Assembly: GCA_017632345.1 (NCBI GenBank)
Contig: JAGBRL010000035.1
Location: forward strand, 1 to 64,000
DNA: 64,000 nucleotides
Source: Paludibacteraceae bacterium
GTDB lineage: Bacteria > Bacteroidota > Bacteroidia > Bacteroidales > Paludibacteraceae
Reading direction: 5' to 3'
The notes under the pieces were generated by a model. It ran no database searches, was not told the DNA's origin, and was given only the letters and a program-made list of their open reading frames with translations. Below are positions 1 to 64,000 of the stretch, one piece after another. Positions within the stretch are counted from its first letter, which is position 1, and every line of letters begins with the position of its first letter. The translations under genes and the position numbers were made by a program.

Positions 1-29
1 AAAAAGACAAGTTCTCCAAACATTTTGTT

Positions 30-37
30 TAAATTTG
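30..37 (+). promoter_or_regulatory. -7 promoter box of the ATPase/nuclease pair
   Basis: TAAATTTG fits the Bacteroidota -7 consensus TAnnTTTG and lies 26 bases before the ATPase start codon. No clear -33 TTTG is visible in the few bases upstream. Confidence 0.5.
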
Positions 38-63
38 CACACACTAGTTGACTCTACAAAATT

Positions 64-1290
64 ATGAATGAAAGATTAATAGTAAAATCATTTGGCCCTG
101 TTAAGGAACTAGATATTGTATTTAAGTCAATTACAATATTAATTGGCGACCAAGGCACAGGCAAAAGCTGTATTGCCAAACTTTTTTCAATGTTTAAATG
201 GCTGGAAAAAGAATTGGTTATGCAACGCCAAAAGAGTTCTTATTATGAATCATATAATAGGTTCTCTTCGATGCTGTGCAAATACCACAGATTAGAATCT
301 TTTATCAAAGAAGATACATATATCAAATATGAAGGTGAGAAGTATTCTTTTGAATACGACAATTCAAAATTTCATATTTTTGACAATGGTGGTGACATTA
401 TGTTGCTACCTAAAATAATTTATATCCCGGCAGAAAGGGCTATTTTAAGCGTAGCCGAGAATAAATCACGCCTGCTAAAAGAATTGCCGGCTTCATGCGA
501 CACGTTTCAAGACGTATTCAGCGATGCTAAAAAGAATTTCAAGCGTGGATACAACTTGCCTTTCGGTGAGTTGCATTATGAATATGACTCTCTGAATGAC
601 ACAAGTAGAATTTCAGGGAAAGGTTACGAAGAGAATCCTGTAAAATTAACCCATGCTTCCAGTGGCATTCAATCGGCACTTCCTTTATGTCTTGTTTCTG
701 AATATTTAAGTGGAAAGATACTGGAGAAAGAAGAAACAAAACTTTCAAAAGAGGAAAAGAGCAAGATGGAAAAGCAAATTTCCGAAATTATGGATAATGA
801 TGCATATACAGAGAGCGTAAAGGAAATTATGCTCAAAAAGATATCGTCATTAAATAGGTATGGTTGCTTTGTCAATATTACAGAAGAACCTGAGTTGAAC
901 CTGTTTCCAAAATCACAAATGGGAGTTATCCAATCGTTAGTTAAAAACAACAATAGCTCACAAGGGAATAAACTGGTTATTACCACCCACAGTCCGTACA
1001 CCTTAGCAATACTTAATTTGTTAATTATAGCAGCTAAGACATATGACAAAGGTGACGAAGAAACAAAAAAAGAGGTTGAATCAATACTCCCTGTCCAATA
1101 CCATATTGGCAAGGATCATTTGGCTGCATATAGTTTGAATGAAGGAGACGATGAAACTCCATATTGCAAGTCTATTATCAGCGAAAATACTGGCATGATT
1201 GCCAAAAATGATTTAGACTCAATATCAGAGACCATTTCAATGGAGTTTAATAAATTGTACAGACTTTATGCCAAATCAGACAAACAATAA
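64..1290 (+). CDS. ABC/RecF-type AAA ATPase, first gene of a two-gene module
   Basis: This is a 408-residue ATPase of the RecF/SMC/OLD-like (AAA_15/AAA_21) type. Visible parts are a Walker A motif GDQGTGKS at residues 28-35, an ABC-signature-like SSGIQS near 200, a Walker B with tandem acidic residues (ITEEPELNLF) near 275-285, and an H-loop VITTHSPY near 300. There is no TOPRIM domain, so it is not a full OLD nuclease. Its last 23 bases overlap the next gene, which encodes a PD-(D/E)XK-like protein, so the two are probably translated together. ATPases of this type paired with an effector are common in phage-defence modules; that role is inferred from context. The substrate is unknown. Confidence 0.8.
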   Translation: MNERLIVKSFGPVKELDIVFKSITILIGDQGTGKSCIAKLFSMFKWLEKELVMQRQKSSYYESYNRFSSMLCKYHRLESFIKEDTYIKYEGEKYSFEYDNSKFHIFDNGGDIMLLPKIIYIPAERAILSVAENKSRLLKELPASCDTFQDVFSDAKKNFKRGYNLPFGELHYEYDSLNDTSRISGKGYEENPVKLTHASSGIQSALPLCLVSEYLSGKILEKEETKLSKEEKSKMEKQISEIMDNDAYTESVKEIMLKKISSLNRYGCFVNITEEPELNLFPKSQMGVIQSLVKNNNSSQGNKLVITTHSPYTLAILNLLIIAAKTYDKGDEETKKEVESILPVQYHIGKDHLAAYSLNEGDDETPYCKSIISENTGMIAKNDLDSISETISMEFNKLYRLYAKSDKQ

Positions 1291-1873
1291 CATACCCATA
1301 GAAGTGAAAAGACTTCGGCTGTGTTCTTCGCTTCAAGATTGTGGCGGAACTGTTGAGGCTTGTCTAAAAGAATCTGATGCGAAGTCTATGTCTATATATG
1401 ACAATGAAGCTTTAGGCTATACCGACTGGAAGGGTGGCGACTCCGGTTTACCCGACACATTCATTGCAAACAATTCTGACAACAAGAAGCTGATTCTATT
1501 GCCACTTGACAATAGAATCATATCAGGCCCGAAGGTAAAGCATGGAGGTGTAGCAGACTGTGCAGTCCTAACAATGGACAATATGAGCTTCGTTGAGTTC
1601 AAAACTAATGTCAGAAGCAACACGGACTGGAACATCAGTAAAAAAACCGAAGATGCCATTAACCAATTATGGCATACGTTCAATGAAATAATTTTCCCTA
1701 GATGCTCTGCCAAAGGAATAGATATAACCAAAATGGTCGATATTGAGTTTTACATTGTATTCAATAAGGAGTTAGATGTAACATCATCTTCTGCATCGAG
1801 GCTTAATTATCAAATGGAATTTAAGAATGACCATGATTTCCCGTTATATTTTGTTAACGAAAAGAATTTTTAA
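1268..1873 (+). CDS. PD-(D/E)XK-like protein partnered with the ATPase
   Basis: I do not recognise this 201-residue protein as a named family. It has a plausible PD-(D/E)XK nuclease core: Asp97 in GGVADCAVL, then a strand carrying Glu110 and Lys112 (SFVEFKTN), followed by a helix (residues 123-140). There is no signal peptide or membrane segment. The gene starts inside the last codons of the ATPase gene, which suggests translational coupling and a shared complex. The likely reading is an effector nuclease controlled by the ATPase. An alternative is a non-catalytic partner that keeps the fold. The motif is visible; the nuclease activity is inferred. Confidence 0.6.
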   Translation: MPNQTNNNIPIEVKRLRLCSSLQDCGGTVEACLKESDAKSMSIYDNEALGYTDWKGGDSGLPDTFIANNSDNKKLILLPLDNRIISGPKVKHGGVADCAVLTMDNMSFVEFKTNVRSNTDWNISKKTEDAINQLWHTFNEIIFPRCSAKGIDITKMVDIEFYIVFNKELDVTSSSASRLNYQMEFKNDHDFPLYFVNEKNF

Positions 1874-1891
1874 CTTTATCTATATTATAAT

Positions 1892-2017
1892 ATGGATGCC
1901 GATGGTAATGTGACCAAGTATTTATCCTGCGTCTATTGCTACGCCAACACGAGCAAGGAACTTGTAAAGAAGAACATGGCGAAACATTCAGACTGTAGCG
2001 AGAGTATAATTGAATAA
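1892..2017 (+). pseudogene. 41-codon Cys-rich ORF, possible DUF1848 remnant
   Basis: A short open frame starts 19 bases after the preceding stop and ends before the DUF2779-like gene. It carries CVYCYANTS followed by a helix with N and H residues (KKNMAKHSD). This resembles the C-terminal CxYCYA segment of DUF1848 proteins, which are normally several hundred residues long. The rest of such a gene is absent here, so a decayed fragment is the likeliest explanation. A genuine small Cys-pair protein of the neighbouring module cannot be excluded. Confidence 0.35.
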
Positions 2018-2057
2018 ATAAAAATTTCATGAACATCAATCTTTAATCATCAGAATT

Positions 2058-2909
2058 ATGTCAGACTTCGGAAATATATTCAAGAAAACGGCTTCCATTG
2101 CATCCAATCAATGGAGGAAGATCATCAGCACGCATCTAAAAACTGCCACCCTTTCCAAATCTTCTTTTGTCATGGGGTGCCAGTGCACCAAACTGATGTG
2201 GCTGCACAAATACAAGTATGCTGAGAGAAAAGTATCAGTTGAGACGCAAAGCAAATTCGACAGAGGCCATATCATCGGAGATTTGGCCCAACATCTCTTT
2301 CCCGATGGAATAGATGCAAGCGATAACATCAACAATGTTAGAACTAAATACCTTCAGGCAAAAACGCCTTTAACAGTTCCTGAAATTCCCTACGCCATCA
2401 AACAGCACTCATGGATTGAACGAACAGAAAAGTTACTGAAAGAAAAGATCCGGTTCATCTACGAAGCTGCGTTCAAAACAAACGACGTATTCGCGGCTTT
2501 AGATATTTTAGCGTACGAGGACGGAAACTATATTGCATACGAGGTGAAATCGACAGACCACATTAGCGACATTTATCTGACGGACGCCGCTTTGCAATAT
2601 TATGTAATCAATGAGCATGTTCCGTTAAAAGACTTTTTCCTCGTCTATCTCAATAAGGAGTACGTCGAAGAGCTAAACACCCCTTTAAAAGATTTAACAC
2701 TTAAGAACTGCGATATTCACAAATTATTTGTAAAAGAGTCCTTTTTACCGCAAGTTTTGGAGCGTCAGGACTTTGTCAAGGAAAACATAAGCTCGTTCAA
2801 AAAGGTTTTGGCAAACAGTCGCAAATCGCCCAACGTGGCACCGGGCAACCATTGCCAGAATCCGTACGAATGCCCTTTTGCTGAATACTGCCAGTCGGGA
2901 GATATGTGA
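2058..2909 (+). CDS. Cas4-like PD-(D/E)XK nuclease, N-terminal part of DUF2779-type proteins
   Basis: The 283-residue protein begins its domain with LSKSSFVMGCQCTKLMWL, the typical opening of DUF2779-family proteins. The RecB/Cas4-like core is visible: RGHIIGDLA near 70, Asp149 (ALDIL), Glu162-x-Lys164 (YEVKS) and Gln180. Cys43 with Cys266, Cys272 and Cys278 (CQNPYECPFAEYC) would bind an Fe-S cluster as in Cas4 and AddB. Full DUF2779 proteins continue for a further couple of hundred residues after this cysteine cluster. This one stops five residues after it, so it is either a naturally short form or a truncated copy. It lies 30 kb from the CRISPR locus and is not part of it. A DNA-end processing role is inferred. 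Confidence 0.7.
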   Translation: MSDFGNIFKKTASIASNQWRKIISTHLKTATLSKSSFVMGCQCTKLMWLHKYKYAERKVSVETQSKFDRGHIIGDLAQHLFPDGIDASDNINNVRTKYLQAKTPLTVPEIPYAIKQHSWIERTEKLLKEKIRFIYEAAFKTNDVFAALDILAYEDGNYIAYEVKSTDHISDIYLTDAALQYYVINEHVPLKDFFLVYLNKEYVEELNTPLKDLTLKNCDIHKLFVKESFLPQVLERQDFVKENISSFKKVLANSRKSPNVAPGNHCQNPYECPFAEYCQSGDM

Positions 2910-2998
2910 TTTTGAACATCACATATCCTCAACTGAGAGGTCTTTGGCATGATTTCGTAATCATTGAAGATGCCAGTGCCATTTTCTCAATTAACATC

Positions 2999-3147
2999 CG
3001 CCAAACTCCTAAATAAAACTTCGCCAAACTCCCAAATAAATCTTCGCCAAACTCCCAAACAAATTTCCGCCAAACTCCTAAACAAATCTTCGCCAAACTC
3101 CTAAATAAATCTTCGCCAAACTCCTAAACAAAATTACGCCAAACTCT
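2999..3147 (+). repeat. Seven 23-bp tandem repeats
   Basis: Units starting CGCCAAACTCC begin at 2999, 3022, 3045, 3068, 3091, 3114 and 3137, exactly 23 bp apart. The rest of each unit is A-rich (TAAATAAATCTT with small changes) and the last copy is partial. They fill most of the 314-base gap between the nuclease gene and the DUF4143 ATPase and end about 20 bases before the promoter of the latter. There are no spacers between units, so this is not a CRISPR array. The rest of the gap (2910-2998) shows nothing recognisable. Confidence 0.9.
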
Positions 3148-3166
3148 CGATTTTAAAACTTAAAAC

Positions 3167-3198
3167 ATTGCAAATCACAAAAAAAAGCTATACATTTG
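3167..3198 (+). promoter_or_regulatory. Promoter of the DUF4143 ATPase
   Basis: ATTG at 3167-3170 and TACATTTG at 3191-3198, 20 bases apart, match the Bacteroidota -33/-7 pattern. The start codon follows 25 bases later. The promoter directly follows the 23-bp tandem repeats. Confidence 0.6.
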
Positions 3199-3223
3199 CA
3201 CTTAAAATAAAAAAGGTGAATTT

Positions 3224-4498
3224 ATGGCAAAATATAAGCACAGGATTGCAGATAGACTCTTAGAAAGAAAATTAGCCGGAAAAGGTGCTGTTCTCATTGA
3301 AGGTCCTAAGTGGTGCGGAAAAACGACCACTGCAGAGCAACACGCGAAAAGTCTTCTTTATATGACTGAATCAGGGAAAATAGAGCAACACCTGCAACTT
3401 GCCCGCTTGAACCCAGCGTTGCTTCTGGAAGGAAAGAAACCTCGACTTATAGACGAATGGCAAGTCGCACCATCATTATGGGACAGCATCAGATTTGAAT
3501 CTGACCACAGTTCAAGCCTTGGTCTGTTCATATTGACAGGCTCGGCAGTACCTGCAGACCTGAGTCAAGTGGTGCATACAGGAACAGGAAGAATCGGCTG
3601 GCTTAGAATGCGTCCAATGTCATTGTGGGAATCTGAAGACTCGACAGGAGAGGTTTCTTTAGAAGAACTTTTTACCACTCCAGCCATCATAAAAGGAACA
3701 TCCGCCATCAATCTGGAGAAGATCGCATTCCTCACTTGCCGCGGAGGATGGCCGTTGGCGGTGAACATGAAGTCTGACATCGCTTTAGACCAAGCCTTTG
3801 ATTATGTGGACGCTGTTGAAAAGCGAGACGTTTCATTAGCAGATGGCGTCAACAGAGACCCGTCGCGCACGCACAGACTATTACGTTCTTACGCGCGACA
3901 TCAAGGTTCTCAAGCCAACTACGCCACAATCAAGGCAGACTTGCAAGCTAACGAGTCCGAATCTTTCAGCGAGGAGACAATCGCATCCTACATCAACGCT
4001 CTGAAGAAGATTTTTGTTATAGAAGATTCTGAAGCATGGAACCCTAATCTGCGTTCCAAATCTGCAATAAGGACATCTGACACTAGATATTTCTCAGACC
4101 CGTCCATTGCGACTGCAGCACTTGGGCTAGGACCTTCAGACCTCATAAACGATTTAAACACATTCGGACTTATCTTCGAGACTCTATGCGTGAGGGACTT
4201 AAGGGTTTACGCAGAAGCGCTGAACGGGAAGGTCTATCATTTCAGAGACAAGAACGGTTTGGAGTGCGATGCAGTAATCCACCTAAGAAACGGCTCTTAC
4301 GGACTTGTTGAGATAAAGATAGGAGGCGACAACCTGATTGAAGAGGGAGCTAAAACCCTCAAGGACCTGGCGGGCAAGATTGACTTGGACCGAATGAAAA
4401 GCCCCTCCTTCCTGATGGTTCTGACTGCCGTCGGAACATACGCATACCGCAGAGAAGACGGAGTTTACGTTGTGCCGGTAGGATGTTTAAAAGATTAA
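3224..4498 (+). CDS. AAA_14/DUF4143 family ATPase
   Basis: The 424-residue protein has the two-part build of this family. An N-terminal P-loop domain shows Walker A GPKWCGKTT at 28-36, Walker B LIDEWQ near 75, and sensor-type LTGSA near 108. The C-terminal DUF4143 domain carries FETLCVRDLRVYA and a restriction-nuclease-like ECDAVI...GLVEIKIGG (D, E-x-K) near 345-370. Such ATPases are abundant in Bacteroidota and archaea and often occur in many copies per genome; their role is not established. It stands alone, with its own promoter and a strong terminator, and may belong to the accessory patch at the left of the window. Confidence 0.9.
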   Translation: MAKYKHRIADRLLERKLAGKGAVLIEGPKWCGKTTTAEQHAKSLLYMTESGKIEQHLQLARLNPALLLEGKKPRLIDEWQVAPSLWDSIRFESDHSSSLGLFILTGSAVPADLSQVVHTGTGRIGWLRMRPMSLWESEDSTGEVSLEELFTTPAIIKGTSAINLEKIAFLTCRGGWPLAVNMKSDIALDQAFDYVDAVEKRDVSLADGVNRDPSRTHRLLRSYARHQGSQANYATIKADLQANESESFSEETIASYINALKKIFVIEDSEAWNPNLRSKSAIRTSDTRYFSDPSIATAALGLGPSDLINDLNTFGLIFETLCVRDLRVYAEALNGKVYHFRDKNGLECDAVIHLRNGSYGLVEIKIGGDNLIEEGAKTLKDLAGKIDLDRMKSPSFLMVLTAVGTYAYRREDGVYVVPVGCLKD

Positions 4499-4518
4499 AG
4501 GCAACTTCTGCAAATTAC
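4498..4518 (+). repeat. Copy 1 of a short interspersed motif
   Basis: AAGGCAACTTCTGCAAATTAC overlaps and follows the stop codon of the ATPase gene. An 18-base part recurs exactly, inverted, at 11126-11143, and a 19/21 match lies at 49770-49790. Shorter, diverged copies lie at 10904-10918 and 10953-10967. Confidence 0.6.
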
Positions 4519-4541
4519 GTTTTGCAATATACCAAAAACAC

Positions 4542-4578
4542 AAAAGAGTTCAGCACTTGCATACTGAACTCTTTTTTT
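4542..4578 (+). terminator. Intrinsic terminator between DUF4143 gene and carB
   Basis: A 12-bp perfect stem (AAAAGAGTTCAG with CTGAACTCTTTT) encloses a 10-base loop and runs into a T tract on the plus strand. The minus strand is also T-rich after the stem, so it probably serves the converging carB gene too. Confidence 0.85.
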
Positions 4579-4621
4579 ATCGTGTCAGACCGTCCTTTCG
4601 GACAATCATAGAATCCATCAC

Positions 4622-7600
4622 TTATTTCACGTATTCCTGCCAGCTCATGATGTTGATGTCGCTCAACTCTTTCGAACAGAAAGCCTGAATAAACGCACCT
4701 GCAAGACGACCGTTTGTAAGCAACGGAATATTATGGTCAATTGCAGCACGGCGAATCTTGTAACCATTTGTAAGCTCGCGCTTCGTGTGGTCCTTAGGTA
4801 TGTTTATCACCAAATCAACTTCGTGTTCAGCCATCAGCTTCATAATGTCCTGACCATTTGCTTCGTCAGGCCAGCAAACTGCGGTAGCCTCAACACCGTT
4901 TTCCTTCAAGAACTTCTGAGTTCCTGTTGTAGCGTAAATCTTAACACCCTTGTTCTGCAACATCTTGCAAGGCTCAAGCAAGTCAACCTTGCCCTTAACA
5001 TCGCCAGAAGAGACAAGCACGCCCTTCTTCGCCGGAGTGTAGCCCACAGAGATCAAAGAGTTAAGCAAAGCCTCGTCGAAGTCAACGCCAAGACAGCCAA
5101 CCTCACCAGTAGAAGACATATCCACACCAAGCACAGGGTCAGCCTTGTGCAAACGAGCGAACGAGAACTGAGACGCCTTTACACCCACATGGTCAACATC
5201 GTAAGTAGAAGAGTCAACCTTTTCCACTGGCACATCAAGCATAATCTTAGTAGCCGTTTCGATAAAGTTGCGTTTAAGCACCTTAGACACAAACGGGAAG
5301 CTACGAGAAGCGCGCAAGTTACACTCGATAACCTTCACATCATTATTCTTAGCCAAGAACTGGATATTGAAAGGTCCGCTGATATTAAGTTCCTTAGCAA
5401 TCTTGCTACTGATCTGCTTAATTCTGCGAGCCGTAGCCAAATAAATCTTCTGAGCAGGGAACACCAAAGTAGCGTCGCCAGAGTGAACGCCGGCAAACTC
5501 AACGTGTTCAGATATAGCGTATTCGATAACCTCGCCATTCTTCGCAACCGCATCAAACTCTATTTCCTTAGCGTTCTGAAGGAACTCAGACACAACCACA
5601 GGGAATTCCTTAGACACTTTAGCCGCAGCCGAAAGGAAAGTAATCATCTGCTCCTTGTCGTAGCAAACGTTCATCGCAGCGCCCGAAAGCACGTAAGACG
5701 GACGAATAAGCACAGGGAAGCCAACCTTTTCGATGAACTGGTCAATCTCGTCCTGAGTTGTAAGCTCGCCCCAACGAGGCTGGTCTATACCAAGCTGGTC
5801 AAGCATAGCTGAGAACTTGTGGCGGTTTTCCGCACGGTCGATTGAAACTGGCGAAGTACCCAAGATAGGCACATTCTGACGATGCAGCTTCATCGCCAAG
5901 TTATTAGGAATCTGTCCGCCCACAGAAACAATCACACCCTTAGGCGACTCCAAGTCGATAATGTCAAGCACACGTTCGCAGCTCAACTCGTCGAAATAAA
6001 GGCGGTCGCACATATCATAGTCAGTAGATACCGTTTCAGGGTTGTAGTTGATCACCACCGACTTGTAACCAAGTCTGCGAGCCGTCTGAGTAGCATTTAC
6101 AGAGCACCAGTCAAATTCCACAGACGAACCGATACGGTAAGCACCAGAGCCAAGCACAATCACAGTCTTGTCGTTACGATAATCGTAGCTCAAGCTGCTT
6201 TCGTCAGTTCCGTACGTCATGTACAAGTAGTTAGTCAGTTCCGGATGTTCAGAAGCGACAGTGTTTATGCGGCGCACAGCCGGCTTGATGTTAGCCTTCT
6301 TACGTGCATTGCGCACACGCAAAGTCTCCTTCTCCATATTTCCAGAAGGATTTTCCACACAACGCGCAATCTGGAAGTCCGAGAATCCGAGACGCTTAGC
6401 CTCCTTCAGCACATCAGCAGGAATATCTTCGATAGTCTTGAACCCTTTAAGAACATTAGCATAGTCCACAATATTCTTCAGTTTATTCAAGAACCAGACA
6501 TCAATCTTAGTAAGTTCTTCTATACGCTCAACGCTGTACCCTTTTTCAAGAGCCTGAGCGATGGCGAACACGCGCATGTCAGTAGGGTTTGCAAGTTCCT
6601 TGTCAAGGTCGTCAAACTCAACATCGTTGTTGCAGACAAAACCGTGCATTCCCTGTCCAATCATACGAAGCCCCTTCTGCATAATCTCTTCGAAAGACTT
6701 ACCGATAGACATAATTTCGCCGACCGACTTCATAGAAGAGCCGATTTGACGGTCAACGCCAGCGAACTTAGACAAGTCCCAGCGCGGAATCTTGGCGATG
6801 ATATAATCTACAGACGGAGCAACATAAGCCGAGTTAGGCGTTCCCATTTCGCCAATCTGGTCAAGCGAATATCCAAGAGCAAGCTTAGCGGCCACAAAAG
6901 CCAGCGGATAACCCGAAGCCTTAGAAGCCAAAGCCGAAGAACGGCTCAAGCGAGCGTTAATTTCAATGATTCTGTAATCGTTAGTCTGAGCGTTGAAAGC
7001 GTACTGAATATTACATTCACCCACGATACCGATATGGCGCACCACCTTCTTCGCAATATCCTGAAGCATAGTGATTTGCTCCTGAGACAAAGTGATGATA
7101 GGCGCAACCACGATACTTTCTCCAGTATGAATACCGAGCGGGTCGAAGTTTTCCATCGGCACAACAGTGAAGCAGTGGTCGTTTTTGTCACGTATAACCT
7201 CAAATTCGATTTCCTTCCAGCCCTTAAGAGACTCTTCCACAAGAATCTGCTTAGAGTGAGCAAGAGCGCTGTCGCACAATTCAACAAACTCTTTCTCGTC
7301 CTTACAGATACCCGATCCAAGACCGCCAAGCGCGTAAGCCGAGCGCACCATAACCGGGAAGCCAATCTTGCGAGCAGCCGCAAGTGCATCTTCCATAGAC
7401 TCAACAGCCTGAGAAACTGGCGTTTTAGCCTGAATTTCGTCAAGTTTCTTCACGAACAGGTCACGGTCTTCCGTAATCATGATAGCCTCAACAGAAGTGC
7501 CAAGCACCTTCACACCATACTTTTCAAGAATTCCGGAGGTATAAAGTTCCGTACCGCAGTTAAGAGCCGTCTGTCCGCCGAAAGCCAAAAGGATAGCATC

Positions 7601-7843
7601 CGGCTTCTCCTTTTTGATAATCTCTTCCACGAAGAACGGAGTGATAGGCAAGAAGTAAACCTTGTCCGCAACCCCTTCAGACGTTTGGATTGTTGCGATA
7701 TTTGGGTTAATCAACACAGTGCTGATGCCTTCTTCTCTCATAGCCTTCAACGCCTGCGAGCCTGAATAGTCAAATTCTCCTGCCTGCCCAATCTTGAGGG
7801 CCCCAGACCCTAACAAAAGAACTTTTTTTATACCTTCCAACAT
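4622..7843 (-). CDS. carB: Carbamoyl-phosphate synthase large subunit
   Basis: The 1073-residue protein is full length for CarB. It makes carbamoyl phosphate from bicarbonate, ATP and glutamine-derived ammonia for pyrimidine and arginine synthesis. The start MLEGIKKVLLLGSGALKIGQAGEFDYSG and the second GSGAYRIGSSVEFDWC (near 560) mark the duplicated ATP-grasp halves. ELTNGYKIRRAAIDHNIPLLTN near the C-terminus is the allosteric MGS-like domain. The small subunit gene carA is not next to it. A 5' leader of about 190 bases with a terminator hairpin precedes the gene, suggesting control by attenuation. Confidence 0.97.
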   Translation of the reverse strand: MLEGIKKVLLLGSGALKIGQAGEFDYSGSQALKAMREEGISTVLINPNIATIQTSEGVADKVYFLPITPFFVEEIIKKEKPDAILLAFGGQTALNCGTELYTSGILEKYGVKVLGTSVEAIMITEDRDLFVKKLDEIQAKTPVSQAVESMEDALAAARKIGFPVMVRSAYALGGLGSGICKDEKEFVELCDSALAHSKQILVEESLKGWKEIEFEVIRDKNDHCFTVVPMENFDPLGIHTGESIVVAPIITLSQEQITMLQDIAKKVVRHIGIVGECNIQYAFNAQTNDYRIIEINARLSRSSALASKASGYPLAFVAAKLALGYSLDQIGEMGTPNSAYVAPSVDYIIAKIPRWDLSKFAGVDRQIGSSMKSVGEIMSIGKSFEEIMQKGLRMIGQGMHGFVCNNDVEFDDLDKELANPTDMRVFAIAQALEKGYSVERIEELTKIDVWFLNKLKNIVDYANVLKGFKTIEDIPADVLKEAKRLGFSDFQIARCVENPSGNMEKETLRVRNARKKANIKPAVRRINTVASEHPELTNYLYMTYGTDESSLSYDYRNDKTVIVLGSGAYRIGSSVEFDWCSVNATQTARRLGYKSVVINYNPETVSTDYDMCDRLYFDELSCERVLDIIDLESPKGVIVSVGGQIPNNLAMKLHRQNVPILGTSPVSIDRAENRHKFSAMLDQLGIDQPRWGELTTQDEIDQFIEKVGFPVLIRPSYVLSGAAMNVCYDKEQMITFLSAAAKVSKEFPVVVSEFLQNAKEIEFDAVAKNGEVIEYAISEHVEFAGVHSGDATLVFPAQKIYLATARRIKQISSKIAKELNISGPFNIQFLAKNNDVKVIECNLRASRSFPFVSKVLKRNFIETATKIMLDVPVEKVDSSTYDVDHVGVKASQFSFARLHKADPVLGVDMSSTGEVGCLGVDFDEALLNSLISVGYTPAKKGVLVSSGDVKGKVDLLEPCKMLQNKGVKIYATTGTQKFLKENGVEATAVCWPDEANGQDIMKLMAEHEVDLVINIPKDHTKRELTNGYKIRRAAIDHNIPLLTNGRLAGAFIQAFCSKELSDINIMSWQEYVK

Positions 7844-7883
7844 AATAATATAGTGTTTAAAAAATACTCCATTTCAAAAGCGC

Positions 7884-7922
7884 AAAAAAAATGCGTTAGC
7901 TCAAAAAAGAAAGACTAACGCA
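7884..7922 (-). terminator. Terminator hairpin in the carB leader (attenuator candidate)
   Basis: On the minus strand an 8-bp stem (TGCGTTAG at 7915-7922 with CTAACGCA at 7892-7899) and a 15-base loop are followed at once by eight T residues (7884-7891). It ends 41 bases before the carB start codon and lies downstream of a -7 box. It would therefore stop transcripts that begin in the leader before they reach carB. Confidence 0.75.
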
Positions 7923-8040
7923 ATATTAAGAGAATATGAATCACAATGTCTCGTTTCCTTGACATCCCCGGCTGCCGCCAATATAGTTTTTATTAGATTC
8001 ATACCTGTTTTGCCCTTATGTTTAAAATTGTGCAAATGTA
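7923..8040 (-). promoter_or_regulatory. carB promoter and structured leader RNA
   Basis: A minus-strand -7 box TACATTTG lies at 8033-8040. Downstream, an 8-bp helix can form between GATTCATA (7996-8003, plus-strand text) and TATGAATC (7935-7942). It encloses a small GGC/GCC hairpin (7970-7979) and a second hairpin GACAT/ATGTC (7946-7965). This is a three-way-junction-like fold followed by the terminator at 7884-7922. It matches no riboswitch class I can recall. The 349-base gap between rnhA and carB contains nothing else recognisable. Confidence 0.5.
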
Positions 8041-8192
8041 CTATTTTTTTACGCAATAACAAAATATATCACGAAAATTCTTGCCCGAAAATTCAGATTG
8101 ACGCTAAAAAAGCAAAATCAGGAGCAAAATGGCACTCTGTTTGCAGAATGAAAGACAAATCTGCAGAGCGTCTTAGCCAAATCTGCCAGAAA

Positions 8193-8840
8193 TCATTTCC
8201 GTCCGAAATCGGCAGGAATCTCGCCCCAGCTCTTGGTGTCCCACTTCAGAATCTGTGTTGTGTAACTATTTTCCGCAAGCCACTTTTCCGCCCTCTCTAT
8301 CAAGACGAAGAGCTGCGCGTTACGGCTGTTGCGTTCCAGTTTCGTCTTGCACTTTTTCTGCTTCACCCACGAAATTGCATTTACGCTGTCTGAGTAGAGC
8401 GGCACATTTGAATTTTTCTGTTTCAGCAGAGCCAAACCGTGCACAAGAGCGAGAAACTCGCCGATGTTGTTTGTTCCGCACTCAAACGGGCCTATTCTGA
8501 ATATCTCGTTCCCGTTGCGCGTGTAAACGCCCCTGTACTCCACCCTACCCGGATTTCCGCTGCACGCCGCGTCCACCGCCAGCGACTCCAGCACCGGCTT
8601 GGAAGCGTTCCGCCCAATATCTGCAAGCGACCGGAGTTCGCCCAGCTTGCGCACTTTTCCAGACTGACCCACATAACCCTCATAACCCCTCTTATAGGCC
8701 ACATTGGCAAGCTCTTCATCTTCAAAACTCTTATACTTGGCGTCCGGATAGCCCGCTATCTGAGCCTTGCACGAATTCCAGTCCGTGTAAACACCCGGAT
8801 TATGACCATTCCACACAACGTAAAACTTACTTTTTGCCAT
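8193..8840 (-). CDS. rnhA: Ribonuclease H1 with N-terminal hybrid-binding domain
   Basis: The 215-residue protein removes RNA from RNA-DNA hybrids. Residues 1-50 (KFYVVWNGHNPGVYTDWNSC) are the small hybrid-binding domain found in eukaryotic RNase H1 and many Bacteroidota enzymes. The RNase HI fold follows, with catalytic residues in VDAACSGNPG (Asp), NNIGEFLAL (Glu), LYSDSVNAI (Asp) and the C-terminal ADFGRK (Asp). Its start codon overlaps the stop codon of the preceding argE gene (TAATG), so the two are translationally coupled. No carB co-transcription is expected, because a promoter-like box and a terminator lie between them. Confidence 0.93.
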   Translation of the reverse strand: MAKSKFYVVWNGHNPGVYTDWNSCKAQIAGYPDAKYKSFEDEELANVAYKRGYEGYVGQSGKVRKLGELRSLADIGRNASKPVLESLAVDAACSGNPGRVEYRGVYTRNGNEIFRIGPFECGTNNIGEFLALVHGLALLKQKNSNVPLYSDSVNAISWVKQKKCKTKLERNSRNAQLFVLIERAEKWLAENSYTTQILKWDTKSWGEIPADFGRK

Positions 8841-9907
8841 TACTTTGAAATAACTAAACCGTCCAACAATTCATAATAAACCTTGATGGCGCTCTCTATT
8901 TCGCTCAAGCATATGTATTCGTCGGCAGAATGCGAACGAGCCGAATCGCCGGGACCAATCTTCACACTTGCGAAATTCATCAGAGCCTGATCCGAAAGCG
9001 TAGGCGAGCCGAAAGTGCCAAGCCCAAGCTCGATGCCGCGCTTCACAATAGGGTGCGACACGTCGATGCCCGACGAGCCAAGGCGGAACGAGCGAGCCTC
9101 AACGTCGCTCTGCAAGTTATCTTTCAAAATTTCATAAATTTCCTGATTAGAGTAACACTCGTTAGACCTCACATCAATCACAAAAGAGCAAGTGTCCGGA
9201 ATAACATTATGCTGAGTTCCAGCCTGAACCATCGTCACCGTCATCTTCACGGGCCCTAAGTTTTCCGAGACCTTCGGCAGTTCGTTCGTTCTGACCCACT
9301 CAATATCCTTAACAGCCTTGTAAATAGCATTGTCTCCCTCGTTTCTTGCTGCATGACCGGAAACACCATGAGCAGTGCAGTCCAGCACCATCAAACCCTT
9401 TTCGGCCACCGCCATCTGCATACCAGTAGGCTCACCCACCACAGCAAGGTCAATCTTAGGCAAGTCGGCAAGCAAGCTCTCCACACCATTTTTCCCGGAC
9501 ACCTCCTCTTCGGCAGTAGCCGCGAAAATCAGGTTGTACGGCTGATTTTTCAGCGTCAGCATAAAGAAAGCCTGCAATAGCGACACAACAGAAGCACCGT
9601 CGTCATTGCTGCCCAGTCCGTAAAGTTTGTCGCCCTCCACCGTAGCCTTATGCGGCTCTTTAGTCCAGCTCTTAGCCGGCTTCACCGTGTCCAGATGCGC
9701 GTTAAGCAAGATGGTCGGCTTGCCAAGGTCAAAAGCCGGGCCTTTCACGTAAACATTATTCGCGTTACGGCAAGCCACATACCCCAAAGCCTCAATCTCG
9801 TTCTGCAAAAAATCGGCAACCGCCGTCTCCTCCCTGCTGTACGAAGGAATCTCGATAAGCCGCTTCAAAAGCTCCACGGCCTCATATTTAGCATTCTCAA
9901 AATCCAT
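8840..9907 (-). CDS. argE: M20 deacetylase, N-acetylornithine/N-acetylcitrulline type
   Basis: The 355-residue zinc peptidase-family enzyme has LLNAHLDTVKP (metal-binding His and catalytic Asp) near 68-76, YGLGSNDDGASV near 95, ATAEEEVSG (catalytic Glu pair) near 130, and GEPTGMQMAVAEKGLMVLD in the lid region. The sequence resembles the Bacteroides enzyme that removes the acetyl group from acetylcitrulline in arginine synthesis, by my recollection. ArgE and DapE are close relatives, so the substrate is not proven by sequence alone. It is the first gene of an argE-rnhA pair with its own promoter. Confidence 0.8.
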   Translation of the reverse strand: MDFENAKYEAVELLKRLIEIPSYSREETAVADFLQNEIEALGYVACRNANNVYVKGPAFDLGKPTILLNAHLDTVKPAKSWTKEPHKATVEGDKLYGLGSNDDGASVVSLLQAFFMLTLKNQPYNLIFAATAEEEVSGKNGVESLLADLPKIDLAVVGEPTGMQMAVAEKGLMVLDCTAHGVSGHAARNEGDNAIYKAVKDIEWVRTNELPKVSENLGPVKMTVTMVQAGTQHNVIPDTCSFVIDVRSNECYSNQEIYEILKDNLQSDVEARSFRLGSSGIDVSHPIVKRGIELGLGTFGSPTLSDQALMNFASVKIGPGDSARSHSADEYICLSEIESAIKVYYELLDGLVISK

Positions 9908-9923
9908 AAACCTAAAATTTATG

Positions 9924-9931
9924 CAAAAATA
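9924..9931 (-). promoter_or_regulatory. -7 box of argE-rnhA
   Basis: TATTTTTG on the minus strand, 16 bases upstream of the argE start codon, matches TAnnTTTG. It implies a very short 5' leader. Confidence 0.5.
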
Positions 9932-9974
9932 GTCAGAAGTTATTTAGAAACTAAAAAAAAGATGTGTTTTCATC

Positions 9975-10006
9975 AAAAAAAGGCTGCGTCCCGAAAGAAC
10001 GCAGCC
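9975..10006 (-). terminator. Terminator of the lipoprotein gene
   Basis: On the minus strand GGCTGCGT pairs with ACGCAGCC around a 9-base loop, followed by seven T residues. It lies just after the stop codon at 10016. Confidence 0.85.
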
Positions 10007-10015
10007 GTCTCGCCA

Positions 10016-10888
10016 TCACCGTTGAAGCAAGAACCTAACCCTTTTCACCTCAACGTCTTTATCAAATTCAAGAAATTTATACTTATCAGCAACCTTAAAA
10101 TCTGCATCCACATTCTGCACAGCAATCTTAAGAGTTCCGGCTGGGTCCACCTCCATACCTCTGACCCATAACTTACTCTCGCCTATAGACATTACGCTCT
10201 CCGCGCAATAGAGCCTATATTTCTCAAAGAACTCCGCAGCAGTCTGTTTTGCAGACCCTTCATCATCGACGCCAAAGAACTCCGCAAGCTCCATCTTTAG
10301 CTCAGAGTCCTGATTAAAAACTGTGTCGAACACCTCATAATCAACAAAAACAGACCTGTCTTCAATCAAACTCAACGATTTGCCAGACAGACCCTTTCGC
10401 GGCAACTCCACAACTCCGAGGTAAGAAGCGGCTTCGGCCACTTCGCCGTCCGGAACGAGGCAGGCTCCAGTGTTTGTCATTGCATAGACAGTACCGCCCG
10501 ACTCAAACGCATGGGTAACCTTGCAAGCAGAATCGTCCGCGCACAGCAACTCGTCGAAACACATCAGCAAACAATTATTTCTAAAAAACTTCGCGTCGTA
10601 CGGCATATCAATCTTAACATCTCCCGAACCGAGGTTCGGATTCTGAAAAATCCGCAGCACCGAATCCAGTTGCGTTTTGCTGTAAACGTAAAAAGAAGAA
10701 CCTTTTTTAGAGACCGGACCTTTGCAAAGATACAAGCAGACCTCAACGTCATCTGCCGCATACTCAATGGTCTCAAGCCTTTTTTTGCGAATATCTTCGT
10801 GCAAATCCTCTTCTTCGTTTCCGCCGCAACTCAGGAAGGCAAATGCCGCCACCACACAAGCAACAATATTTTTTATCATTTTTTTCAT
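10016..10888 (-). CDS. Lipoprotein of unknown function, possibly PrcB-like
   Basis: The start MKKMIKNIVACVVAAFAFLSCGG gives a classic lipoprotein signal with a lipobox ending at the Cys of LSCGG. The upstream in-frame TTG would add 12 residues before the signal and is less likely. An acidic linker follows (EEEDLHEDI). The middle part contains FFRNNCLLMCFDELL and YLGVVELPRKG, which loosely recall PrcB-type domains, but I cannot assign it with confidence. The C-terminal half predicts mixed alpha/beta structure. It is monocistronic with a clear terminator. Confidence 0.6.
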   Translation of the reverse strand: MKKMIKNIVACVVAAFAFLSCGGNEEEDLHEDIRKKRLETIEYAADDVEVCLYLCKGPVSKKGSSFYVYSKTQLDSVLRIFQNPNLGSGDVKIDMPYDAKFFRNNCLLMCFDELLCADDSACKVTHAFESGGTVYAMTNTGACLVPDGEVAEAASYLGVVELPRKGLSGKSLSLIEDRSVFVDYEVFDTVFNQDSELKMELAEFFGVDDEGSAKQTAAEFFEKYRLYCAESVMSIGESKLWVRGMEVDPAGTLKIAVQNVDADFKVADKYKFLEFDKDVEVKRVRFLLQR

Positions 10889-10903
10889 AAGCTTAGAATT
10901 TAC

Positions 10904-10918
10904 GGCAACTTCTGTAAA
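10904..10918 (+). repeat. Diverged copy of the short interspersed motif
   Basis: GGCAACTTCTGTAAA lies just upstream of the lipoprotein start and is the inverted partner (13 of 15 positions) of TTTGCAGAAGTTACC at 10953-10967. Confidence 0.4.
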
Positions 10919-10952
10919 AAACAAAATATGTTTCAGAATCTCATCAATTTAA

Positions 10953-10967
10953 TTTGCAGAAGTTACC
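10953..10967 (-). repeat. Diverged copy of the short interspersed motif
   Basis: TTTGCAGAAGTTACC is the inverse complement of the copy at 10904-10918 apart from two bases, and of the 4498 copy apart from one. Apart from these motif copies, the 217-base gap around it shows only AT-rich sequence. Confidence 0.4.
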
Positions 10968-11125
10968 TGATTAAAAAAGCATTCTCTCTAAATGCCCGAT
11001 GTTGCAATTTATGAAATATTTTTTGAAAAACGGTACAGATTAAACAGATTTTTCACAAAAAAGTCACCACTCCTTCATTTAAAGCAGTTTTTGAAATTAC
11101 GTTTTTGCAATTTCATCCCGACCTT

Positions 11126-11143
11126 ATTTGCAGAAGTTGCCTT
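11126..11143 (-). repeat. Copy 2 of the short interspersed motif
   Basis: ATTTGCAGAAGTTGCCTT is an exact 18-base inverted match to the copy at 4498-4515. It overlaps the stop codon of the LuxR-type regulator gene, just as copy 1 overlaps a stop codon. Confidence 0.6.
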
Positions 11144-11597
11144 AAATCAGCTTATGCATCATTGCATAAACAGTGAGACCGGAAACGGTTTTTATGCCCA
11201 GTTTTTCCGTCAGATTTTTTCTGTGCGATATGACCGTGTGCAGACTGATGCCCAGCTTGTCGGCAATCTCCTTGTTCATAAGCCCTTGCGTAACAAGGCG
11301 CAGCACCTCCGTCTCTCTGTTCGTAAGAAGCTGCTTCTGGCACACCGTGCACTCCTTCTCCTCCTTCACCTGCAGTTTTCCGCTCACAAACGCTCTCCAG
11401 TAATCAACGCCCCAGCCGTCTGCACCATCAACCTCAAAAACGTGCGAATAGATATTTTTATCAACCTTATCAAACTCTTCGCTATTTAAAATAGAGACTC
11501 GTGCAAAAGGTGACACCTCCGCAATTAAACACTTCAGTCCAAAGGCCGAAAGCCAATTATCAGAAACCACAGCAATATTCAGACTGTCACTCTTCAT
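11142..11597 (-). CDS. LuxR-type response regulator-like transcription factor
   Basis: This 151-residue protein ends in a LuxR/NarL helix-turn-helix (LTNRETEVLRLVTQGLMNKEIADKLGISLHTVISHRKNLTEKLGIKT, residues about 91-137). The N-terminal half (NIAVVSDNWLSAFGLKCLIAEVSP) has the outline of a receiver domain but is shortened and lacks a convincing phospho-acceptor Asp. A CxxC pair (ECTVCQ) sits just before the DNA-binding domain and might sense metal or redox state. Its first four bases overlap the end of the RIC-like gene, so the two are co-transcribed, and it may regulate that gene. Confidence 0.75.
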   Translation of the reverse strand: MKSDSLNIAVVSDNWLSAFGLKCLIAEVSPFARVSILNSEEFDKVDKNIYSHVFEVDGADGWGVDYWRAFVSGKLQVKEEKECTVCQKQLLTNRETEVLRLVTQGLMNKEIADKLGISLHTVISHRKNLTEKLGIKTVSGLTVYAMMHKLI

Positions 11598-12325
11598 CGC
11601 CCTTGCATTTTAGAAACACGCTCCGTTATCTCTCGCTCCATTTTTGCAACCATCGGCTCCAGCACCTTCAGCTCTATCAGTTCCGTAGCGTTTATATCTC
11701 TCTGCAGCCTGTCCAACGCAAATATCACACCATAAAATACATTTTCATCATAATCGCCTTGAATATACTTTATTAAAATATTTTTCAAGTCGTCCAGTTT
11801 TTCATTCACATCGTTGTACTCACTGACGAACACGCTCAACGCGCCAGCCACATCACCTTCTATAGGCTGATAATCCGGACTAAAAAACAGTTCGTACACA
11901 TTGTTTACGTACGGCAAGAAAAGGCTCTCCTCCTTCCCTATCAAGGACGACAGTTCCTCTTTATATTCGTTGAAAAGGCTAAAAATCAGGCTCATGTACT
12001 GCGCATTGCCATCATTTACAAGAAGCCGGATATGTCTCTCTATATTTTTCAGCTGCACTATGAAATCTTTGTGAGACTTGCGTATATAGTCCAGACATTT
12101 AAGCACATTGAAAAGCCTAATGTCTTCCACCGCATCAAAGGCACCGTAAAGAAACACATTTACAACAGCAAGAAAAAAATCCGGGTGCAGTCCATTTTCT
12201 CTGCACACATCTTCAACTGTCTTATTCTCCACACCTGCCTTTATACCCAACCGGCTGACTACCGGAATCAGCACATGGTTTTGGAGCATCACTTCCGAAA
12301 CTTTGTCAATTTTCAAAATTGCCAT
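11594..12325 (-). CDS. RIC/ScdA/YtfE-like di-iron (hemerythrin-type) protein
   Basis: From MAILKIDKVSE the protein is 243 residues. The N-terminal region (VLIPVVSRLGIKAGVENKTVEDVCRENGLHPDFFLAVVN) matches the ScdA_N/DUF542 pattern. A hemerythrin-like helical bundle follows, with likely iron ligands in RKSHKDFI and ERHIRLLV and Glu-rich helices later. Relatives repair Fe-S clusters after nitric oxide or oxidative damage. An upstream in-frame ATG (12382) is rejected because the promoter -7 box at 12380-12387 overlaps it. The gene leads a two-gene operon with the LuxR-type regulator. Confidence 0.75.
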   Translation of the reverse strand: MAILKIDKVSEVMLQNHVLIPVVSRLGIKAGVENKTVEDVCRENGLHPDFFLAVVNVFLYGAFDAVEDIRLFNVLKCLDYIRKSHKDFIVQLKNIERHIRLLVNDGNAQYMSLIFSLFNEYKEELSSLIGKEESLFLPYVNNVYELFFSPDYQPIEGDVAGALSVFVSEYNDVNEKLDDLKNILIKYIQGDYDENVFYGVIFALDRLQRDINATELIELKVLEPMVAKMEREITERVSKMQGR

Positions 12326-12379
12326 AGCTATGTTTTTTAGATTATCCTCCACAAAAAAACGAAGGCCTAATTTTCTTTG

Positions 12380-12387
12380 CAAAAATA
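12380..12387 (-). promoter_or_regulatory. -7 box of the RIC-like/LuxR operon
   Basis: TATTTTTG on the minus strand places transcription start near 12373. This supports the internal start codon at 12325. Confidence 0.5.
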
Positions 12388-12429
12388 ATCATTTTAAGCA
12401 AACAACAACTAAAAGGGCGAAAAAAATCA

Positions 12430-13017
12430 CTAATCGCTAACTTTCTTTATATATTCAGACATAATCTGCTCTACTCTGCTCAAATCGCCCTCCATATAAT
12501 GCTGAAAATCAAAATTGCCGACAAGACACCCGTTAACATCGTACAGTTTAAGTTTATTACGGATCTTTACCCTTCGTCTCAGCTCAACACCCGTTGACAC
12601 CTCCGTAATTCCTACCGAATAAGCAGACAGCTCTTCCCATCTGAAGCAAGCCCGATAGTGCTTGGTGAAAAAGTGCTTACTATGTGCATCTATAGTTATG
12701 CCCTCTGAATCTACCTGAACATAATCATTCCTTATCAGGATTCCTAACCGCACCATCCAGACCGTACCAAACATTAAAAGGACGAATCCGCCCCTAATCA
12801 ACAACAAATCCCGTGGTGCATAATCCTCTTCGTTTAGAAATGTCAGACAAAGAATCCAAAGAAAAAACAAAGAGCCAGCAACACCAATCCCGACCAGATA
12901 CTTCACAGACACTGGCGAAGTTTCATTTCTAACTTCAAGAGACCTCTTTTGCGGCCGTTTCAAATACGCCTTTCGTCGCTCTTCAAAGGACATTGTTTTT
13001 TTCGCTTTCTTTTTCAT
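12430..13017 (-). CDS. Two-TM membrane protein with a PH-like cytoplasmic domain
   Basis: Starting at MKKKAKKTMSFEERR the protein is 195 residues. A very basic N-terminus is followed by two hydrophobic segments (YLVGIGVAGSLFFLWILCLTF and LIRGGFVLLMFGTVWMVRLG). A soluble domain of about 110 residues (DYVQVDSEGITIDAHSKHFF...CFRWEELSAYSV) follows, with the look of bacterial PH domains. The function is not recognised. Longer starts at 13044 overlap the promoter -7 box at 13042-13049 and are therefore unlikely. Confidence 0.65.
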   Translation of the reverse strand: MKKKAKKTMSFEERRKAYLKRPQKRSLEVRNETSPVSVKYLVGIGVAGSLFFLWILCLTFLNEEDYAPRDLLLIRGGFVLLMFGTVWMVRLGILIRNDYVQVDSEGITIDAHSKHFFTKHYRACFRWEELSAYSVGITEVSTGVELRRRVKIRNKLKLYDVNGCLVGNFDFQHYMEGDLSRVEQIMSEYIKKVSD

Positions 13018-13041
13018 AAACATCTGGTTGATTTTCACATA

Positions 13042-13049
13042 CAAATATA
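13042..13049 (-). promoter_or_regulatory. -7 box of the two-TM membrane protein
   Basis: TATATTTG on the minus strand, 24 bases upstream of the chosen start codon. Confidence 0.45.
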
Positions 13050-13101
13050 AATAGCAAATTGCTTAAATCTGTGATTTCATCGCAAAAAAAGCACAGGAAA
13101 A

Positions 13102-13131
13102 TTTGGAATTTCAAAATATGATTTATATTTT
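13102..13131 (+). promoter_or_regulatory. Promoter of the first GlsB-like gene
   Basis: TTTG at 13102-13105 and TATATTTT at 13124-13131 are 18 bases apart, close to the Bacteroidota pattern. The start codon at 13160 lies downstream, which argues against the longer in-frame ATG at 13103. Confidence 0.4.
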
Positions 13132-13159
13132 CACAAAACATAACTTAAAATTTATTCTT

Positions 13160-13399
13160 ATGGGTTTGATTTATTCTATCTTGATTGGTCTTGTTGCAGG
13201 ATTTTTGGGCAGCAAGATATTTAAGGGTTCAGGCAGCGGATTGCTATGGAACATTATAATCGGTATAGTCGGCGGAGCTTTGGGCGGCTGGCTTGCTGGA
13301 ATGCTCGGCATTGGTGGCGGCGGACTTTTGTGGCAGATAATTGTTGCTACAGGCGGCGCTGTTCTACTGCTCTGGATTATTTCCTTGATAAAGAAGTAA
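13160..13399 (+). CDS. GlsB/YeaQ/YmgE family stress membrane protein
   Basis: The 79-residue protein from MGLIYSILIGLVAGFLG has three hydrophobic helices rich in glycine (GIVGGALGGWLAGMLGIGGGG), as in the transglycosylase-associated protein family, whose members are about 80-85 residues. These small inner-membrane proteins are linked to stress responses, but their molecular role is unknown. A second, diverged copy follows 130 bases downstream with the same opening (YSILIGLV.GFLG), a local tandem duplication. Each copy has its own terminator. Confidence 0.85.
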   Translation: MGLIYSILIGLVAGFLGSKIFKGSGSGLLWNIIIGIVGGALGGWLAGMLGIGGGGLLWQIIVATGGAVLLLWIISLIKK

Positions 13400-13422
13400 T
13401 TTATACGAAACAGTGAATAATT

Positions 13423-13457
13423 AGAGGTGGCACGATGATGTGTCGCCTCTTTTTTTT
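13423..13457 (+). terminator. Terminator after the first GlsB-like gene
   Basis: AGAGGTGGCAC pairs with GTGTCGCCTCT along 11 positions, two of them G-U, with a 6-base loop and a following T tract. Confidence 0.8.
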
Positions 13458-13530
13458 GATGCAGACTGAGCAAATAGAGCCTTTGTTTTGTTATAGGATA
13501 AAAAACATACTCATTTTAAATTTTAATCTT

Positions 13531-13773
13531 ATGGACAATGTTATTTATTCTATTCTGATTGGTCTTGTTGTCGGATTTTTAGGCAACTTCATTTTGAAAG
13601 ATTCTGGCAACGGCCTATTTTCCAACCTTGCGTTCGGAATTGCCGGCGGCGTGATTGGCGGACTGTTTCCCGGCCTTATCTACTTGGATAGCGGAGCTGT
13701 ATTTTGGACAATTATCTCGGCTACAGCCGGCTCTATCTTCGTAATCTGCTTCGCCGCAGCCTTAAACAAATAA
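13531..13773 (+). CDS. GlsB/YeaQ/YmgE family membrane protein, second copy
   Basis: The 80-residue protein from MDNVIYSILIGLVVGFLGNFIL has the same three-helix layout as the neighbour but lacks its glycine run. It has FGIAGGVIGGLFPGL and ends AAALNK. The earlier in-frame ATG at 13435 lies inside the preceding terminator and is rejected. The divergence between the copies suggests an old duplication. A terminator follows directly. Confidence 0.8.
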   Translation: MDNVIYSILIGLVVGFLGNFILKDSGNGLFSNLAFGIAGGVIGGLFPGLIYLDSGAVFWTIISATAGSIFVICFAAALNK

Positions 13774-13781
13774 TGTGACAG

Positions 13782-13821
13782 GAGGAGGTTGGCTCTTCCA
13801 TATCCTCCTCTTGTTTTTTTT
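13782..13821 (+). terminator. Terminator after the second GlsB-like gene
   Basis: GAGGAGG pairs with CCTCCTC across a 15-base loop, followed by TTG and a long T run, just before the catalase start codon. Confidence 0.75.
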
Positions 13822-13844
13822 ACGACAACAAAATTCAAATTTAT

Positions 13845-15302
13845 ATGAAAGACAAAAAACTGACATCTGCCAACGGCCGTTTAGTTGCAGACAATCAAAA
13901 CTCACAGACCGCAGGTCTGCGCGGACCAATCACGTTGCAAGACCCGTGGCTTATAGAGAAACTGGCTCACTTTGACCGCGAGGTGATTCCCGAACGAAGA
14001 ATGCACGCCAAAGGCTCCGGAGCTTACGGAACATTCACCGTCACTCACGACATAACCAAATACACACGCGCTGCAATATTCTCCAAAATAGGGAAAAAGA
14101 CAGATTGTTTCGTTAGATTCTCTACAGTTGCAGGCGAGCGCGGAGCCGCAGATGCAGAGCGGGACATCAGAGGATTCGCAATGAAGTTTTACACCGAAGA
14201 GGGGAACTGGGACTTGGTCGGCAACAACACTCCGGTATTCTTCTTGCGCGACCCTCTTAAGTTTCCTGACCTGAACCACGCCATCAAAAGAGACCCAAAG
14301 ACTAATATGCGCAGCGCTAACAACAACTGGGACTTCTGGACCTTGCTGCCCGAAGCGCTACATCAAGTGACCATCACCATGAGCACGCGCGGCATTCCGT
14401 ATTCTTACAGGCACATGCACGGGTTCGGAAGCCACACTTACAGTTTTTTCAACGCAGACAACAAGCGCACTTGGGTAAAGTTTCACCTAAGAACATTGCA
14501 GGGCATCAAAAATCTGACAGACCAGGAGGCTGAGGCGATTATTGCAAAAGACAGAGAGTCGCATCAGAGAGACCTTTTCGAAAGCATCGAACGGGGCGAC
14601 TTCCCTAAGTGGCTCTTTCAAGTGCAGCTCATGACAGAAAAGGAGGCTTTGAACTACAGAATCAACCCTTTTGACCTCACAAAAGTATGGCCGCACGGAG
14701 ATTTTCCGCTGCACGACGTGGGCATTCTGGAGCTGAACAAAAACCCGGAAAATTACTTTGCCGAGGTGGAGCAATCAGCGTTCAATCCTATGAATATTGT
14801 CGATGGAATCGGCTTTTCTCCGGACAAGATGCTGCAAGGCAGGCTATTCTCTTACGGCGACGCGCAACGCTACAGGCTCGGCGTAAACCTGGAGCAGATA
14901 CCGGTAAACCGTCCGAGATGTCCATTTCACTCTTACCATCGCGACGGTGCTATGCGTGTTGACGGAAATTACGGCGCAGCCAAAGGGTACGAACCGAACA
15001 GCTACGGAGAGTGGAAAGACTCACCAGAGAAGAAAGAGCCTCCGCTAAAGATTCACGGCGACGTTTACAACTACGACGAGAGAGAGTATGACAACGACTA
15101 TTACAGCCAGCCCGGAGCACTGTTCAGGCTTATGACTAAAGAAGAGCAGCAACTGCTTTTTGAAAATACAGCAAGAGCGTTGGGCGACGCAGAGCTGTTC
15201 ATAAAGCAACGGCACGTCTGCAATTGCTACAAAGCCGACCCAGCCTACGGCAGAGGTGTGGCAGCAGCACTAAATATAAAGATGCCGGCAGAATGCAAAT
15301 AA
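13845..15302 (+). CDS. katA: Monofunctional haem catalase
   Basis: The 485-residue protein breaks down hydrogen peroxide. Visible hallmarks are [17 protein letters not shown] with the distal His near 53, [18 protein letters not shown], the distal Asn in [11 protein letters not shown] near 127, and the proximal haem ligand Tyr in [13 protein letters not shown] near 337. The length is right for a clade-3 small-subunit catalase. It follows two GlsB-like genes but is separated from them by a terminator. No clear promoter box was found in the short gap, so read-through may contribute. Confidence 0.96.
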
Positions 15303-15306
15303 CAAC

Positions 15307-15350
15307 AAATTCGGCGACAAACTAAGTTCGCTTAGCATGTCGCCGAATTT
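15307..15350 (+). terminator. Long hairpin after the catalase gene, with UUCG loop
   Basis: A perfect 13-bp stem (AAATTCGGCGACA with TGTCGCCGAATTT) continues, after a 2-base internal loop, into CTAAG-TTCG-CTTAG, a 5-bp stem closed by a TTCG tetraloop. The T run after it is only three bases, so it may act as an end-protecting structure as much as a terminator. Confidence 0.7.
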
Positions 15351-15354
15351 CAAA

Positions 15355-15453
15355 GTGGGTTCTATAAATTCATTTCGAGGAATAAGTGCCGAAAAGTTTA
15401 TCAATCCACGATTTGCACTTTTTAATTATAAACAGTGAATTTATAAAACTCAC
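15355..15453 (+). mobile_element. MITE-like element, short copy (99 bp)
   Basis: The element has imperfect 18-bp terminal inverted repeats (GTGGGTTCTATAAATTCA and TGAATTTATAAAACTCAC, 16 of 18 pairing). Its interior shares GTGCCGAAAAGTTTATCAAT and the following CCACGATTTGCA with the longer copy at 48151-48344. It has no coding capacity. About 95 internal bases present in the longer copy are absent here. No clear target-site duplication is visible. Confidence 0.7.
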
Positions 15454-15476
15454 ATCAACATATCAAATTCAAAAGA

Positions 15477-17129
15477 TTACTTCTTCTCACCACGAATTTC
15501 CACACGTCTAATCTTTCCGCTGATAGTCTTAGGAAGCTCTTCAACAAACTCAACCACACGCGGATACTTGTACGGAGCCGTAGTTTTCTTCACATGGTTC
15601 TGAATCTCCTTCACAAGTTCCTCGCCAGCCTTGTCCTTATAGGCCTTAGCCAGCACAATCGTAGCCTTCACCACCTGTCCGCGCACCTCATCCGGCACAC
15701 CAGTGATAGCGCACTCCACAACAGCCGGATGCGTCATCAAAGCGCTTTCCACCTCAAACGGACCGATACGGTATCCAGAACTCTTTATCACATCGTCCGT
15801 ACGTCCGACAAACCAATAATAACCATCCTCATCACGCCAAGCAATATCGCCAGTATGATACACATTATCAGAATAGACCTCCTTGGTCTTTTCCACATCA
15901 CGATAATATTCTTTGAACAGGCCTAACGGCTTAACCCTGTCGGTTCTCAGAACAATTTCGCCCTGCTCACCATCCTCAGCCGACCTTCCGTCGCCAGTTA
16001 TCAAGTCCATGTCATAAGCCGGATTTGGCACCCCCATAGAACCCGGTTTCGGTTCCATCCAAGGGAACGTGCCTATTGTCATTGTTGTTTCAGTCTGTCC
16101 AAATCCCTCCATCAGCTTTATACCTGTGGCATTATAAAAAGCCTCGTAAACAGCCGGGTTCAGAGGTTCGCCCGCAATCGTGCAATATTTCAGGGAAGAC
16201 AAGTCAAACTTGTTCAAATCCTCACGAATCATAAATCTGAAAATAGTAGGAGGCGCGCAGAACGAAGTTATCTTGTGCTCCTCAATCATCTTCAGCATAT
16301 CCGCAGGAGTGAACTTCTCGTGGTCATAAACAAAAACCGTAGCGCCCACAATCCACTGTCCATACAATTTGCCCCACACGGCCTTTCCCCATCCAGTATC
16401 CGCAACAGTCAGATGCAGGCTGTCCTGACGCAAGTTGTGCCAATAACGAGCCGTAACGATATGTCCGAGCGGATAGGTGAAGTAATGCGCCACCATCTTA
16501 GGGTTGCCAGTTGTGCCAGACGTAAAATACATCAACATAATATCGTCGTTCGTATTCGGGCAAGCCGGCTTCACAAACGGCGCTGCGCTTTCTATGCCTT
16601 TATGAAAATCAACCCAGCCTTCCGGCACTTTAGGACCGACAGAAATCAAAGACTTAACCGATGGCGACTCAGGCATTGCATCTGTGATATGCGGCAAGAT
16701 AATATCGTCACCCACAGCCACAATCGCTTTAATATCCGCAGCATTGTTACGATACACAATATCCTTTTTAGTCAAAAGATGAGTAGCCGGAATAACCACC
16801 GCTCCAATTTTGTGCAGAGCCACGATAGAGAGCCAGAACTCATAACGGCGCTTCAGGATAAGCATCACCATGTCGCCCTTTCCAATGCCCTGTTCCATAA
16901 AGAAAGAAGCCGTTTTGTCGCTCTCGCGCTTAATGTCCGCAAAAGTGAACTCAATTCGTTCGCCCTTGTCGTTTGTCCAAAGCAGCGCAACTTTGTTTGG
17001 TTCTTTCTCCGCCCAACCGTCAACAATATCATAACCGAAGTTGAAGTTGTCCGGAACGTTTATCTTAAAATTCTGTCTAAAATCGTCCAAAGAGTCAAAA
17101 TCAATCTTTGGCAAATATTTCTCAAGCAT
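15477..17129 (-). CDS. AMP-forming acyl-CoA synthetase (medium-chain/acetate type)
   Basis: The 550-residue enzyme belongs to the ANL superfamily and activates a carboxylic acid as acyl-AMP and then acyl-CoA. The P-loop YFTSGTTGNPKM lies near 208-219, the A5 motif EGFGQTETT near 340, the A7/A8 region YHTGDIAWRDEDGYYWFVGRTDDVIKSSGYRIGPFEVE near 420-460, and the catalytic C-terminal Lys in PKTISGKIRR near 538. The overall form fits the MACS-type synthetases of Bacteroidales. It follows the XRE/cupin gene by 40 bases, so it is probably the target or partner of that regulator. The acid substrate cannot be read from sequence. Confidence 0.88.
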   Translation of the reverse strand: MLEKYLPKIDFDSLDDFRQNFKINVPDNFNFGYDIVDGWAEKEPNKVALLWTNDKGERIEFTFADIKRESDKTASFFMEQGIGKGDMVMLILKRRYEFWLSIVALHKIGAVVIPATHLLTKKDIVYRNNAADIKAIVAVGDDIILPHITDAMPESPSVKSLISVGPKVPEGWVDFHKGIESAAPFVKPACPNTNDDIMLMYFTSGTTGNPKMVAHYFTYPLGHIVTARYWHNLRQDSLHLTVADTGWGKAVWGKLYGQWIVGATVFVYDHEKFTPADMLKMIEEHKITSFCAPPTIFRFMIREDLNKFDLSSLKYCTIAGEPLNPAVYEAFYNATGIKLMEGFGQTETTMTIGTFPWMEPKPGSMGVPNPAYDMDLITGDGRSAEDGEQGEIVLRTDRVKPLGLFKEYYRDVEKTKEVYSDNVYHTGDIAWRDEDGYYWFVGRTDDVIKSSGYRIGPFEVESALMTHPAVVECAITGVPDEVRGQVVKATIVLAKAYKDKAGEELVKEIQNHVKKTTAPYKYPRVVEFVEELPKTISGKIRRVEIRGEKK

Positions 17130-17169
17130 AGAAAATATGTAATTTTATATTTGACACAAAAAACTCCGT

Positions 17170-17727
17170 TTATATAATTACAGCAAGGAACTTAACAGTC
17201 TTGTTATCCAGTGCCTTCATTCCATGCAACGAAGCAGAATCGAAATAGATACTGTCGCCCTCTTCCAGCACAAGTTCTTTTCCGTTAATATTCAGCAGCA
17301 TACGCCCTTCCAAAATCAAATTAAACTCCTGCCCTGCATGAGAGTTCAGGTGTATAGGATTATCATTTGGCTCAACAGTGACGATAAACGGGTCAGCCTG
17401 TCTGTTCATGAAACCAGCGGCAAGCGACTGATATTTGTAAGCTTTAGAGCGCTCCATCGCAGTTCCTTGTCCTTTTCTGGTCAGATAATAAGAGGTCATG
17501 TGCGGGTCTTCGCCGAAGAGCAAAGAGGTCATCTCCACTCCATATTTCTTTGAAATATTGTGAAGCACACTAACGGGTATGTCCTTTTCGCCACTTTCAA
17601 AAGACGCGTATTCATCGGCAGAAATACCGCAAACCGACGCAATATCCTGTATATTCAAATCAAGCGACTCTCTCAAGCCTTTGAGACGGTCCGCAATCTG
17701 TTTTATCTGTTCATTCATAGACTTCAA
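17170..17727 (-). CDS. XRE-family regulator with cupin domain
   Basis: The 185-residue protein has an N-terminal helix-turn-helix (LKGLRESLDLNIQDIASVCGISADEYASFESGEKDIP, about 14-50) and a C-terminal small-molecule-binding cupin barrel (SHAGQEFNLILEGRMLLNINGKELVLEEGDSIYFDS, about 128-165). This build is typical of regulators such as PuuR. In Bacteroidales it commonly sits before an AMP-forming acyl-CoA synthetase, as here, so it probably senses a metabolite of that pathway. It starts 17 bases after proC and is likely in one transcript with it. Confidence 0.88.
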   Translation of the reverse strand: MKSMNEQIKQIADRLKGLRESLDLNIQDIASVCGISADEYASFESGEKDIPVSVLHNISKKYGVEMTSLLFGEDPHMTSYYLTRKGQGTAMERSKAYKYQSLAAGFMNRQADPFIVTVEPNDNPIHLNSHAGQEFNLILEGRMLLNINGKELVLEEGDSIYFDSASLHGMKALDNKTVKFLAVII

Positions 17728-17744
17728 ATTTTAAAAATAATGAT

Positions 17745-18524
17745 TTAAGAATTAGCCTTGACCCCTTGAATCACAGCATTTGAGAAACCGTTGGCCTCCA
17801 TAGCGTTGAGGCCTTTGATGGTCCAGCCTCCAGGAGTTGTGACCTTATCAATTTCAGACTCTGGGTTTGACTTGTTCTGAAGAATCAGCTGAGCCGCGCC
17901 TATCATGGTCTGAGCCACAACTTCGTGCGCCTGTTCAGGCTTCACGCCAAGTTCCACCGCACCCTGAGCCATAGCCCTCACGAAACGCAGCGCATAAGCA
18001 ATACCGCAAGACGACACAGACGTGAACGCAGCCATCTGACTTTCCGGAACCGAAATAGCCAGTCCAAGCTGATTGAAAATGTTCAGAATTTCAGTCTCCT
18101 GCTCCTTCGAAGCATTTAGCGAAGAGACGAAAGTCATACTTTCGCGCAGAGCAATCGCAGTGTTAGGCAAAACCCTGAACAGCGGGAACGCCCTTCCCAG
18201 CTTCTCGGAAATAGAAGCCAAAGAGACACCTGCCGCAATAGAGACCACAATATGTTTAGACGAGTCAAGAGCCGCATAAATGTCAGAGATAACAGTGTCC
18301 ATCAACCACGGCTTAACCGCAATCACCACACACTCAGCACGTTTTACCGCCTCGCTATTAATATTTGTAGTGAAAATCTCACTGTCCAGAGACTTTATTG
18401 CATCAAGATTTGGCTGATAAACATCAGCCACAAAAAGGTCAGACGCCTTGCACAAACCGCTCTGATAGAGTCCGCGCACTATCGCGCCCCCCATATTTCC
18501 TGCTCCTACGAACGCAATTTTCAT
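17745..18524 (-). CDS. proC: Pyrroline-5-carboxylate reductase
   Basis: The 259-residue enzyme makes proline from pyrroline-5-carboxylate using NAD(P)H. The Rossmann motif MKIAFVGAGNMGGAIV opens the protein. VIAVKPW and the C-terminal TPGGWTIKGLNAMEANGF (family signature TPGGTTIAGL...) are clear. The start at 18524 is preferred over an ATG at 18566 because the -7 box at 18564-18571 overlaps the latter. It heads a proC / XRE-cupin / acyl-CoA synthetase run; proB is 6 kb away in another operon. Confidence 0.93.
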   Translation of the reverse strand: MKIAFVGAGNMGGAIVRGLYQSGLCKASDLFVADVYQPNLDAIKSLDSEIFTTNINSEAVKRAECVVIAVKPWLMDTVISDIYAALDSSKHIVVSIAAGVSLASISEKLGRAFPLFRVLPNTAIALRESMTFVSSLNASKEQETEILNIFNQLGLAISVPESQMAAFTSVSSCGIAYALRFVRAMAQGAVELGVKPEQAHEVVAQTMIGAAQLILQNKSNPESEIDKVTTPGGWTIKGLNAMEANGFSNAVIQGVKANS

Positions 18525-18563
18525 AATATCACAACTTTTTAGCCTTCTAAAATTTCGATTTGG

Positions 18564-18571
18564 CAAAGTTA
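18564..18571 (-). promoter_or_regulatory. -7 box of proC
   Basis: TAACTTTG on the minus strand, about 40 bases upstream of the proC start codon, matches TAnnTTTG. Confidence 0.5.
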
Positions 18572-18622
18572 GTTATTTTTTTGCTGTAATTAGAAAGGCA
18601 ACCTTTAAAAATTTGAGTTTTT

Positions 18623-19792
18623 TCACCTCTTCCCAATATCAAGGCTATCGCAACCTTCAAAAGCAGTTGGCGACACGAACTTTACGCTCAACGGAATTTC
18701 AATGTCCGTAAGACTGCTGCAATTCAGAAAAGCGAAATCTTCTATTTCCTCAAGTCCCTCGTGCAAAGTGACTTTTGTCAGATTACGGCATCCGGCAAAA
18801 GCTCCAAGTTCAATCCTTTTTACACTTTTAGGTATCGTAACGCCAGTAAGCCCGCTTTCTTCAAACGCATTTTCTCCTATCGTAGTCATCCCCTCCGGAA
18901 TATCAATATTCGTGAGACTGACGCAACTATCAAAAGCATAAATTCCAATCTCCCTAAGTCCTTCTTGCAAGACAACACTTGTCAGATTATGGCATCCAGC
19001 AAATGTAAAAGCGTCAATCCTTTTTACACTTTTAGGTATCGTAACGCCAGTAAGCCCGCTTTCCTCAAACGCATTTTCTCCTATCGTAGTCACCCCCTCC
19101 GGAATATCAATATTAGCGAGACTGCTGCAACGAGCAAATGCATAGAAATTGATATAATCTATACTATCTGGAAGCACAACTCTTTTAAGACTGTTGCAAC
19201 CTTCAAAACAATTATATCCAAAAGAGCGCATTTTCTTAGGCAGTGTTAAACTTTCAAGAGACTCACAACGTGCAAAAGCTACATGACCCAGCCATTCTAC
19301 GCTCTCAGGCAGCGTCACACTTTCAAGTCTTACGCAACCTGCAAATGCGCTTTCATCAATTCCCTTTACACCCTCTTGCACCTCAACTTTAATCAGATCT
19401 TCACAACCAAAAAACGCACTCTCACCTACCATCGTCACACTATATTCGGTTCCGTTATAAGTCACCGTTGTTGGGACCACAATAGAGCCGCTGTATTTTC
19501 CGCTCTCTTTTTTTGTCACCGTCGCTGTTTTTGATTTGCCAAAGAAGATATAACTTAGACCATCTTCCGCAACCCGCACTACACCCTCTTCTTCATCACC
19601 TTCCACATCTGTTTGAGAATCGCCATCGGCACCGTTTACTTCGACTTTTTCCTCTTGTTTTTCCGTAACAGTTCTGACATCATCAGCTCCGCCTGCGTCA
19701 TTTGCATTGCCAGAGCCTCCCGAACAAGACTGCATAAAAGCAACACTTATAAGCGACACAATAAGAATTCTAAATATATTATTCATAGACAA
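18623..19792 (-). CDS. BspA-like leucine-rich-repeat lipoprotein
   Basis: The 389-residue surface protein has a lipoprotein signal ending in AFMQSCSGG, then a low-complexity linker rich in Gly, Asp and Glu (to about 75). A run of about ten LRR_5 (BspA/TpLRR) units of 23 residues follows, with the pattern I..ysFagC.sLt.v.lpegv. Two three-unit blocks share the segment GVTTIGENAFEESGLTGVTIPKSVKRI nearly unchanged; at DNA level about 96 bases are almost identical. BspA-like proteins bind host or bacterial surfaces. It begins 4 bases after recN ends and is probably the last gene of that operon. Confidence 0.85.
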   Translation of the reverse strand: MSMNNIFRILIVSLISVAFMQSCSGGSGNANDAGGADDVRTVTEKQEEKVEVNGADGDSQTDVEGDEEEGVVRVAEDGLSYIFFGKSKTATVTKKESGKYSGSIVVPTTVTYNGTEYSVTMVGESAFFGCEDLIKVEVQEGVKGIDESAFAGCVRLESVTLPESVEWLGHVAFARCESLESLTLPKKMRSFGYNCFEGCNSLKRVVLPDSIDYINFYAFARCSSLANIDIPEGVTTIGENAFEESGLTGVTIPKSVKRIDAFTFAGCHNLTSVVLQEGLREIGIYAFDSCVSLTNIDIPEGMTTIGENAFEESGLTGVTIPKSVKRIELGAFAGCRNLTKVTLHEGLEEIEDFAFLNCSSLTDIEIPLSVKFVSPTAFEGCDSLDIGKR

Positions 19793-19796
19793 TCTT

Positions 19797-21452
19797 TTAC
19801 CTGTTCAGCAGAGCCTTCGCATTCTCTATTGCAGCATCTGTAAGGTCGGAGCCGCTCACCATCTGCGCGATCTCCCGCACTCGCTCTTCATCAGTCAAAC
19901 GCTTAATATTAGATACAGTCGCGTCATCCGTGTCAACCTTAAAGACCTTGTAGTGCGCCTTGCCCTTTGACGCAATCTGCGGCAAATGCGTAATGCTCAC
20001 AACCTGCATCTCCTCGCCCATCATCTTCATGATATCGCCCATACGGTCGGCAATGTCTCCCGAAACGCCTGTATCTATCTCGTCAAATATTATAGCTGGC
20101 AAGTTTGACAATTTAGAAAGCACAGATTTCAAGCTCAGCATCACGCGCGAAATTTCACCACCCGACGCGATTGACGCGATAGGCTGGAGCTGCGCATCCT
20201 TGTTAGCCGAGAATAGGAATGAAACCTCGTCCTGACCTGTAGCCGTAAAGTTATCCAATTTTCTGAAATCCACCTTCAGCTTTGCGTTAGGCATACCGAG
20301 CGACTTCAGCAGCGAGACCAGTTCCGACTCAATAAACTCTGCCTTACCTTGACGAATTTCAGAAATGCGTCCAGCCTCAACCTCCAGTTCAGTTCTTAGA
20401 CTTGCCACTAAAGCAGACCTACGTTCAATCTCCTCACCAGAAGAATTCAGCACAGAGAGCTGCGACTCGAAATACTTAAGTTTCTCCACAAGTCCCTCTA
20501 CAGAATCCACACCATGCTTGCGTTCAAGCGTATATATAACGTCCAGTTTAGCATTAACAAGCTCAAGCCTCTGCGGGTCGTCCGCCACATCATTCTGAAT
20601 CACATCAAGTTCCCTCGCCAAATCCTTCAGGTCAACAAAGCAACTCTCAATACGTTCTGCAAAAGGAGTCGCCTTAGCAAAACTTTCCTGTATAGAAGTC
20701 AGCGAAGAGAGACAGTCTTTAAGCGTTTTATTTACATTCGCATCATCACCATTCAAAAGCCACAACACTTGCGAAAGCACATTTTTAATATTTTCAGCAT
20801 TAGCCAGAACCTTCTGTTCCTCTTCCAGATCCTGCTGGCTGCACTCTTCCAGTCCCGCCTCCTTGAGCTGCGAATACTGGAACTCCATAAACTCACGGTC
20901 GGCCTCCGCCTTTGCAGCCTCCGCCTTTAGAACTTCAAGTTCCGAGAGTTCCTTCTTATATGCAAGAAACTTAGACCTGAACTCCAGCACACTCTGTTTA
21001 TTTTCCGCAACCGCATCCACAACGCCAAGTTGAAAATTAGCATCGTTAAGCAGCAGGTTCTGATGCTGCGAATGTATGTCAATCAGCTTCACGCCAAGGT
21101 CTTTCAGCACAGACACAGTCACGGGCGTATCATTTACAAAAGCCCTCGACTTACCGTTAGCGTTCAGCTCTCTGCGGATAACGCACTCGTCGTCGTAGTC
21201 AAGCTCGTTATCTTCAAAAAAGGTCGCCAATCCATATTTAGAGATATCAAAAACACCCTCGACAACACACTTTTTGTCCTGATTTTTAATCACTTTAGAA
21301 TCGGTACGCTGCCCCAGAAGCATATTCAACGCCCCAAGTATAATAGACTTACCAGCTCCAGTTTCGCCGGTAATCACAGAGAAACCGCCGAAGAAATCAA
21401 TCACGGATCTATCTATCAACGCATAATTTTCAACCGAAAGTGTCTTTAACAT
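19797..21452 (-). CDS. recN: DNA repair ATPase RecN
   Basis: The 551-residue SMC-like protein acts in double-strand break repair. Walker A GETGAGKS lies at about 29-36, RAFVNDTPV near 110, a long coiled-coil centre spans about 150-370, and the signature SGGEISRVMLSLK and Walker B IIFDEIDTGVSG lie near 430-475. HLPQIASKG follows. In many Bacteroidota recN sits behind the coaBC/DUF4835 genes; here it has moved to the folA-thyA run. Confidence 0.95.
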   Translation of the reverse strand: MLKTLSVENYALIDRSVIDFFGGFSVITGETGAGKSIILGALNMLLGQRTDSKVIKNQDKKCVVEGVFDISKYGLATFFEDNELDYDDECVIRRELNANGKSRAFVNDTPVTVSVLKDLGVKLIDIHSQHQNLLLNDANFQLGVVDAVAENKQSVLEFRSKFLAYKKELSELEVLKAEAAKAEADREFMEFQYSQLKEAGLEECSQQDLEEEQKVLANAENIKNVLSQVLWLLNGDDANVNKTLKDCLSSLTSIQESFAKATPFAERIESCFVDLKDLARELDVIQNDVADDPQRLELVNAKLDVIYTLERKHGVDSVEGLVEKLKYFESQLSVLNSSGEEIERRSALVASLRTELEVEAGRISEIRQGKAEFIESELVSLLKSLGMPNAKLKVDFRKLDNFTATGQDEVSFLFSANKDAQLQPIASIASGGEISRVMLSLKSVLSKLSNLPAIIFDEIDTGVSGDIADRMGDIMKMMGEEMQVVSITHLPQIASKGKAHYKVFKVDTDDATVSNIKRLTDEERVREIAQMVSGSDLTDAAIENAKALLNR

Positions 21453-21508
21453 ATCAATTATGTTTAAAATTTATCTAAATGAGAAACGTTCTGCAAATTC
21501 AGAAGCTC

Positions 21509-21997
21509 TCAAATTTTTCTCCTTAAATAATCCACAAACTCGTAATCGAACTCGTTCTTTTCATCAGCCTTGAAGCTCTCCCTTGCCACTTCAGTCCACT
21601 CATCTCTGTTCAAAGCAGGGAAGAACGTGTCGCCCTCCGCCACTGTGTGCACAAGAGTAAGATAAAGTTTGTCGGCAAAAGGGAGAAACTGCTCATAAAC
21701 CTGTCCGCCACCTATAATAAAAAGCTCTTCGTCAGTGCTTTTTGCAAGTTCCAGCACCTCGTCTGTGCTCCTCATAATTTCGCAACCCTCCATAGATTCC
21801 AAGTTTTTGGAGAGTATAATGTTTCTGCGGTTTGGCAACGGTCTGCCGATAGACTCGAACGTTTTTCGGCCCATAACAATCGCATGACCCGTTGTCAATG
21901 CCTTGAAACGTTTCAGGTCGTTAGACAAGCGCCATATCAAGCCGTTATTCTTTCCGATGACATTATTTTCCGAACAAGCTACAATTATAGAAATCAT
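21509..21997 (-). CDS. folA: Dihydrofolate reductase
   Basis: The 162-residue enzyme reduces dihydrofolate with NADPH. ISIIVACSENNVIGKNNGLIWRLSNDLKRFKALT contains the substrate-binding W and D, GRKTFESIGRPLPNRRNIILSK is the cofactor region, and FIIGGGQVYEQFLP is the GG motif. It lies 18 bases after thyA, whose reaction produces dihydrofolate, so the two work together in thymidylate synthesis. Confidence 0.96.
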   Translation of the reverse strand: MISIIVACSENNVIGKNNGLIWRLSNDLKRFKALTTGHAIVMGRKTFESIGRPLPNRRNIILSKNLESMEGCEIMRSTDEVLELAKSTDEELFIIGGGQVYEQFLPFADKLYLTLVHTVAEGDTFFPALNRDEWTEVARESFKADEKNEFDYEFVDYLRRKI

Positions 21998-22015
21998 AAA
22001 TGCAAATTTTATTAA

Positions 22016-22882
22016 TCACACAGCCACCGCCCCTTTTATAGCCGGGTGCGGATCATAATTCTCAAGAGTGAAATCTTCGTATTTAAACGAGAATATATCT
22101 TTCACATCAGGATTAATCCTCATCGTTGGCAAAGCCCTTTCGTCGCGGCTAAGCTGCAAGCGAACCTGTTCCAAGTGGTTCGTGTATATATGCGCGTCGC
22201 CAAGCGTATGAACAAAATCGCCAAGTTTCAGTCCGCACACCTGCGCAATCATCATCGTGAAAAGCGCGTAACTTGCGATATTGAACGGCACGCCAAGGAA
22301 GATGTCGCCGCTCCTTTGGTAAAGCTGGCAAGACAATCTGCCGTCCGACACATAAAACTGCATGAAGCAGTGACAAGGCGGCAGAGCCATATCAGTAAGT
22401 TCACTCGGGTTCCATGCAGATATGATCAGTCTGCGCGAGTCCGGGCTGGCCTTTATCTGACTAATAAGTTCCGACAACTGGTCCACGCCGCAGAAGTTGC
22501 GCCACTGTTTGCCATAGACCGGACCCAAATTGCCATGAGCGCGGGCAAACTCATCGTCAGTCCTCACCTTTTCCACAAACTCCTCAAGAGACTCACCGTT
22601 AAACGCATCAGACTTCTTGAATATCTCGTAAGGCCATTCGTTCCATATCTTCACTCCGTTGTCCACGAGATACTTTATATTAGTCTCGCCCTTGATAAAC
22701 CAGAGCAGTTCATGAATAATACCTTTCAAGAAAACCTTCTTCGTAGTGAGCAGCGGAAACCCGTCGTCGAGGCGAAAGCGCATCTGATGGCCAAACACGC
22801 TAATCGTGCCGGTCCCGGTGCGGTCCTCCTTCTTCTTGCCCTCTGCAAGCACACGTTCCAAAAGTTCCTTATATTGTTTCAT
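22016..22882 (-). CDS. thyA: Thymidylate synthase
   Basis: The 288-residue enzyme methylates dUMP to dTMP. The catalytic Cys is about residue 170 in [22 protein letters not shown] and [23 protein letters not shown] are family signatures. It is about 20 residues longer than the E. coli enzyme because of an insertion around [24 protein letters not shown]. It is followed closely by folA and preceded by a phosphoesterase gene 7 bases upstream. Confidence 0.97.
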
Positions 22883-22889
22883 CTTCTAT

Positions 22890-24269
22890 TCAAAATTTAA
22901 AGTTAGAATTGCGGCCCAGATACTCGTCAATATCCTTCTGATACTCCTTAACCCTTTTCTCCTTCTTCGACTTCCTGAACCATTCCGGCACCTCTATCTT
23001 CTGCGGAATATCCTTCCCGAAGTCTTTGAACAGATGAACGCCGCACGAATCCTCTATCGCAAAGTCATCATAAAGTTCATGATTACTTGTGAACGTTTTC
23101 ACAGACACAGCCTTGTCCGACACAGATATTCTCTGATAAAACCTGTCGTTTGTTCCGTACTTGTCAACCTCAGTTTTAAAGTAAAGTCTGTACTGTTTTT
23201 CAGAACAATAAGAGATAAGATAGACCGGGGTCTTCAAATCAGCCTCCTCATTCTTTCCGCTCATTCGGGCATATCCATGCTCATGTCCCTGAAGCACAAG
23301 GTCAACACCGTACTCCTGCACAAGGTCGTTGAACATATAACGCTGCGTAAGGTTATTCATAGTCCCTTTTATAGAATATAGAGGATGATGCAGCACAACA
23401 ATCTTCCACTTTTCCGTAGCAGCCTTCAATTCATTTTCAAGCCACTCACGCTGATTAACAAGATTCCACACATCTCTGTTCGAATCGAGGAAGAAGAATC
23501 TCGCTTCGCCGTATGCAAAAGAGTAAACTGCATTTTCCTCGTATGACGAATTTAAGAAATACGGGAACACGAGCGGGAACCTGCCTTCCAGCTGACGCTC
23601 AACACCTTTCAGATACTCATGATTTCCAGTCACGGCCATTATAGGCAAAGTTTGAGAGATTGAGTCAAGCGAAGAGAACGCCTCTCCCCAGAACTTGTCC
23701 ATAGGGCGCTCAATCAGGTCACCGCCAAAGAGCCAGAACGCCGCGTCGCTATTCTTAGCCTTCACGCTTCTGAATATACCCCCAGCCTCGCCGCCAACTT
23801 CGTCCTGAATATCTCCAAAGAAGACAAAAGAGTAGTCGTTTCTAAGCGAGTCCGCCTGAACACCAAACGAATACCAGCCGGTCTTCAGCGAATCATTCAT
23901 AACACGGTATGAATAAGACGCGCCCCTTTCTAAAGAATCCAAAAGAACTCTGTAAAAGACCGATTTGCCGGCGCGCGACTTGAACAGTTCTGCCGTAGCC
24001 GCCTTTCTCAGAGTGTCTGCCGCTCCGTTTTTCACAATCTCCACAAAGCCTTGCGTCGGAACAGAGTCATACTGCCAGCTCACGAAACGTTCGTCCGGCT
24101 CATTCCCAAACGTAAGCATAACACGTCCTGGAGTCTGAATTGCCACATACGGCTCTTCAGGCGGATTGCCGAACCACACCTTCCAGCGAGAAGCAACCCA
24201 AACACCCAAGGCAATCAGCACAACAAGAACTATCGCCCACTTTATCAATCGTCTTTTTTTTGCGTCCAT
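22890..24269 (-). CDS. Membrane-anchored purple-acid-phosphatase-like metallophosphoesterase
   Basis: The 459-residue protein has one N-terminal membrane segment (LIKWAIVLVVLIALGVWVAS, about 9-28). A fibronectin-like domain follows (VMLTFGNEPDERFVSWQYDS), then a calcineurin-type phosphoesterase core: FFGDIQD, LFGGDLIERP, VTGNHEY, VVLHHPLYS and LQGHEHGYAR carry the metal-binding Asp, Asn and His residues. It should face the periplasm. The substrate is unknown. The gene is tightly packed between proB and thyA without an obvious metabolic link. Confidence 0.85.
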   Translation of the reverse strand: MDAKKRRLIKWAIVLVVLIALGVWVASRWKVWFGNPPEEPYVAIQTPGRVMLTFGNEPDERFVSWQYDSVPTQGFVEIVKNGAADTLRKAATAELFKSRAGKSVFYRVLLDSLERGASYSYRVMNDSLKTGWYSFGVQADSLRNDYSFVFFGDIQDEVGGEAGGIFRSVKAKNSDAAFWLFGGDLIERPMDKFWGEAFSSLDSISQTLPIMAVTGNHEYLKGVERQLEGRFPLVFPYFLNSSYEENAVYSFAYGEARFFFLDSNRDVWNLVNQREWLENELKAATEKWKIVVLHHPLYSIKGTMNNLTQRYMFNDLVQEYGVDLVLQGHEHGYARMSGKNEEADLKTPVYLISYCSEKQYRLYFKTEVDKYGTNDRFYQRISVSDKAVSVKTFTSNHELYDDFAIEDSCGVHLFKDFGKDIPQKIEVPEWFRKSKKEKRVKEYQKDIDEYLGRNSNFKF

Positions 24270-24275
24270 AGAAAA

Positions 24276-25355
24276 TTAACGTTCAAAAATGCACAAATAA
24301 TCGTAATGAACCACAGGCTTTTCCCCTTTCTTACCTATCAGTTTCAAAGCCTCCGCGCTGCTGTACTGAGCCTTGCCCAGACCTATCTGCACGCCCTTTT
24401 CATCGAAGATTTTGACAATATCGTCCTCTTCAAAATTACCTTTTATTTCAGTAATCCCGACAGGCAGCACTGAAGTCGCCAAATCGCTCTCCGCCAATGC
24501 CGAAGACGCACCTGCATCAAGATGAATCTCACCCTTCGCAAAGCCCTCGCTATGAGCAATCCACTTCTTCACACTCGAAGCGGCAACCGCAGACGCCACG
24601 AAACGCGTGCAAACCACGTCCTTGTCGGTCAGCAAAAGGTCTGTCAGAATATTATCCTTCTTGCCATTAGCGATGATAACCTGAATGCCTTCGTCAGCAA
24701 CCTTGCTCGCAATATTTGTTTTGGTCTGCATACCACCACGCCCGAAGCTCGACTTTCCAGTCTGAATGTACGCCGACAGGTCTCTCTTGCCCGGCAGCAC
24801 CTCACGTATCACTTTAGAGTTAGGGTCAGCCGGATTTCCGTCAAAAATACCGTCAATATTGCTCAGAATAATCAGAGCCTCACAGTCCATCATAGCCGCA
24901 AGCAGTCCGGAAAGCTCGTCATTATCCGTAAACATCAGTTCGGTGACAGAGATAGTGTCGTTCTCGTTCACAATCGGAATGACCTGATTATCAATCATAA
25001 CCTGCATACAGTTCCGCTGATTAAGGTAATGACCGCGCGTGCCAAGGCTCTCCTTTGTGGTAAGCACCTGACCGCAAGTTATTCCGTAGTCACGGAAAAG
25101 CATGAAATAACGGTTTATAAGTTTCACCTGACCGATTGCAGAAAACAACTGCCTCTGAGACACCGCATCCAGTTTGTCTGCAAGTGCCTTGTTGCGTCCT
25201 GCCGCAACCGCACCCGAAGAGATTAAAATCACCTCTACTCCACTTTTGTGGAGGTCTGCAATCTGATCTACCAAAGCTGACATACGAGTATAGTCCAACG
25301 TACCGTCCGCCTTAGTCAGAACATTGCTGCCTATCTTTATTGCTACTCTTTTCAT
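24276..25355 (-). CDS. proB: Glutamate 5-kinase
   Basis: The 359-residue enzyme catalyses the first step of proline synthesis. VAIKIGSNVLTKADG, VEVILISSGAVAAGRN and TVPI-like VIPIVNENDTISV are the amino-acid-kinase motifs, and GRGGMQTKTNIASKVADEG is the family signature. The C-terminal part (GNFEEDDIVKIFDEKGVQIGLGKAQYSS) is the PUA domain. It is the first gene of a six-gene run with the phosphoesterase, thyA, folA, recN and the BspA-like gene. Confidence 0.95.
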   Translation of the reverse strand: MKRVAIKIGSNVLTKADGTLDYTRMSALVDQIADLHKSGVEVILISSGAVAAGRNKALADKLDAVSQRQLFSAIGQVKLINRYFMLFRDYGITCGQVLTTKESLGTRGHYLNQRNCMQVMIDNQVIPIVNENDTISVTELMFTDNDELSGLLAAMMDCEALIILSNIDGIFDGNPADPNSKVIREVLPGKRDLSAYIQTGKSSFGRGGMQTKTNIASKVADEGIQVIIANGKKDNILTDLLLTDKDVVCTRFVASAVAASSVKKWIAHSEGFAKGEIHLDAGASSALAESDLATSVLPVGITEIKGNFEEDDIVKIFDEKGVQIGLGKAQYSSAEALKLIGKKGEKPVVHYDYLCIFER

Positions 25356-25377
25356 TTGTAAACACCTTTTCAGATTA

Positions 25378-25385
25378 CAAAGGTA
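25378..25385 (-). promoter_or_regulatory. -7 box of the proB operon
   Basis: TACCTTTG on the minus strand, 22 bases upstream of the proB start codon. The rest of the 252-base gap is AT-rich and shows nothing else recognisable. Confidence 0.5.
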
Positions 25386-25607
25386 GTTTTTTTTGATTAC
25401 AAATAATAGTTTTAGATTATGATAAAATCAAGGTTTATCAATATAAATCACACCCCAAAGCCACAAACATACAATTTTCAACCGCAACATCTCAACTTTA
25501 ATCCCCTAATTCTTAACACATTAAGTAAACTCACCGCATATTTTACAAGTTCAAAAGCACACGAAATGGATTGCGGAATAAAAATCACAAATCGTAATTT
25601 GCGGCAG

Positions 25608-26000
25608 TCACCTTGAACAGGAGGCAGTTATCAAGCTGGCAAATATCAGTCCAAAGTACAACAATATCACTATCAGAGAGAGTTTTCTTGCATTCTTAAA
25701 CTTCATTATTTTATCAGCTAACTCTTGGTCTTCAATCTCCACAACGGCTTTGTGACCTATTATATAGGAAGAGACTGTTCCCATACTAAAACCTTTAAAA
25801 CGTTTCAGCAAGTGCGGATATGTTTTTTTAAGATACATGTACAGTTCATTATTTCTAATCAGCTCATTGACTTTATAGACCATCATATTCAGTCCGGTAA
25901 TAACGAAACATATAGTGATACGCTCCGTCTCACCCAAAAAAAACAACATTACACTTATTGCCACAAAAATTGCCAGCACTATATAAATGTCCCTTTTCAT
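25608..26000 (-). CDS. Small membrane protein of unknown function
   Basis: From MKRDIYIVLAIFVAISVMLFFLG the protein is 130 residues. Hydrophobic segments lie at about 5-22 and 28-45 and at the C-terminus (LSLIVILLYFGLIFASLIT), with a charged soluble stretch between (NNELYMYLKKTYPHLLKRFKG). I do not recognise a family. It follows serA by about 70 bases on the same strand and may be transcribed with it. Confidence 0.55.
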   Translation of the reverse strand: MKRDIYIVLAIFVAISVMLFFLGETERITICFVITGLNMMVYKVNELIRNNELYMYLKKTYPHLLKRFKGFSMGTVSSYIIGHKAVVEIEDQELADKIMKFKNARKLSLIVILLYFGLIFASLITASCSR

Positions 26001-26072
26001 AATTTGACACAATTAAAAAAACAGCGTCATAGCCAAACTACAACGCCGCATATTCATTAATATCAACAATAA

Positions 26073-26993
26073 TTACTTGTTCACACGGAACTTTTCGATA
26101 CCATCTTTCAAGAAACCTACAATCTGGTTTGCAGCCGCGATACCTGCGTTGATGTTAGCCTCAGCAGTCTGAGCGCCCATCTTCTTAGGTGTAGAGAAGT
26201 AGCGACCTGCAAATTTTTCAGCGAACTCTGCGTTAGCAGCTGGCATGATGTCTGTCATGTAACGGAAATCAGCGCGGTCTTCCATCAACTTGATAACTTC
26301 AGGCTCATTGATAACCTCCTTGCGGGCTGTGTTGATCAACATAGCGCCCTTAGGCATCTTGTTCAAAAGTTCGTAGTTGATAGAGTTCTTAGTTTCTGCA
26401 GTTGCAGGAATATGCAAAGAGACGAACTGGCAAGTTGAGTAAAGCTCTTCTACAGAAGACAAAGCCTTAACACCATCTTTCTCAATAACCTCAGCCGGAC
26501 AGAATGCGTCGAACGCATAGATTTCCATACCGAATCCCTTAGCCACGCGAGCCACGTTGCGGCCTACGTTTCCGTAAGCGTGGATACCAAGTTTCTTGCC
26601 CATCAGCTCAGTGCCCGAAGTTCCGTTATACAAGTTACGCACACCGTAAACCATCAATCCAAGAGCCAACTCAGCCACTGCGTTTGCGTTCTGTCCCGGA
26701 GTGTTCATCACGCACACGTTCTTAGCAGTAGCGGCAGCCAAATCCACGTTGTCATAACCAGCTCCTGCGCGCACAACAATCTTCAAGTTCTTTGCAGCGT
26801 CAAGCACTTCAGCATCAACAATATCGCTGCGGATGATTATCGCGTCCGCATCAGCAACCGCGTCAAGCAACTGCTTCTTTTCTGTATATTTTTCAAGAAG
26901 AGCAAGTTCGAAACCAGCGCCTTCGATAACACTCTTTATACCATCAATAGCAACTTTTGCAAATGGTTTTTCTGTTGCAACTAATACCTTCAT
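26073..26993 (-). CDS. serA: D-3-phosphoglycerate dehydrogenase, short form
   Basis: The 306-residue 2-hydroxyacid dehydrogenase starts the serine pathway. VRAGAGYDNVDL, the NAD-binding GIHAYGNVGRNVARVAKGFGM, INTARKEVINE with the catalytic Arg, and the C-terminal MGAQTAEANINAG (a His-replaced active-site loop) are visible. It lacks the ACT domain of E. coli SerA, as is usual in Bacteroidales. It follows serC by about 110 bases, forming a serC-serA pair. The start at MKVLVATEKPF is chosen over an in-frame ATG nine codons earlier. Confidence 0.9.
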   Translation of the reverse strand: MKVLVATEKPFAKVAIDGIKSVIEGAGFELALLEKYTEKKQLLDAVADADAIIIRSDIVDAEVLDAAKNLKIVVRAGAGYDNVDLAAATAKNVCVMNTPGQNANAVAELALGLMVYGVRNLYNGTSGTELMGKKLGIHAYGNVGRNVARVAKGFGMEIYAFDAFCPAEVIEKDGVKALSSVEELYSTCQFVSLHIPATAETKNSINYELLNKMPKGAMLINTARKEVINEPEVIKLMEDRADFRYMTDIMPAANAEFAEKFAGRYFSTPKKMGAQTAEANINAGIAAANQIVGFLKDGIEKFRVNK

Positions 26994-27104
26994 ATTCAAT
27001 GTTTTTTTTGCGAGCCTCAACCTATTACGGCAAGTCTCTCTGTTTTACAAAAATGTTAATGGTTGACGCTTTCACGCCAACCATCATTGCTATCTGCTTA
27101 TTAG

Positions 27105-28187
27105 TTATTTAGCATATTTATCTTCAAATTCCTTCATGCAGTCAACCAAAGCCTGAACGCTTTCGATTGGAAGCGCATTGTAAGTAGAAGCACGGAAACC
27201 GCCAACCAAGCGATGGCCCTTGATTCCGACCATACCCTTAGAAGTTGCGAACTTAGCGAACTCGTCAGCCAAATCCTTGTACTCTTCCTTCATCACGAAG
27301 CACACGTTCATGCGAGAGCGGTCTTCCTTCTTAGCTGTTCCGACGAACATCTTGCTGTTGTCGATAGCATTGTAAAGAAGTTCAGCCTTAGCGATGTTCT
27401 TCTTTTCGATTTCCTTCAATCCGCCCTGAGCCTTAAGCCACTTCAAAGTCTGAAGAGCTGCATAGATAGGCAACACCGGAGGAGTGTTGAACATAGAACC
27501 GTTGTCGATGTGAGTTCTGTAGTCCAACATTGTAGGGATGTGACGAGACACCTTTCCAAGAAGTTCGTCCTTCACGATAACAAAAGTAACGCCGGCAGGA
27601 GCCAAGTTCTTCTGTGCGCCACCGTATATCATACCATATTTAGAAACATCTATCGGACGAGAGAAGATGTCTGACGACATATCTGCGATAACCGGAATTG
27701 GTGAGTCGATGTCTTCCAAAAGCTCAGTACCGAAGATTGTGTTGTTTGTAGTGATGTGCAAATAGTCCGCATCTGCAGGAATCTGATAGTCCTTGCCAAC
27801 TTTAGGCACCCAGTTGAAATTATCGTCAGCAGAAGAAGCAACCTCAACAACTTCGCCGAAAGCCTTAGCTTCCTTCATTGCTTTCTTAGCCCAAACCACT
27901 GTATTCACGTAAGCAGCCTTATTTTCCAAGAAGTTGATCGGAACCATGCAGAACTCAAGGCTGGCGCCGCCTCCAAGAAATATTACCGAATAACCTTCTG
28001 GAATGTTCAATAGTTCCTTAAACAAAGCCACAGCCTCATCTACAATCGGCTGAAAGTTTTTGGCACGATGACTAATTTCGAGTATTGACAATCCGTCATT
28101 TTCAAAATCCAAAACAGCCTGAGCTGTCTTTTCTATCACCTCTCTTGGAAGGACCGATGGCCCTGCGTTGAAATTGTGTTTCTTCAT
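27105..28187 (-). CDS. serC: Phosphoserine aminotransferase
   Basis: The 360-residue PLP enzyme converts 3-phosphohydroxypyruvate to phosphoserine. [16 protein letters not shown] opens the protein, [10 protein letters not shown] binds PLP phosphate, [10 protein letters not shown] carries the catalytic Lys near 198, and the C-terminal [17 protein letters not shown] binds the substrate phosphate. Together with the downstream serA it provides two of the three steps of serine synthesis. Confidence 0.96.
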
Positions 28188-28266
28188 ATTTATTTATATT
28201 TTAATAAATGCTTAATGAACCGCCTCCCCTTTCTGATGTATTCAGAACCTCTTAGGAAAGACGTGC

Positions 28267-28274
28267 CAAAAGTA
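28267..28274 (-). promoter_or_regulatory. -7 box of serC-serA, in the serC/bamD gap
   Basis: TACTTTTG on the minus strand, 80 bases before the serC start codon. The 462-base divergent gap (28188-28649) is very T-rich on the plus strand. Apart from this box and the bamD promoter, I see no gene or repeat in it. Confidence 0.4.
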
Positions 28275-28630
28275 ATACTTTTTTTTCAATCCCGACACAT
28301 TTCTGCAAAATTTTTCGTTATCAAAACGAATAAAAATAGCCTTTATTTCTCATTTTTTAAGCGTTTATTTTGACATTTTGACACAAAAGAGCCTATTTAT
28401 TTTGCAAAATGATTTTTATCTCGCAAATCTTTCTTTTTTGCCTAACATTTTGTTTTGAAAAACGAGTTTTTAAAATCTTTTTGGGAAAACGTCCTTTCTC
28501 CTTTCTTTTTTCGCCTTTTCACCTCGACACAACAACAGCGCTTTTCTCAACGCCTCGCCTTTTCCGCCTTTATTTTAAAATACTTTTGTTAAATTTTCTT
28601 AAAACGTTTTTCTTTTCTGTTTCAATTTAC

Positions 28631-28638
28631 TATTTTTG
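28631..28638 (+). promoter_or_regulatory. -7 box of bamD, nearly leaderless
   Basis: TATTTTTG ends only 11 bases before the bamD start codon, so the expected transcript would have a 5' leader of only about five bases. Confidence 0.5.
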
Positions 28639-28649
28639 CAGATTGAAAT

Positions 28650-29462
28650 ATGAAAGCTAAAGTTTTTTACATACTTGCGTTGGTGTTTTCGCTCGCGGTC
28701 TCGTCGTGTAGCGAATATACTAAGTTGCAGAAAAGCGGCGACAACGACCTCAAATTCGCAAAAGCGAAGGAGTACTACGAAAAGGGCAAATACCTCAACG
28801 CCGCATCTCTGCTGGAGTCCGTGGTGCACTCTTTCCGGGGAACGGAAAAGGGAGAGGAGGCTCTCTTCCTTCTGGCTAAGTGCCACCTGATGAACGAGGA
28901 CTACATGACGGCAAGGAGCTACTTCTCTGGCTACCACCGCAGCTATCCGCGCGGAAGGTATGCGGAACAGTCAAAGTTCTACGTCGGATACTGCTACTAT
29001 AAAGACTCGCCGGAGGTGAAGTTGGACCAGACAAGCACAAAAAAGGCGGTGGAAGAGCTGAACTTGTTCATCGACATCTATCCGCAAAGCGCCAAGGTGC
29101 CGGAGGCTCAGTCTATAATTCAGGAGATGAACGACAAGCTTGCTTACAAAGCCTATCTGAACGCCAAGCTTTACTTTAACCTTGGCAACTATATGGGCAA
29201 TAACTACTTGTCGTGCGTGATTGCCGCAAACAACGCCATCAAGACTTTCCCTGAAAGCATTCACAGAGAGGAGCTTTCGTTCCTTATACTGAAGGCTAAG
29301 TTCCTGCAGGCGGAAGAGAGCGTGGACGAAAAAAGGGCTGACAGATACAGAGAGACGGTGGACGAATATTACAACTTCACTAACGAGTTCCCCGAAAGCA
29401 AATTCGCCAAGGAGGCTCAAAGCATCTTCGCTAAGTCGAACAAATTTTTAACGAAAAAATAA
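28650..29462 (+). CDS. bamD: Outer-membrane assembly lipoprotein BamD
   Basis: The 270-residue protein has a lipoprotein signal (ALVFSLAVSSCSEY) and five TPR-like helical repeats starting at AKEYYEKGKYLNAASLLESVVHSFRGTEKGEEALFLLAKC. It is an essential partner of BamA in folding outer-membrane proteins. The gene order bamD, omega-like, coaBC, DUF4835 is typical of Bacteroidota. Confidence 0.93.
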   Translation: MKAKVFYILALVFSLAVSSCSEYTKLQKSGDNDLKFAKAKEYYEKGKYLNAASLLESVVHSFRGTEKGEEALFLLAKCHLMNEDYMTARSYFSGYHRSYPRGRYAEQSKFYVGYCYYKDSPEVKLDQTSTKKAVEELNLFIDIYPQSAKVPEAQSIIQEMNDKLAYKAYLNAKLYFNLGNYMGNNYLSCVIAANNAIKTFPESIHREELSFLILKAKFLQAEESVDEKRADRYRETVDEYYNFTNEFPESKFAKEAQSIFAKSNKFLTKK

Positions 29463-29479
29463 GTAAAAAAAATATAAAC

Positions 29480-29812
29480 ATGGACTACAGAAATTTAAAA
29501 GCTCCTACAAACACTATCACTCGCGACATGAACTCTATGTGCGAAGAGACTGGCAACGTTTACGAAACTGTTAACATCATCGCAAAGCGCGCCAACCAGA
29601 TTAGTGTGGACATCAAGTCTGAACTTGAAAAGAAACTTCAGGAGTTTGCGTCTTATAACGACAACCTTGAAGAGGTTTTCGAAAACAGAGAACAGATTGA
29701 AATTTCTCGCTTCTACGAAAAGCTTCCGAAACCGACTTTAATGGCGGCTCAGGAGTATGTCGAAAAGAAGATTTATTACCGCAATCCTGCAAAGGACAAA
29801 TTGAAGAAGTGA
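29480..29812 (+). CDS. rpoZ: RNA polymerase omega-like subunit, Bacteroidota type
   Basis: The 110-residue protein has the omega-like core NVYETVNIIAKRANQISVDIKSELEKKLQEF (about 26-56). Its position between bamD and coaBC matches the usual place of the Bacteroidota RpoZ-like gene. The C-terminal extension (ISRFYEKLPKPTLMAAQEYVEKKIYYRNP) is specific to this phylum. Confidence 0.8.
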   Translation: MDYRNLKAPTNTITRDMNSMCEETGNVYETVNIIAKRANQISVDIKSELEKKLQEFASYNDNLEEVFENREQIEISRFYEKLPKPTLMAAQEYVEKKIYYRNPAKDKLKK

Positions 29813-29835
29813 TTCTTTTGCGATTTTTTTTGAAT

Positions 29836-29876
29836 AAGATAAAAGAACAGCATTTTGTCATGTTGTTCTTTTGTCT
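29836..29876 (+). terminator. Imperfect terminator after rpoZ
   Basis: AAAAGAACAGCA and TGTTGTTCTTTT pair around an 8-base loop and lead into T-rich sequence. It overlaps the coaBC promoter, so it may separate the two transcription units. Confidence 0.5.
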
Positions 29877-29884
29877 TATTTTTG
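29854..29884 (+). promoter_or_regulatory. coaBC promoter
   Basis: TTTG at 29854-29857 and TATTTTTG at 29877-29884 are exactly 19 bases apart, a textbook Bacteroidota promoter. The start codon lies about 45 bases after the likely transcription start. Confidence 0.65.
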
Positions 29885-29935
29885 TTTGCCAGACAAGGCT
29901 TGGGGCTTGTGTCTGACTAATTTCAATGCAGATTT

Positions 29936-31144
29936 ATGTTAAAAGGCAAAAATATTATAGTCGGGATTACCGGAGGCATTGCGGCGTACAAATGCGCTTC
30001 TCTCGTGCGCGAGTTTGTCAAGCAAGGCGCTGCGGTGAAGATTGTCATGTCTCCCATGGCAAAACAGTTCATCACTCCGCTTACCATGGCGACGCTCTCG
30101 CAAAACCCAATCCTTGTTGATTTCTTCGACCCTGAAAACGGGGCGTGGAACAGCCACGTCAGCCTTGGCTTGTGGGCTGACGCGTACGTGATTGCACCGG
30201 CAACGGCCAACACCATCGGAAAGATGGCCAACGGAATTGCGGACAATCTGCTGCTCACCACTTACCTTTCGGCTAAATGTCCCGTGTTCGTGGCTCCGGC
30301 TATGGACTTGGACATGTACGCGCACCCCGCAACTCAAAAGAACATCGACACGCTGCGCTCTTACGGAAATCTGATCATTGAGCCTGCGTCCGGATTTCTT
30401 GCCAGCGGACTGGAGGGCAAAGGGCGAATGGAAGAGCCGGAAAACATCGCAAGGTTTGTAAAGGACTATTTTTCTAAGGAAAAAGATCTGCAAGGGAAAA
30501 AAGTGATGATTACGGCTGGACCTACATACGAAAAGATTGACCCTGTGCGTTTTATTGGTAATTACTCGTCGGGCAAAATGGGTTACGCTCTTGCTGACGA
30601 ATGCGCGGAGCGCGGCGCCGAGGTCACGGTTGTGTCCGGACCTGTTAGCGTGAAGCCGGCGAATAAAAACGTGCGTGTGGTGAATGTGGAGTCTGCTAAG
30701 CAGATGCACGACGAAGCAATGAAACTGGCGGACTGCTCTGACATCATGATTCTTTGCGCCGCGGTGGCGGATTACACTCCGGAGACGCAAGCCGACTCTA
30801 AAATGAAGAGGGAAAAGACTGGCGCAATGACGTTGAATCTGGTGCCTACGCAAGACATCGCCGCTGCTCTGGGCAAAAACAAAAAAGAGGAGCAGCTGAT
30901 GATCGGGTTCGCACTTGAAACGGACAACGAAGAGGTTAACGCTATTGACAAATGCAAACGCAAAAACCTCGATTTCATCGTGCTAAATTCGCTTAACGAT
31001 AAAAATGCAGGGTTTAGATATGACACAAATAAAGTTACAATTTTTGACAAAAACGGTGGCAAGTTCCCGTTTGATTTGAAGTCGAAAAGTCTTGTAGCCC
31101 GTGATATTATAGACCATGCTGTCAAGATTTTAAAAGATAAATAA
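29936..31144 (+). CDS. coaBC: Bifunctional phosphopantothenoylcysteine synthetase/decarboxylase
   Basis: The 402-residue enzyme catalyses two steps of coenzyme A synthesis. The N-terminal flavin-dependent decarboxylase shows GITGGIAAYK, the active-site His in SHVSLG near 73, APATANTIGKMANGIADNLL and the substrate clamp APAMDLDMY. The C-terminal synthetase half starts near 190 with VMITAGPTYEKIDPVRFIGNYSSGKMG and contains CAAVADYTPE. It is followed by the DUF4835 gene after 5 bases. Confidence 0.95.
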   Translation: MLKGKNIIVGITGGIAAYKCASLVREFVKQGAAVKIVMSPMAKQFITPLTMATLSQNPILVDFFDPENGAWNSHVSLGLWADAYVIAPATANTIGKMANGIADNLLLTTYLSAKCPVFVAPAMDLDMYAHPATQKNIDTLRSYGNLIIEPASGFLASGLEGKGRMEEPENIARFVKDYFSKEKDLQGKKVMITAGPTYEKIDPVRFIGNYSSGKMGYALADECAERGAEVTVVSGPVSVKPANKNVRVVNVESAKQMHDEAMKLADCSDIMILCAAVADYTPETQADSKMKREKTGAMTLNLVPTQDIAAALGKNKKEEQLMIGFALETDNEEVNAIDKCKRKNLDFIVLNSLNDKNAGFRYDTNKVTIFDKNGGKFPFDLKSKSLVARDIIDHAVKILKDK

Positions 31145-31149
31145 CTAAT

Positions 31150-32055
31150 ATGAGTTTTATGAGATTCTTAACTGCAATTCTGGGGCTTGTCTTTTGCTCT
31201 GGACTGTGCGCTCAGGAGATGAATTGCCACGTGCAGGTCAACGCCAACCAGATCGAAGGCACGAACAAAGACAAGTTCAACACTCTTGCTAGCAACTTGA
31301 CGGAGTTCATAAACACAAGAAAATGGACCGACGCAGTGTTTCAGGAGGAGGAACGCATCGAGTGCAACTTTATACTGACGATTGACGAAACCGGCAGCGG
31401 CGACTCCTATTCCGGAAATTTGCAGATTCAGGCGAGCAGACCGGTATTCAACTCGTCTTACTCTACTACTCTGTTTAACTTCAAGGACGAAAACCTGACG
31501 TTCACCTTCTCTGAGTACGGCGAACATTTCGAGTTCAACGAGAACAGCTACGACGACAATCTGACGTCTATCATCGGATTTTACGTGAACATCATTCTTG
31601 GTCTCAATTTCGACTCGTACAGCAGGCACGGCGGCTCTCAGTACTTTGACAAGGCCGAGACTATCGCTAACCTTGCGAGAAGTTCTGACGACCCGGGATG
31701 GAAGGCGTTTGAAAGCGACAGAAACAGATATGCCTTAATCAGCAACTACCAAGACGCCAACCTGAAGGGCTTGCGCGACTTGATTTACGAATATCACCGA
31801 CTGGGACTTGACGAGATGGTGCAGAACGTGGAGAAGGGAAAGAGCCGCATCTACTCTAACCTGCCCTATTTGCAGGAGATGAACCGCGCAAAGCCGTTCT
31901 CTGTCACCTTGCAGCTTTTTGTAGAATCTAAGCTTGACGAGATTGTGGATATGTTCCGCAACTCCATGCCGAACGAAAAGAAGGAACTTTACGAAATTCT
32001 GTCGTCTATCGTACCTACTCAGACGAACAAGCTTAAAGATCTGCTTGAAGAGTGA
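31150..32055 (+). CDS. DUF4835 family secreted protein (PorD-like)
   Basis: The 301-residue protein has a signal peptide (MRFLTAILGLVFCSGLCAQEM). It shows the family pattern of a beta-rich N-terminal half (CNFILTIDETGSGDSYSGNLQIQASRPVFNSSYST) and helical C-terminal half (YEYHRLGLDEMVQNVEKGKS). DUF4835 proteins are nearly always encoded after coaBC in Bacteroidota. The family has been linked to type IX secretion under the name PorD, by my recollection, but the molecular role is not settled. A terminator follows. Confidence 0.85.
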   Translation: MSFMRFLTAILGLVFCSGLCAQEMNCHVQVNANQIEGTNKDKFNTLASNLTEFINTRKWTDAVFQEEERIECNFILTIDETGSGDSYSGNLQIQASRPVFNSSYSTTLFNFKDENLTFTFSEYGEHFEFNENSYDDNLTSIIGFYVNIILGLNFDSYSRHGGSQYFDKAETIANLARSSDDPGWKAFESDRNRYALISNYQDANLKGLRDLIYEYHRLGLDEMVQNVEKGKSRIYSNLPYLQEMNRAKPFSVTLQLFVESKLDEIVDMFRNSMPNEKKELYEILSSIVPTQTNKLKDLLEE

Positions 32056-32090
32056 CTTCTCCATCTGCAGACTCTGACTGCATAACTTTC

Positions 32091-32125
32091 GCGGGGCTCT
32101 TCTAAGAGTTCCGCTTTTGTTTTTC
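32091..32125 (+). terminator. Terminator of the bamD-DUF4835 block
   Basis: GCGGGGCTCT pairs with AGAGTTCCGC (two G-U pairs) around a 4-base loop, followed by a T-rich run. Confidence 0.75.
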
Positions 32126-32215
32126 CGCCGCTTCAAAAGTCAAGATTTCTTAAAGAAAGAGCCAAGTTCAAGGAGAATGAAAAGCGAGATTCTCTTTTTT
32201 TCGTCAAAAAATCAC

Positions 32216-32223
32216 TACCTTTG
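32216..32223 (+). promoter_or_regulatory. -7 box of the MFS transporter
   Basis: TACCTTTG, 48 bases upstream of the start codon, matches TAnnTTTG. A convincing -33 box was not found. Confidence 0.5.
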
Positions 32224-32271
32224 CGCCGCTATTGAACTTGAGGTATAAATTTTCTTAAAAGACAAAAAAAA

Positions 32272-33423
32272 ATGACAGTTTCAAAAACCAAACGTCACGC
32301 GCGCGAAGCGTTGCTGAGCCAGTACTTTTTCATGGGCTTTATTTTCGCGACGCTATTCTCCAGATTTCCTTCTGTGCAGGAGCATTACGGGCTCTCCATT
32401 TCCGAACTTTCGACAATACCGTTCTGCATGTCAATCGGGTCACTTTTGATGATGCCGTTCTGCGGGTATCTGGCAGGCAAGTTCGGGAGCAAAAAGCTTT
32501 CGGCTATGGGCTATGTGTACATGTCTCTGTTCGCCCTGCTCATGCTTCTGCCGACGAACGCCCTGATCTATCCGTTCTGCATGCTCTACGGCGTGTTTGT
32601 GTCGCTCACAGACATTGCCATCAACGCGAACTCGATAATTGTGGAAAAGGCGTACAAGCGTCCCATCATCGGACTGTTCCACGCGCTGTTTTACGTGGGC
32701 GTGGGCGCAGGCGCTATCCTGAGCATTATCTGCCTGACCCTCAACGTAAACGTGGCGGCTCATTTCATGATGGTGTCTGCCATCTCGCTGATTCAGTTCT
32801 ACATCGTGCGCACTTACTTTCTCAAAGAAACACCGTCCAAGAAAAACGTTCCGCAAGGATTCAAGCTGCTGCTGCCCAAAGGCGTTTTGCTGCTTATCGC
32901 GTTCATCGCCTTGTGCGGACGAATAATAGAGGGCAGCGTGTCTGACTGGAGCACGGTTTACATGAAAGAGATTGTTTCGCTGGAAGAGAACATCGCTCCG
33001 GTTGGGCTTCTGATATACGCGTCGTTCATTGCCTTTGGGCGATTCTTCGGAGACTCCATACGCAAGCGGTTCAGCGAGCCGACAATCCTTTTAGGATGCA
33101 GTTTTCTTGCCATGCTGGGACTGGGCGTGATGATTATGAAGACCGACATCTACTTTGCCGTCACAGGTCTGTTCATTTCAGGGCTTGGACTTTCGTGTCT
33201 TGTGCCGATAATCTACAGTCTGGCAGGCAACCGCAAAGACGTAAGTCCGGGCACCGGCATAGCGATGGTGAACACAATCAGCGGCACCGGCTTTCTGTTC
33301 GGACCGTTCGTGATAGGCATGATAGCGGAGAAATACAACATGCACGTCTCCTTCATCTACATCTTCGTCCTCTCCGCAATCCTCTTCACCCTCTCCTGCG
33401 TGCTTTGGAAGAAGGGAAAATGA
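32272..33423 (+). CDS. MFS transporter, YbjJ-like
   Basis: The 383-residue inner-membrane protein has about twelve hydrophobic helices. The loop between helices 2 and 3 shows GYLAGKFGSKKL, a form of the MFS signature. The N-terminal FATLFSRFPSVQEHYGLSISELS and the later GRIIEGSVSDWSTVYMKE resemble YbjJ-type and sugar/fucose-permease-like members of Bacteroidota. The substrate is unknown. It is monocistronic, bounded by a promoter and a perfect terminator that also isolates the CRISPR locus behind it. Confidence 0.85.
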   Translation: MTVSKTKRHAREALLSQYFFMGFIFATLFSRFPSVQEHYGLSISELSTIPFCMSIGSLLMMPFCGYLAGKFGSKKLSAMGYVYMSLFALLMLLPTNALIYPFCMLYGVFVSLTDIAINANSIIVEKAYKRPIIGLFHALFYVGVGAGAILSIICLTLNVNVAAHFMMVSAISLIQFYIVRTYFLKETPSKKNVPQGFKLLLPKGVLLLIAFIALCGRIIEGSVSDWSTVYMKEIVSLEENIAPVGLLIYASFIAFGRFFGDSIRKRFSEPTILLGCSFLAMLGLGVMIMKTDIYFAVTGLFISGLGLSCLVPIIYSLAGNRKDVSPGTGIAMVNTISGTGFLFGPFVIGMIAEKYNMHVSFIYIFVLSAILFTLSCVLWKKGK

Positions 33424-33443
33424 GAGATAAAACACTGAACAAG

Positions 33444-33490
33444 ACTCCTTTAGCCTCAAAAAAAACACATAAGGCTAAAGGAGTTTTTTT
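33444..33490 (+). terminator. Terminator separating the MFS gene from cas12a
   Basis: A perfect 13-bp stem (ACTCCTTTAGCCT with AGGCTAAAGGAGT) with a 15-base A-rich loop is followed by seven T residues. It should block read-through into the cas genes. Confidence 0.9.
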
Positions 33491-33570
33491 ATCCGCCCCA
33501 CCCCTCAAAAAAAAAATCACATTTTTTTCAAAAAAACACATCTGTGACAGAAGTTGTCAAAAATAGGCTG

Positions 33571-33578
33571 TAGATTTG
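33571..33578 (+). promoter_or_regulatory. -7 box of the cas operon
   Basis: TAGATTTG lies 70 bases before the cas12a start codon. Just upstream, TGACA-GAAGT-TGTCA (33545-33559) forms a short inverted repeat over the -33 region and could be an operator. There is no TTTG at the expected -33 place. Confidence 0.5.
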
Positions 33579-33647
33579 CGGCATAAAAATTTGGACAATA
33601 CAATATTTAACATTATATTGCAAACTATAATTTATAAATTTTATACT

Positions 33648-36600
33648 ATGACAGATTTAAGTTATTTTAGGCAGTTATATCAGCTAGCAAAGACTCTACG
33701 TTTTGAGCTAATCCCATTGGGAAGATCTTTAGAATTCATTAAAGCAAACGGACTGTTGTCACAGGATGAACATCGGTCAAAGAGTTACATATCTATGAAA
33801 AAAATCATAGACGAATATCACAAGAAGTATATTGAAGAAGCTTTATCCGATTTTAAATTGGAAATTGAAAACAAAGGAGAAAAAAACTCTTTGTCCGAAT
33901 TTTTCTCATATTACAACAAAAGAAATCGAGATGAAGCTGATCAAAAAGCATTTGACAATATCCACGACAATTTACGAAAAACAATATCAAAGCAACTCAA
34001 GAATTCTGAAATTTACAATCGTATCGACAAGGACAAACTAATCAAAGAAGACTTGATGATGTTCGTGAAGTCTGACGAGTCCAAAATAGAACTGATAAAA
34101 GAATTTCAAAATTTCACTTCTTACTTCACAGGATTTCACGAAAATCGCCAAAACATGTACTCAGAAGAGGCTAAAGCAACTGCAATAGCTTATCGCTTGA
34201 TTCATGAAAACCTGCCTAAGTTCATTGACAACATGGCAGTTTTTGAAAAAGTTTGCAAAGTTCCTGAGTTGTACGAAAACACAAAAACTATTTATGAAGA
34301 CTTCAAATCATACTTGAATGTAAAGAAAATCGACGAGCTGTTTCAATTGCCTTATTACAGCATGCTTCTTACTCAAAAACAGATTGAAGTTTATAATTTC
34401 ATCATAGGAGGAAAATCAGAAGGCAAAGAAAAAACAAAAGGGTTAAACGAGTATATCAATTTGTACAATCAGAAACAGAAAGACAAATCAAACCGTTTGC
34501 CTAAATTCAAACAACTTTTCAAACAAATTCTAAGCGACAGAGAATCTATTTCTTGGCTGCCGGAAAAATTTAATTCGGATAACGAATTACTTGAAAAACT
34601 AGAATGTTGTTACCATAATTTCGCATCTAGTAATGATGGGGCTTTATCTCTCTTCAAAAAGATACAAGACTTACTGCTGTCTTTATCAGAATATGACCTT
34701 AACAAGATTTATATCCGCAACGATTTGCAACTAACAGACATTTCTCAAAAAATGTTTGGGAATTGGGCTGTTATACAAAACGCTTTATTAGAAAATCTAA
34801 AAAGGAGTGTCAGTCAAAAGAAGAAAGAAAGTAACGAATTATACGAAGAACGCCTGAACAGTTCACTGAAATCAAAAGACAGTTTTTCTATCGAGGAAAT
34901 AAATTCTGCACTTAACAACTACAATATTGAAAACTCACCAATGTCCGTGTGCACTTACTTCTCCAATCTGGGAGAAAAGAAATCTGACTCAGACAGCGCT
35001 GGAAATGTTTTCGTTACAATAGATAACGCCTACAAGGAGATTAAAGCATTACTTAACTCTCCGTATCCTGAAGATAAAAATCTAGCACAGGACAAACTGA
35101 ATGTAGAAAAAGTCAAAAATCTGCTAGATGCCATTAAAGATTTGCAGCGATTCATCAAACCGCTTTGCGGCAAAGGTAACGAGGCCGAAAAAGACGAACG
35201 CTTCTACGGAGAATTTATCGCTTTATGGGAAGAGCTGGACAAAATAACACCTCTCTACAACATGGTGCGAAACTATCTAACTAGAAAGCCATACTCCGTT
35301 GAAAAGTTCAAACTGAATTTTGAAAACACTCAGTTGCTAAAAGGTTGGGACTTAAACAAAGAGAGTGACAACACTTGCGTGATTCTCAGAAAGGATGGCT
35401 TGTACTATCTTGCAATAATGAATAAAAAAAACAATAAAGTATTCGAAAGCAAAAATCTAAAATCTAATGGCAAATGTTTTGAAAAGATGGAGTATAAACT
35501 ATTGCCAGGAGCAAACAAAATGTTGCCTAAAGTGTTTTTCTCCAAATCGAGAATTGACGAATTTAAACCAAGTGAACAATTGCTGAAAAATTACGAAAAA
35601 GGGACTCATAAAAAAGGTGCCAATTTCAAACAGGAAGATTGCCACGCTCTCATCGACTTCTTCAAACGTTCGATAGAAAAGCATGAAGACTGGAAGAATT
35701 TCAGTTTTAATTTTTCTGACACACAATCATACGAAGACCTGAGCGGCTTCTACAGAGAAATTGAACAGCAAGGCTATAAAATTTCATTCCGAAACGTCTC
35801 TGTCGATTATGTCAACTCGCTTGTTGACGAGGGCAAAATATATCTTTTCAAAATCTACAACAAAGACTTTTCGCCTTATAGCAAAGGAACTCCAAACTTG
35901 CACACGCTTTATTGGAAGATGCTTTTTGACGAACGTAATTTATCCGATGTTGTCTTTAAACTAAACGGACAGGCTGAAGTGTTTTTCAGAAAGGCGAGCA
36001 TCTCCCATGACAAGCCAACTCATCCAGCCAACCAACCAATTAAGAATAAAAACATTCTTAACAAGAAGAAAACAAGTACTTTTGAATATGATCTGATTAA
36101 GGACAAACGCTTTTCGCAAGACAAATTTCAGTTTCATGTGCCAATTACACTGAATTTTAAAAGTACTGGACGAGATAATATAAACCCTACTGTTTGGGAA
36201 CACATACGCAAGTCGGAAGACCTTCATGTCATTGGCATAGACCGAGGAGAAAGGCACTTGCTATACCTCACTGTTATTGACATGAAAGGTAACATCAAGA
36301 AACAATTTTCTCTTAATGAAATTGTCAACGAATACAATGGTAACACTTACAGAACCAATTACCATGATTTATTAGCAAAAAAAGAAGAGGAACGAGATAT
36401 TGCTCGCAAAAGCTGGCAAACAATTGAAAACATCAAAGAGCTAAAAGAAGGTTATTTGAGCCAAGTTATTCATAAAATATCAGAACTAATTGTGGAATAC
36501 AACGCAATTGTAGTACTGGAAGACTTAAACATGGGCTTTATGCGTGGTCGTCAGAAAGTGGAAAAGTCTGTTTATCAGAAGTTTGAAAAAATGCTAATAG

Positions 36601-37448
36601 ACAAACTCAACTATTTGTCTGATAAAAACAAAGTTCCTGAAGCTGAAGGCGGAATACTCAACGCATACCAATTAACAAACAAATTTGAAAGTTTTGAAAA
36701 GGTGGGCAAACAGAGCGGATTCCTTTTCTACACACAAGCGTGGAATACAAGCAAGATAGACCCAGCAACCGGATTTGTCAACTTGTTCGACACTCGTTAT
36801 TCTAATGTAGAAAATGCCCGCAAGTTCTTTGACAAATTCGACTCTATCAGCTACAACAGCACAAAAGGTTGGTTTGAATTTGAATTTGACTATTCTAACT
36901 TTACAGCAAAGGCTGACGGAACTCGAACAAAATGGACTCTATGCACTTACGGCAATAGATTGGAAAACTTCCGCAACCCTGGAAATAATTCTAACTGGGA
37001 CAACAAAGAAGTTGACCTCACTGCAGAATTCAATAAGCTCTTTGACAAATTTAACATAAGTCTAAATTCTGATTTGAAAACGGAAATTGCAAAACAAAAC
37101 TCAAAAGAGTTTTTCGAAAAACTGCTGCACCTGATTAAACTGACTTTGCAAATGCGAAACAGCAAAATTGGGACAGAAATTGATTACATGCAATCTCCTG
37201 TCGCTGACAAAAACGGAGTTTTCTACAATAGTGACAACGAAAAACAAAAAGGCAAAGATGCTGAAGGAAATTGGATTGCCACACTTCCAGTCGATGCCGA
37301 TGCTAATGGAGCATACAATATTGCAAGGAAAGGCCTTTGGATTATCAGTCAGATAAAAAAGACAGAGAACAACGAAAAGCCTAATTTGGCAATTAGCAAT
37401 AAAGAATGGTTGAAATTCGCACAAGAAAGGCCATATCTAGAAGACTAA
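33648..37448 (+). CDS. cas12a: Cas12a (Cpf1), type V-A CRISPR effector nuclease
   Basis: The 1266-residue effector processes its own crRNA and cuts target DNA. The start MTDLSYFRQLYQLAKTLRFEL fits the family's N-terminus; an in-frame ATG 24 codons earlier lies within the promoter region. RuvC residues are Asp865 (IGIDRGER), Glu958 (LEDLNMGF) and Asp1218 (DADANGAYN). The Nuc Arg1170 (QMRNS) is present. In the WED domain His792 and Lys801 match the crRNA-processing pair, with their spacing of nine. The PAM-contact segment GANKMLPK (Lys624, Met625, Lys628) fits a T-rich PAM. It resembles Porphyromonas-type Cas12a. The stop codon is 2 bases before cas4. Confidence 0.98.
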   Translation: MTDLSYFRQLYQLAKTLRFELIPLGRSLEFIKANGLLSQDEHRSKSYISMKKIIDEYHKKYIEEALSDFKLEIENKGEKNSLSEFFSYYNKRNRDEADQKAFDNIHDNLRKTISKQLKNSEIYNRIDKDKLIKEDLMMFVKSDESKIELIKEFQNFTSYFTGFHENRQNMYSEEAKATAIAYRLIHENLPKFIDNMAVFEKVCKVPELYENTKTIYEDFKSYLNVKKIDELFQLPYYSMLLTQKQIEVYNFIIGGKSEGKEKTKGLNEYINLYNQKQKDKSNRLPKFKQLFKQILSDRESISWLPEKFNSDNELLEKLECCYHNFASSNDGALSLFKKIQDLLLSLSEYDLNKIYIRNDLQLTDISQKMFGNWAVIQNALLENLKRSVSQKKKESNELYEERLNSSLKSKDSFSIEEINSALNNYNIENSPMSVCTYFSNLGEKKSDSDSAGNVFVTIDNAYKEIKALLNSPYPEDKNLAQDKLNVEKVKNLLDAIKDLQRFIKPLCGKGNEAEKDERFYGEFIALWEELDKITPLYNMVRNYLTRKPYSVEKFKLNFENTQLLKGWDLNKESDNTCVILRKDGLYYLAIMNKKNNKVFESKNLKSNGKCFEKMEYKLLPGANKMLPKVFFSKSRIDEFKPSEQLLKNYEKGTHKKGANFKQEDCHALIDFFKRSIEKHEDWKNFSFNFSDTQSYEDLSGFYREIEQQGYKISFRNVSVDYVNSLVDEGKIYLFKIYNKDFSPYSKGTPNLHTLYWKMLFDERNLSDVVFKLNGQAEVFFRKASISHDKPTHPANQPIKNKNILNKKKTSTFEYDLIKDKRFSQDKFQFHVPITLNFKSTGRDNINPTVWEHIRKSEDLHVIGIDRGERHLLYLTVIDMKGNIKKQFSLNEIVNEYNGNTYRTNYHDLLAKKEEERDIARKSWQTIENIKELKEGYLSQVIHKISELIVEYNAIVVLEDLNMGFMRGRQKVEKSVYQKFEKMLIDKLNYLSDKNKVPEAEGGILNAYQLTNKFESFEKVGKQSGFLFYTQAWNTSKIDPATGFVNLFDTRYSNVENARKFFDKFDSISYNSTKGWFEFEFDYSNFTAKADGTRTKWTLCTYGNRLENFRNPGNNSNWDNKEVDLTAEFNKLFDKFNISLNSDLKTEIAKQNSKEFFEKLLHLIKLTLQMRNSKIGTEIDYMQSPVADKNGVFYNSDNEKQKGKDAEGNWIATLPVDADANGAYNIARKGLWIISQIKKTENNEKPNLAISNKEWLKFAQERPYLED

Positions 37449-37450
37449 AC

Positions 37451-38014
37451 ATGGAGAATTATATTTCCATATCAACTTTAAATGACTACATCTTTTGTCC
37501 GTACTCCATATACCTTCACAACGTGTATATGGATACGGACGAAGGGTTGTACCATGCAGCTCCACAAACCCGTGGGAAGATTTCGCATGAAGCAATTGAC
37601 ACAAAACGGACAAACAACCGACGCAATTGCCTCCTGTCCATGCCCGTTTATTCTCGCAAATACAACTTAATGGGGAAGATTGACATTTACAGAACAGACG
37701 AAAAGCGGCTTGTCGAACGTAAATATAAGCTAACCAAGATTTTTCAAGGGCAAATTTATCAATTATGGGCTCAGTATTTCTGTTTGACTGAAATGGGCTA
37801 TAGCGTAGAACGGCTCGCCTTCTATGAAATATCGAGGAACAGAACCATTCCTATTCCTATTCCAAACCGTAATGAAGAACTGCAATTTGCCCATTTCATC
37901 GAGAAATTCAGAAACTTTAATCCTTCTGAAAATTTTATTGTAAATCCAAACAAATGCCGTCATTGCATATATTGCAATATCTGCGACAAAACTGAAGAAG
38001 ACAATGTTTACTAA
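37451..38014 (+). CDS. cas4: Cas4 nuclease, spacer acquisition
   Basis: The 187-residue protein trims prespacers and helps select PAM-flanked ends. The RecB-like core shows His46, Asp78 (GKIDIY) and Glu89-x-Lys91 (VERKYK). The Fe-S cluster is provided by Cys16 (FCPYS) and the C-terminal cysteines 169, 172, 175 and 178 (CRHCIYCNIC). The start MENYISISTLNDY is preferred over an ATG inside cas12a. Its last 11 bases overlap cas1. Confidence 0.96.
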   Translation: MENYISISTLNDYIFCPYSIYLHNVYMDTDEGLYHAAPQTRGKISHEAIDTKRTNNRRNCLLSMPVYSRKYNLMGKIDIYRTDEKRLVERKYKLTKIFQGQIYQLWAQYFCLTEMGYSVERLAFYEISRNRTIPIPIPNRNEELQFAHFIEKFRNFNPSENFIVNPNKCRHCIYCNICDKTEEDNVY

Positions 38015-38975
38015 CAAAGATGTAGAACATAGAACAATTTACGTAGTCAACTGTATTAAAGACCGTAATTTACGTGTAAGCAACGGCGAACTTCTTTTAG
38101 AGGAGATTGACGAGAAAAAGACACTCACAAAACTACCATTCCAAAAGATTTTGGCTCTATTTGTTGTGGGGCACATTCACGTCACAACTCCTCTCTTGGA
38201 AAAATGTAAAAAATTTAACGTTGCGTTAATTGTCATGAAACCGTCTTTTCGCCCTGTTTTCTTTTGGGCTGACGCAGCCGAAGCTAATTATTTACTTCGT
38301 CAAAAGCAACACTCACTTCCCAAATCCGACATCCGCATTGCCAAATGGCTTGTGCAAGAAAAGGTCAAAAACCAATTGAAAACATTGCGAAATACAAGAA
38401 AAAAAGACCCCATGACCACGAACGCAGAAACAGTTTGCGTAAATGCTTTAGAAAACTGGCTTCCGAAAATTTCCAATTACGACAAGCTAATGGGTCTGGA
38501 GGGTTACGTATCTAAAGCTTTCTTTTCCGCCTACTTTCAGGACTTGGGATGGAAAGAACGTTTGCCACGCACTAAATGCGACGCCCTAAACGCAACATTG
38601 GACATTGGTTACACGATGCTTTTCAACTACATTGAGTGTTTCGTTCGGATGTTCGGGTTTGACATTTATGTAGGCGTGTATCATCGCTTATGGTTTAAGC
38701 GGAAGTCTCTAATCTGCGATTTGGTAGAGCCTTTCAGATGTATAATAGACAAGACTGTAAGAAACGCATTTAACAAGAGACAATTCAAAACGAACGATTT
38801 CCAAATACATAAGGGAGAATTCCGTCTGAAAATAGACAAAAACGGTGATTACATGAAGGTATTCTTTGACGCATTAATTCCTTACAAAATGGAGGTTTTC
38901 TGCTTTATTCGTTCATATTACCGCTGCTTTATGCAAGAGAAAGAAATTAGTAACTATCCTAAATTTGAATTATAA
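38004..38975 (+). CDS. cas1: Cas1 integrase
   Basis: The 323-residue protein is the catalytic subunit of the spacer-integration complex. Metal-binding residues Glu166 (LMGLEGYVSKAFF), His227 (GVYHRLWF) and Asp239/Glu242 (CDLVEPFR) are in the family order. The N-terminal beta domain (TIYVVNCIKDRNLRVSNGELLLEE) is normal. It overlaps cas4 at its start and cas2 at its end, which implies tight translational coupling. Confidence 0.98.
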   Translation: MFTNKDVEHRTIYVVNCIKDRNLRVSNGELLLEEIDEKKTLTKLPFQKILALFVVGHIHVTTPLLEKCKKFNVALIVMKPSFRPVFFWADAAEANYLLRQKQHSLPKSDIRIAKWLVQEKVKNQLKTLRNTRKKDPMTTNAETVCVNALENWLPKISNYDKLMGLEGYVSKAFFSAYFQDLGWKERLPRTKCDALNATLDIGYTMLFNYIECFVRMFGFDIYVGVYHRLWFKRKSLICDLVEPFRCIIDKTVRNAFNKRQFKTNDFQIHKGEFRLKIDKNGDYMKVFFDALIPYKMEVFCFIRSYYRCFMQEKEISNYPKFEL

Positions 38976-39244
38976 TGCTAGTTGTAAGTTATGACATTCA
39001 CGACACCAAATTGCGCACTCGTTTTTCAAAAATGTTAACAAGAAACGGAGCTATACGCTTGCAATTTTCCGTTTATGAAGTAAATAATACCAAACGAGTT
39101 TTAGATAATCTGATGATAAAGATAGAGCAATTTGCAAAAGAGTTTAGCGGAGCTGATAGCGTTATTATCTTTGACGTATCCGAAGTAAAGTTAAAAAAAT
39201 ATGGCAACGCCATACATAGAGATACGGACATTGTCTATTTATGA
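38975..39244 (+). CDS. cas2: Cas2
   Basis: The 89-residue ferredoxin-fold protein is the structural partner of Cas1. MLVVSYDIHDTKLRTRFSKML has the conserved Asp7 after the first strand, and the C-terminal SVIIFDVSEVKLKKYG is typical. Its ATG shares a base with the cas1 stop codon (TAATG). It is the last gene before the leader. Confidence 0.97.
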   Translation: MLVVSYDIHDTKLRTRFSKMLTRNGAIRLQFSVYEVNNTKRVLDNLMIKIEQFAKEFSGADSVIIFDVSEVKLKKYGNAIHRDTDIVYL

Positions 39245-39375
39245 TATTTACAAACGTAAGTCTGAACAAAAATAGCATTATCGATAACCATCTGAAAACA
39301 AGCAAGTTACTTCAACTGTAAATTTAAAGCGGGGATTTTTAGTTTTTTTAGACTTAAAATATTGTTATTTAATTG

Positions 39376-39405
39376 TTTGATTATTAATACAAATGAGTAT
39401 ATTTG
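39376..39405 (+). promoter_or_regulatory. CRISPR leader promoter
   Basis: TTTG at 39376-39379 and TATATTTG at 39398-39405, 18 bases apart, give a near-consensus Bacteroidota promoter that would start transcription about 17 bases before the first repeat. The whole leader runs from 39245 to 39428 and is AT-rich; its proximal part (39410-39428) is CTCTTCCGCCCCCATAG. Confidence 0.7.
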
Positions 39406-39428
39406 CACAACTCTTCCGCCCCCATAGG

Positions 39429-40828
39429 GGCTAGGAGATTTTTTAAATTTCTACTATCGTAGATTATCCAAGGTTGTTTAATTACTCACGCACGGGCTAG
39501 GAGATTTTTTAAATTTCTACTATCGTAGATATGATAACGATGTGGACGTGCTTATTATCGGCTAGGAGATTTTTTAAATTTCTACTATCGTAGATAGGCT
39601 ATCTATGTTGCATTGCTTCATTTGGCTAGGAGATTTTTTAAATTTCTACTATCGTAGATATTAATAATTAATAATTGCCCCGCCTTCGGGCTAGGAGATT
39701 TTTTAAATTTCTACTATCGTAGATCGCGCTCGAATATACATCTCTCTATATGCTGGCTAGGAGATTTTTTAAATTTCTACTATCGTAGATACCCAAGAGC
39801 CTTGCAGATGTCTGTAAGACGGCTAGGAGATTTTTTAAATTTCTACTATCGTAGATTTCAACAGAACGGAGAAATACGCTGAAAAGGCTAGGAGATTTTT
39901 TAAATTTCTACTATCGTAGATTTAATAATCGTGAGGAGGCGAGGAATCGAGGCTAGGAGATTTTTTAAATTTCTACTATCGTAGATTTTGCACGGACAGA
40001 GGCAACGGCAGTGCAGGCTAGGAGATTTTTTAAATTTCTACTATCGTAGATCGTTCATCTGCGAGGAGGTTGAAAGGTGGCTAGGAGATTTTTTAAATTT
40101 CTACTATCGTAGATCTTATTATAGTATTAACAAAATAAATAAGGCTAGGAGATTTTTTAAATTTCTACTATCGTAGATTTTTATCGTTTGAGGGGGTGCT
40201 GAGAAGGGGCTAGGAGATTTTTTAAATTTCTACTATCGTAGATGGCAAGCCTTCAATCTGCCCTTTGTTGATGGCTAGGAGATTTTTTAAATTTCTACTA
40301 TCGTAGATTTGTAATGACGGTGACTTTTGCTTTAGAGGCTAGGAGATTTTTTAAATTTCTACTATCGTAGATTTTTCAGTGAATCAATGTTTTCTGATGT
40401 TGGCTAGGAGATTTTTTAAATTTCTACTATCGTAGATGCGTAATTATAACTGTCCTTTTGTTTCTGGCTAGGAGATTTTTTAAATTTCTACTATCGTAGA
40501 TCAGACCTGATAAACCCAACGTTTTCAGGTGGCTAGGAGATTTTTTAAATTTCTACTATCGTAGATCGCCAAATAACCAAGTGTAACAATCTTCTGGCTA
40601 GGAGATTTTTTAAATTTCTACTATCGTAGATTAATCTTATCTGAAAAAATGGAAAAGTTTATAGGCTAGGAGATTTTTTAAATTTCTACTATCGTAGATG
40701 TCAACGATTCCGCATTTTACCTTATACGGGCTAGGAGATTTTTTAAATTTCTACTATCGTAGATAATTCCACAATGGCACGATTAACACTATGGCTAGGA
40801 GAGTTTTTTTGATTTCTACTCTTGGCAG
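39429..40828 (+). CRISPR. Type V-A CRISPR array, 22 repeats and 21 spacers
   Basis: Twenty-one repeats of 36 bases start GGCTAGGAGATTTTTT and end AATTTCTACTATCGTAGAT, the Cas12a crRNA handle: TCTAC and GTAGA pair around a TATC loop. All 21 look identical. The 22nd (40793-40828) keeps its first half but has lost the GTAGAT end, marking the leader-distal end. Spacers are 27-32 nt, mostly 28-30; the longest, 32, is the 19th. Repeat starts include 39429, 39495, 39560, 39624, 39689, 39755, 39821, 39886, 39951 and 40016. Transcription is rightward from the leader promoter. No spacer was seen to match the rest of the window, though I could not search exhaustively. Confidence 0.99.
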
Positions 40829-40877
40829 TTCTGAAAATAAATGTCCAAACAATGCTGATTTTTTCCAAAAAACTAAA

Positions 40878-40905
40878 GCGGAGCGCTCTTTTTGAACTGC
40901 TCCGC
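40878..40905 (-). terminator. Terminator of rng, between array and rng
   Basis: GCGGAGC at 40878-40884 pairs with GCTCCGC at 40899-40905. On the minus strand it is followed by T-rich sequence, as expected for the rng transcript. It may also end the rightward crRNA precursor. Confidence 0.7.
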
Positions 40906-40925
40906 CTTATTGCTTCTTAAGCTTG

Positions 40926-42518
40926 TCATTTTTTTGCGTTTACTTCCTCCAAGTCTTCGCGAAGGTCTATTTCATGACCGTCCTTGTCCAAAACAAGATA
41001 CTGCAAATAAGCAATGCTCTGGGAAGGCACGATTTTGAACTTGCCGTATTTCCGCCTCCATTTCCACTTGATGGAACAGAAAGGGAAACCCTTCGTGATG
41101 TACGCCTCTACATACGGGTGCACAAACAGATTGAAGTTCTTTACGTTCAATTCATTGACAAGATAATCTATTTTGTCTTCCAGTTTATCGACAAATAAGA
41201 TTGATGGCTGGGAAAAACCTTTCCCTAAGCAAGTAGGACACACCTCTTCGGTGCTCACGTGCATTTCCGGCCTCACACGCTGCCGGGTAATCTGCATCAG
41301 ACCAAACTTGCTAAGTTGGAGAATGTTGTGTCTGGCCCTGTCGTGAGCCATATTCTCCTTCATTCTGTCAAACAGACGCTGGCGGTTTTCTGACTTCTGC
41401 ATATCAATGAAGTCAATAACAATGATTCCGCCCATATCGCGCAGCCTCAACTGTCTTGCGATTTCGTCTGCCGCAGCCAAGTTCACGTCAACCGCGTTTG
41501 TCTCCTGGTCAGTAATACCCTTGGACTTGTTTCCGCTGTTAACGTCAATAACGTGCATCGCCTCTGTATGCTCGATAATTAGGTACGCTCCGTTCTTGAA
41601 GGACACAGTCCTGCCGAAGCCCGACTTCACCTGCTTAGAAATTCCGAAATGGTCAAATATAGGGAGGTCGCCCGAATACATTTTAACCCGCCCGCTACAT
41701 TCCGGAGCAATAGCATCCACGTAATCACATATTTCGCCGTAAGCGAAACGGTTGTTCACATAAATATTTTCAAAAGACGGGTTGAATATATCCCTCAAGA
41801 GGCCTACAGTTCTGCCCATCTCTTCAAGCAGCAACGCCGGCAATTTCTGCTGCGGCCTCGCCATCTTGGCGACCGCCTCGTCCCAACGCTTAAGCAGCGT
41901 CTTCAGTTCCGCGTCCAGTTCCGCCACCTTCTTGCCCTCCGCCACAGTGCGCACAATCACGCCGAAGTTTTTAGGCTTTATGCTGCGCATCAGCTGCTTA
42001 ATACGGTTACGCTCTTCAGAAGACTTGATCTTCTGTGACACGTAAACTTTTTCAGCAAAAGGCATCAAAACGAGAAACCGTCCAGCAAGCGATATCTCGG
42101 AAGTTAGTCTCGGGCCCTTTGTGGAGATTGGCTCTTTGGCAATCTGCACCATGATTTCCTGCCCTTGCGCAAGCACGTCCGAAATCATTCCGGTTTTGCT
42201 GATGTCTTTATGAAGCTGCATTTTGTGCAGCGGCTGAGCGCGTTTGCCGTCTCGCAAAACATTTTTTGTGAAAGCGACAAGTGAGCTGAACTGCGGACCT
42301 AAGTCCTGATAGTGAAGGAACGCACCTTTGTCGTAACCTACATCAACGAACACAGCATTAAGTCCTGGCATGATTTTCCGCACCTTAGCAAGGTAAATGT
42401 CGCCGACAGAAAAAGACGCGACGCGGTTCTCCCTGTGAATCTCCACAAGTTTACCCTCTTCGAGCAGGGCGATAGCCACTTCCGAAGACTGGACATCAAT
42501 TACTAATTCGTTGTTCAC
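40926..42518 (-). CDS. rng: Ribonuclease G/E family endoribonuclease
   Basis: The 530-residue protein cleaves AU-rich single-stranded RNA in rRNA maturation and mRNA decay. The S1 domain starts near 38 (GDIYLAKVRKIMPGLNAVFVDVGYDKGAFLHYQDL). The catalytic core has MHVIDVNSGNK and GGIIVIDFIDMQ with the metal-binding aspartates. CPTCLGKGF near 430 is the zinc-link cysteine motif. The last 100 residues are typical of the Bacteroidota form. It is preceded by a perfect hairpin and two small genes, HU and a bS22-like protein. Confidence 0.93.
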   Translation of the reverse strand: MNNELVIDVQSSEVAIALLEEGKLVEIHRENRVASFSVGDIYLAKVRKIMPGLNAVFVDVGYDKGAFLHYQDLGPQFSSLVAFTKNVLRDGKRAQPLHKMQLHKDISKTGMISDVLAQGQEIMVQIAKEPISTKGPRLTSEISLAGRFLVLMPFAEKVYVSQKIKSSEERNRIKQLMRSIKPKNFGVIVRTVAEGKKVAELDAELKTLLKRWDEAVAKMARPQQKLPALLLEEMGRTVGLLRDIFNPSFENIYVNNRFAYGEICDYVDAIAPECSGRVKMYSGDLPIFDHFGISKQVKSGFGRTVSFKNGAYLIIEHTEAMHVIDVNSGNKSKGITDQETNAVDVNLAAADEIARQLRLRDMGGIIVIDFIDMQKSENRQRLFDRMKENMAHDRARHNILQLSKFGLMQITRQRVRPEMHVSTEEVCPTCLGKGFSQPSILFVDKLEDKIDYLVNELNVKNFNLFVHPYVEAYITKGFPFCSIKWKWRRKYGKFKIVPSQSIAYLQYLVLDKDGHEIDLREDLEEVNAKK

Positions 42519-42542
42519 TTTGTCTTTTTTTTATAAAACAAA

Positions 42543-42573
42543 GAACAAACTTAAAGTAAGATTAAGTTTGTTC
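42543..42573 (-). other. Perfect 12-bp hairpin in the rng 5' leader
   Basis: GAACAAACTTAA and TTAAGTTTGTTC are exact inverted repeats around a 7-base loop, 25 bases upstream of the rng start codon and 36 bases after the bS22-like gene. On the minus strand the flank is T-rich (TTTGTTTTAT), so it may be a weak terminator. Alternatively it could be a cleavage or control site for RNase G itself, as RNase E controls its own mRNA in enterobacteria. Confidence 0.7.
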
Positions 42574-42608
42574 AATGTCTCGTTAATCAACATAAAATCA
42601 CGCAAAAA

Positions 42609-42698
42609 TTATTTCTTTTTATGACGATTTTTCTTTAGTCTTTTTTTGCGTTTGTGAGTAGCCATTTTATGTCTCTTTCTTTTCTTTCCGCTTGGCAT
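42609..42698 (-). CDS. 29-residue basic ribosomal protein, bS22/mS38 (AURKAIP1/COX24) type
   Basis: This very short gene encodes 29 residues, starting MPSGKKRKRHKMATHKRKK and ending in a run of Lys and His. The sequence matches the AURKAIP1/COX24 domain known from mitochondrial mS38 and the mycobacterial small-subunit protein bS22. Near-identical short proteins are annotated in Bacteroidota, by my recollection. It lies 30 bases after the HU gene and 90 bases before rng, all on one strand. About two thirds of its residues are Lys, Arg or His, so it would bind RNA. Confidence 0.85.
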   Translation of the reverse strand: MPSGKKRKRHKMATHKRKKRLKKNRHKKK

Positions 42699-42728
42699 TT
42701 TCTTAAAGTTTTAAATTTTTAAATCATT

Positions 42729-43004
42729 TTATTTTTTAACATCCATTACGAATGTTTTTGCTGGCTTAAATGCTGGAATGTTGTGAGCCGGGATTGTTAT
42801 CTGCGTGCCTTGAGAAATGTTTCTCGCTGTCTTCTCAGCTCTCTTCTTTATAATGAAAGAACCGAATCCCCTCAAATACACATTCTCCTCTTTTATCAAA
42901 GACTTCTTCACCTCCTCCATAAAAGCTTCGACAGTCTTCAGAACATCAAGTTTATCGATACCCGTTGATTTTGCAATCTCGTTTACGATATCCGCTTTTG
43001 TCAT
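42729..43004 (-). CDS. HU/IHF-family DNA-binding protein
   Basis: The 91-residue nucleoid protein starts MTKADIVNEIAKSTGIDKLDVLKTVEAFMEEVK. It carries the DNA-binding signature (VYLRGFGSFIIKKRAEKTARNISQGTQITIPAHNIPAFKPAK). Length and layout are standard for one subunit of HU or IHF. It is the first gene of an HU / bS22-like / rng run. Confidence 0.93.
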   Translation of the reverse strand: MTKADIVNEIAKSTGIDKLDVLKTVEAFMEEVKKSLIKEENVYLRGFGSFIIKKRAEKTARNISQGTQITIPAHNIPAFKPAKTFVMDVKK

Positions 43005-43083
43005 CTTTTTTAAATTTTATATTTGTTACTATATTATACAACCTCTTCCACAACGCCTAATAGCGCCTCTCGCTTTCGGTTTG

Positions 43084-43091
43084 CAAATATA
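43084..43091 (-). promoter_or_regulatory. -7 box of the HU-rng operon
   Basis: TATATTTG on the minus strand, about 80 bases upstream of the HU start codon. Confidence 0.5.
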
Positions 43092-43234
43092 GATGTTTTT
43101 ATCTATAAAAAAAAATCATATCGCCTTTTTTGCTAAAAATTAATACATTAAAAGCGCTCAGCACCTCCTAACCGCCCTGCTCTCTTCCTTATCTGACTTA
43201 GAATTCAAAAAAAAACAAAAGTCAGAAATCAGAA

Positions 43235-46200
43235 TCAAAAGCCGGCAGACCCCTCTTTTTCGGCATCAAACTCGCAAGCGCCCAAGATTGACAGCGGCGG
43301 ACGCGCTTCGCCTCTCTGGTCTTTAGACAAGTCCACACCATCTATAGAGACAAGCGAACTCACACGGCTGAAGAACGTAGAGCCATCTCTCTTCAGCGGC
43401 TTCAAGACAGGCGTGAAACCTCCGTAAGACAGCGAGTCTTCAAAATTGCTCCGGAACGCCCTCTTCTGGTCTTCCGGCATCTTGTCCGCAAGCTTTTCCA
43501 AACGAGGGTAAGCCACGTAACTATTAGCGTTTACATAATAGCCACCCACAGCCTCAACCATAGAGTGATAGAACTTCAGAGAACCGGACTCACGATAGTA
43601 AGTTCCCAGAAGCGTGGAGTTATAGACCTTCAGGCTCGACTCTCCTCCCTTCAGCCTAATTGTTCCCGCCGCATCATTTTCTCCAGACACGCACGCATTT
43701 CCGTACATTGTAGAGTTGTACATCCTTATATCCGCAGAAGCTCCGTCAACATAAATTGCAGCGCCGCCATCACCTTCAGACACATTGTTCATAAATGTGA
43801 CATTCACAAGTTTCACCAAAGACTTATTGCCCTTATTTTTCATATAAACACCAGCTGACATCCATGCTGAATTGTCTCTCACCACACAATTCCGCAGAGT
43901 AAGCTCAGATGTTTTAGTCACAGACATCAACGGATTCACATCAGACTTTTTACCAGCCCTGAAGTTTCTGAACTCGCAAGAGTCCATCGTTACCGTTCCT
44001 CCGTCTATAGATATTGCAGACGTTGAAGACGGCACGCTGTCTGTCCCGACAAACTGTATTCCTATAAAAGTCAAGCCCTTCGTCTTTGAGTTTGAAGAGA
44101 AAATCTTTCCCTTTGGCGAGGCGGCAGTGAACACTGTCGAATACCCCTCTTCAGCCCCTACCTTCTTAGGCATTCGCACAGAGTTATTCGACGCATTAGC
44201 CGGGTATCCGCCATAGACAACAATATTAGAAACCGGCAATCCGCTCTTTTGGAAAGCAAACCCCTTGTCGTCAGACGGAGAGTAAACACCCTCAGCCACA
44301 TGTATGCTCACAGGCTTAGACTCACCTTCGCGCTTCTTATACTCCATGGCAGCCTCTATCGCCTTGTCCACAGTTGCATAAGCCTGGTTCCAAGTCGTGC
44401 CAGCATACAAGTCATTACCACCCTTCAGAGGAGTCTTGACAAAAAACACGCCCGGCTCTTCGCAGATGTCAGAAATTCGTATTTCGTTTGAAGAGATGGT
44501 AATCACACGTCCGCTTGCGTCCTCGCCAGTCGCCTCCAGCCAGTAAGTTCCTATTCCTAGTTTCTCAATATCCTTAGTTGTAGCGCCTTCCACATTAGAG
44601 TAGTTATTCACCCACTGATATTTAGGATTTCTAAGTCCGACAACAGAAGCCACAAACGACCCTTCTGTGTTCTTGTAGTCTGGACAAGCCTCATAAGTGA
44701 GTCTGATGAACGCCGAGTGGTCCAAATCATACGCTCCGTAAGTGCTTGCCATCTCGTTACGAGGGAAGCCGCGCTGATCTGTAGGAGTCAGCTTATGAGG
44801 AGCTCCTGCCTGCGAAACAATTTCAAGCAAGTTAGCCGGAACAAGCACCTGAGTCAAGCCGCCTTTGCTCTGAAGCTTTCCTCCGATTCCGCCTCTGAAA
44901 TTAGCGAGGAACGGCTTATCGTTCTTTTCAAGGTCCTTCTGGTCATCGTCCACAAAAGTTGACTCTTTAGGATAATTGTTCTCATACACATCCGCACGAC
45001 CGGCGCACTCAATAATAGAGTTGTAAATTCTAAGTTTGCCGTCTTCCTTATAGAAACGTCCGCAGACCGTAGAACTGTATATGTTCAGTTCCGGATTGCC
45101 ACCCACCATACGGATCACGGTACGCCCGTAATATCCGATACCATTCTGGCACGTATTGTCGTAGAACGTGGAGTTCAAGATGTTCACCTTCGGGCTCGCA
45201 TTGAAAGAGAGCAAAGCGACCCCTCCGCTATACTTAGTCGTGTTGTTGTTAAACACAGAGTTTGCTATTTCCACATCGCAGTCTGACAGCAGTCCGATAC
45301 AAGAGCCTATATCGCCCCCCTTGTTCGCCGAGAAGGTTGTGTTGCGGACAGTCAGAGTCGGCCTGAAATCTGTACGTTCCGCACGCCTCTTCAGCATAGA
45401 CACCGCAGTAATCGGATTACCCTGATTCACCGACATGTAGAAATTAGTGACCCAGCAAGAGTCCAAAGTCACAGACGAGCCGTCTGCATAAATAGCACGT
45501 CCGTTAAGCCAAGACTCATTAGATATAGCCTCTCCGTTGAAACATATACCCACAAACTTGACATCCTTTCTGTCTGTCAGTTTAACGATTCTGGAGAATG
45601 TGCTTTCTGCAGTTAGCGTAGTAAGCTTACCCTCTATGTTTGCCGGGCTTTTAGGGTTGCGAAGAGTGGCGCTAAGAGTTCCGTCAACCGGCTCTTCGTC
45701 ATACCCTCCATAGATAGTGGTATTATCCGGGAAGTCATATCCGTTCGACGAAGCATAAGTTCCGGCGGCCAGATGTATCTCTATCGGCTGGTTCTTATAA
45801 AGATCCGTATTTCTGATTTCAAAAGCTACCTCTATAGCATGCTTCAAAGTCTGGAAAGCCGTACCCCACGACAAACCGTCGTTATAGTCATTACCCGTCG
45901 GCTTGACATAGAATACACTCGAAGAGCATCTGTCATCATTAACCACATTGATTGTAACCTCAGACTTAGAACGCAGCCTGCCGTCGCACCCTACAAGGTC
46001 CACATAATATGTGGCAGACTCGTTTATCAGCTGAGTTGTGTGCAGACTTGTCTTATTAGAAAGTTCGCTCTTAACAAGCTCATTGCCCACAAATCCTTTC
46101 TTGTACAGTTCATAAATAAACTGACTCCTTGATTTAGATTCGCGACGTTCCTTCTCTTTCAGTTCCAAATTGGCGAATATATTAACCGAACGCCCCTGAC

Positions 46201-47953
46201 ACACAGACAAAGGCAACGCCGTAATTTCCAAATCTTTAGAAGCCGGCAACTTAGCAATCTCCCTCACCACAAAAGGCTTAGACAAGACAACCTGCCCTGC
46301 ATGCTTAACCTCCAAGAAGTAAGCCTCGCCTTTTTTATTTGCCGCAGCCACATACTCTGCATTTGTGGCACCATTTATATTTTTAAGCTCAGAGCCGTCC
46401 AATTTCCCAACCTTCCACTGATAAGTGTAGTTGCTGCCAGAGATAGAAGAGTGCAGATAAAGTTTAGACTTTGCGCAGACATAATCGACGCCACGTTCGC
46501 CCATAATCTCCACGCTAACACAATGATCAGTCTTCCTCTTCACAACAACAGGAGCGGACATTGCAGAAAAGACACCGTCGGACACCTCCGCCTTGTAATA
46601 CCCCACACGATACGGCGTAAAGACCTTGGAGGTAGCATTCTCTACCGGCTCATACTTTCCGTTAACCTCTGTTGAATAATACCACTGAAAACCGTACGTA
46701 TCCTTAGCCAGCCCAACCTGCTCCGCATTCAAAGTCACAGGCTCGCCCATAATGAAAGAGTTTTCGCAAATCTCCACAGTGTCTGGCGACGCTGTGATTT
46801 CCGGAAACGCATACGGAGTCATAGAGTAATTGATATTGTCACCTTCAAATCTGAAGTAAACCTTATGCGTTGTGTAAGGCTCTTTTGCCTGAGCCTTCAT
46901 ATTCACAGGAAGCGAGAAGAACATAAAGTCCTGGTCCGCCTCGCTTTTGTTTATCAATTTAAAATTAGGAATCGCCTCGTCGTTTGTAACGGTAAAGGTA
47001 GAGACTTTTCTGTTTATCACCTCCAAATAGAAATGCACATACTCCTCCATAGGAGTTATGACAAAGCTACCCCATTCCGACTTGTAATTATATCTGAGGT
47101 CAGCGCCCGAAGTGTCATCCTCACACTCCGCCCCCCAATAAGGAATCGCCTTCACAGAGAACTCACAGTTCGCGCCCGGCAGCTGCACCACGTTGAACGT
47201 TCCCTTTGGAGAAGGAGCCTCGCCGTCAACATAAACCTCGCACTGCACGTAATGTTCGCCATCCGCCCAATTTGTTCGTGAATAGGTATCAAACCATCGG
47301 TCGTGACGTCCGGTCATCTTCTCGCCATCAACATACCAGTTGTATTTAACCTCGTCTGCGCGGAAGCCATCCGGCACAGAAGCCACAAAGGAGTGGAGTT
47401 CACCGCGACAGAAAAAGATGTCGTTACCAGACCTAACCTTAATGGTTGGCGGAGCAAACTTAACCTGTCCCAACACCGGCTCAACACCAATGAAAAGGGA
47501 GTCCGGCTTACCATTCCTCTTGAACGTAAGCGACGCCTTCTTACCTTTGAGATCCTTCTCGAACAAAAATCCCATCTCTTTGAAAGATGTCGGTTTGTCG
47601 AGAGTGAAAACTTTGTTAGGAGTTACGCAAGGAATAGAAATAACGTGCGTTAAATCCTTATGTTTCTGATCATTAACACTAAGTTTGTAATCTGATCTTT
47701 TTAAAACAATCTTTGTCAAAGGCAGACAGTCATCAAGGCTCCAATCAACAATTCTGGAGCCATCCTCATCCTCCTTCATTTGCGAAAACGCAACATTCAC
47801 GAGAGGGTCCGGAAACAAGCCATAGAAGTCCGCACCGACAGCCGAAAAACTCAATGCCATCAGCAGAACCGACAACAAGCTCCTCCTGACAAAAAAATTC
47901 CCCTTTAGACAACCAGTTAAAGTCTGAAATATATTACACATTTTTTTTATCAT
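43235..47953 (-). CDS. Giant secreted protein with Ig-like and duplicated beta-helix domains
   Basis: The 1572-residue protein has a signal peptide after a long N-region (VRRSLLSVLLMALSFSAVGA, about 24-43). The first 660 residues hold Ig/PKD-like repeats (TVEICENSFIMGEPVTLNAEQ, YQWKVGKLDG). Two right-handed beta-helix modules follow, each opening FYVKPTGNDYNDGLSWGTAFQTL (about 680) or FFVKTPLKGGNDLYAGTTW (about 1170). The modules contain repeats of the type LTVRNTTFSAN...VEIANSVFNNN. Each module ends with a DQRG..R...GAY/CE motif (choice-of-anchor Q style). No C-terminal T9SS sorting domain or LPXTG-like signal is visible, so its anchoring is unclear. The ligand or glycan target is unknown. 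Confidence 0.75.
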   Translation of the reverse strand: MIKKMCNIFQTLTGCLKGNFFVRRSLLSVLLMALSFSAVGADFYGLFPDPLVNVAFSQMKEDEDGSRIVDWSLDDCLPLTKIVLKRSDYKLSVNDQKHKDLTHVISIPCVTPNKVFTLDKPTSFKEMGFLFEKDLKGKKASLTFKRNGKPDSLFIGVEPVLGQVKFAPPTIKVRSGNDIFFCRGELHSFVASVPDGFRADEVKYNWYVDGEKMTGRHDRWFDTYSRTNWADGEHYVQCEVYVDGEAPSPKGTFNVVQLPGANCEFSVKAIPYWGAECEDDTSGADLRYNYKSEWGSFVITPMEEYVHFYLEVINRKVSTFTVTNDEAIPNFKLINKSEADQDFMFFSLPVNMKAQAKEPYTTHKVYFRFEGDNINYSMTPYAFPEITASPDTVEICENSFIMGEPVTLNAEQVGLAKDTYGFQWYYSTEVNGKYEPVENATSKVFTPYRVGYYKAEVSDGVFSAMSAPVVVKRKTDHCVSVEIMGERGVDYVCAKSKLYLHSSISGSNYTYQWKVGKLDGSELKNINGATNAEYVAAANKKGEAYFLEVKHAGQVVLSKPFVVREIAKLPASKDLEITALPLSVCQGRSVNIFANLELKEKERRESKSRSQFIYELYKKGFVGNELVKSELSNKTSLHTTQLINESATYYVDLVGCDGRLRSKSEVTINVVNDDRCSSSVFYVKPTGNDYNDGLSWGTAFQTLKHAIEVAFEIRNTDLYKNQPIEIHLAAGTYASSNGYDFPDNTTIYGGYDEEPVDGTLSATLRNPKSPANIEGKLTTLTAESTFSRIVKLTDRKDVKFVGICFNGEAISNESWLNGRAIYADGSSVTLDSCWVTNFYMSVNQGNPITAVSMLKRRAERTDFRPTLTVRNTTFSANKGGDIGSCIGLLSDCDVEIANSVFNNNTTKYSGGVALLSFNASPKVNILNSTFYDNTCQNGIGYYGRTVIRMVGGNPELNIYSSTVCGRFYKEDGKLRIYNSIIECAGRADVYENNYPKESTFVDDDQKDLEKNDKPFLANFRGGIGGKLQSKGGLTQVLVPANLLEIVSQAGAPHKLTPTDQRGFPRNEMASTYGAYDLDHSAFIRLTYEACPDYKNTEGSFVASVVGLRNPKYQWVNNYSNVEGATTKDIEKLGIGTYWLEATGEDASGRVITISSNEIRISDICEEPGVFFVKTPLKGGNDLYAGTTWNQAYATVDKAIEAAMEYKKREGESKPVSIHVAEGVYSPSDDKGFAFQKSGLPVSNIVVYGGYPANASNNSVRMPKKVGAEEGYSTVFTAASPKGKIFSSNSKTKGLTFIGIQFVGTDSVPSSTSAISIDGGTVTMDSCEFRNFRAGKKSDVNPLMSVTKTSELTLRNCVVRDNSAWMSAGVYMKNKGNKSLVKLVNVTFMNNVSEGDGGAAIYVDGASADIRMYNSTMYGNACVSGENDAAGTIRLKGGESSLKVYNSTLLGTYYRESGSLKFYHSMVEAVGGYYVNANSYVAYPRLEKLADKMPEDQKRAFRSNFEDSLSYGGFTPVLKPLKRDGSTFFSRVSSLVSIDGVDLSKDQRGEARPPLSILGACEFDAEKEGSAGF

Positions 47954-48039
47954 CTAACTTTATAATTTTCAATAAGGCTTTAGCCCCATTCACGAATCTC
48001 AAATAGCACCTGTTACATCCGTCGTGAACACTCAAGCCA

Positions 48040-48047
48040 CAAAGATA
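48040..48047 (-). promoter_or_regulatory. -7 box of the giant secreted protein
   Basis: TATCTTTG on the minus strand, 86 bases upstream of the start codon. The 577-base gap 47954-48530 contains this box, the MITE-like element and the DUF5606 promoter. Confidence 0.45.
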
Positions 48048-48150
48048 ACATTTTTTTTGTACCTTTCAACATATTACTTGCTTTTTTTGCTTCGGACAGA
48101 CAATCAAGCTCTAATTGATATAACGAACACACATACGATTTTATTTTAAG

Positions 48151-48344
48151 GTGGGTTCTATAAATTCATTTCGAGGAGCTTTTGAATTTATTTCGCGGAA
48201 ATTGCATAGCGAAAGAAGGAAACTGAGCGGGCACTGTGACCGGCTGACATTCAGCAAGTTGCCAAAACAAATCAAAAGTGCCGAAAAGTTTATCAATCCA
48301 CGATTTGCAGTTTTTAATATAAACGGTGAATTTATAGAACTCAC
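48151..48344 (+). mobile_element. MITE-like element, long copy (194 bp)
   Basis: Terminal inverted repeats GTGGGTTCTATAAATTCA and TGAATTTATAGAACTCAC pair at 17 of 18 positions; including flanking TTAAG/CTTAA the symmetry extends to about 23 bases per side. The last 80 bases match the short copy at 15355-15453 almost base for base, including TTTATCAATCCACGATTTGCA. The first 26 bases also match. The interior between is found only here. A 71-codon open frame spans the element but looks incidental. Confidence 0.75.
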
Positions 48345-48436
48345 CTTAAGCGGGCCTCAAAATTAGAACTTGCAGCCAACTTGTTTTAATTTGAAAGCAA
48401 CGCCACAGACCTAATTTATAGAATTTGTCTGAAAAA

Positions 48437-48468
48437 ATTGTATATTTTTATTTTGATTACTACATTTG
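48437..48468 (+). promoter_or_regulatory. Promoter of the DUF5606 gene
   Basis: ATTG at 48437-48440 and TACATTTG at 48461-48468, 20 bases apart. The start codon is about 60 bases further. Confidence 0.55.
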
Positions 48469-48530
48469 CACAAATAAACTAACGGAAATAATAAATTAGT
48501 AACAATTATAGATTTAAAATAAAGTAGATT

Positions 48531-48950
48531 ATGTTAAAAAGGATATTGTCTATCGCAGGGAAACCGGGTTTGTACGAGTTGGTTTCGCAAGGAAAGAACA
48601 TGTTGATCGTGGAAGCGTTGGAAACTAAAAAGCGCACACCGGCATACGCTCACGAAAGAGTTATCTCTCTTGCCGACATTGCAATGTTTACAGAAGATGG
48701 TGAAGTGCCGCTGGTTGACGTGTTCTGCACTATCAAGGAAAAATACAACGCCGAAAAAGTTGGGCTAAATTCTAAGAGCAGCAATCAGGAGCTGTTTGAC
48801 TTCTTCGCTGAAATTCTCCCTAACTTCGACCGTAACCGCGTTTATCCTACAGATGTGAAAAAACTTGTGAACTGGTACAACATCCTAGTTTCTGCAGGAA
48901 AGACGGACTTGATGGTAAAACAGAGCGAAGGAGAGGGTTCTGAAGAATAA
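48531..48950 (+). CDS. DUF5606 family protein
   Basis: The 139-residue protein starts MLKRILSIAGKPGLYELVSQG, the family's conserved opening, followed by VISLADIAMFTEDGEVPLVDVF. The C-terminal half (NQELFDFFAEILPNFDRNRVYPTDVKKLVNWYNIL) is helical. The family is restricted to Bacteroidota and has no known function. A terminator follows. Confidence 0.85.
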   Translation: MLKRILSIAGKPGLYELVSQGKNMLIVEALETKKRTPAYAHERVISLADIAMFTEDGEVPLVDVFCTIKEKYNAEKVGLNSKSSNQELFDFFAEILPNFDRNRVYPTDVKKLVNWYNILVSAGKTDLMVKQSEGEGSEE

Positions 48951-48987
48951 TTTTTCAATTTTCCATATTCATACATTTTTTAGATTT

Positions 48988-49025
48988 CACGGAACGCGGA
49001 GGAGATTTATCTTCCGTGTTCTTTT
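48988..49025 (+). terminator. Terminator after the DUF5606 gene
   Basis: CACGGAA pairs with TTCCGTG around a 17-base purine-rich loop, followed by TTCTTTT. Confidence 0.6.
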
Positions 49026-49069
49026 GCTAATGTGTCTAACCTTATTTCTAACAAAAAAATTAATCGCAA

Positions 49070-49750
49070 ATGGCCACAGATTCTAAAAAGGTAATCACGT
49101 ACGACATTGTACGTGAAAACGAAACTATAAAAGCTTACATCTCGCAGGCCGATAAGGTGCTTGCCGCAATGGGCTTCACGGAACACTCGTTCGGACACGT
49201 TGTGAAGACAGCTGAGACAGCGGCTATGATTCTCAAAACCTTAGGTTATTCAGACAGAGAGGTTGAACTTGCGCGAATAGCAGGGTATCTTCATGATATC
49301 GGCAATGTGGTGAACCGCGTGGAACACGCTCAGAGCGGCGCTGTCCTTGCGTTCCGAATCCTCGACAACATGGGCATGCCGGCCGAAGAGGTCGCTCTTG
49401 TCGTCAGCGCTATAGGAAATCATGACGAAGGCACTGCATCTGCGGTAAACCCGGTAGCGGCGGCGCTGATTATTGCCGACAAATGCGACGTAAGACGCAC
49501 TCGTGTGAGGAACAGAGACATTCCGTCTTTCGACATACATGACCGTGTGAACTATGCGGTAGAATCTTCCAAGCTATACTTCAAGAACGACAATAAGTCT
49601 CTTGTGCTGGACATCACTATCGACACGTCCATCTCTGCTGTGATGAATTACTTTGAGATTTTCCTTGGCCGAATGATGCTTAGCCGCAAAGCTGCCGAAT
49701 ATCTGAATACAAACTTTGAACTTGTAATCAACGGACAAAGACTTTTGTAG
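49070..49750 (+). CDS. HD-domain phosphohydrolase
   Basis: The 226-residue protein has an HD domain: His43 (SFGHVVKT), His75-Asp76 (YLHDIGN), the later histidine in GNHDEG near 138, and Asp in IADKCDVRR near 153. The C-terminal domain (LYFKNDNKSLVLDITIDTSISAVMNYFEIFLGRM) is a small alpha/beta unit. Such stand-alone HD proteins hydrolyse nucleotides or cyclic nucleotides; the substrate is not evident. It is not Cas3: there is no helicase and it lies 8 kb from the array. Confidence 0.8.
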   Translation: MATDSKKVITYDIVRENETIKAYISQADKVLAAMGFTEHSFGHVVKTAETAAMILKTLGYSDREVELARIAGYLHDIGNVVNRVEHAQSGAVLAFRILDNMGMPAEEVALVVSAIGNHDEGTASAVNPVAAALIIADKCDVRRTRVRNRDIPSFDIHDRVNYAVESSKLYFKNDNKSLVLDITIDTSISAVMNYFEIFLGRMMLSRKAAEYLNTNFELVINGQRLL

Positions 49751-49769
49751 AGAAAGTTTATGGAAACAT

Positions 49770-49790
49770 AAGGCAACTTCCATAAATTAC
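49770..49790 (+). repeat. Copy 3 of the short interspersed motif
   Basis: AAGGCAACTTCCATAAATTAC matches the copy at 4498-4518 at 19 of 21 positions and, like it, lies just after a stop codon. Confidence 0.5.
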
Positions 49791-49840
49791 AAGTGTCGTT
49801 CTAAATCACCTCGACATAATTCATGGAAGCCAACATAAGA

Positions 49841-49867
49841 AAAGCGACCAACACGGCCGCTTTTTTT
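49841..49867 (+). terminator. Terminator between converging HD and secreted-protein genes
   Basis: AAAGCG...CGCTTT pair with one internal mismatch and a short loop, followed by seven T residues. The minus strand is also T-rich after the stem, so it may be bidirectional. Confidence 0.65.
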
Positions 49868-49896
49868 ATCTATTACACCTTCCAGAAGACGGTTGC

Positions 49897-50559
49897 TCAC
49901 TTCTTATCAAACGAATCCCCGTTCCAGCTCAGTGTCAGGCTCTCACTTTTAAGTACAGAACGCAACTTCTCGTAATCTTCTTTTGCCAAATATTCTTTGT
50001 TATTTAGCGTGACAACAATATCATTGCTGCCGGGAGTCATCTTGTACGACAAAAACAGCATATCCATCTTATTCCGCACGTAATCTTCTGTCCAACCTTT
50101 AGCAGCCATACTGTCCTTGTCAACAAAGTCCATAAGTCCGACAGGCTCCATCAGCTTGATTGTCAACGGCTTGTTGTTTTGGTTGTTACAATCAAGGAAC
50201 TGGATTTTTGAATCCTCTATCGGGGTTTGCACACTATTCACAACCGCAATAAACTCAACACCATCCGACTTCCTCTTGTACTTTTTTATTGTCAGACGAG
50301 CCACTTGCGACGTTTTATACTGCAAATAATCTTTCTCAAAGACTTCAACGCAAATATCTTTCCCGAACGGGCCTTTGGCACAGCTGTCCTTACCCTCCTT
50401 CACACTCGTCAGCAGCGACACCTGATTATCACAACTAAAGGTCGGGAAGTACTCGCCAGGCAAAATGGCCACAGGGTCAAAAGACCCGTTCTCCGCAAAA
50501 ACATTCGCAGAAAAAAATGTCACAAGAAACGTGACTATATAAGAAAAACATCTCTTCAT
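49897..50559 (-). CDS. Secreted protein of unknown function
   Basis: The 220-residue protein has a signal peptide (CFSYIVTFLVTFFSANVFAENG). The mature part is mixed, with pairs of Cys near 62 and 80 (FSCDNQ, DSCAKG) that could form disulfides, and a C-terminal LTLSWNGDSFDKK. I do not recognise a family. It follows the EamA transporter gene by 11 bases and is probably the last gene of the tsaC operon. Confidence 0.6.
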   Translation of the reverse strand: MKRCFSYIVTFLVTFFSANVFAENGSFDPVAILPGEYFPTFSCDNQVSLLTSVKEGKDSCAKGPFGKDICVEVFEKDYLQYKTSQVARLTIKKYKRKSDGVEFIAVVNSVQTPIEDSKIQFLDCNNQNNKPLTIKLMEPVGLMDFVDKDSMAAKGWTEDYVRNKMDMLFLSYKMTPGSNDIVVTLNNKEYLAKEDYEKLRSVLKSESLTLSWNGDSFDKK

Positions 50560-50570
50560 ACCTGAAAAAT

Positions 50571-51464
50571 TTAACTACCTACATATAACAAAAACACACC
50601 CGTCAGCACACCGCAAAGCAGCACCGTCTTGACCTTCAGATTCTTTTCATGCAAGAACAGCGCTCCGTAAGCAAACGGCACCACCGCCCCCGACCTGCGA
50701 ATTGTAGAGACCACCGAGATAAGAGCATCGTCCATCGACAAAGCTTTGAAATAGACGAAATCCGCAAGTATCAGGAACACAGATATTCCGACAATAGACC
50801 ACCTCCACTGAAACGGAGTTGTTTTACTTCTATTAGGATACCACAAAAAGAACAAGACCGCAGCCATAAGAATAGTCTGATAAACAGAGCTATACACCTG
50901 CACAGTCATTCTGTCGAACAGCCTCATCAAGTGTTTGTCATAAAGTCCGCTCACCGCCCCCAGAAGCGTAGCCAAAATCACGAGCCACACCCAACGGTTA
51001 GACTTCCACGACACACCCTCTTTCAGCCCCGCTATCGAGAAAAAATAGAACGACACGATTGTCAGCGCGACGCCGGCCACCTGCCACCCCGAAAGCACTT
51101 CCGCGAAAAACACAACCGCCCCTATCAGCGTCCATATCGGCTGAGTTGCCCTTATCGGCGAAAATATCGTAATCGGGATATTCTTCATGCCAAAGTAGGC
51201 GCAAATCCAAGACCCCAGTACAATCACAGCCTTGACAAAGATATAGAGATGAGCCTCCAAATCAGCCTTAGGCACATACAGCTCAGAATCTTTAAAATCC
51301 TCCGAAACAACAGACAAGACCACAATCGGCACGAACATAAACGTCGAGATAACAATCGAGAGGAAAAGCACCGGAATAACCGCATTGTCCCTCAAAGAGC
51401 GTTTCTTAAAAACGTCGTAAATACCGAGAAGCAGAGCCGAACATATTGCTAAAACAACCCACAT
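50571..51464 (-). CDS. EamA/DMT-family transporter
   Basis: The 297-residue inner-membrane protein has about ten helices in two halves. EamA-like segments are seen at ALLLGIYDVFKKRSLRDNAVIPV near 8-30 and PIRATQPIWTLIGAVVFFAEVLSGWQVAGVALTIVSFYFFS in the first half, and VVSTIRRSGAVVPFAYGALFLHEK in the second. The substrate is unknown. It sits between tsaC and a secreted protein with 11-base gaps on both sides. Confidence 0.85.
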   Translation of the reverse strand: MWVVLAICSALLLGIYDVFKKRSLRDNAVIPVLFLSIVISTFMFVPIVVLSVVSEDFKDSELYVPKADLEAHLYIFVKAVIVLGSWICAYFGMKNIPITIFSPIRATQPIWTLIGAVVFFAEVLSGWQVAGVALTIVSFYFFSIAGLKEGVSWKSNRWVWLVILATLLGAVSGLYDKHLMRLFDRMTVQVYSSVYQTILMAAVLFFLWYPNRSKTTPFQWRWSIVGISVFLILADFVYFKALSMDDALISVVSTIRRSGAVVPFAYGALFLHEKNLKVKTVLLCGVLTGVFLLYVGS

Positions 51465-51475
51465 ACAAAACCTCC

Positions 51476-52087
51476 TTAAAACTCAAGGACACCCTTCCCC
51501 TGACGCACGATTACCGGTTCGTCGCCCGTACAGTCAACAATAGTCGAAGGGTCCAGTTCTCCAAAACCGGAGTCAATCACAACATCTGCAATGTTGCTTA
51601 ACCGTTCGTGAATCAGTTCCGGGTCTGTGAAATATTCCAAAATATCATCATCGTCATCCTTTACGGATGTGGAAAGGATAGGGTTGCCGAGCCCCTTTAC
51701 CAATTCACGTATCACATTATTGTCCGGCACACGTATCCCGACCGTCTTTTTATTCCGGAACAACTTAGGCAAATTGCTGTTCCCGTTCAAAATGAACGTA
51801 AAAGCGCCCGGAAGGTTTTTTTTCATCAACTTAAACGTCTGATTGTCCACCTTCGCATATTCGCTTATGTTGCTCAAATCGTAACAGATAAAAGAGAGGT
51901 TGGCCTTTCTCGGGTCAATCTTCTTATACCTGCAAATCTTTTCAACCGCCTTTGCGTTAAAGATGTCACAGCCCAGACCGTAAATAGTATCTGTCGGATA
52001 AACGATAAGGCCGCCGTCTCTCAAAAACTGCACAACCTTATCAACTTCCCTCTGATTAGGGTTCTCTTCGTATATTCTTATTAACAT
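51476..52087 (-). CDS. tsaC: L-threonylcarbamoyladenylate synthase (Sua5/YciO/YrdC)
   Basis: The 203-residue protein makes the threonylcarbamoyl-AMP used for t6A modification of tRNA. FLRDGGLIVYPTDTIYGLGCDIFNAKAVEKICRYKKIDPRKANLSFICYD contains the KxR...SxN-type nucleotide-binding set. PGAFTFIL and VGIRVPDN follow, and the C-terminus has STIVDCTGDEPVIVRQGKG. It lacks the extra Sua5 domain. YciO-like relatives are similar, so the exact subgroup is not certain. Confidence 0.85.
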   Translation of the reverse strand: MLIRIYEENPNQREVDKVVQFLRDGGLIVYPTDTIYGLGCDIFNAKAVEKICRYKKIDPRKANLSFICYDLSNISEYAKVDNQTFKLMKKNLPGAFTFILNGNSNLPKLFRNKKTVGIRVPDNNVIRELVKGLGNPILSTSVKDDDDDILEYFTDPELIHERLSNIADVVIDSGFGELDPSTIVDCTGDEPVIVRQGKGVLEF

Positions 52088-52168
52088 GGAAGAATATTAA
52101 TTTATTTTTTTCACAATATCAAACTTATGCGCATACACAACGCCCAAGCGCAACCATCTGATTATGCC

Positions 52169-54148
52169 TTAATACATTTTGTACGTTGTTTTCAGCACAC
52201 GAAACTCAGTTCGACGATTAATCTGATTAGCCACCTCCTGCTGTTCAGGAGTTAACGCATCAATAACCGCATCGTCAAGCACATCATTCTCTTTTAAGAA
52301 CTCGTATTTGCCCGCAAGAGCCTTGTCAACAGTCACCGGCTGCGTTTTGCCATACCCCTTTGCTGTCAGGCGCTCCGCATCGATCCCCCCTTTAATCAGG
52401 TAGTCCACAACAGACTGCGCGCGTTTGCCCGAAAGAGCAAGGTTGCCGTCTGCAGACCCCACACGGTCCGTATGAGCTCCAATCTCTATCGTAATATTAG
52501 GATTATCTTTCAGAAGCTTAACTAGTTTGTCTAGCGACCCAGAAGACTCAGCCGTGAGAGAAGCCTTCCCAAATTCAAAAAAGATATTGTCCAGACCAAC
52601 CGGCTTGCTTATAGAAGCAAGATTGAACTGCAACGGGAACGACTTGCTATCTTCCAGACCGACAGTTGACACCTGCTCCTTCTGGTTCAGGAATCCGCGG
52701 CAAGTGCCCAGAAGCACATACTGCACCTCCTTCTTCAGCGGATAAGAAAACGACCCGTCCTTTTTAGTTTTCAGCTTAACATTTGTCCCATCGTTTCCGA
52801 CCACACGCACATTTGCGTCAGCCAATCCTTCGCCATCTGTCGAGACAACCCTTCCGGTTATTTCAAAAACAACATCAGGCAATTCAAACTCCCACAATTT
52901 ATCATACCCTTTACGTTCCTCTCTGTTAGAAGAGAAAAGACCTTTTTTTCCTCCGGCGGCGAACGTTATGCCAAAATCGTCAGCATTAGAATTTATAGGA
53001 TACATCATATTCCTCACCGTCCATGAATTGTCTTGATTTTCCTTTGCGAAAAATATATCCAGTCCGCCAAACCCAGGAAGACCGTCCGACGAAAAGAACA
53101 GTGTGCTATCCTCTCTCATGCAAGGGAACATTTCGTTACCAGCCGTGTTTATCGACGGACCAAGATTCACCGGAGCTCCATACTTGCCGCCGTTGATTTC
53201 GCTCCTCCATATATCCTTACCCCCGAACCCGCCTTTCATGTCAGACACAAAATAGAGAAACTTTCCGTCGGGCGAGACCGTCGGGTGAGCAAAAGTCACA
53301 GAGCTATCCTTAGACAATTCCACCTTAGTCGGCTTGCCCCATTTGCCGCCAGAGCGAGTTGCGGACATAATCTCCGCACCCAAGCTTTCACCTTTTACCG
53401 AACGGCAACGAGTAAAATACATGACCTTTCCATCACTAGAAAAAGATGGGCTACCCTCATCGTCCGGAGAGTTAAGCTCACCTTCCAGCGACTCTATATT
53501 ATCCCATTCGCCAAGCGAGTTTCGTCTTGCCACATACATATCCTTATTGGGCACACCGGTAATGTTGCTCATCTTTTTACGAGCCTGTCCCTTGACCTCG
53601 CGGGATGAAGCGAAATAGACCACATCGCCGTCGCCTCCCGGATGAGCCGGACAACTCTCCGTCTTTTTAGAAGACAACTTGTCCATCTTGCTGATTTTGT
53701 ATCGAGTAGGATTTTTCTGCCACTCTACAGCCTGCAGCGCAGCCTCTTTGCCATTCTTTGCCACCAAGCTATTTGGCTGAAACTGCAAATAAACATCATA
53801 GTTCGCAATTGCATCCTTTGGCTTTTTATTCTTTCGCAACACCTCTGCATAATCAAGATAGACTGTGCTATCCTTATATTTATAACGCACAGCATTAGAG
53901 AAATACCTCTCCGCCCTGTCATTTTCATTCACAAGCCGATAACAATCAGCCGCACGATAAGCCACATAAGCTTTAGTCGCACGATCTTTAGACACATTCA
54001 CACGAGGATAAGCCGAACGATAAATGCCGGCAGCCTTATAGTACTCCCCTATCTCATATTTTTTGTCAGCCCTCTTAATCTGCTGCTTCACAGAACAAGA
54101 CGACAAAAAAACGACCAATAACAATACAAAATATCTTAAAAGCCTCAT
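52169..54148 (-). CDS. PorE-like OmpA-family lipoprotein, type IX secretion
   Basis: The 659-residue protein has a lipobox (LLLVVFLSSCSVKQQ) and TPR-like helices (about 25-145: YEIGEYYKAAGIYRSAYP). A PD40/WD40-like propeller follows (about 165-420: GSPSFSSDGKVMYFTRC, AHPTVSPDGKFLYFVSD), then a carboxypeptidase-regulatory-like domain (about 430-510). The OmpA peptidoglycan-binding domain is last (VDNIFFEFGKASL...IEIGAHTDRVGSADGNLALSGKRAQSVVDYLI, about 535-650). This order equals that of PorE of Porphyromonas gingivalis, which links the type IX secretion machine to peptidoglycan. The genome also has at least one T9SS cargo here. Confidence 0.85.
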   Translation of the reverse strand: MRLLRYFVLLLVVFLSSCSVKQQIKRADKKYEIGEYYKAAGIYRSAYPRVNVSKDRATKAYVAYRAADCYRLVNENDRAERYFSNAVRYKYKDSTVYLDYAEVLRKNKKPKDAIANYDVYLQFQPNSLVAKNGKEAALQAVEWQKNPTRYKISKMDKLSSKKTESCPAHPGGDGDVVYFASSREVKGQARKKMSNITGVPNKDMYVARRNSLGEWDNIESLEGELNSPDDEGSPSFSSDGKVMYFTRCRSVKGESLGAEIMSATRSGGKWGKPTKVELSKDSSVTFAHPTVSPDGKFLYFVSDMKGGFGGKDIWRSEINGGKYGAPVNLGPSINTAGNEMFPCMREDSTLFFSSDGLPGFGGLDIFFAKENQDNSWTVRNMMYPINSNADDFGITFAAGGKKGLFSSNREERKGYDKLWEFELPDVVFEITGRVVSTDGEGLADANVRVVGNDGTNVKLKTKKDGSFSYPLKKEVQYVLLGTCRGFLNQKEQVSTVGLEDSKSFPLQFNLASISKPVGLDNIFFEFGKASLTAESSGSLDKLVKLLKDNPNITIEIGAHTDRVGSADGNLALSGKRAQSVVDYLIKGGIDAERLTAKGYGKTQPVTVDKALAGKYEFLKENDVLDDAVIDALTPEQQEVANQINRRTEFRVLKTTYKMY

Positions 54149-54177
54149 TCGAATACACTTTATCTTAGATTAGAACG

Positions 54178-54206
54178 CAAAAATAGTGAAAAATTGTGAT
54201 GGCAAA
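54178..54206 (-). promoter_or_regulatory. Promoter of the PorE-like gene
   Basis: On the minus strand TTTG (54203-54206) and TATTTTTG (54178-54185) are 17 bases apart. The start codon is 30 bases downstream. Confidence 0.5.
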
Positions 54207-54432
54207 TTTCCTTTAGCAACATTTTTACATAAAAACGCTGGAATAATCAACCGAAGACGTCTGTACTTCATTTAATAACGGGGGTTCAATGCTAATTTAC
54301 TTGTTTCATCCGCATATATCAAATTGCAAACAGTTTCATAAAGCAAAAATAATTAATCTTCGGGAGACTTCGGTTTTCAAATCGGTGGCAGATGGTTTTA
54401 GCCTAACTACCACGCCCAACCTCCTAAGATAG

Positions 54433-54510
54433 GAACGCCTCGCCAAGCAAATCGGGCTCTCTGCTATGGTGTTTGCTGAGTTGATTAAGGGTAAGTATTG
54501 AATTACCTCG
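54433..54510 (+). pseudogene. Fragment of an XRE/HigA-like antitoxin
   Basis: The plus strand reads ERLAKQIGLSAMVFAELIKGKY, then a TGA where HigA-like proteins have an Arg (GKR-IT), then IT. Only this recognition-helix portion survives and there is no start codon in frame with a reasonable N-terminus. It overlaps the edge of the methyltransferase fragment on the other strand, so this is a decayed accessory region. Confidence 0.5.
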
Positions 54511-54635
54511 CCCTCCATTCAGTCCTGGCTGTTCCCAAATAATGCTAAAATCTTGGCACGGAGAACCGCCCAATATCAAATCACAATCTGGCATGTCAGG
54601 ATTGTTGCAAGGGTCTATTCTTTAATATCTCCTTC
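54503..54635 (-). pseudogene. Fragment of a C5-cytosine DNA methyltransferase
   Basis: The minus strand reads PDMPDCDLILGGSPCQDFS followed by PGLNGGRG, the motif IV region with the catalytic Pro-Cys-Gln (Cys codon near 54556-54558). An upstream EGDIKE segment belongs to the same domain but lies in another frame. The frame downstream soon ends. The rest of the gene is missing, so this is the remnant of a lost restriction-modification or solitary methylase gene. The remainder of the 630-base gap (54149-54778) shows nothing recognisable except promoters. Confidence 0.6.
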
Positions 54636-54727
54636 TACGATAATTACATCGTAAAACCTGCCATATACGAATTAATTTGCAAAAGTTCAAATAATTTGCT
54701 TAAAAGGGGGTGATTGAATCAATGGTA

Positions 54728-54760
54728 TTTGCGTTTGTTTGGTATTATTCCTTACCTTTG
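54728..54760 (+). promoter_or_regulatory. Promoter and strong Shine-Dalgarno of the YhcG gene
   Basis: TTTG at 54728-54731 and TACCTTTG at 54753-54760 are 21 bases apart. Just before the start codon is AAGGAGAT, a full Shine-Dalgarno sequence, which is unusual in this genome and may indicate a transferred gene. Confidence 0.5.
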
Positions 54761-54778
54761 TAGAAAATTTAAGGAGAT

Positions 54779-55912
54779 ATGAGTGAGATACAAGTTTACA
54801 TCGAAGCCGTAGGGATTATCAAGGAGGCGATATTGCAAAGCCAATATCGTGCAGTTTCCATTGCTAACAAAGAACAATTATCGCTATATTATGGCATTGG
54901 TAAATATGTGTCAGAAAACTCCCGTAATGGTTTTTGGGGCAAAGGTGCAATAGAAACCATTAGCGAACGATTACAGAAAGAATTACCGGGACTTCGTGGA
55001 TTCTCTGCTGCGAACATCAAATTTATGCGTCAATTCTATGAGACTTGGCGCGAGGACTTGAAATCGCTAACTACGGTTAGCGGATTAGGTGGTGATAAAT
55101 CGCTAACTGCGGTTAGCGAAATAGATACGCAGTTATTGATTCCTTGCGAAAGCCCTCAAAAAGAGAATTTTGATATTGCTTCATTCTTGGGATTGGGATT
55201 CACACATCATATGATTATTGTCCGCAAGACCAAAACACTTGCAGAGCGTCTGTTCTACATTCGTCAAGCTATTGCAAATAAATGGAGCAAAGAGGTATTG
55301 ACGGCAAGAATTGAGGATGATTTGTTTAATCATCAAGGTGAGATTGCCAATAACTTTGTTCAGAAGATACCCGATGCCCGACAGTCATTGAAAGCCATTG
55401 GAATGTTCAAAGATGAATATCTTCTAAATTTTATCAATGTAGAGGAACTTGGCGAGCGAGACAAAGAAGATATTGACGAACGAGTCATAGAGCAGGAAAT
55501 CATACACAATATTAAGAAGTTTATTCTCGCCTTTGGACGTGACTTTGCTTTTGTCGGCAATCAGTACAAATTGGAGGTGTACGGAGTGGAACATTTCCCT
55601 GACTTAATTTTCTTTAACCGAGAACTGAACGCACTCGTGGTGATTGAATTAAAAAAAGGAGCATTCAAATCTTCTTATTTGGGACAATTATGCACCTATC
55701 TTCGTTTAGTGGACGACCAAATGCGTAAGCCACACGAAAATCCGTCAATCGGTATAGTCTTATGCAAGAGTGCCGACAAAAAGTATGTTGAGTATGTAAT
55801 CCAAGACTACGACAAGCCATTAGGAGTTGCAACATACAAAACTTCGGACGAAATGCCAGAAAAACTGAAGCAAGCATTGCCCGACATAGAGGAACTAAAG
55901 AAATTGCTATAA
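54779..55912 (+). CDS. YhcG/DUF1016 family PD-(D/E)XK nuclease-domain protein
   Basis: The 377-residue protein has the two family domains. The N-terminal DUF1016 part runs SQYRAVSIANKEQLSLYYGIGKYVSE...FWGKGAIETISERLQKELPGLRGFSAANIKFMRQFYETW (about 20-95). The C-terminal PD-(D/E)XK part is YKLEVYGVEHFPDLIFFNRELNALVVIELKKGAFKSSYLGQL (about 260-305, Asp then Glu-x-Lys). A low-complexity pair of similar segments (LTTVSGLGGDKSLTAVSE) lies near 98-115. Family members are common next to restriction-modification genes. It sits beside methyltransferase and antitoxin remnants, so it is probably a survivor of an accessory island. Its function is unproven. Confidence 0.88.
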   Translation: MSEIQVYIEAVGIIKEAILQSQYRAVSIANKEQLSLYYGIGKYVSENSRNGFWGKGAIETISERLQKELPGLRGFSAANIKFMRQFYETWREDLKSLTTVSGLGGDKSLTAVSEIDTQLLIPCESPQKENFDIASFLGLGFTHHMIIVRKTKTLAERLFYIRQAIANKWSKEVLTARIEDDLFNHQGEIANNFVQKIPDARQSLKAIGMFKDEYLLNFINVEELGERDKEDIDERVIEQEIIHNIKKFILAFGRDFAFVGNQYKLEVYGVEHFPDLIFFNRELNALVVIELKKGAFKSSYLGQLCTYLRLVDDQMRKPHENPSIGIVLCKSADKKYVEYVIQDYDKPLGVATYKTSDEMPEKLKQALPDIEELKKLL

Positions 55913-55970
55913 TTGAAATGAAGACGAAAGAAATTTATTATCATTCTCTTTTCGCCTGCATCTCTTTCTA

Positions 55971-56086
55971 TACCTTTGTGGCATCAAGGGTTATCACATA
56001 GCATAACAATGAAGAACTCAGAAATACGAACGGTTGCTATCTCGTCACCCTATTTTCAAGCAATCCGACCAATCGATTTATTCTAA
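55971..56086 (+). pseudogene. Promoter with a 25-codon ORF, probable truncated gene start
   Basis: A -7 box TACCTTTG (55971-55978) is followed 30 bases later by an open frame of 25 codons (MKNSEIRTVAISSPYFQAI..., 56009-56086). A promoter leading to so short a frame suggests the surviving 5' end of a deleted gene. A real micro-protein or a small RNA cannot be ruled out. The rest of the 382-base gap 55913-56294 contains the terminator at 56186 and otherwise nothing recognisable. Confidence 0.3.
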
Positions 56087-56185
56087 AAAATTATCTTTTC
56101 TTGCAAAAGTTACATAAAAAAAGATGGACTTATGAGAAAAATAAAAAATTGTCTGAACCGCAAATCAAAAGTCAGCAAAACAAAA

Positions 56186-56209
56186 CTGCCTTGTCTCACG
56201 ACAAGGCAG
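56186..56209 (-). terminator. Terminator of the CotH-protein gene
   Basis: CTGCCTTGTC and GACAAGGCAG form a perfect 10-bp stem with a 4-base loop. On the minus strand TTTTGTTTTG follows, about 85 bases after the stop codon. Confidence 0.75.
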
Positions 56210-56294
56210 CCCTACGTTTTTAAATATTATGTTTACGTTTTCAAAATTATATTTTTGTATATGCAAATGTACAACTTATTTGGCAATCTGCAAA

Positions 56295-59200
56295 TTATTT
56301 CTTCAAAATTTTCTCGTTTTTTGTCATTTTTTTTGAAATTAACCTCAAAATATATGTTCCAGACGGCAAATCTGCCAAATTTATGCACTCTCCGTCTCTC
56401 ACACACGCCCAATTTCCAACCACAGCACCCATGCTACTGAATACGGTGCAAGCTGCGGTTTCACCATCCAGACCTGAAACGAAGACACATTCATCCACCA
56501 ATTTCGGATAAGCTACAATCGCATCATCATTAGCCGCAAAAGGCTCAACATCTGAACACAACGCCATAGAGATGAAATCTGGCGCTTTTGACGAGTTTAG
56601 CTGACGGTACGTAGTATAATACGCAGAGTCGCCACAAATGCTGCCTTCGGCTTGCTGCTTGTCAGCATACATCACGCTCCATTCCTCGCCGTCTCCTATT
56701 CTTCCGTAAGAACCATTTTTCGGATGAACATCATACGTAACCGAATCTATGACATGCAACTCGTTATCTTCATCTTCCCAAGACAGGCACAAAGTAGAAA
56801 CCGACTCGTTAGAGATTTTGAATCCGAGATGCAAAAGCCCAAGATATTCCGCATTATCAGCCCAAACAACTTTAGCCTCTCCCGGCTGTATTACAGAAGC
56901 AGAATCGTAGTATTTGTCATAAGGAATCATGCTTTTCTTCAGATTGCTGATTTTATCAGTCAGATATAGACCTGCCAGATTGACCGGTTCGTCGCCACGA
57001 TTCACAATCTCGATCCAGTCTGGCTTAAATCCGTAGAAATCATCAGCGATAGAGTCGTTAGAAGAGCAAATTTCGTTAATGACAAGATTAGGCTTAACGC
57101 AATCAACCTTCACAAATTTAGCCTTCATTTCCATCGGTCCTGTCAAAATAGCAGAGAAGACACCCTTAGAGCCGCCATCCTTATTTGTAACACCAGCCAC
57201 AGTCATACTGAACACGAAATCAGAACTTGTTTTAACATTCTGATGCACCTCTACCGCAATCTCATTGACGCCACTTCTCAGAAAACTTGAAGGGAACTCG
57301 ACCGATTCGGACACATCATTAACGTATTCAAGAGCCGGAGTAGAGAAATCTATATCACCTTCCGGCATATTCTTACGAGCGACCTCCTTGCCGTTTACAT
57401 AGATAACGTAACCGTCGTCATAAGCAATCTTGGCCTTGATAGCAGTGTAAGCTGCAGTGTCCTTCAGATTAAAAGATGTTCTGAAATAGGCTGTCATAGG
57501 CTTGTTATCCTCATCATCATACTTAAGCTCCGTATCATAAACCGGATAGCCAAACTTACCTTTGCCACGGCTCCATTCGGAATCATCAAAGCCCACGCTG
57601 TTCCAGTCCGAAGCCGGAGGCAAGCTGTCATAGTAATAAGCCCATGACGCAGAATCGCTCAGAAGCACCTCGGAGATAGAAGCCGACAAAGACCAAGAGT
57701 CAAATTCATAACCCTTTGGCGGAATAGGAGCCACAGAAAGTTCCAAGTCCGCATAATACGTACCTTTATAAGAACTGCTGTCATAAGGCTCTCCGTTTAT
57801 CAAGTACCGTGCGCCCTCCACATTAGAAGAGATGGACAAATCAACAATTTCCCCAAGCTTAAAATACTCCTTAATATGTTTCGGAATCACCTTGCTGCGT
57901 TTTTCTGCAAAAGTGTACATACTCTTAATCTCGTCGCTCGTTTCCAGTTTTCCAGACGCGTCATAATGTTCATTCGACTTCATGGCACAATATTCACCGC
58001 TCGCCAAAGCGGCCATAGAGTCTATTATCGGCTTAACCCTTTCGTAACAATAGAACTTCTTCAAATTGAACAAGTTTCTTGTTATGAACTTTTTCTGGAA
58101 ATCCTTATTGCCAAGCAAATTTTTGAAAAGTTCGCACTGCCACTCTTCCTCATTAGCCCAGTTTTTCTGTTCAGACTCACCCGTGCTGAACTTTATCGTG
58201 TTCATGTCAGGGTCGCAATAGTTAGGTCCGTAAGACTGATACAAGCCAAATCCGAAGTCCGTGTCATAAACGAGCCAGCGGAATACGCCATGATTCCTTT
58301 CTCTCCAAACCTTAATATTATTACCCGGCCAGTCTGTATTCACAATGTACTGTTCAAAAGTCATGTAATCCACATACTCGTTAACATCCATGTATTTTGA
58401 CATTTTCGCCATATAGCCAGCGTCAGACTGATTTTCGCCAGCCACCTTTATCATTTCGTTAAAGTAGTCTGCTGTTCCGGTTGACGCCGTGATTCCGTCC
58501 TTTGCCGTTATTTCTATCACGTCAAGGTCCTCCTCTTCATAGCCATAATTAGAATAGACATAATCCTTATTTGTCCTCTCGCGCAATCCGAACAGACCGC
58601 CATACTCGCCATTAATGTAGAAAGCCACCGGACGATAAGCCTGTCTGTCCACATCCATACCGTTCAGGATAGCCTGCATAACACCGTCACGAATACGAAC
58701 TCCGTCATAATCATTACCACCGTTACGAAGCTGCACAGCCTTGAACTCCATATTGCTCTTATCCTCGAAAAAGTCTTTGTAGCCGATTAAGTTTCCGCCG
58801 CTTCCCTGCTTTTTTGACGCTGTAATTTTAAGAGACTTCCATTTTCTGTTATCACCTCTCGAACAGCCGCCCATAACAGCAGCCTCAAGGCTCTGAGACA
58901 CCTTTACATTGCCATTCTCTATAAACTCGAAATTAACCGGACGCTTCCAATCCTGATTATAATTTCTTTTCTCGTCCACACCATTACCGCAGTCTCCTTT
59001 CCCTTCGATTCCATTCTCGCCTTTTACATAAATTCCAATCTGGTCGCTATAAAAATGGTCAGGTTCCGCAACAATAGAGACAACAGGCACAGAGAACCCA
59101 CCGCATTTGTCATGAAAACCTTCGTCAGCAAAGATAAACGAACCTGTGACAATTTTGCTCGGCAAAGCATCATCTCTATACGACCTTGCCCTGATTACAG

Positions 59201-59918
59201 TATTTCCTTCCTCATTCAGCTTTATCTCACCTGAATACAAGAATGTATTCAACGTGTCATTTATGTCAGGCTCGCTGCCATCCAATGTGTAGTAAATGCG
59301 CGCATCCCTTGTCACGCAATACAAAGTGACTGCGCCAACCTCAGACTTAGAATTGTAAGTTCCCGGAGCAGCGCCGTTAAACTTCGGAAGCGCACAAAAA
59401 TTAGAGTAGCAACCGCTGTTTTTCTCGCCAGGAGTCGGAAGCATATAATTTTTGTCCGAGCCGCTCAACCCGAAAGAATAGCCAGACTCTTGCGCCTTAT
59501 ATATTAGCGAATGAGCCTCGTTGCCTTTACCGTCCAAAAGGACAAGTGTGCCGCCGTCCGAGTCAATTTTATACGGAGCGTGCGTTTTTGACTTACCCTT
59601 CTCCTCGTCAAAAAAGATCACTTTATACTTTCCTGCTTTAACGACGACCGAATCTTCAATTTTCCAGGCCCACTTCAACTTGTTTTTTGAGCCTGTGATA
59701 TTTCTAAACTCGTAACCTTTAAGGTTCACGTCGGCCTCGCCCGAATTATATAATTCGAGCCAGCCTGTATAATTATAATAGTCATTAAGCAACGTCGAAA
59801 CGTTACACGGCATAATCTCGTTTATTACCACGCCAGCATCTGCACTATAGAAAGCAAACGACGTGCATAAACAAAACGCCACCCTTCTTAATCTGCTAAA
59901 AAAACTCATACTGTACAA
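56295..59918 (-). CDS. CotH-kinase/lamin-tail protein with type IX sorting domain
   Basis: The 1207-residue secreted protein has a signal peptide (VAFCLCTSFAFYSADAG). A lamin-tail domain (VVINEIMPCN..., about 30-150) is followed by a chitobiase-type C-terminal fold (YCVTRDARIYYTLDGSEPD, near 205-235). The CotH kinase-like core (about 270-700) includes SLKITASKKQGSGG and VAFYINGEYGGLFGLRERTNKDYV. A second lamin-tail domain lies near 1000 (NLVINEICSSND). The last 75 residues (CVFVSGLDGETAACTVFSS...LADLPSGTYILRLISK) form a type A T9SS sorting domain, so the protein should be exported and attached to the surface by the machinery that includes the PorE-like protein. The phosphorylated target, if any, is unknown. 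Confidence 0.88.
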   Translation of the reverse strand: MYSMSFFSRLRRVAFCLCTSFAFYSADAGVVINEIMPCNVSTLLNDYYNYTGWLELYNSGEADVNLKGYEFRNITGSKNKLKWAWKIEDSVVVKAGKYKVIFFDEEKGKSKTHAPYKIDSDGGTLVLLDGKGNEAHSLIYKAQESGYSFGLSGSDKNYMLPTPGEKNSGCYSNFCALPKFNGAAPGTYNSKSEVGAVTLYCVTRDARIYYTLDGSEPDINDTLNTFLYSGEIKLNEEGNTVIRARSYRDDALPSKIVTGSFIFADEGFHDKCGGFSVPVVSIVAEPDHFYSDQIGIYVKGENGIEGKGDCGNGVDEKRNYNQDWKRPVNFEFIENGNVKVSQSLEAAVMGGCSRGDNRKWKSLKITASKKQGSGGNLIGYKDFFEDKSNMEFKAVQLRNGGNDYDGVRIRDGVMQAILNGMDVDRQAYRPVAFYINGEYGGLFGLRERTNKDYVYSNYGYEEEDLDVIEITAKDGITASTGTADYFNEMIKVAGENQSDAGYMAKMSKYMDVNEYVDYMTFEQYIVNTDWPGNNIKVWRERNHGVFRWLVYDTDFGFGLYQSYGPNYCDPDMNTIKFSTGESEQKNWANEEEWQCELFKNLLGNKDFQKKFITRNLFNLKKFYCYERVKPIIDSMAALASGEYCAMKSNEHYDASGKLETSDEIKSMYTFAEKRSKVIPKHIKEYFKLGEIVDLSISSNVEGARYLINGEPYDSSSYKGTYYADLELSVAPIPPKGYEFDSWSLSASISEVLLSDSASWAYYYDSLPPASDWNSVGFDDSEWSRGKGKFGYPVYDTELKYDDEDNKPMTAYFRTSFNLKDTAAYTAIKAKIAYDDGYVIYVNGKEVARKNMPEGDIDFSTPALEYVNDVSESVEFPSSFLRSGVNEIAVEVHQNVKTSSDFVFSMTVAGVTNKDGGSKGVFSAILTGPMEMKAKFVKVDCVKPNLVINEICSSNDSIADDFYGFKPDWIEIVNRGDEPVNLAGLYLTDKISNLKKSMIPYDKYYDSASVIQPGEAKVVWADNAEYLGLLHLGFKISNESVSTLCLSWEDEDNELHVIDSVTYDVHPKNGSYGRIGDGEEWSVMYADKQQAEGSICGDSAYYTTYRQLNSSKAPDFISMALCSDVEPFAANDDAIVAYPKLVDECVFVSGLDGETAACTVFSSMGAVVGNWACVRDGECINLADLPSGTYILRLISKKMTKNEKILKK

Positions 59919-60145
59919 TTCCTTTTATATAAATATATGCGCAAGAAAACAACTCCACGAGAAGCTATCATCCTTGTTTCGTAATTAGTCTGTATTATTC
60001 AGATGAGACAAAACTAACAATTGAAAATCACAGTAACAAATTTTGATTGACTTTTGTTAAAAAACGATACAAAAAAAACAACTTCGGCACAAAAATCAGA
60101 ATCCGATGTAACAAAAGCAGGAAAAAAAAGAAACCTTCTCAAATT

Positions 60146-63100
60146 CTAAATTTGAGAAGGCGTGCAACCAAAATAGTCTTTAAATTTCTTTGTGAAATAT
60201 GCAGGATCACTGAAACCCACATCATACGCGATGTCACTTATGCTCTTCCCTGCCTTATCATCTTTCAGCATCTGAGCCGCCATATTCAGTCTGTATTCGT
60301 TCAGCATTTCGAGAGGCGATTTGCCAACGATAGACCTCGCCCTTCGATTCAAAGTTGACTGACTCATGTTCATGTCACTTGCAAGGTCTTCAACAGACAC
60401 TCTGCTGTCCGAATACCGTTTGTCCAAGACTGCGATGAAATCTTTAGTGAACGGATTCAGAGCTGCAGGTTCCTCTATCTTTTCCTGCTTTTTAACATTT
60501 CGTTTCAGATGAGTCGAAAGAATCAACGACTGCTGTTTCTGCCTTATCTTTAACTGATTACAAACCTTTATCAGCAACTCGGTCTGACTGAAAGGCTTTG
60601 AAATATAATCCACGGCCCCATTCACAAGCCCTCGCAGTCTATCCTGTTCATCGCCCTTTGCCGAAAGATATATGACCGGTATATGGTTTAACTTATCCGA
60701 AGAGTTCAACGCTTTACCCAGCTCAATACCATTCATTTCCGGCATATCGACATCACTCAGAATCATGTCCGGCAAATTCTCTTCCGCCAGTTTCAACGCC
60801 TCCGCACCGTTATGTGCAACAATAACATTGACGTAAGGATCCAGTATAGCCGAAAGATTTCTGCATATCAGATAATCGTCATCAACAATCAGAATTGTAT
60901 TGCCCTCCGTCAGTCCTCTATCTACCTCAAACTCAACATCTTTCACAACCTCCGCCTCTTTTATTACACTATCAGACTTAAGGAACTCAAGCGTCACGGT
61001 TGTGCCCTTGCCTTTTTCGCTCTTAACTAAGATAGAACCTTTATTTCGCTTCACATAGTCCTGACAGATGCGGAACCCAAGTCCTGTGCCCTCCTCGTTA
61101 TTAGTGCCTTTCGTCGATGTATTATCTTCTGCATCAAGCAGTTTAGCCAATTGTGCATCATCCATTCCCACACCCGAATCTATCACGTTCACAACAATTC
61201 GGTTGTCCCTCTCAAAAGCATTGAGCGAGATGGAGCCTCCAGCAGGTGTGAATTTCACTGCATTACCCATCAAGTTTCGCAAAATTGTGCCTAACATACG
61301 CGAATCGACCAGAGCATAATGCTTCAGATCTATATTCTGCTTCAGTTCTATCTTTTTTTGCTCTGCCACCCCTTCGAGCAACATAAAGACATTTTTAGCA
61401 ACAAGGCTGAGATTTGTGTCCGAGATATTGCACACCAGCTCTTCACGTTTTGACTTAGCCCACTCCACAAGCCTCACCATCTCATCCTGAAGCGTTTTCG
61501 CCTCAAAGCGCACCTCATCTATAAGCTGGCTCTTCTCCTCCTTAGACATCTGGTCCTCCTTGTTCTTGAGCAGGTCGAGCGAGCCTACGATAGCAAACAT
61601 CGGATTCTTCAGGTCATGCCCTATCACAGAGATAAGCCTGTCCTTGTCCTCCAAAGCCACTTTCAGTTCAGACGTTCTTTTGTCCACCTTTTCGCGCAAG
61701 ATATTTTGAATACGCACCAAATTCCGCTCCCTTCTTTTGAAGAACAACAAGACCACAACCGAGATTAAGACCACGAGCAACAGCTGGAACCACCACACAG
61801 CCCACCAAGGCGGCAACACCTCAATATGCAGCTTAATAGGCTCTCCAAGAGCATTGCCATCTACCGCGTCGCACGGTTCAACTATCAAATCATAACTTCC
61901 GTGAGGAATGAAAGAAAAAGCAATTTCCCTGTTGTTTGGCAATAGCTGCCACTGTTCGCCAAGTCCCTCCAATATATACCTGAACTGGCAACTCTCAGAG
62001 CTCATGCTCACAATATCGACCGTAACCGATATGTCAGTCTGATTATGCTTCAGTTCTATTTCAGACAAGTTAGACAATCTTCCGTGCTTCAGCACCGAAG
62101 TTAACGGCTTCACCTTTTTGCCCAACATATAAAGGTCCGAAAACTCGTAATGAATATCTGCAGACTTTTCAGAAGACAACGTCGGCGACAACTTAAAGAA
62201 GCCGCTCATTGTACCGAAATAAAGATTTCCGTCCGAATCCTCAAAAGAGGCTCTTTGATAGAAAGACTTTACAATATTTTTGTTAAAATCACCCACAAAA
62301 GAGACATATTTCTTCTCCTTAGGATTAAAGTAACCAATGTCTCCATCTCCGGCAATCCAGAATCGTCCGTCCTTAGACCTCAAAATAGAGCGGAAAAAGA
62401 CACCCGGAATAAAGTCCAGCATATAATGCTCAGAACCGTCGGCAGGGAAACACAGGACACCCTTATTACAAACCACATAAAGATTACCCTCGTCATCGCA
62501 CTCCGCATCATACAAAGCGCGCGGCAGATGCGTCTTCAGAGTTGACACATCCGGCAGAAGCATAGTCAAGCCTTTGTCATCCAGCCTCCATATCGTGTTT
62601 GACGTTATAGCCCACCTTACGCCCTTAGCGTTGCCATAGACGCTGTACACCCAACGGTCTTCCTGCACGCCTTCAGTCTTCAGCACTTGCTTGCGCCATT
62701 TGCCTTTGTTGTCACGAATATAAATGCCATCGTTCGCTGTACCGACCCAAATTTCTCCGTCAGGCATCTGTTTCAATGAGAAAAAACAATTTATAGAGGT
62801 ATTGATTCCGTCAAACGAGGCTACAGAAACATCATCAGTTTTCGAGTCCAAGCTCAACAAACCGCCGCCCCATGTAGTCAGCAGCACCTCGCCGCTGTTA
62901 ATCTTCTCTGCACAAAGCACATTTGTATTGTTCGTCTTAATCTTCTTAAACCCCTTGAAGTCAGGTGCAACAGAATACATTCCGCCACCATCAGACGCCA
63001 CAATCAAGTTGCCATTATCATCTTCTGCAAACGAATTGCAGACAATAGATGGGAATCCGTAGTCCGAGGAGAAAACCAATTTCTCCGTCTGATTCCGGCA

Positions 63101-64000
63101 CAATCTCCACAGCCCGGAATTCTGGGTGCCAAACCACATGTTACCATTTTTATCCTCCGAAATGGCATAAATCTTATTAAAATCGATAGGTTCAGAATTA
63201 AAAGGTCTCAGTTCTTGAAAGTTAGCGGAAGCCGACGGCACATCATCTGTGAACCAAAGCCCGAAACCATCTGTCGCAAACCAATACCTGTCCTGAGAAT
63301 CCTTAAACACACACCGCACATTTCCGAAAGGCAATTTCACTATTTCCGGATTGCTCACCCCTTTTTCGTCAAGTTCAAAGACCCACAAGTCTGAAGACAA
63401 GAACGAGACCGCCACCTTGTCGTCTGAGATTGGAAGTATCATAGTAGCATACTCACACGGAGCAAAGGACTGGTTGAAATTTGCGAGTTTATTACCTGCG
63501 CTATCAACCACAAACATAGAGTTCACAGAGCCGAGCCAGAACCTGTCATAACGGTCAACATAAGCTGCACTCACATAATTTGAGGCAAAAGACTCGAACG
63601 CCGGGAACTCGTGCGTAAACACATCCTTAACTGGGTCATATTTGTAGAGACCTCCGATTGTGTAAGCATAATAGACACCATTTTCGGACTTGCATATTCC
63701 CTTGACCTCCTTATAAGAAGAATACTCAAACTCGTCCGGCTTCTTGTTGACGAAGCTGTCCGACTCATAGTCATATTCCAAAAGCAGTCCGTTATAGCCT
63801 CCCGTAAAAATCTTGTTATTAAAAGATTTAACAAAATACACATCGTCACGAATCAGCGACGGATAATCTTTCTTAGAGTAATTTCTGAAAGATCTGCCGT
63901 CGAAGCGAGACAATCCAAAGTCTGTTGCCACCCAAACAAACCCGCGTTCGTCCTGAGCAATGCCATAGACACGATTAGACGCCAATCCATCTTGAACAGA
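60146..64000 (-). CDS. Hybrid two-component system protein (partial, runs off right edge)
   Basis: At least 1284 residues are present; the N-terminus with the signal peptide lies beyond the window. The visible start, ...QDGLASNRVYGIAQDERGFVWVATDFGLSRFDG, is the first blade of the periplasmic Reg_prop beta-propeller (to about 640). A Y_Y_Y domain (about 670-730) and one membrane helix (WWFQLLLVVLISVVVLLFF, near 745) follow. The kinase has its phospho-His in SVIGHDLKNP near 790 and a HATPase domain (about 890-1010). The receiver has its phospho-Asp in ILSDVDMPEMNG near 1078, and an AraC-type DNA-binding domain ends the protein (VSVEDLASDMNMSQSTLNRRA...). Such proteins sense glycans and switch on neighbouring utilisation genes. 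Its target locus is probably outside the window. Confidence 0.95.
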   Translation of the reverse strand, partial: SVQDGLASNRVYGIAQDERGFVWVATDFGLSRFDGRSFRNYSKKDYPSLIRDDVYFVKSFNNKIFTGGYNGLLLEYDYESDSFVNKKPDEFEYSSYKEVKGICKSENGVYYAYTIGGLYKYDPVKDVFTHEFPAFESFASNYVSAAYVDRYDRFWLGSVNSMFVVDSAGNKLANFNQSFAPCEYATMILPISDDKVAVSFLSSDLWVFELDEKGVSNPEIVKLPFGNVRCVFKDSQDRYWFATDGFGLWFTDDVPSASANFQELRPFNSEPIDFNKIYAISEDKNGNMWFGTQNSGLWRLCRNQTEKLVFSSDYGFPSIVCNSFAEDDNGNLIVASDGGGMYSVAPDFKGFKKIKTNNTNVLCAEKINSGEVLLTTWGGGLLSLDSKTDDVSVASFDGINTSINCFFSLKQMPDGEIWVGTANDGIYIRDNKGKWRKQVLKTEGVQEDRWVYSVYGNAKGVRWAITSNTIWRLDDKGLTMLLPDVSTLKTHLPRALYDAECDDEGNLYVVCNKGVLCFPADGSEHYMLDFIPGVFFRSILRSKDGRFWIAGDGDIGYFNPKEKKYVSFVGDFNKNIVKSFYQRASFEDSDGNLYFGTMSGFFKLSPTLSSEKSADIHYEFSDLYMLGKKVKPLTSVLKHGRLSNLSEIELKHNQTDISVTVDIVSMSSESCQFRYILEGLGEQWQLLPNNREIAFSFIPHGSYDLIVEPCDAVDGNALGEPIKLHIEVLPPWWAVWWFQLLLVVLISVVVLLFFKRRERNLVRIQNILREKVDKRTSELKVALEDKDRLISVIGHDLKNPMFAIVGSLDLLKNKEDQMSKEEKSQLIDEVRFEAKTLQDEMVRLVEWAKSKREELVCNISDTNLSLVAKNVFMLLEGVAEQKKIELKQNIDLKHYALVDSRMLGTILRNLMGNAVKFTPAGGSISLNAFERDNRIVVNVIDSGVGMDDAQLAKLLDAEDNTSTKGTNNEEGTGLGFRICQDYVKRNKGSILVKSEKGKGTTVTLEFLKSDSVIKEAEVVKDVEFEVDRGLTEGNTILIVDDDYLICRNLSAILDPYVNVIVAHNGAEALKLAEENLPDMILSDVDMPEMNGIELGKALNSSDKLNHIPVIYLSAKGDEQDRLRGLVNGAVDYISKPFSQTELLIKVCNQLKIRQKQQSLILSTHLKRNVKKQEKIEEPAALNPFTKDFIAVLDKRYSDSRVSVEDLASDMNMSQSTLNRRARSIVGKSPLEMLNEYRLNMAAQMLKDDKAGKSISDIAYDVGFSDPAYFTKKFKDYFGCTPSQI

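Follow-up and report, generated by a model that had tools for sequence, protein, structure and literature searches.

A uORF-dependent transcription attenuator probably ties carB to pyrimidine supply in Bacteroidales

The leader that precedes carB on the minus strand of the window (the whole 64,000-nucleotide stretch that was analysed) is probably a ribosome-mediated transcription attenuator that tunes carB to pyrimidine supply and works like that of E. coli pyrBI. We have high confidence that this attenuator depends on an upstream leader ORF (uORF), and good, somewhat lower, confidence that it is linked to pyrimidines; that its sensor is the UTP-dependent slowing of RNA polymerase is a serious proposal to which we give slightly less than even weight.

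The original prediction described, in order before carB, a promoter box, a fold closed by an 8-bp helix and a strong terminator with eight T, and each of these is present on the minus strand (Table 1). To them we add a feature absent from that description, a 33-codon ORF (8002-7901) whose start lies in the 8-bp helix and whose end lies in the terminator loop. The T8 tract ends 40 nt upstream of the carB ATG at 7843. Leader and terminator together have a folding energy of -41.3 kcal/mol, compared with -28.6 ± 3.5 kcal/mol for dinucleotide shuffles (z -3.65). The terminator was not listed by a stock terminator scanner, probably because its loop exceeds the scanner limit of 8. A plus-strand promoter of sigma-70 type (7959-7987) was set aside, as Bacteroidota promoters have a different consensus.

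Table 1. Features of the carB leader, with positions in the window
Feature	Position	Strand	Basis and remarks
TTTTG, upstream (-33-like) promoter element	8060..8064	-	sequence; 19 nt spacing to the -7 box
TACATTTG, -7 promoter box, Bacteroidota type TAnnTTTG	8033..8040	-	same box type in 45 carB leaders
ACATA	8017..8021	-	here 19 nt upstream of the uORF ATG; in many relatives 11-21 nt inside the uORF
Leader ORF (uORF), 33 codons, MNLIKTILAAAGDVKETRHCDSYSLNIALVFLF, stop in the terminator loop	7901..8002	-	
P1 5' strand, UAUGAAUC, holds the uORF start codon	7996..8003	-	predicted fold; relatives' folds and swap test; eight Watson-Crick pairs (8003-7996 with 7942-7935) around the two hairpins
P1 3' strand, GAUUCAUA, beginning of the U-rich stretch	7935..7942	-	predicted fold; relatives' folds and swap test
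Hairpin enclosed by P1	7969..7980	-	predicted fold
Hairpin GAUGUC/GACAUU enclosed by P1	7945..7966	-	predicted fold
U-rich stretch ahead of the terminator, about half U	7923..7942	-	sequence; 53% U in relatives vs 29% in control terminators
Terminator hairpin, 8-bp stem UGCGUUAG/CUAACGCA (7922-7915 with 7899-7892), U-rich loop	7892..7922	-	
Terminator T8 tract	7884..7891	-	sequence
carB, carbamoyl-phosphate synthase large subunit, 1073 aa, gene held to be regulated	4622..7843	-	

The upstream regions read were those of carB orthologues in the same family and in named genomes of Bacteroidales. From these came 45 non-redundant carB leaders, whose selection required a promoter and a suitably spaced terminator but no ORF; more than one third of the carB loci read, for example in Muribaculaceae and Dysgonomonas, did not pass this leader scan. 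A uORF was scored when the first ATG after the promoter opened a frame that ran for 18 codons or more and stopped between -16 and +22 nt from the terminator stem. Such an ORF is found in 40/45 leaders, where 4.4 ± 2.0 are expected from dinucleotide shuffles; the stop window was picked after the first leaders had been inspected, which makes the exact odds optimistic, and the gap to chance is large. When leaders are weighted by sequence cluster, the uORF reaches the terminator in 28 of 30 clusters. The stops are tightly grouped relative to the stem, at -3 to -1 (median -2 nt), with a second group at +7 for which the TAG is supplied by the stem sequence GCGTTAG itself.

The GCGTT(A/G)G stem sequence is kept across genera far beyond pairing needs, its TAG being the uORF stop in one frame. 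At three loci (L113, L117 and L118) a GCGTTA-type terminator stands before carB directly after an apparent tRNA gene, judged as such from its sequence, and no leader ORF was seen.

A terminator in this position might merely end the mRNA of the upstream genes argE and rnhA, which lie on the same strand (rnhA ends at 8193), and have no regulatory role. We regard this as the least credible of the readings considered, since a promoter separates the terminator from rnhA, and since the leader persists where these genes do not: in the named relatives, which retain it, neither rnhA nor argE occurs within 3 kb of carB. The upstream neighbour of carB varies in both identity and strand, including genes on the opposite strand, and the leader is retained next to many different ones, which contradicts the possibility, raised in the original prediction against itself, that the terminator belongs to the argE-rnhA transcript.

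The uORF peptide differs between genera and is hardly conserved within them either. In close pairs of uORFs, the first, second and third codon positions change at rates of 0.129, 0.131 and 0.165, and the frame stays open. Because substitution is nearly equal at all codon positions, it appears from these comparisons that the act of translating the uORF, rather than the peptide product, is what matters. Control by an arrest peptide of the TnaC or SpeFL type, in which the nascent peptide would sense a metabolite and stall the ribosome at a stop codon over the terminator, would suit stop codons that fall within the stem or immediately ahead of it but not a peptide that varies in this way, and we consider it very improbable. 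We give equally little credence to amino-acid attenuation, by which the ribosome would stall at scarce Arg or Gln codons of the leader peptide: a leader ORF is present, and leader-type attenuators do exist in Bacteroidota (Bacteroid-trp, RF01692), but 15 of the 45 peptides have no Arg and 19 no Gln, RR occurs once overall, and there is no run of regulatory codons. Phe is common at the end of the peptide, but its codons are mostly UUU within the U-rich tract. The Arg and Gln signals that had been suggested for carB are hard to reconcile with these counts, at least as codon control.

Nor was any element complementary to the 5' arm of the terminator found beyond chance (5.9 nt, vs 6.5 nt in shuffles), so there is no classical antiterminator, a further point against stalling at Arg or Gln codons; the lack of one would be expected if the ribosome itself blocks the stem. 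In carB leaders the terminator stem stays paired where both of its strands have changed (pair 6 is either A-U or G-C). In addition, the uORF ATG lies in a purine-rich region that repeatedly pairs, in predicted folds, with the U-rich tract before the terminator, and each leader's own partner pairs more strongly than partners swapped between leaders (p ~1e-6). Support for P1 comes mainly from this swap test, there being few two-sided changes inside alignable clusters. As for the three-way-junction-like fold originally described, it is predicted in the window and is not conserved as such, though pairing that occludes the start codon recurs.

Even with the terminator removed, the carB leaders of most relatives fold into more structure than their shuffles do (mean z -1.7). 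Together with the recurrence of a three-way-like fold with a start-codon helix, this could point to a metabolite-binding riboswitch, whose three-way fold would bind a pyrimidine, arginine or glutamine-related ligand and control the terminator directly. We think this very unlikely: an Rfam search gave nothing credible at the gathering or a relaxed threshold, in agreement with the earlier impression that the leader fits no known riboswitch class; we found no alignable conserved core and no structure competing with the terminator stem; and the conserved ORF spanning the whole leader would go unexplained. The original designation of a ligand- or peptide-controlled attenuator thus holds for the attenuator and for its leader-ORF option, with the reservation that it is the position of the ORF (in 40/45) and not the peptide that is conserved, and little speaks positively for the riboswitch option. 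When the terminator-stem pattern was searched for elsewhere in 12 genomes, the only matches were in carB leaders. A DNA similarity search with the leader returned only short promoter-like fragments, so the leader is not findable by sequence.

The attenuator of E. coli pyrBI is UTP-sensitive, and a similar course of events can be envisaged at carB. RNA polymerase would start just downstream of TACATTTG and transcribe the leader ORF, the last codons and stop of which overlap the 5' part of the intrinsic terminator. A ribosome translating the uORF close behind the polymerase would mask the 5' arm of the terminator, leaving carB to be transcribed; in this window, it would pass through the terminator stem itself. 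Were the ribosome absent or late, the terminator would form and transcription would stop. At low UTP the polymerase would slow in the U-rich tract and the U-rich loop, and the ribosome would then have time both to load before P1 hides the uORF start codon and to reach the terminator. We infer from the arrangement of the leader that the uORF is translated, that its translation opposes termination, and that UTP, or another signal, is sensed.

The U content of the carB leaders is consistent with such a scheme. The U fraction is 0.53 in the 20 nt before the stem and 0.74 in the terminator loop, compared with 0.29 and 0.32, respectively, in 279 control terminators; in the trp attenuators of related bacteria, which served as a second control, the values are 0.24 and 0.21. 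The U-rich tract is also one strand of P1, and some of its U residues may be there for pairing.

The same arrangement is seen at pyrB. In the genome from which the window comes, pyrB (G000 contig C8, L147/L220) is preceded by a promoter, a 13-codon ORF (MNHFYDMVEFTLI, then a stop) and a terminator ending 12 nt before the gene, and many pyrB leaders in relatives have the same layout, with ORFs that reach the terminator. A frameshift separates two of them (L168 and L170), and in each the frame in use still extends to the terminator. At argF, on the other hand, a convincing leader terminator was found in 0/11 leaders examined; a terminator-like match at one argF locus (L231) was discarded, as it lay upstream of a start codon that the script had put too far upstream. 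The fused CarAB paralogue of some relatives has either a short leader without a terminator or another gene close upstream. Since the layout is shared with pyrB, while argF and the fused CarAB are without it, and since no PyrR was found above cut-off in the five genomes searched, pyrimidines are favoured as the signal, and of the signals first proposed for carB it is the pyrimidine one that fits. No leader terminator was seen at pyrE of the same genome.

The loops of the pyrB terminators are mostly not U-rich, which makes it unlikely that carB and pyrB share a U-tract sensor. One feature that the two sets of leaders do have in common, and that the U-tract model leaves unexplained, is the motif ACAUA. 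At the DNA level, ACATA occurs 11-21 nt after the uORF ATG in 19/45 carB leaders (for example L033, L040, L042, L053, L091, L107 and L121), where 1.0 is expected, or 9.2 against 0.6 expected after lineage weighting; since one set of carB leaders served both for the k-mer search that yielded the motif and for its test, this figure is optimistic. In the pyrB set, which comes closer to an independent check though its sequences had been viewed before the test, it occupies this interval in 8/12 uORFs (L144, L166, L168, L170, L174, L180, L222 and L223), against 0.45 expected. Among ordinary ORFs it does so in 2/306. The motif is found in all three reading frames and so is not a codon signal, and its distance is fixed to the ATG and not to the promoter.

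These observations raise the possibility that the sensor is instead a protein or small molecule that acts through ACAUA at the uORF initiation region, where its binding would block initiation and so let the terminator form. The enrichment of the motif at +11 to +21 in carB and pyrB uORFs and its rarity in ordinary ORFs, its occurrence in all frames, its anchoring to the ATG and its sharing by the two genes all argue for such a factor. However, we found no conserved structure around the motif, the motif is missing from this interval in about half of the carB leaders and in this genome's own carB and pyrB uORFs, and no candidate protein has come to light, PyrR not having been found. We therefore treat this alternative as less likely than not, and give slightly less weight again to the idea of a new Bacteroidales pyrimidine sensor that would act on uORF initiation via ACAUA and so control both the carB and the pyrB terminators.

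Among described systems, the uORF-dependent attenuator proposed here most closely calls to mind E. coli pyrBI. Comparison with the pyrL sequence reveals a shared order of promoter, leader ORF, U-rich tract (GCCGTTTTTCTTCCCGTTG in pyrL) and T8 terminator just before a pyrimidine gene; at pyrBI, too, blocking of the terminator is attributed to the ribosome, and no antiterminator is known there. In E. coli, tight coupling of ribosome and polymerase is needed to stop the pyrBI hairpin from forming (PMC5021804). The features that mark attenuation of the pyrBI type, namely the leader order, an ORF reaching the terminator, a U-rich tract (at carB) and a peptide whose sequence is apparently unimportant, are all found. 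The differences are also clear: the downstream gene is carB (in relatives also pyrB), the phylum is another and there is no sequence relation; the pyrBI leader ORF runs past the terminator, whereas the Bacteroidales carB uORF usually ends at the stem; and pairing joins the U-rich tract to the start region in Bacteroidales, where many leaders also carry ACAUA.

Other systems bear a more distant resemblance. According to a paper that cites the original work (PMC4997734), Pseudomonas aeruginosa carA has a leader peptide and pyrimidine control by possible attenuation; its likeness to our case is one of description, a leader peptide before a carbamoyl-phosphate synthase gene. The Bacteroid-trp leader (RF01692) is a leader-type attenuator with an intrinsic terminator and likewise belongs to Bacteroidales, but it precedes trp genes, lacks U enrichment both ahead of the stem and in the loop, and has no match to the carB leader. 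PyrR-dependent attenuators, as in the Bacillus pyr operon, likewise place leader terminators at pyrimidine genes; unlike them, the carB leader contains no Rfam PyrR element, in keeping with the PyrR search above. In the open-access literature we found no report of a carB leader attenuator in Bacteroidota, and in two transcriptome papers on Bacteroidota leader peptides come up only in general terms. Leader-ORF attenuation of pyrimidine genes is thus already known, while the Bacteroidales carB case appears to be undescribed. Bacteroidales are a dominant order in the gut and the control of their pyrimidine synthesis is poorly described; were carB and pyrB to share a leader-ORF attenuator, this would amount to a simple rule of regulation, testable in culturable species such as Bacteroides acidifaciens (L125) and Parabacteroides goldsteinii (L107).

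We also note some variation in the partners of carB. No carA, which encodes the glutaminase subunit, was found above the Pfam cut-off in the 99.7% complete genome G000, nor in G036, G143 or G096, and carB is present; in such genomes its product may rely on ammonia or on a partner protein not recognised as such. Other relatives have carB plus a fused CarA-CarB. Among the named loci, carA lies directly downstream of carB in three MAGs only (L066, L070 and L074).
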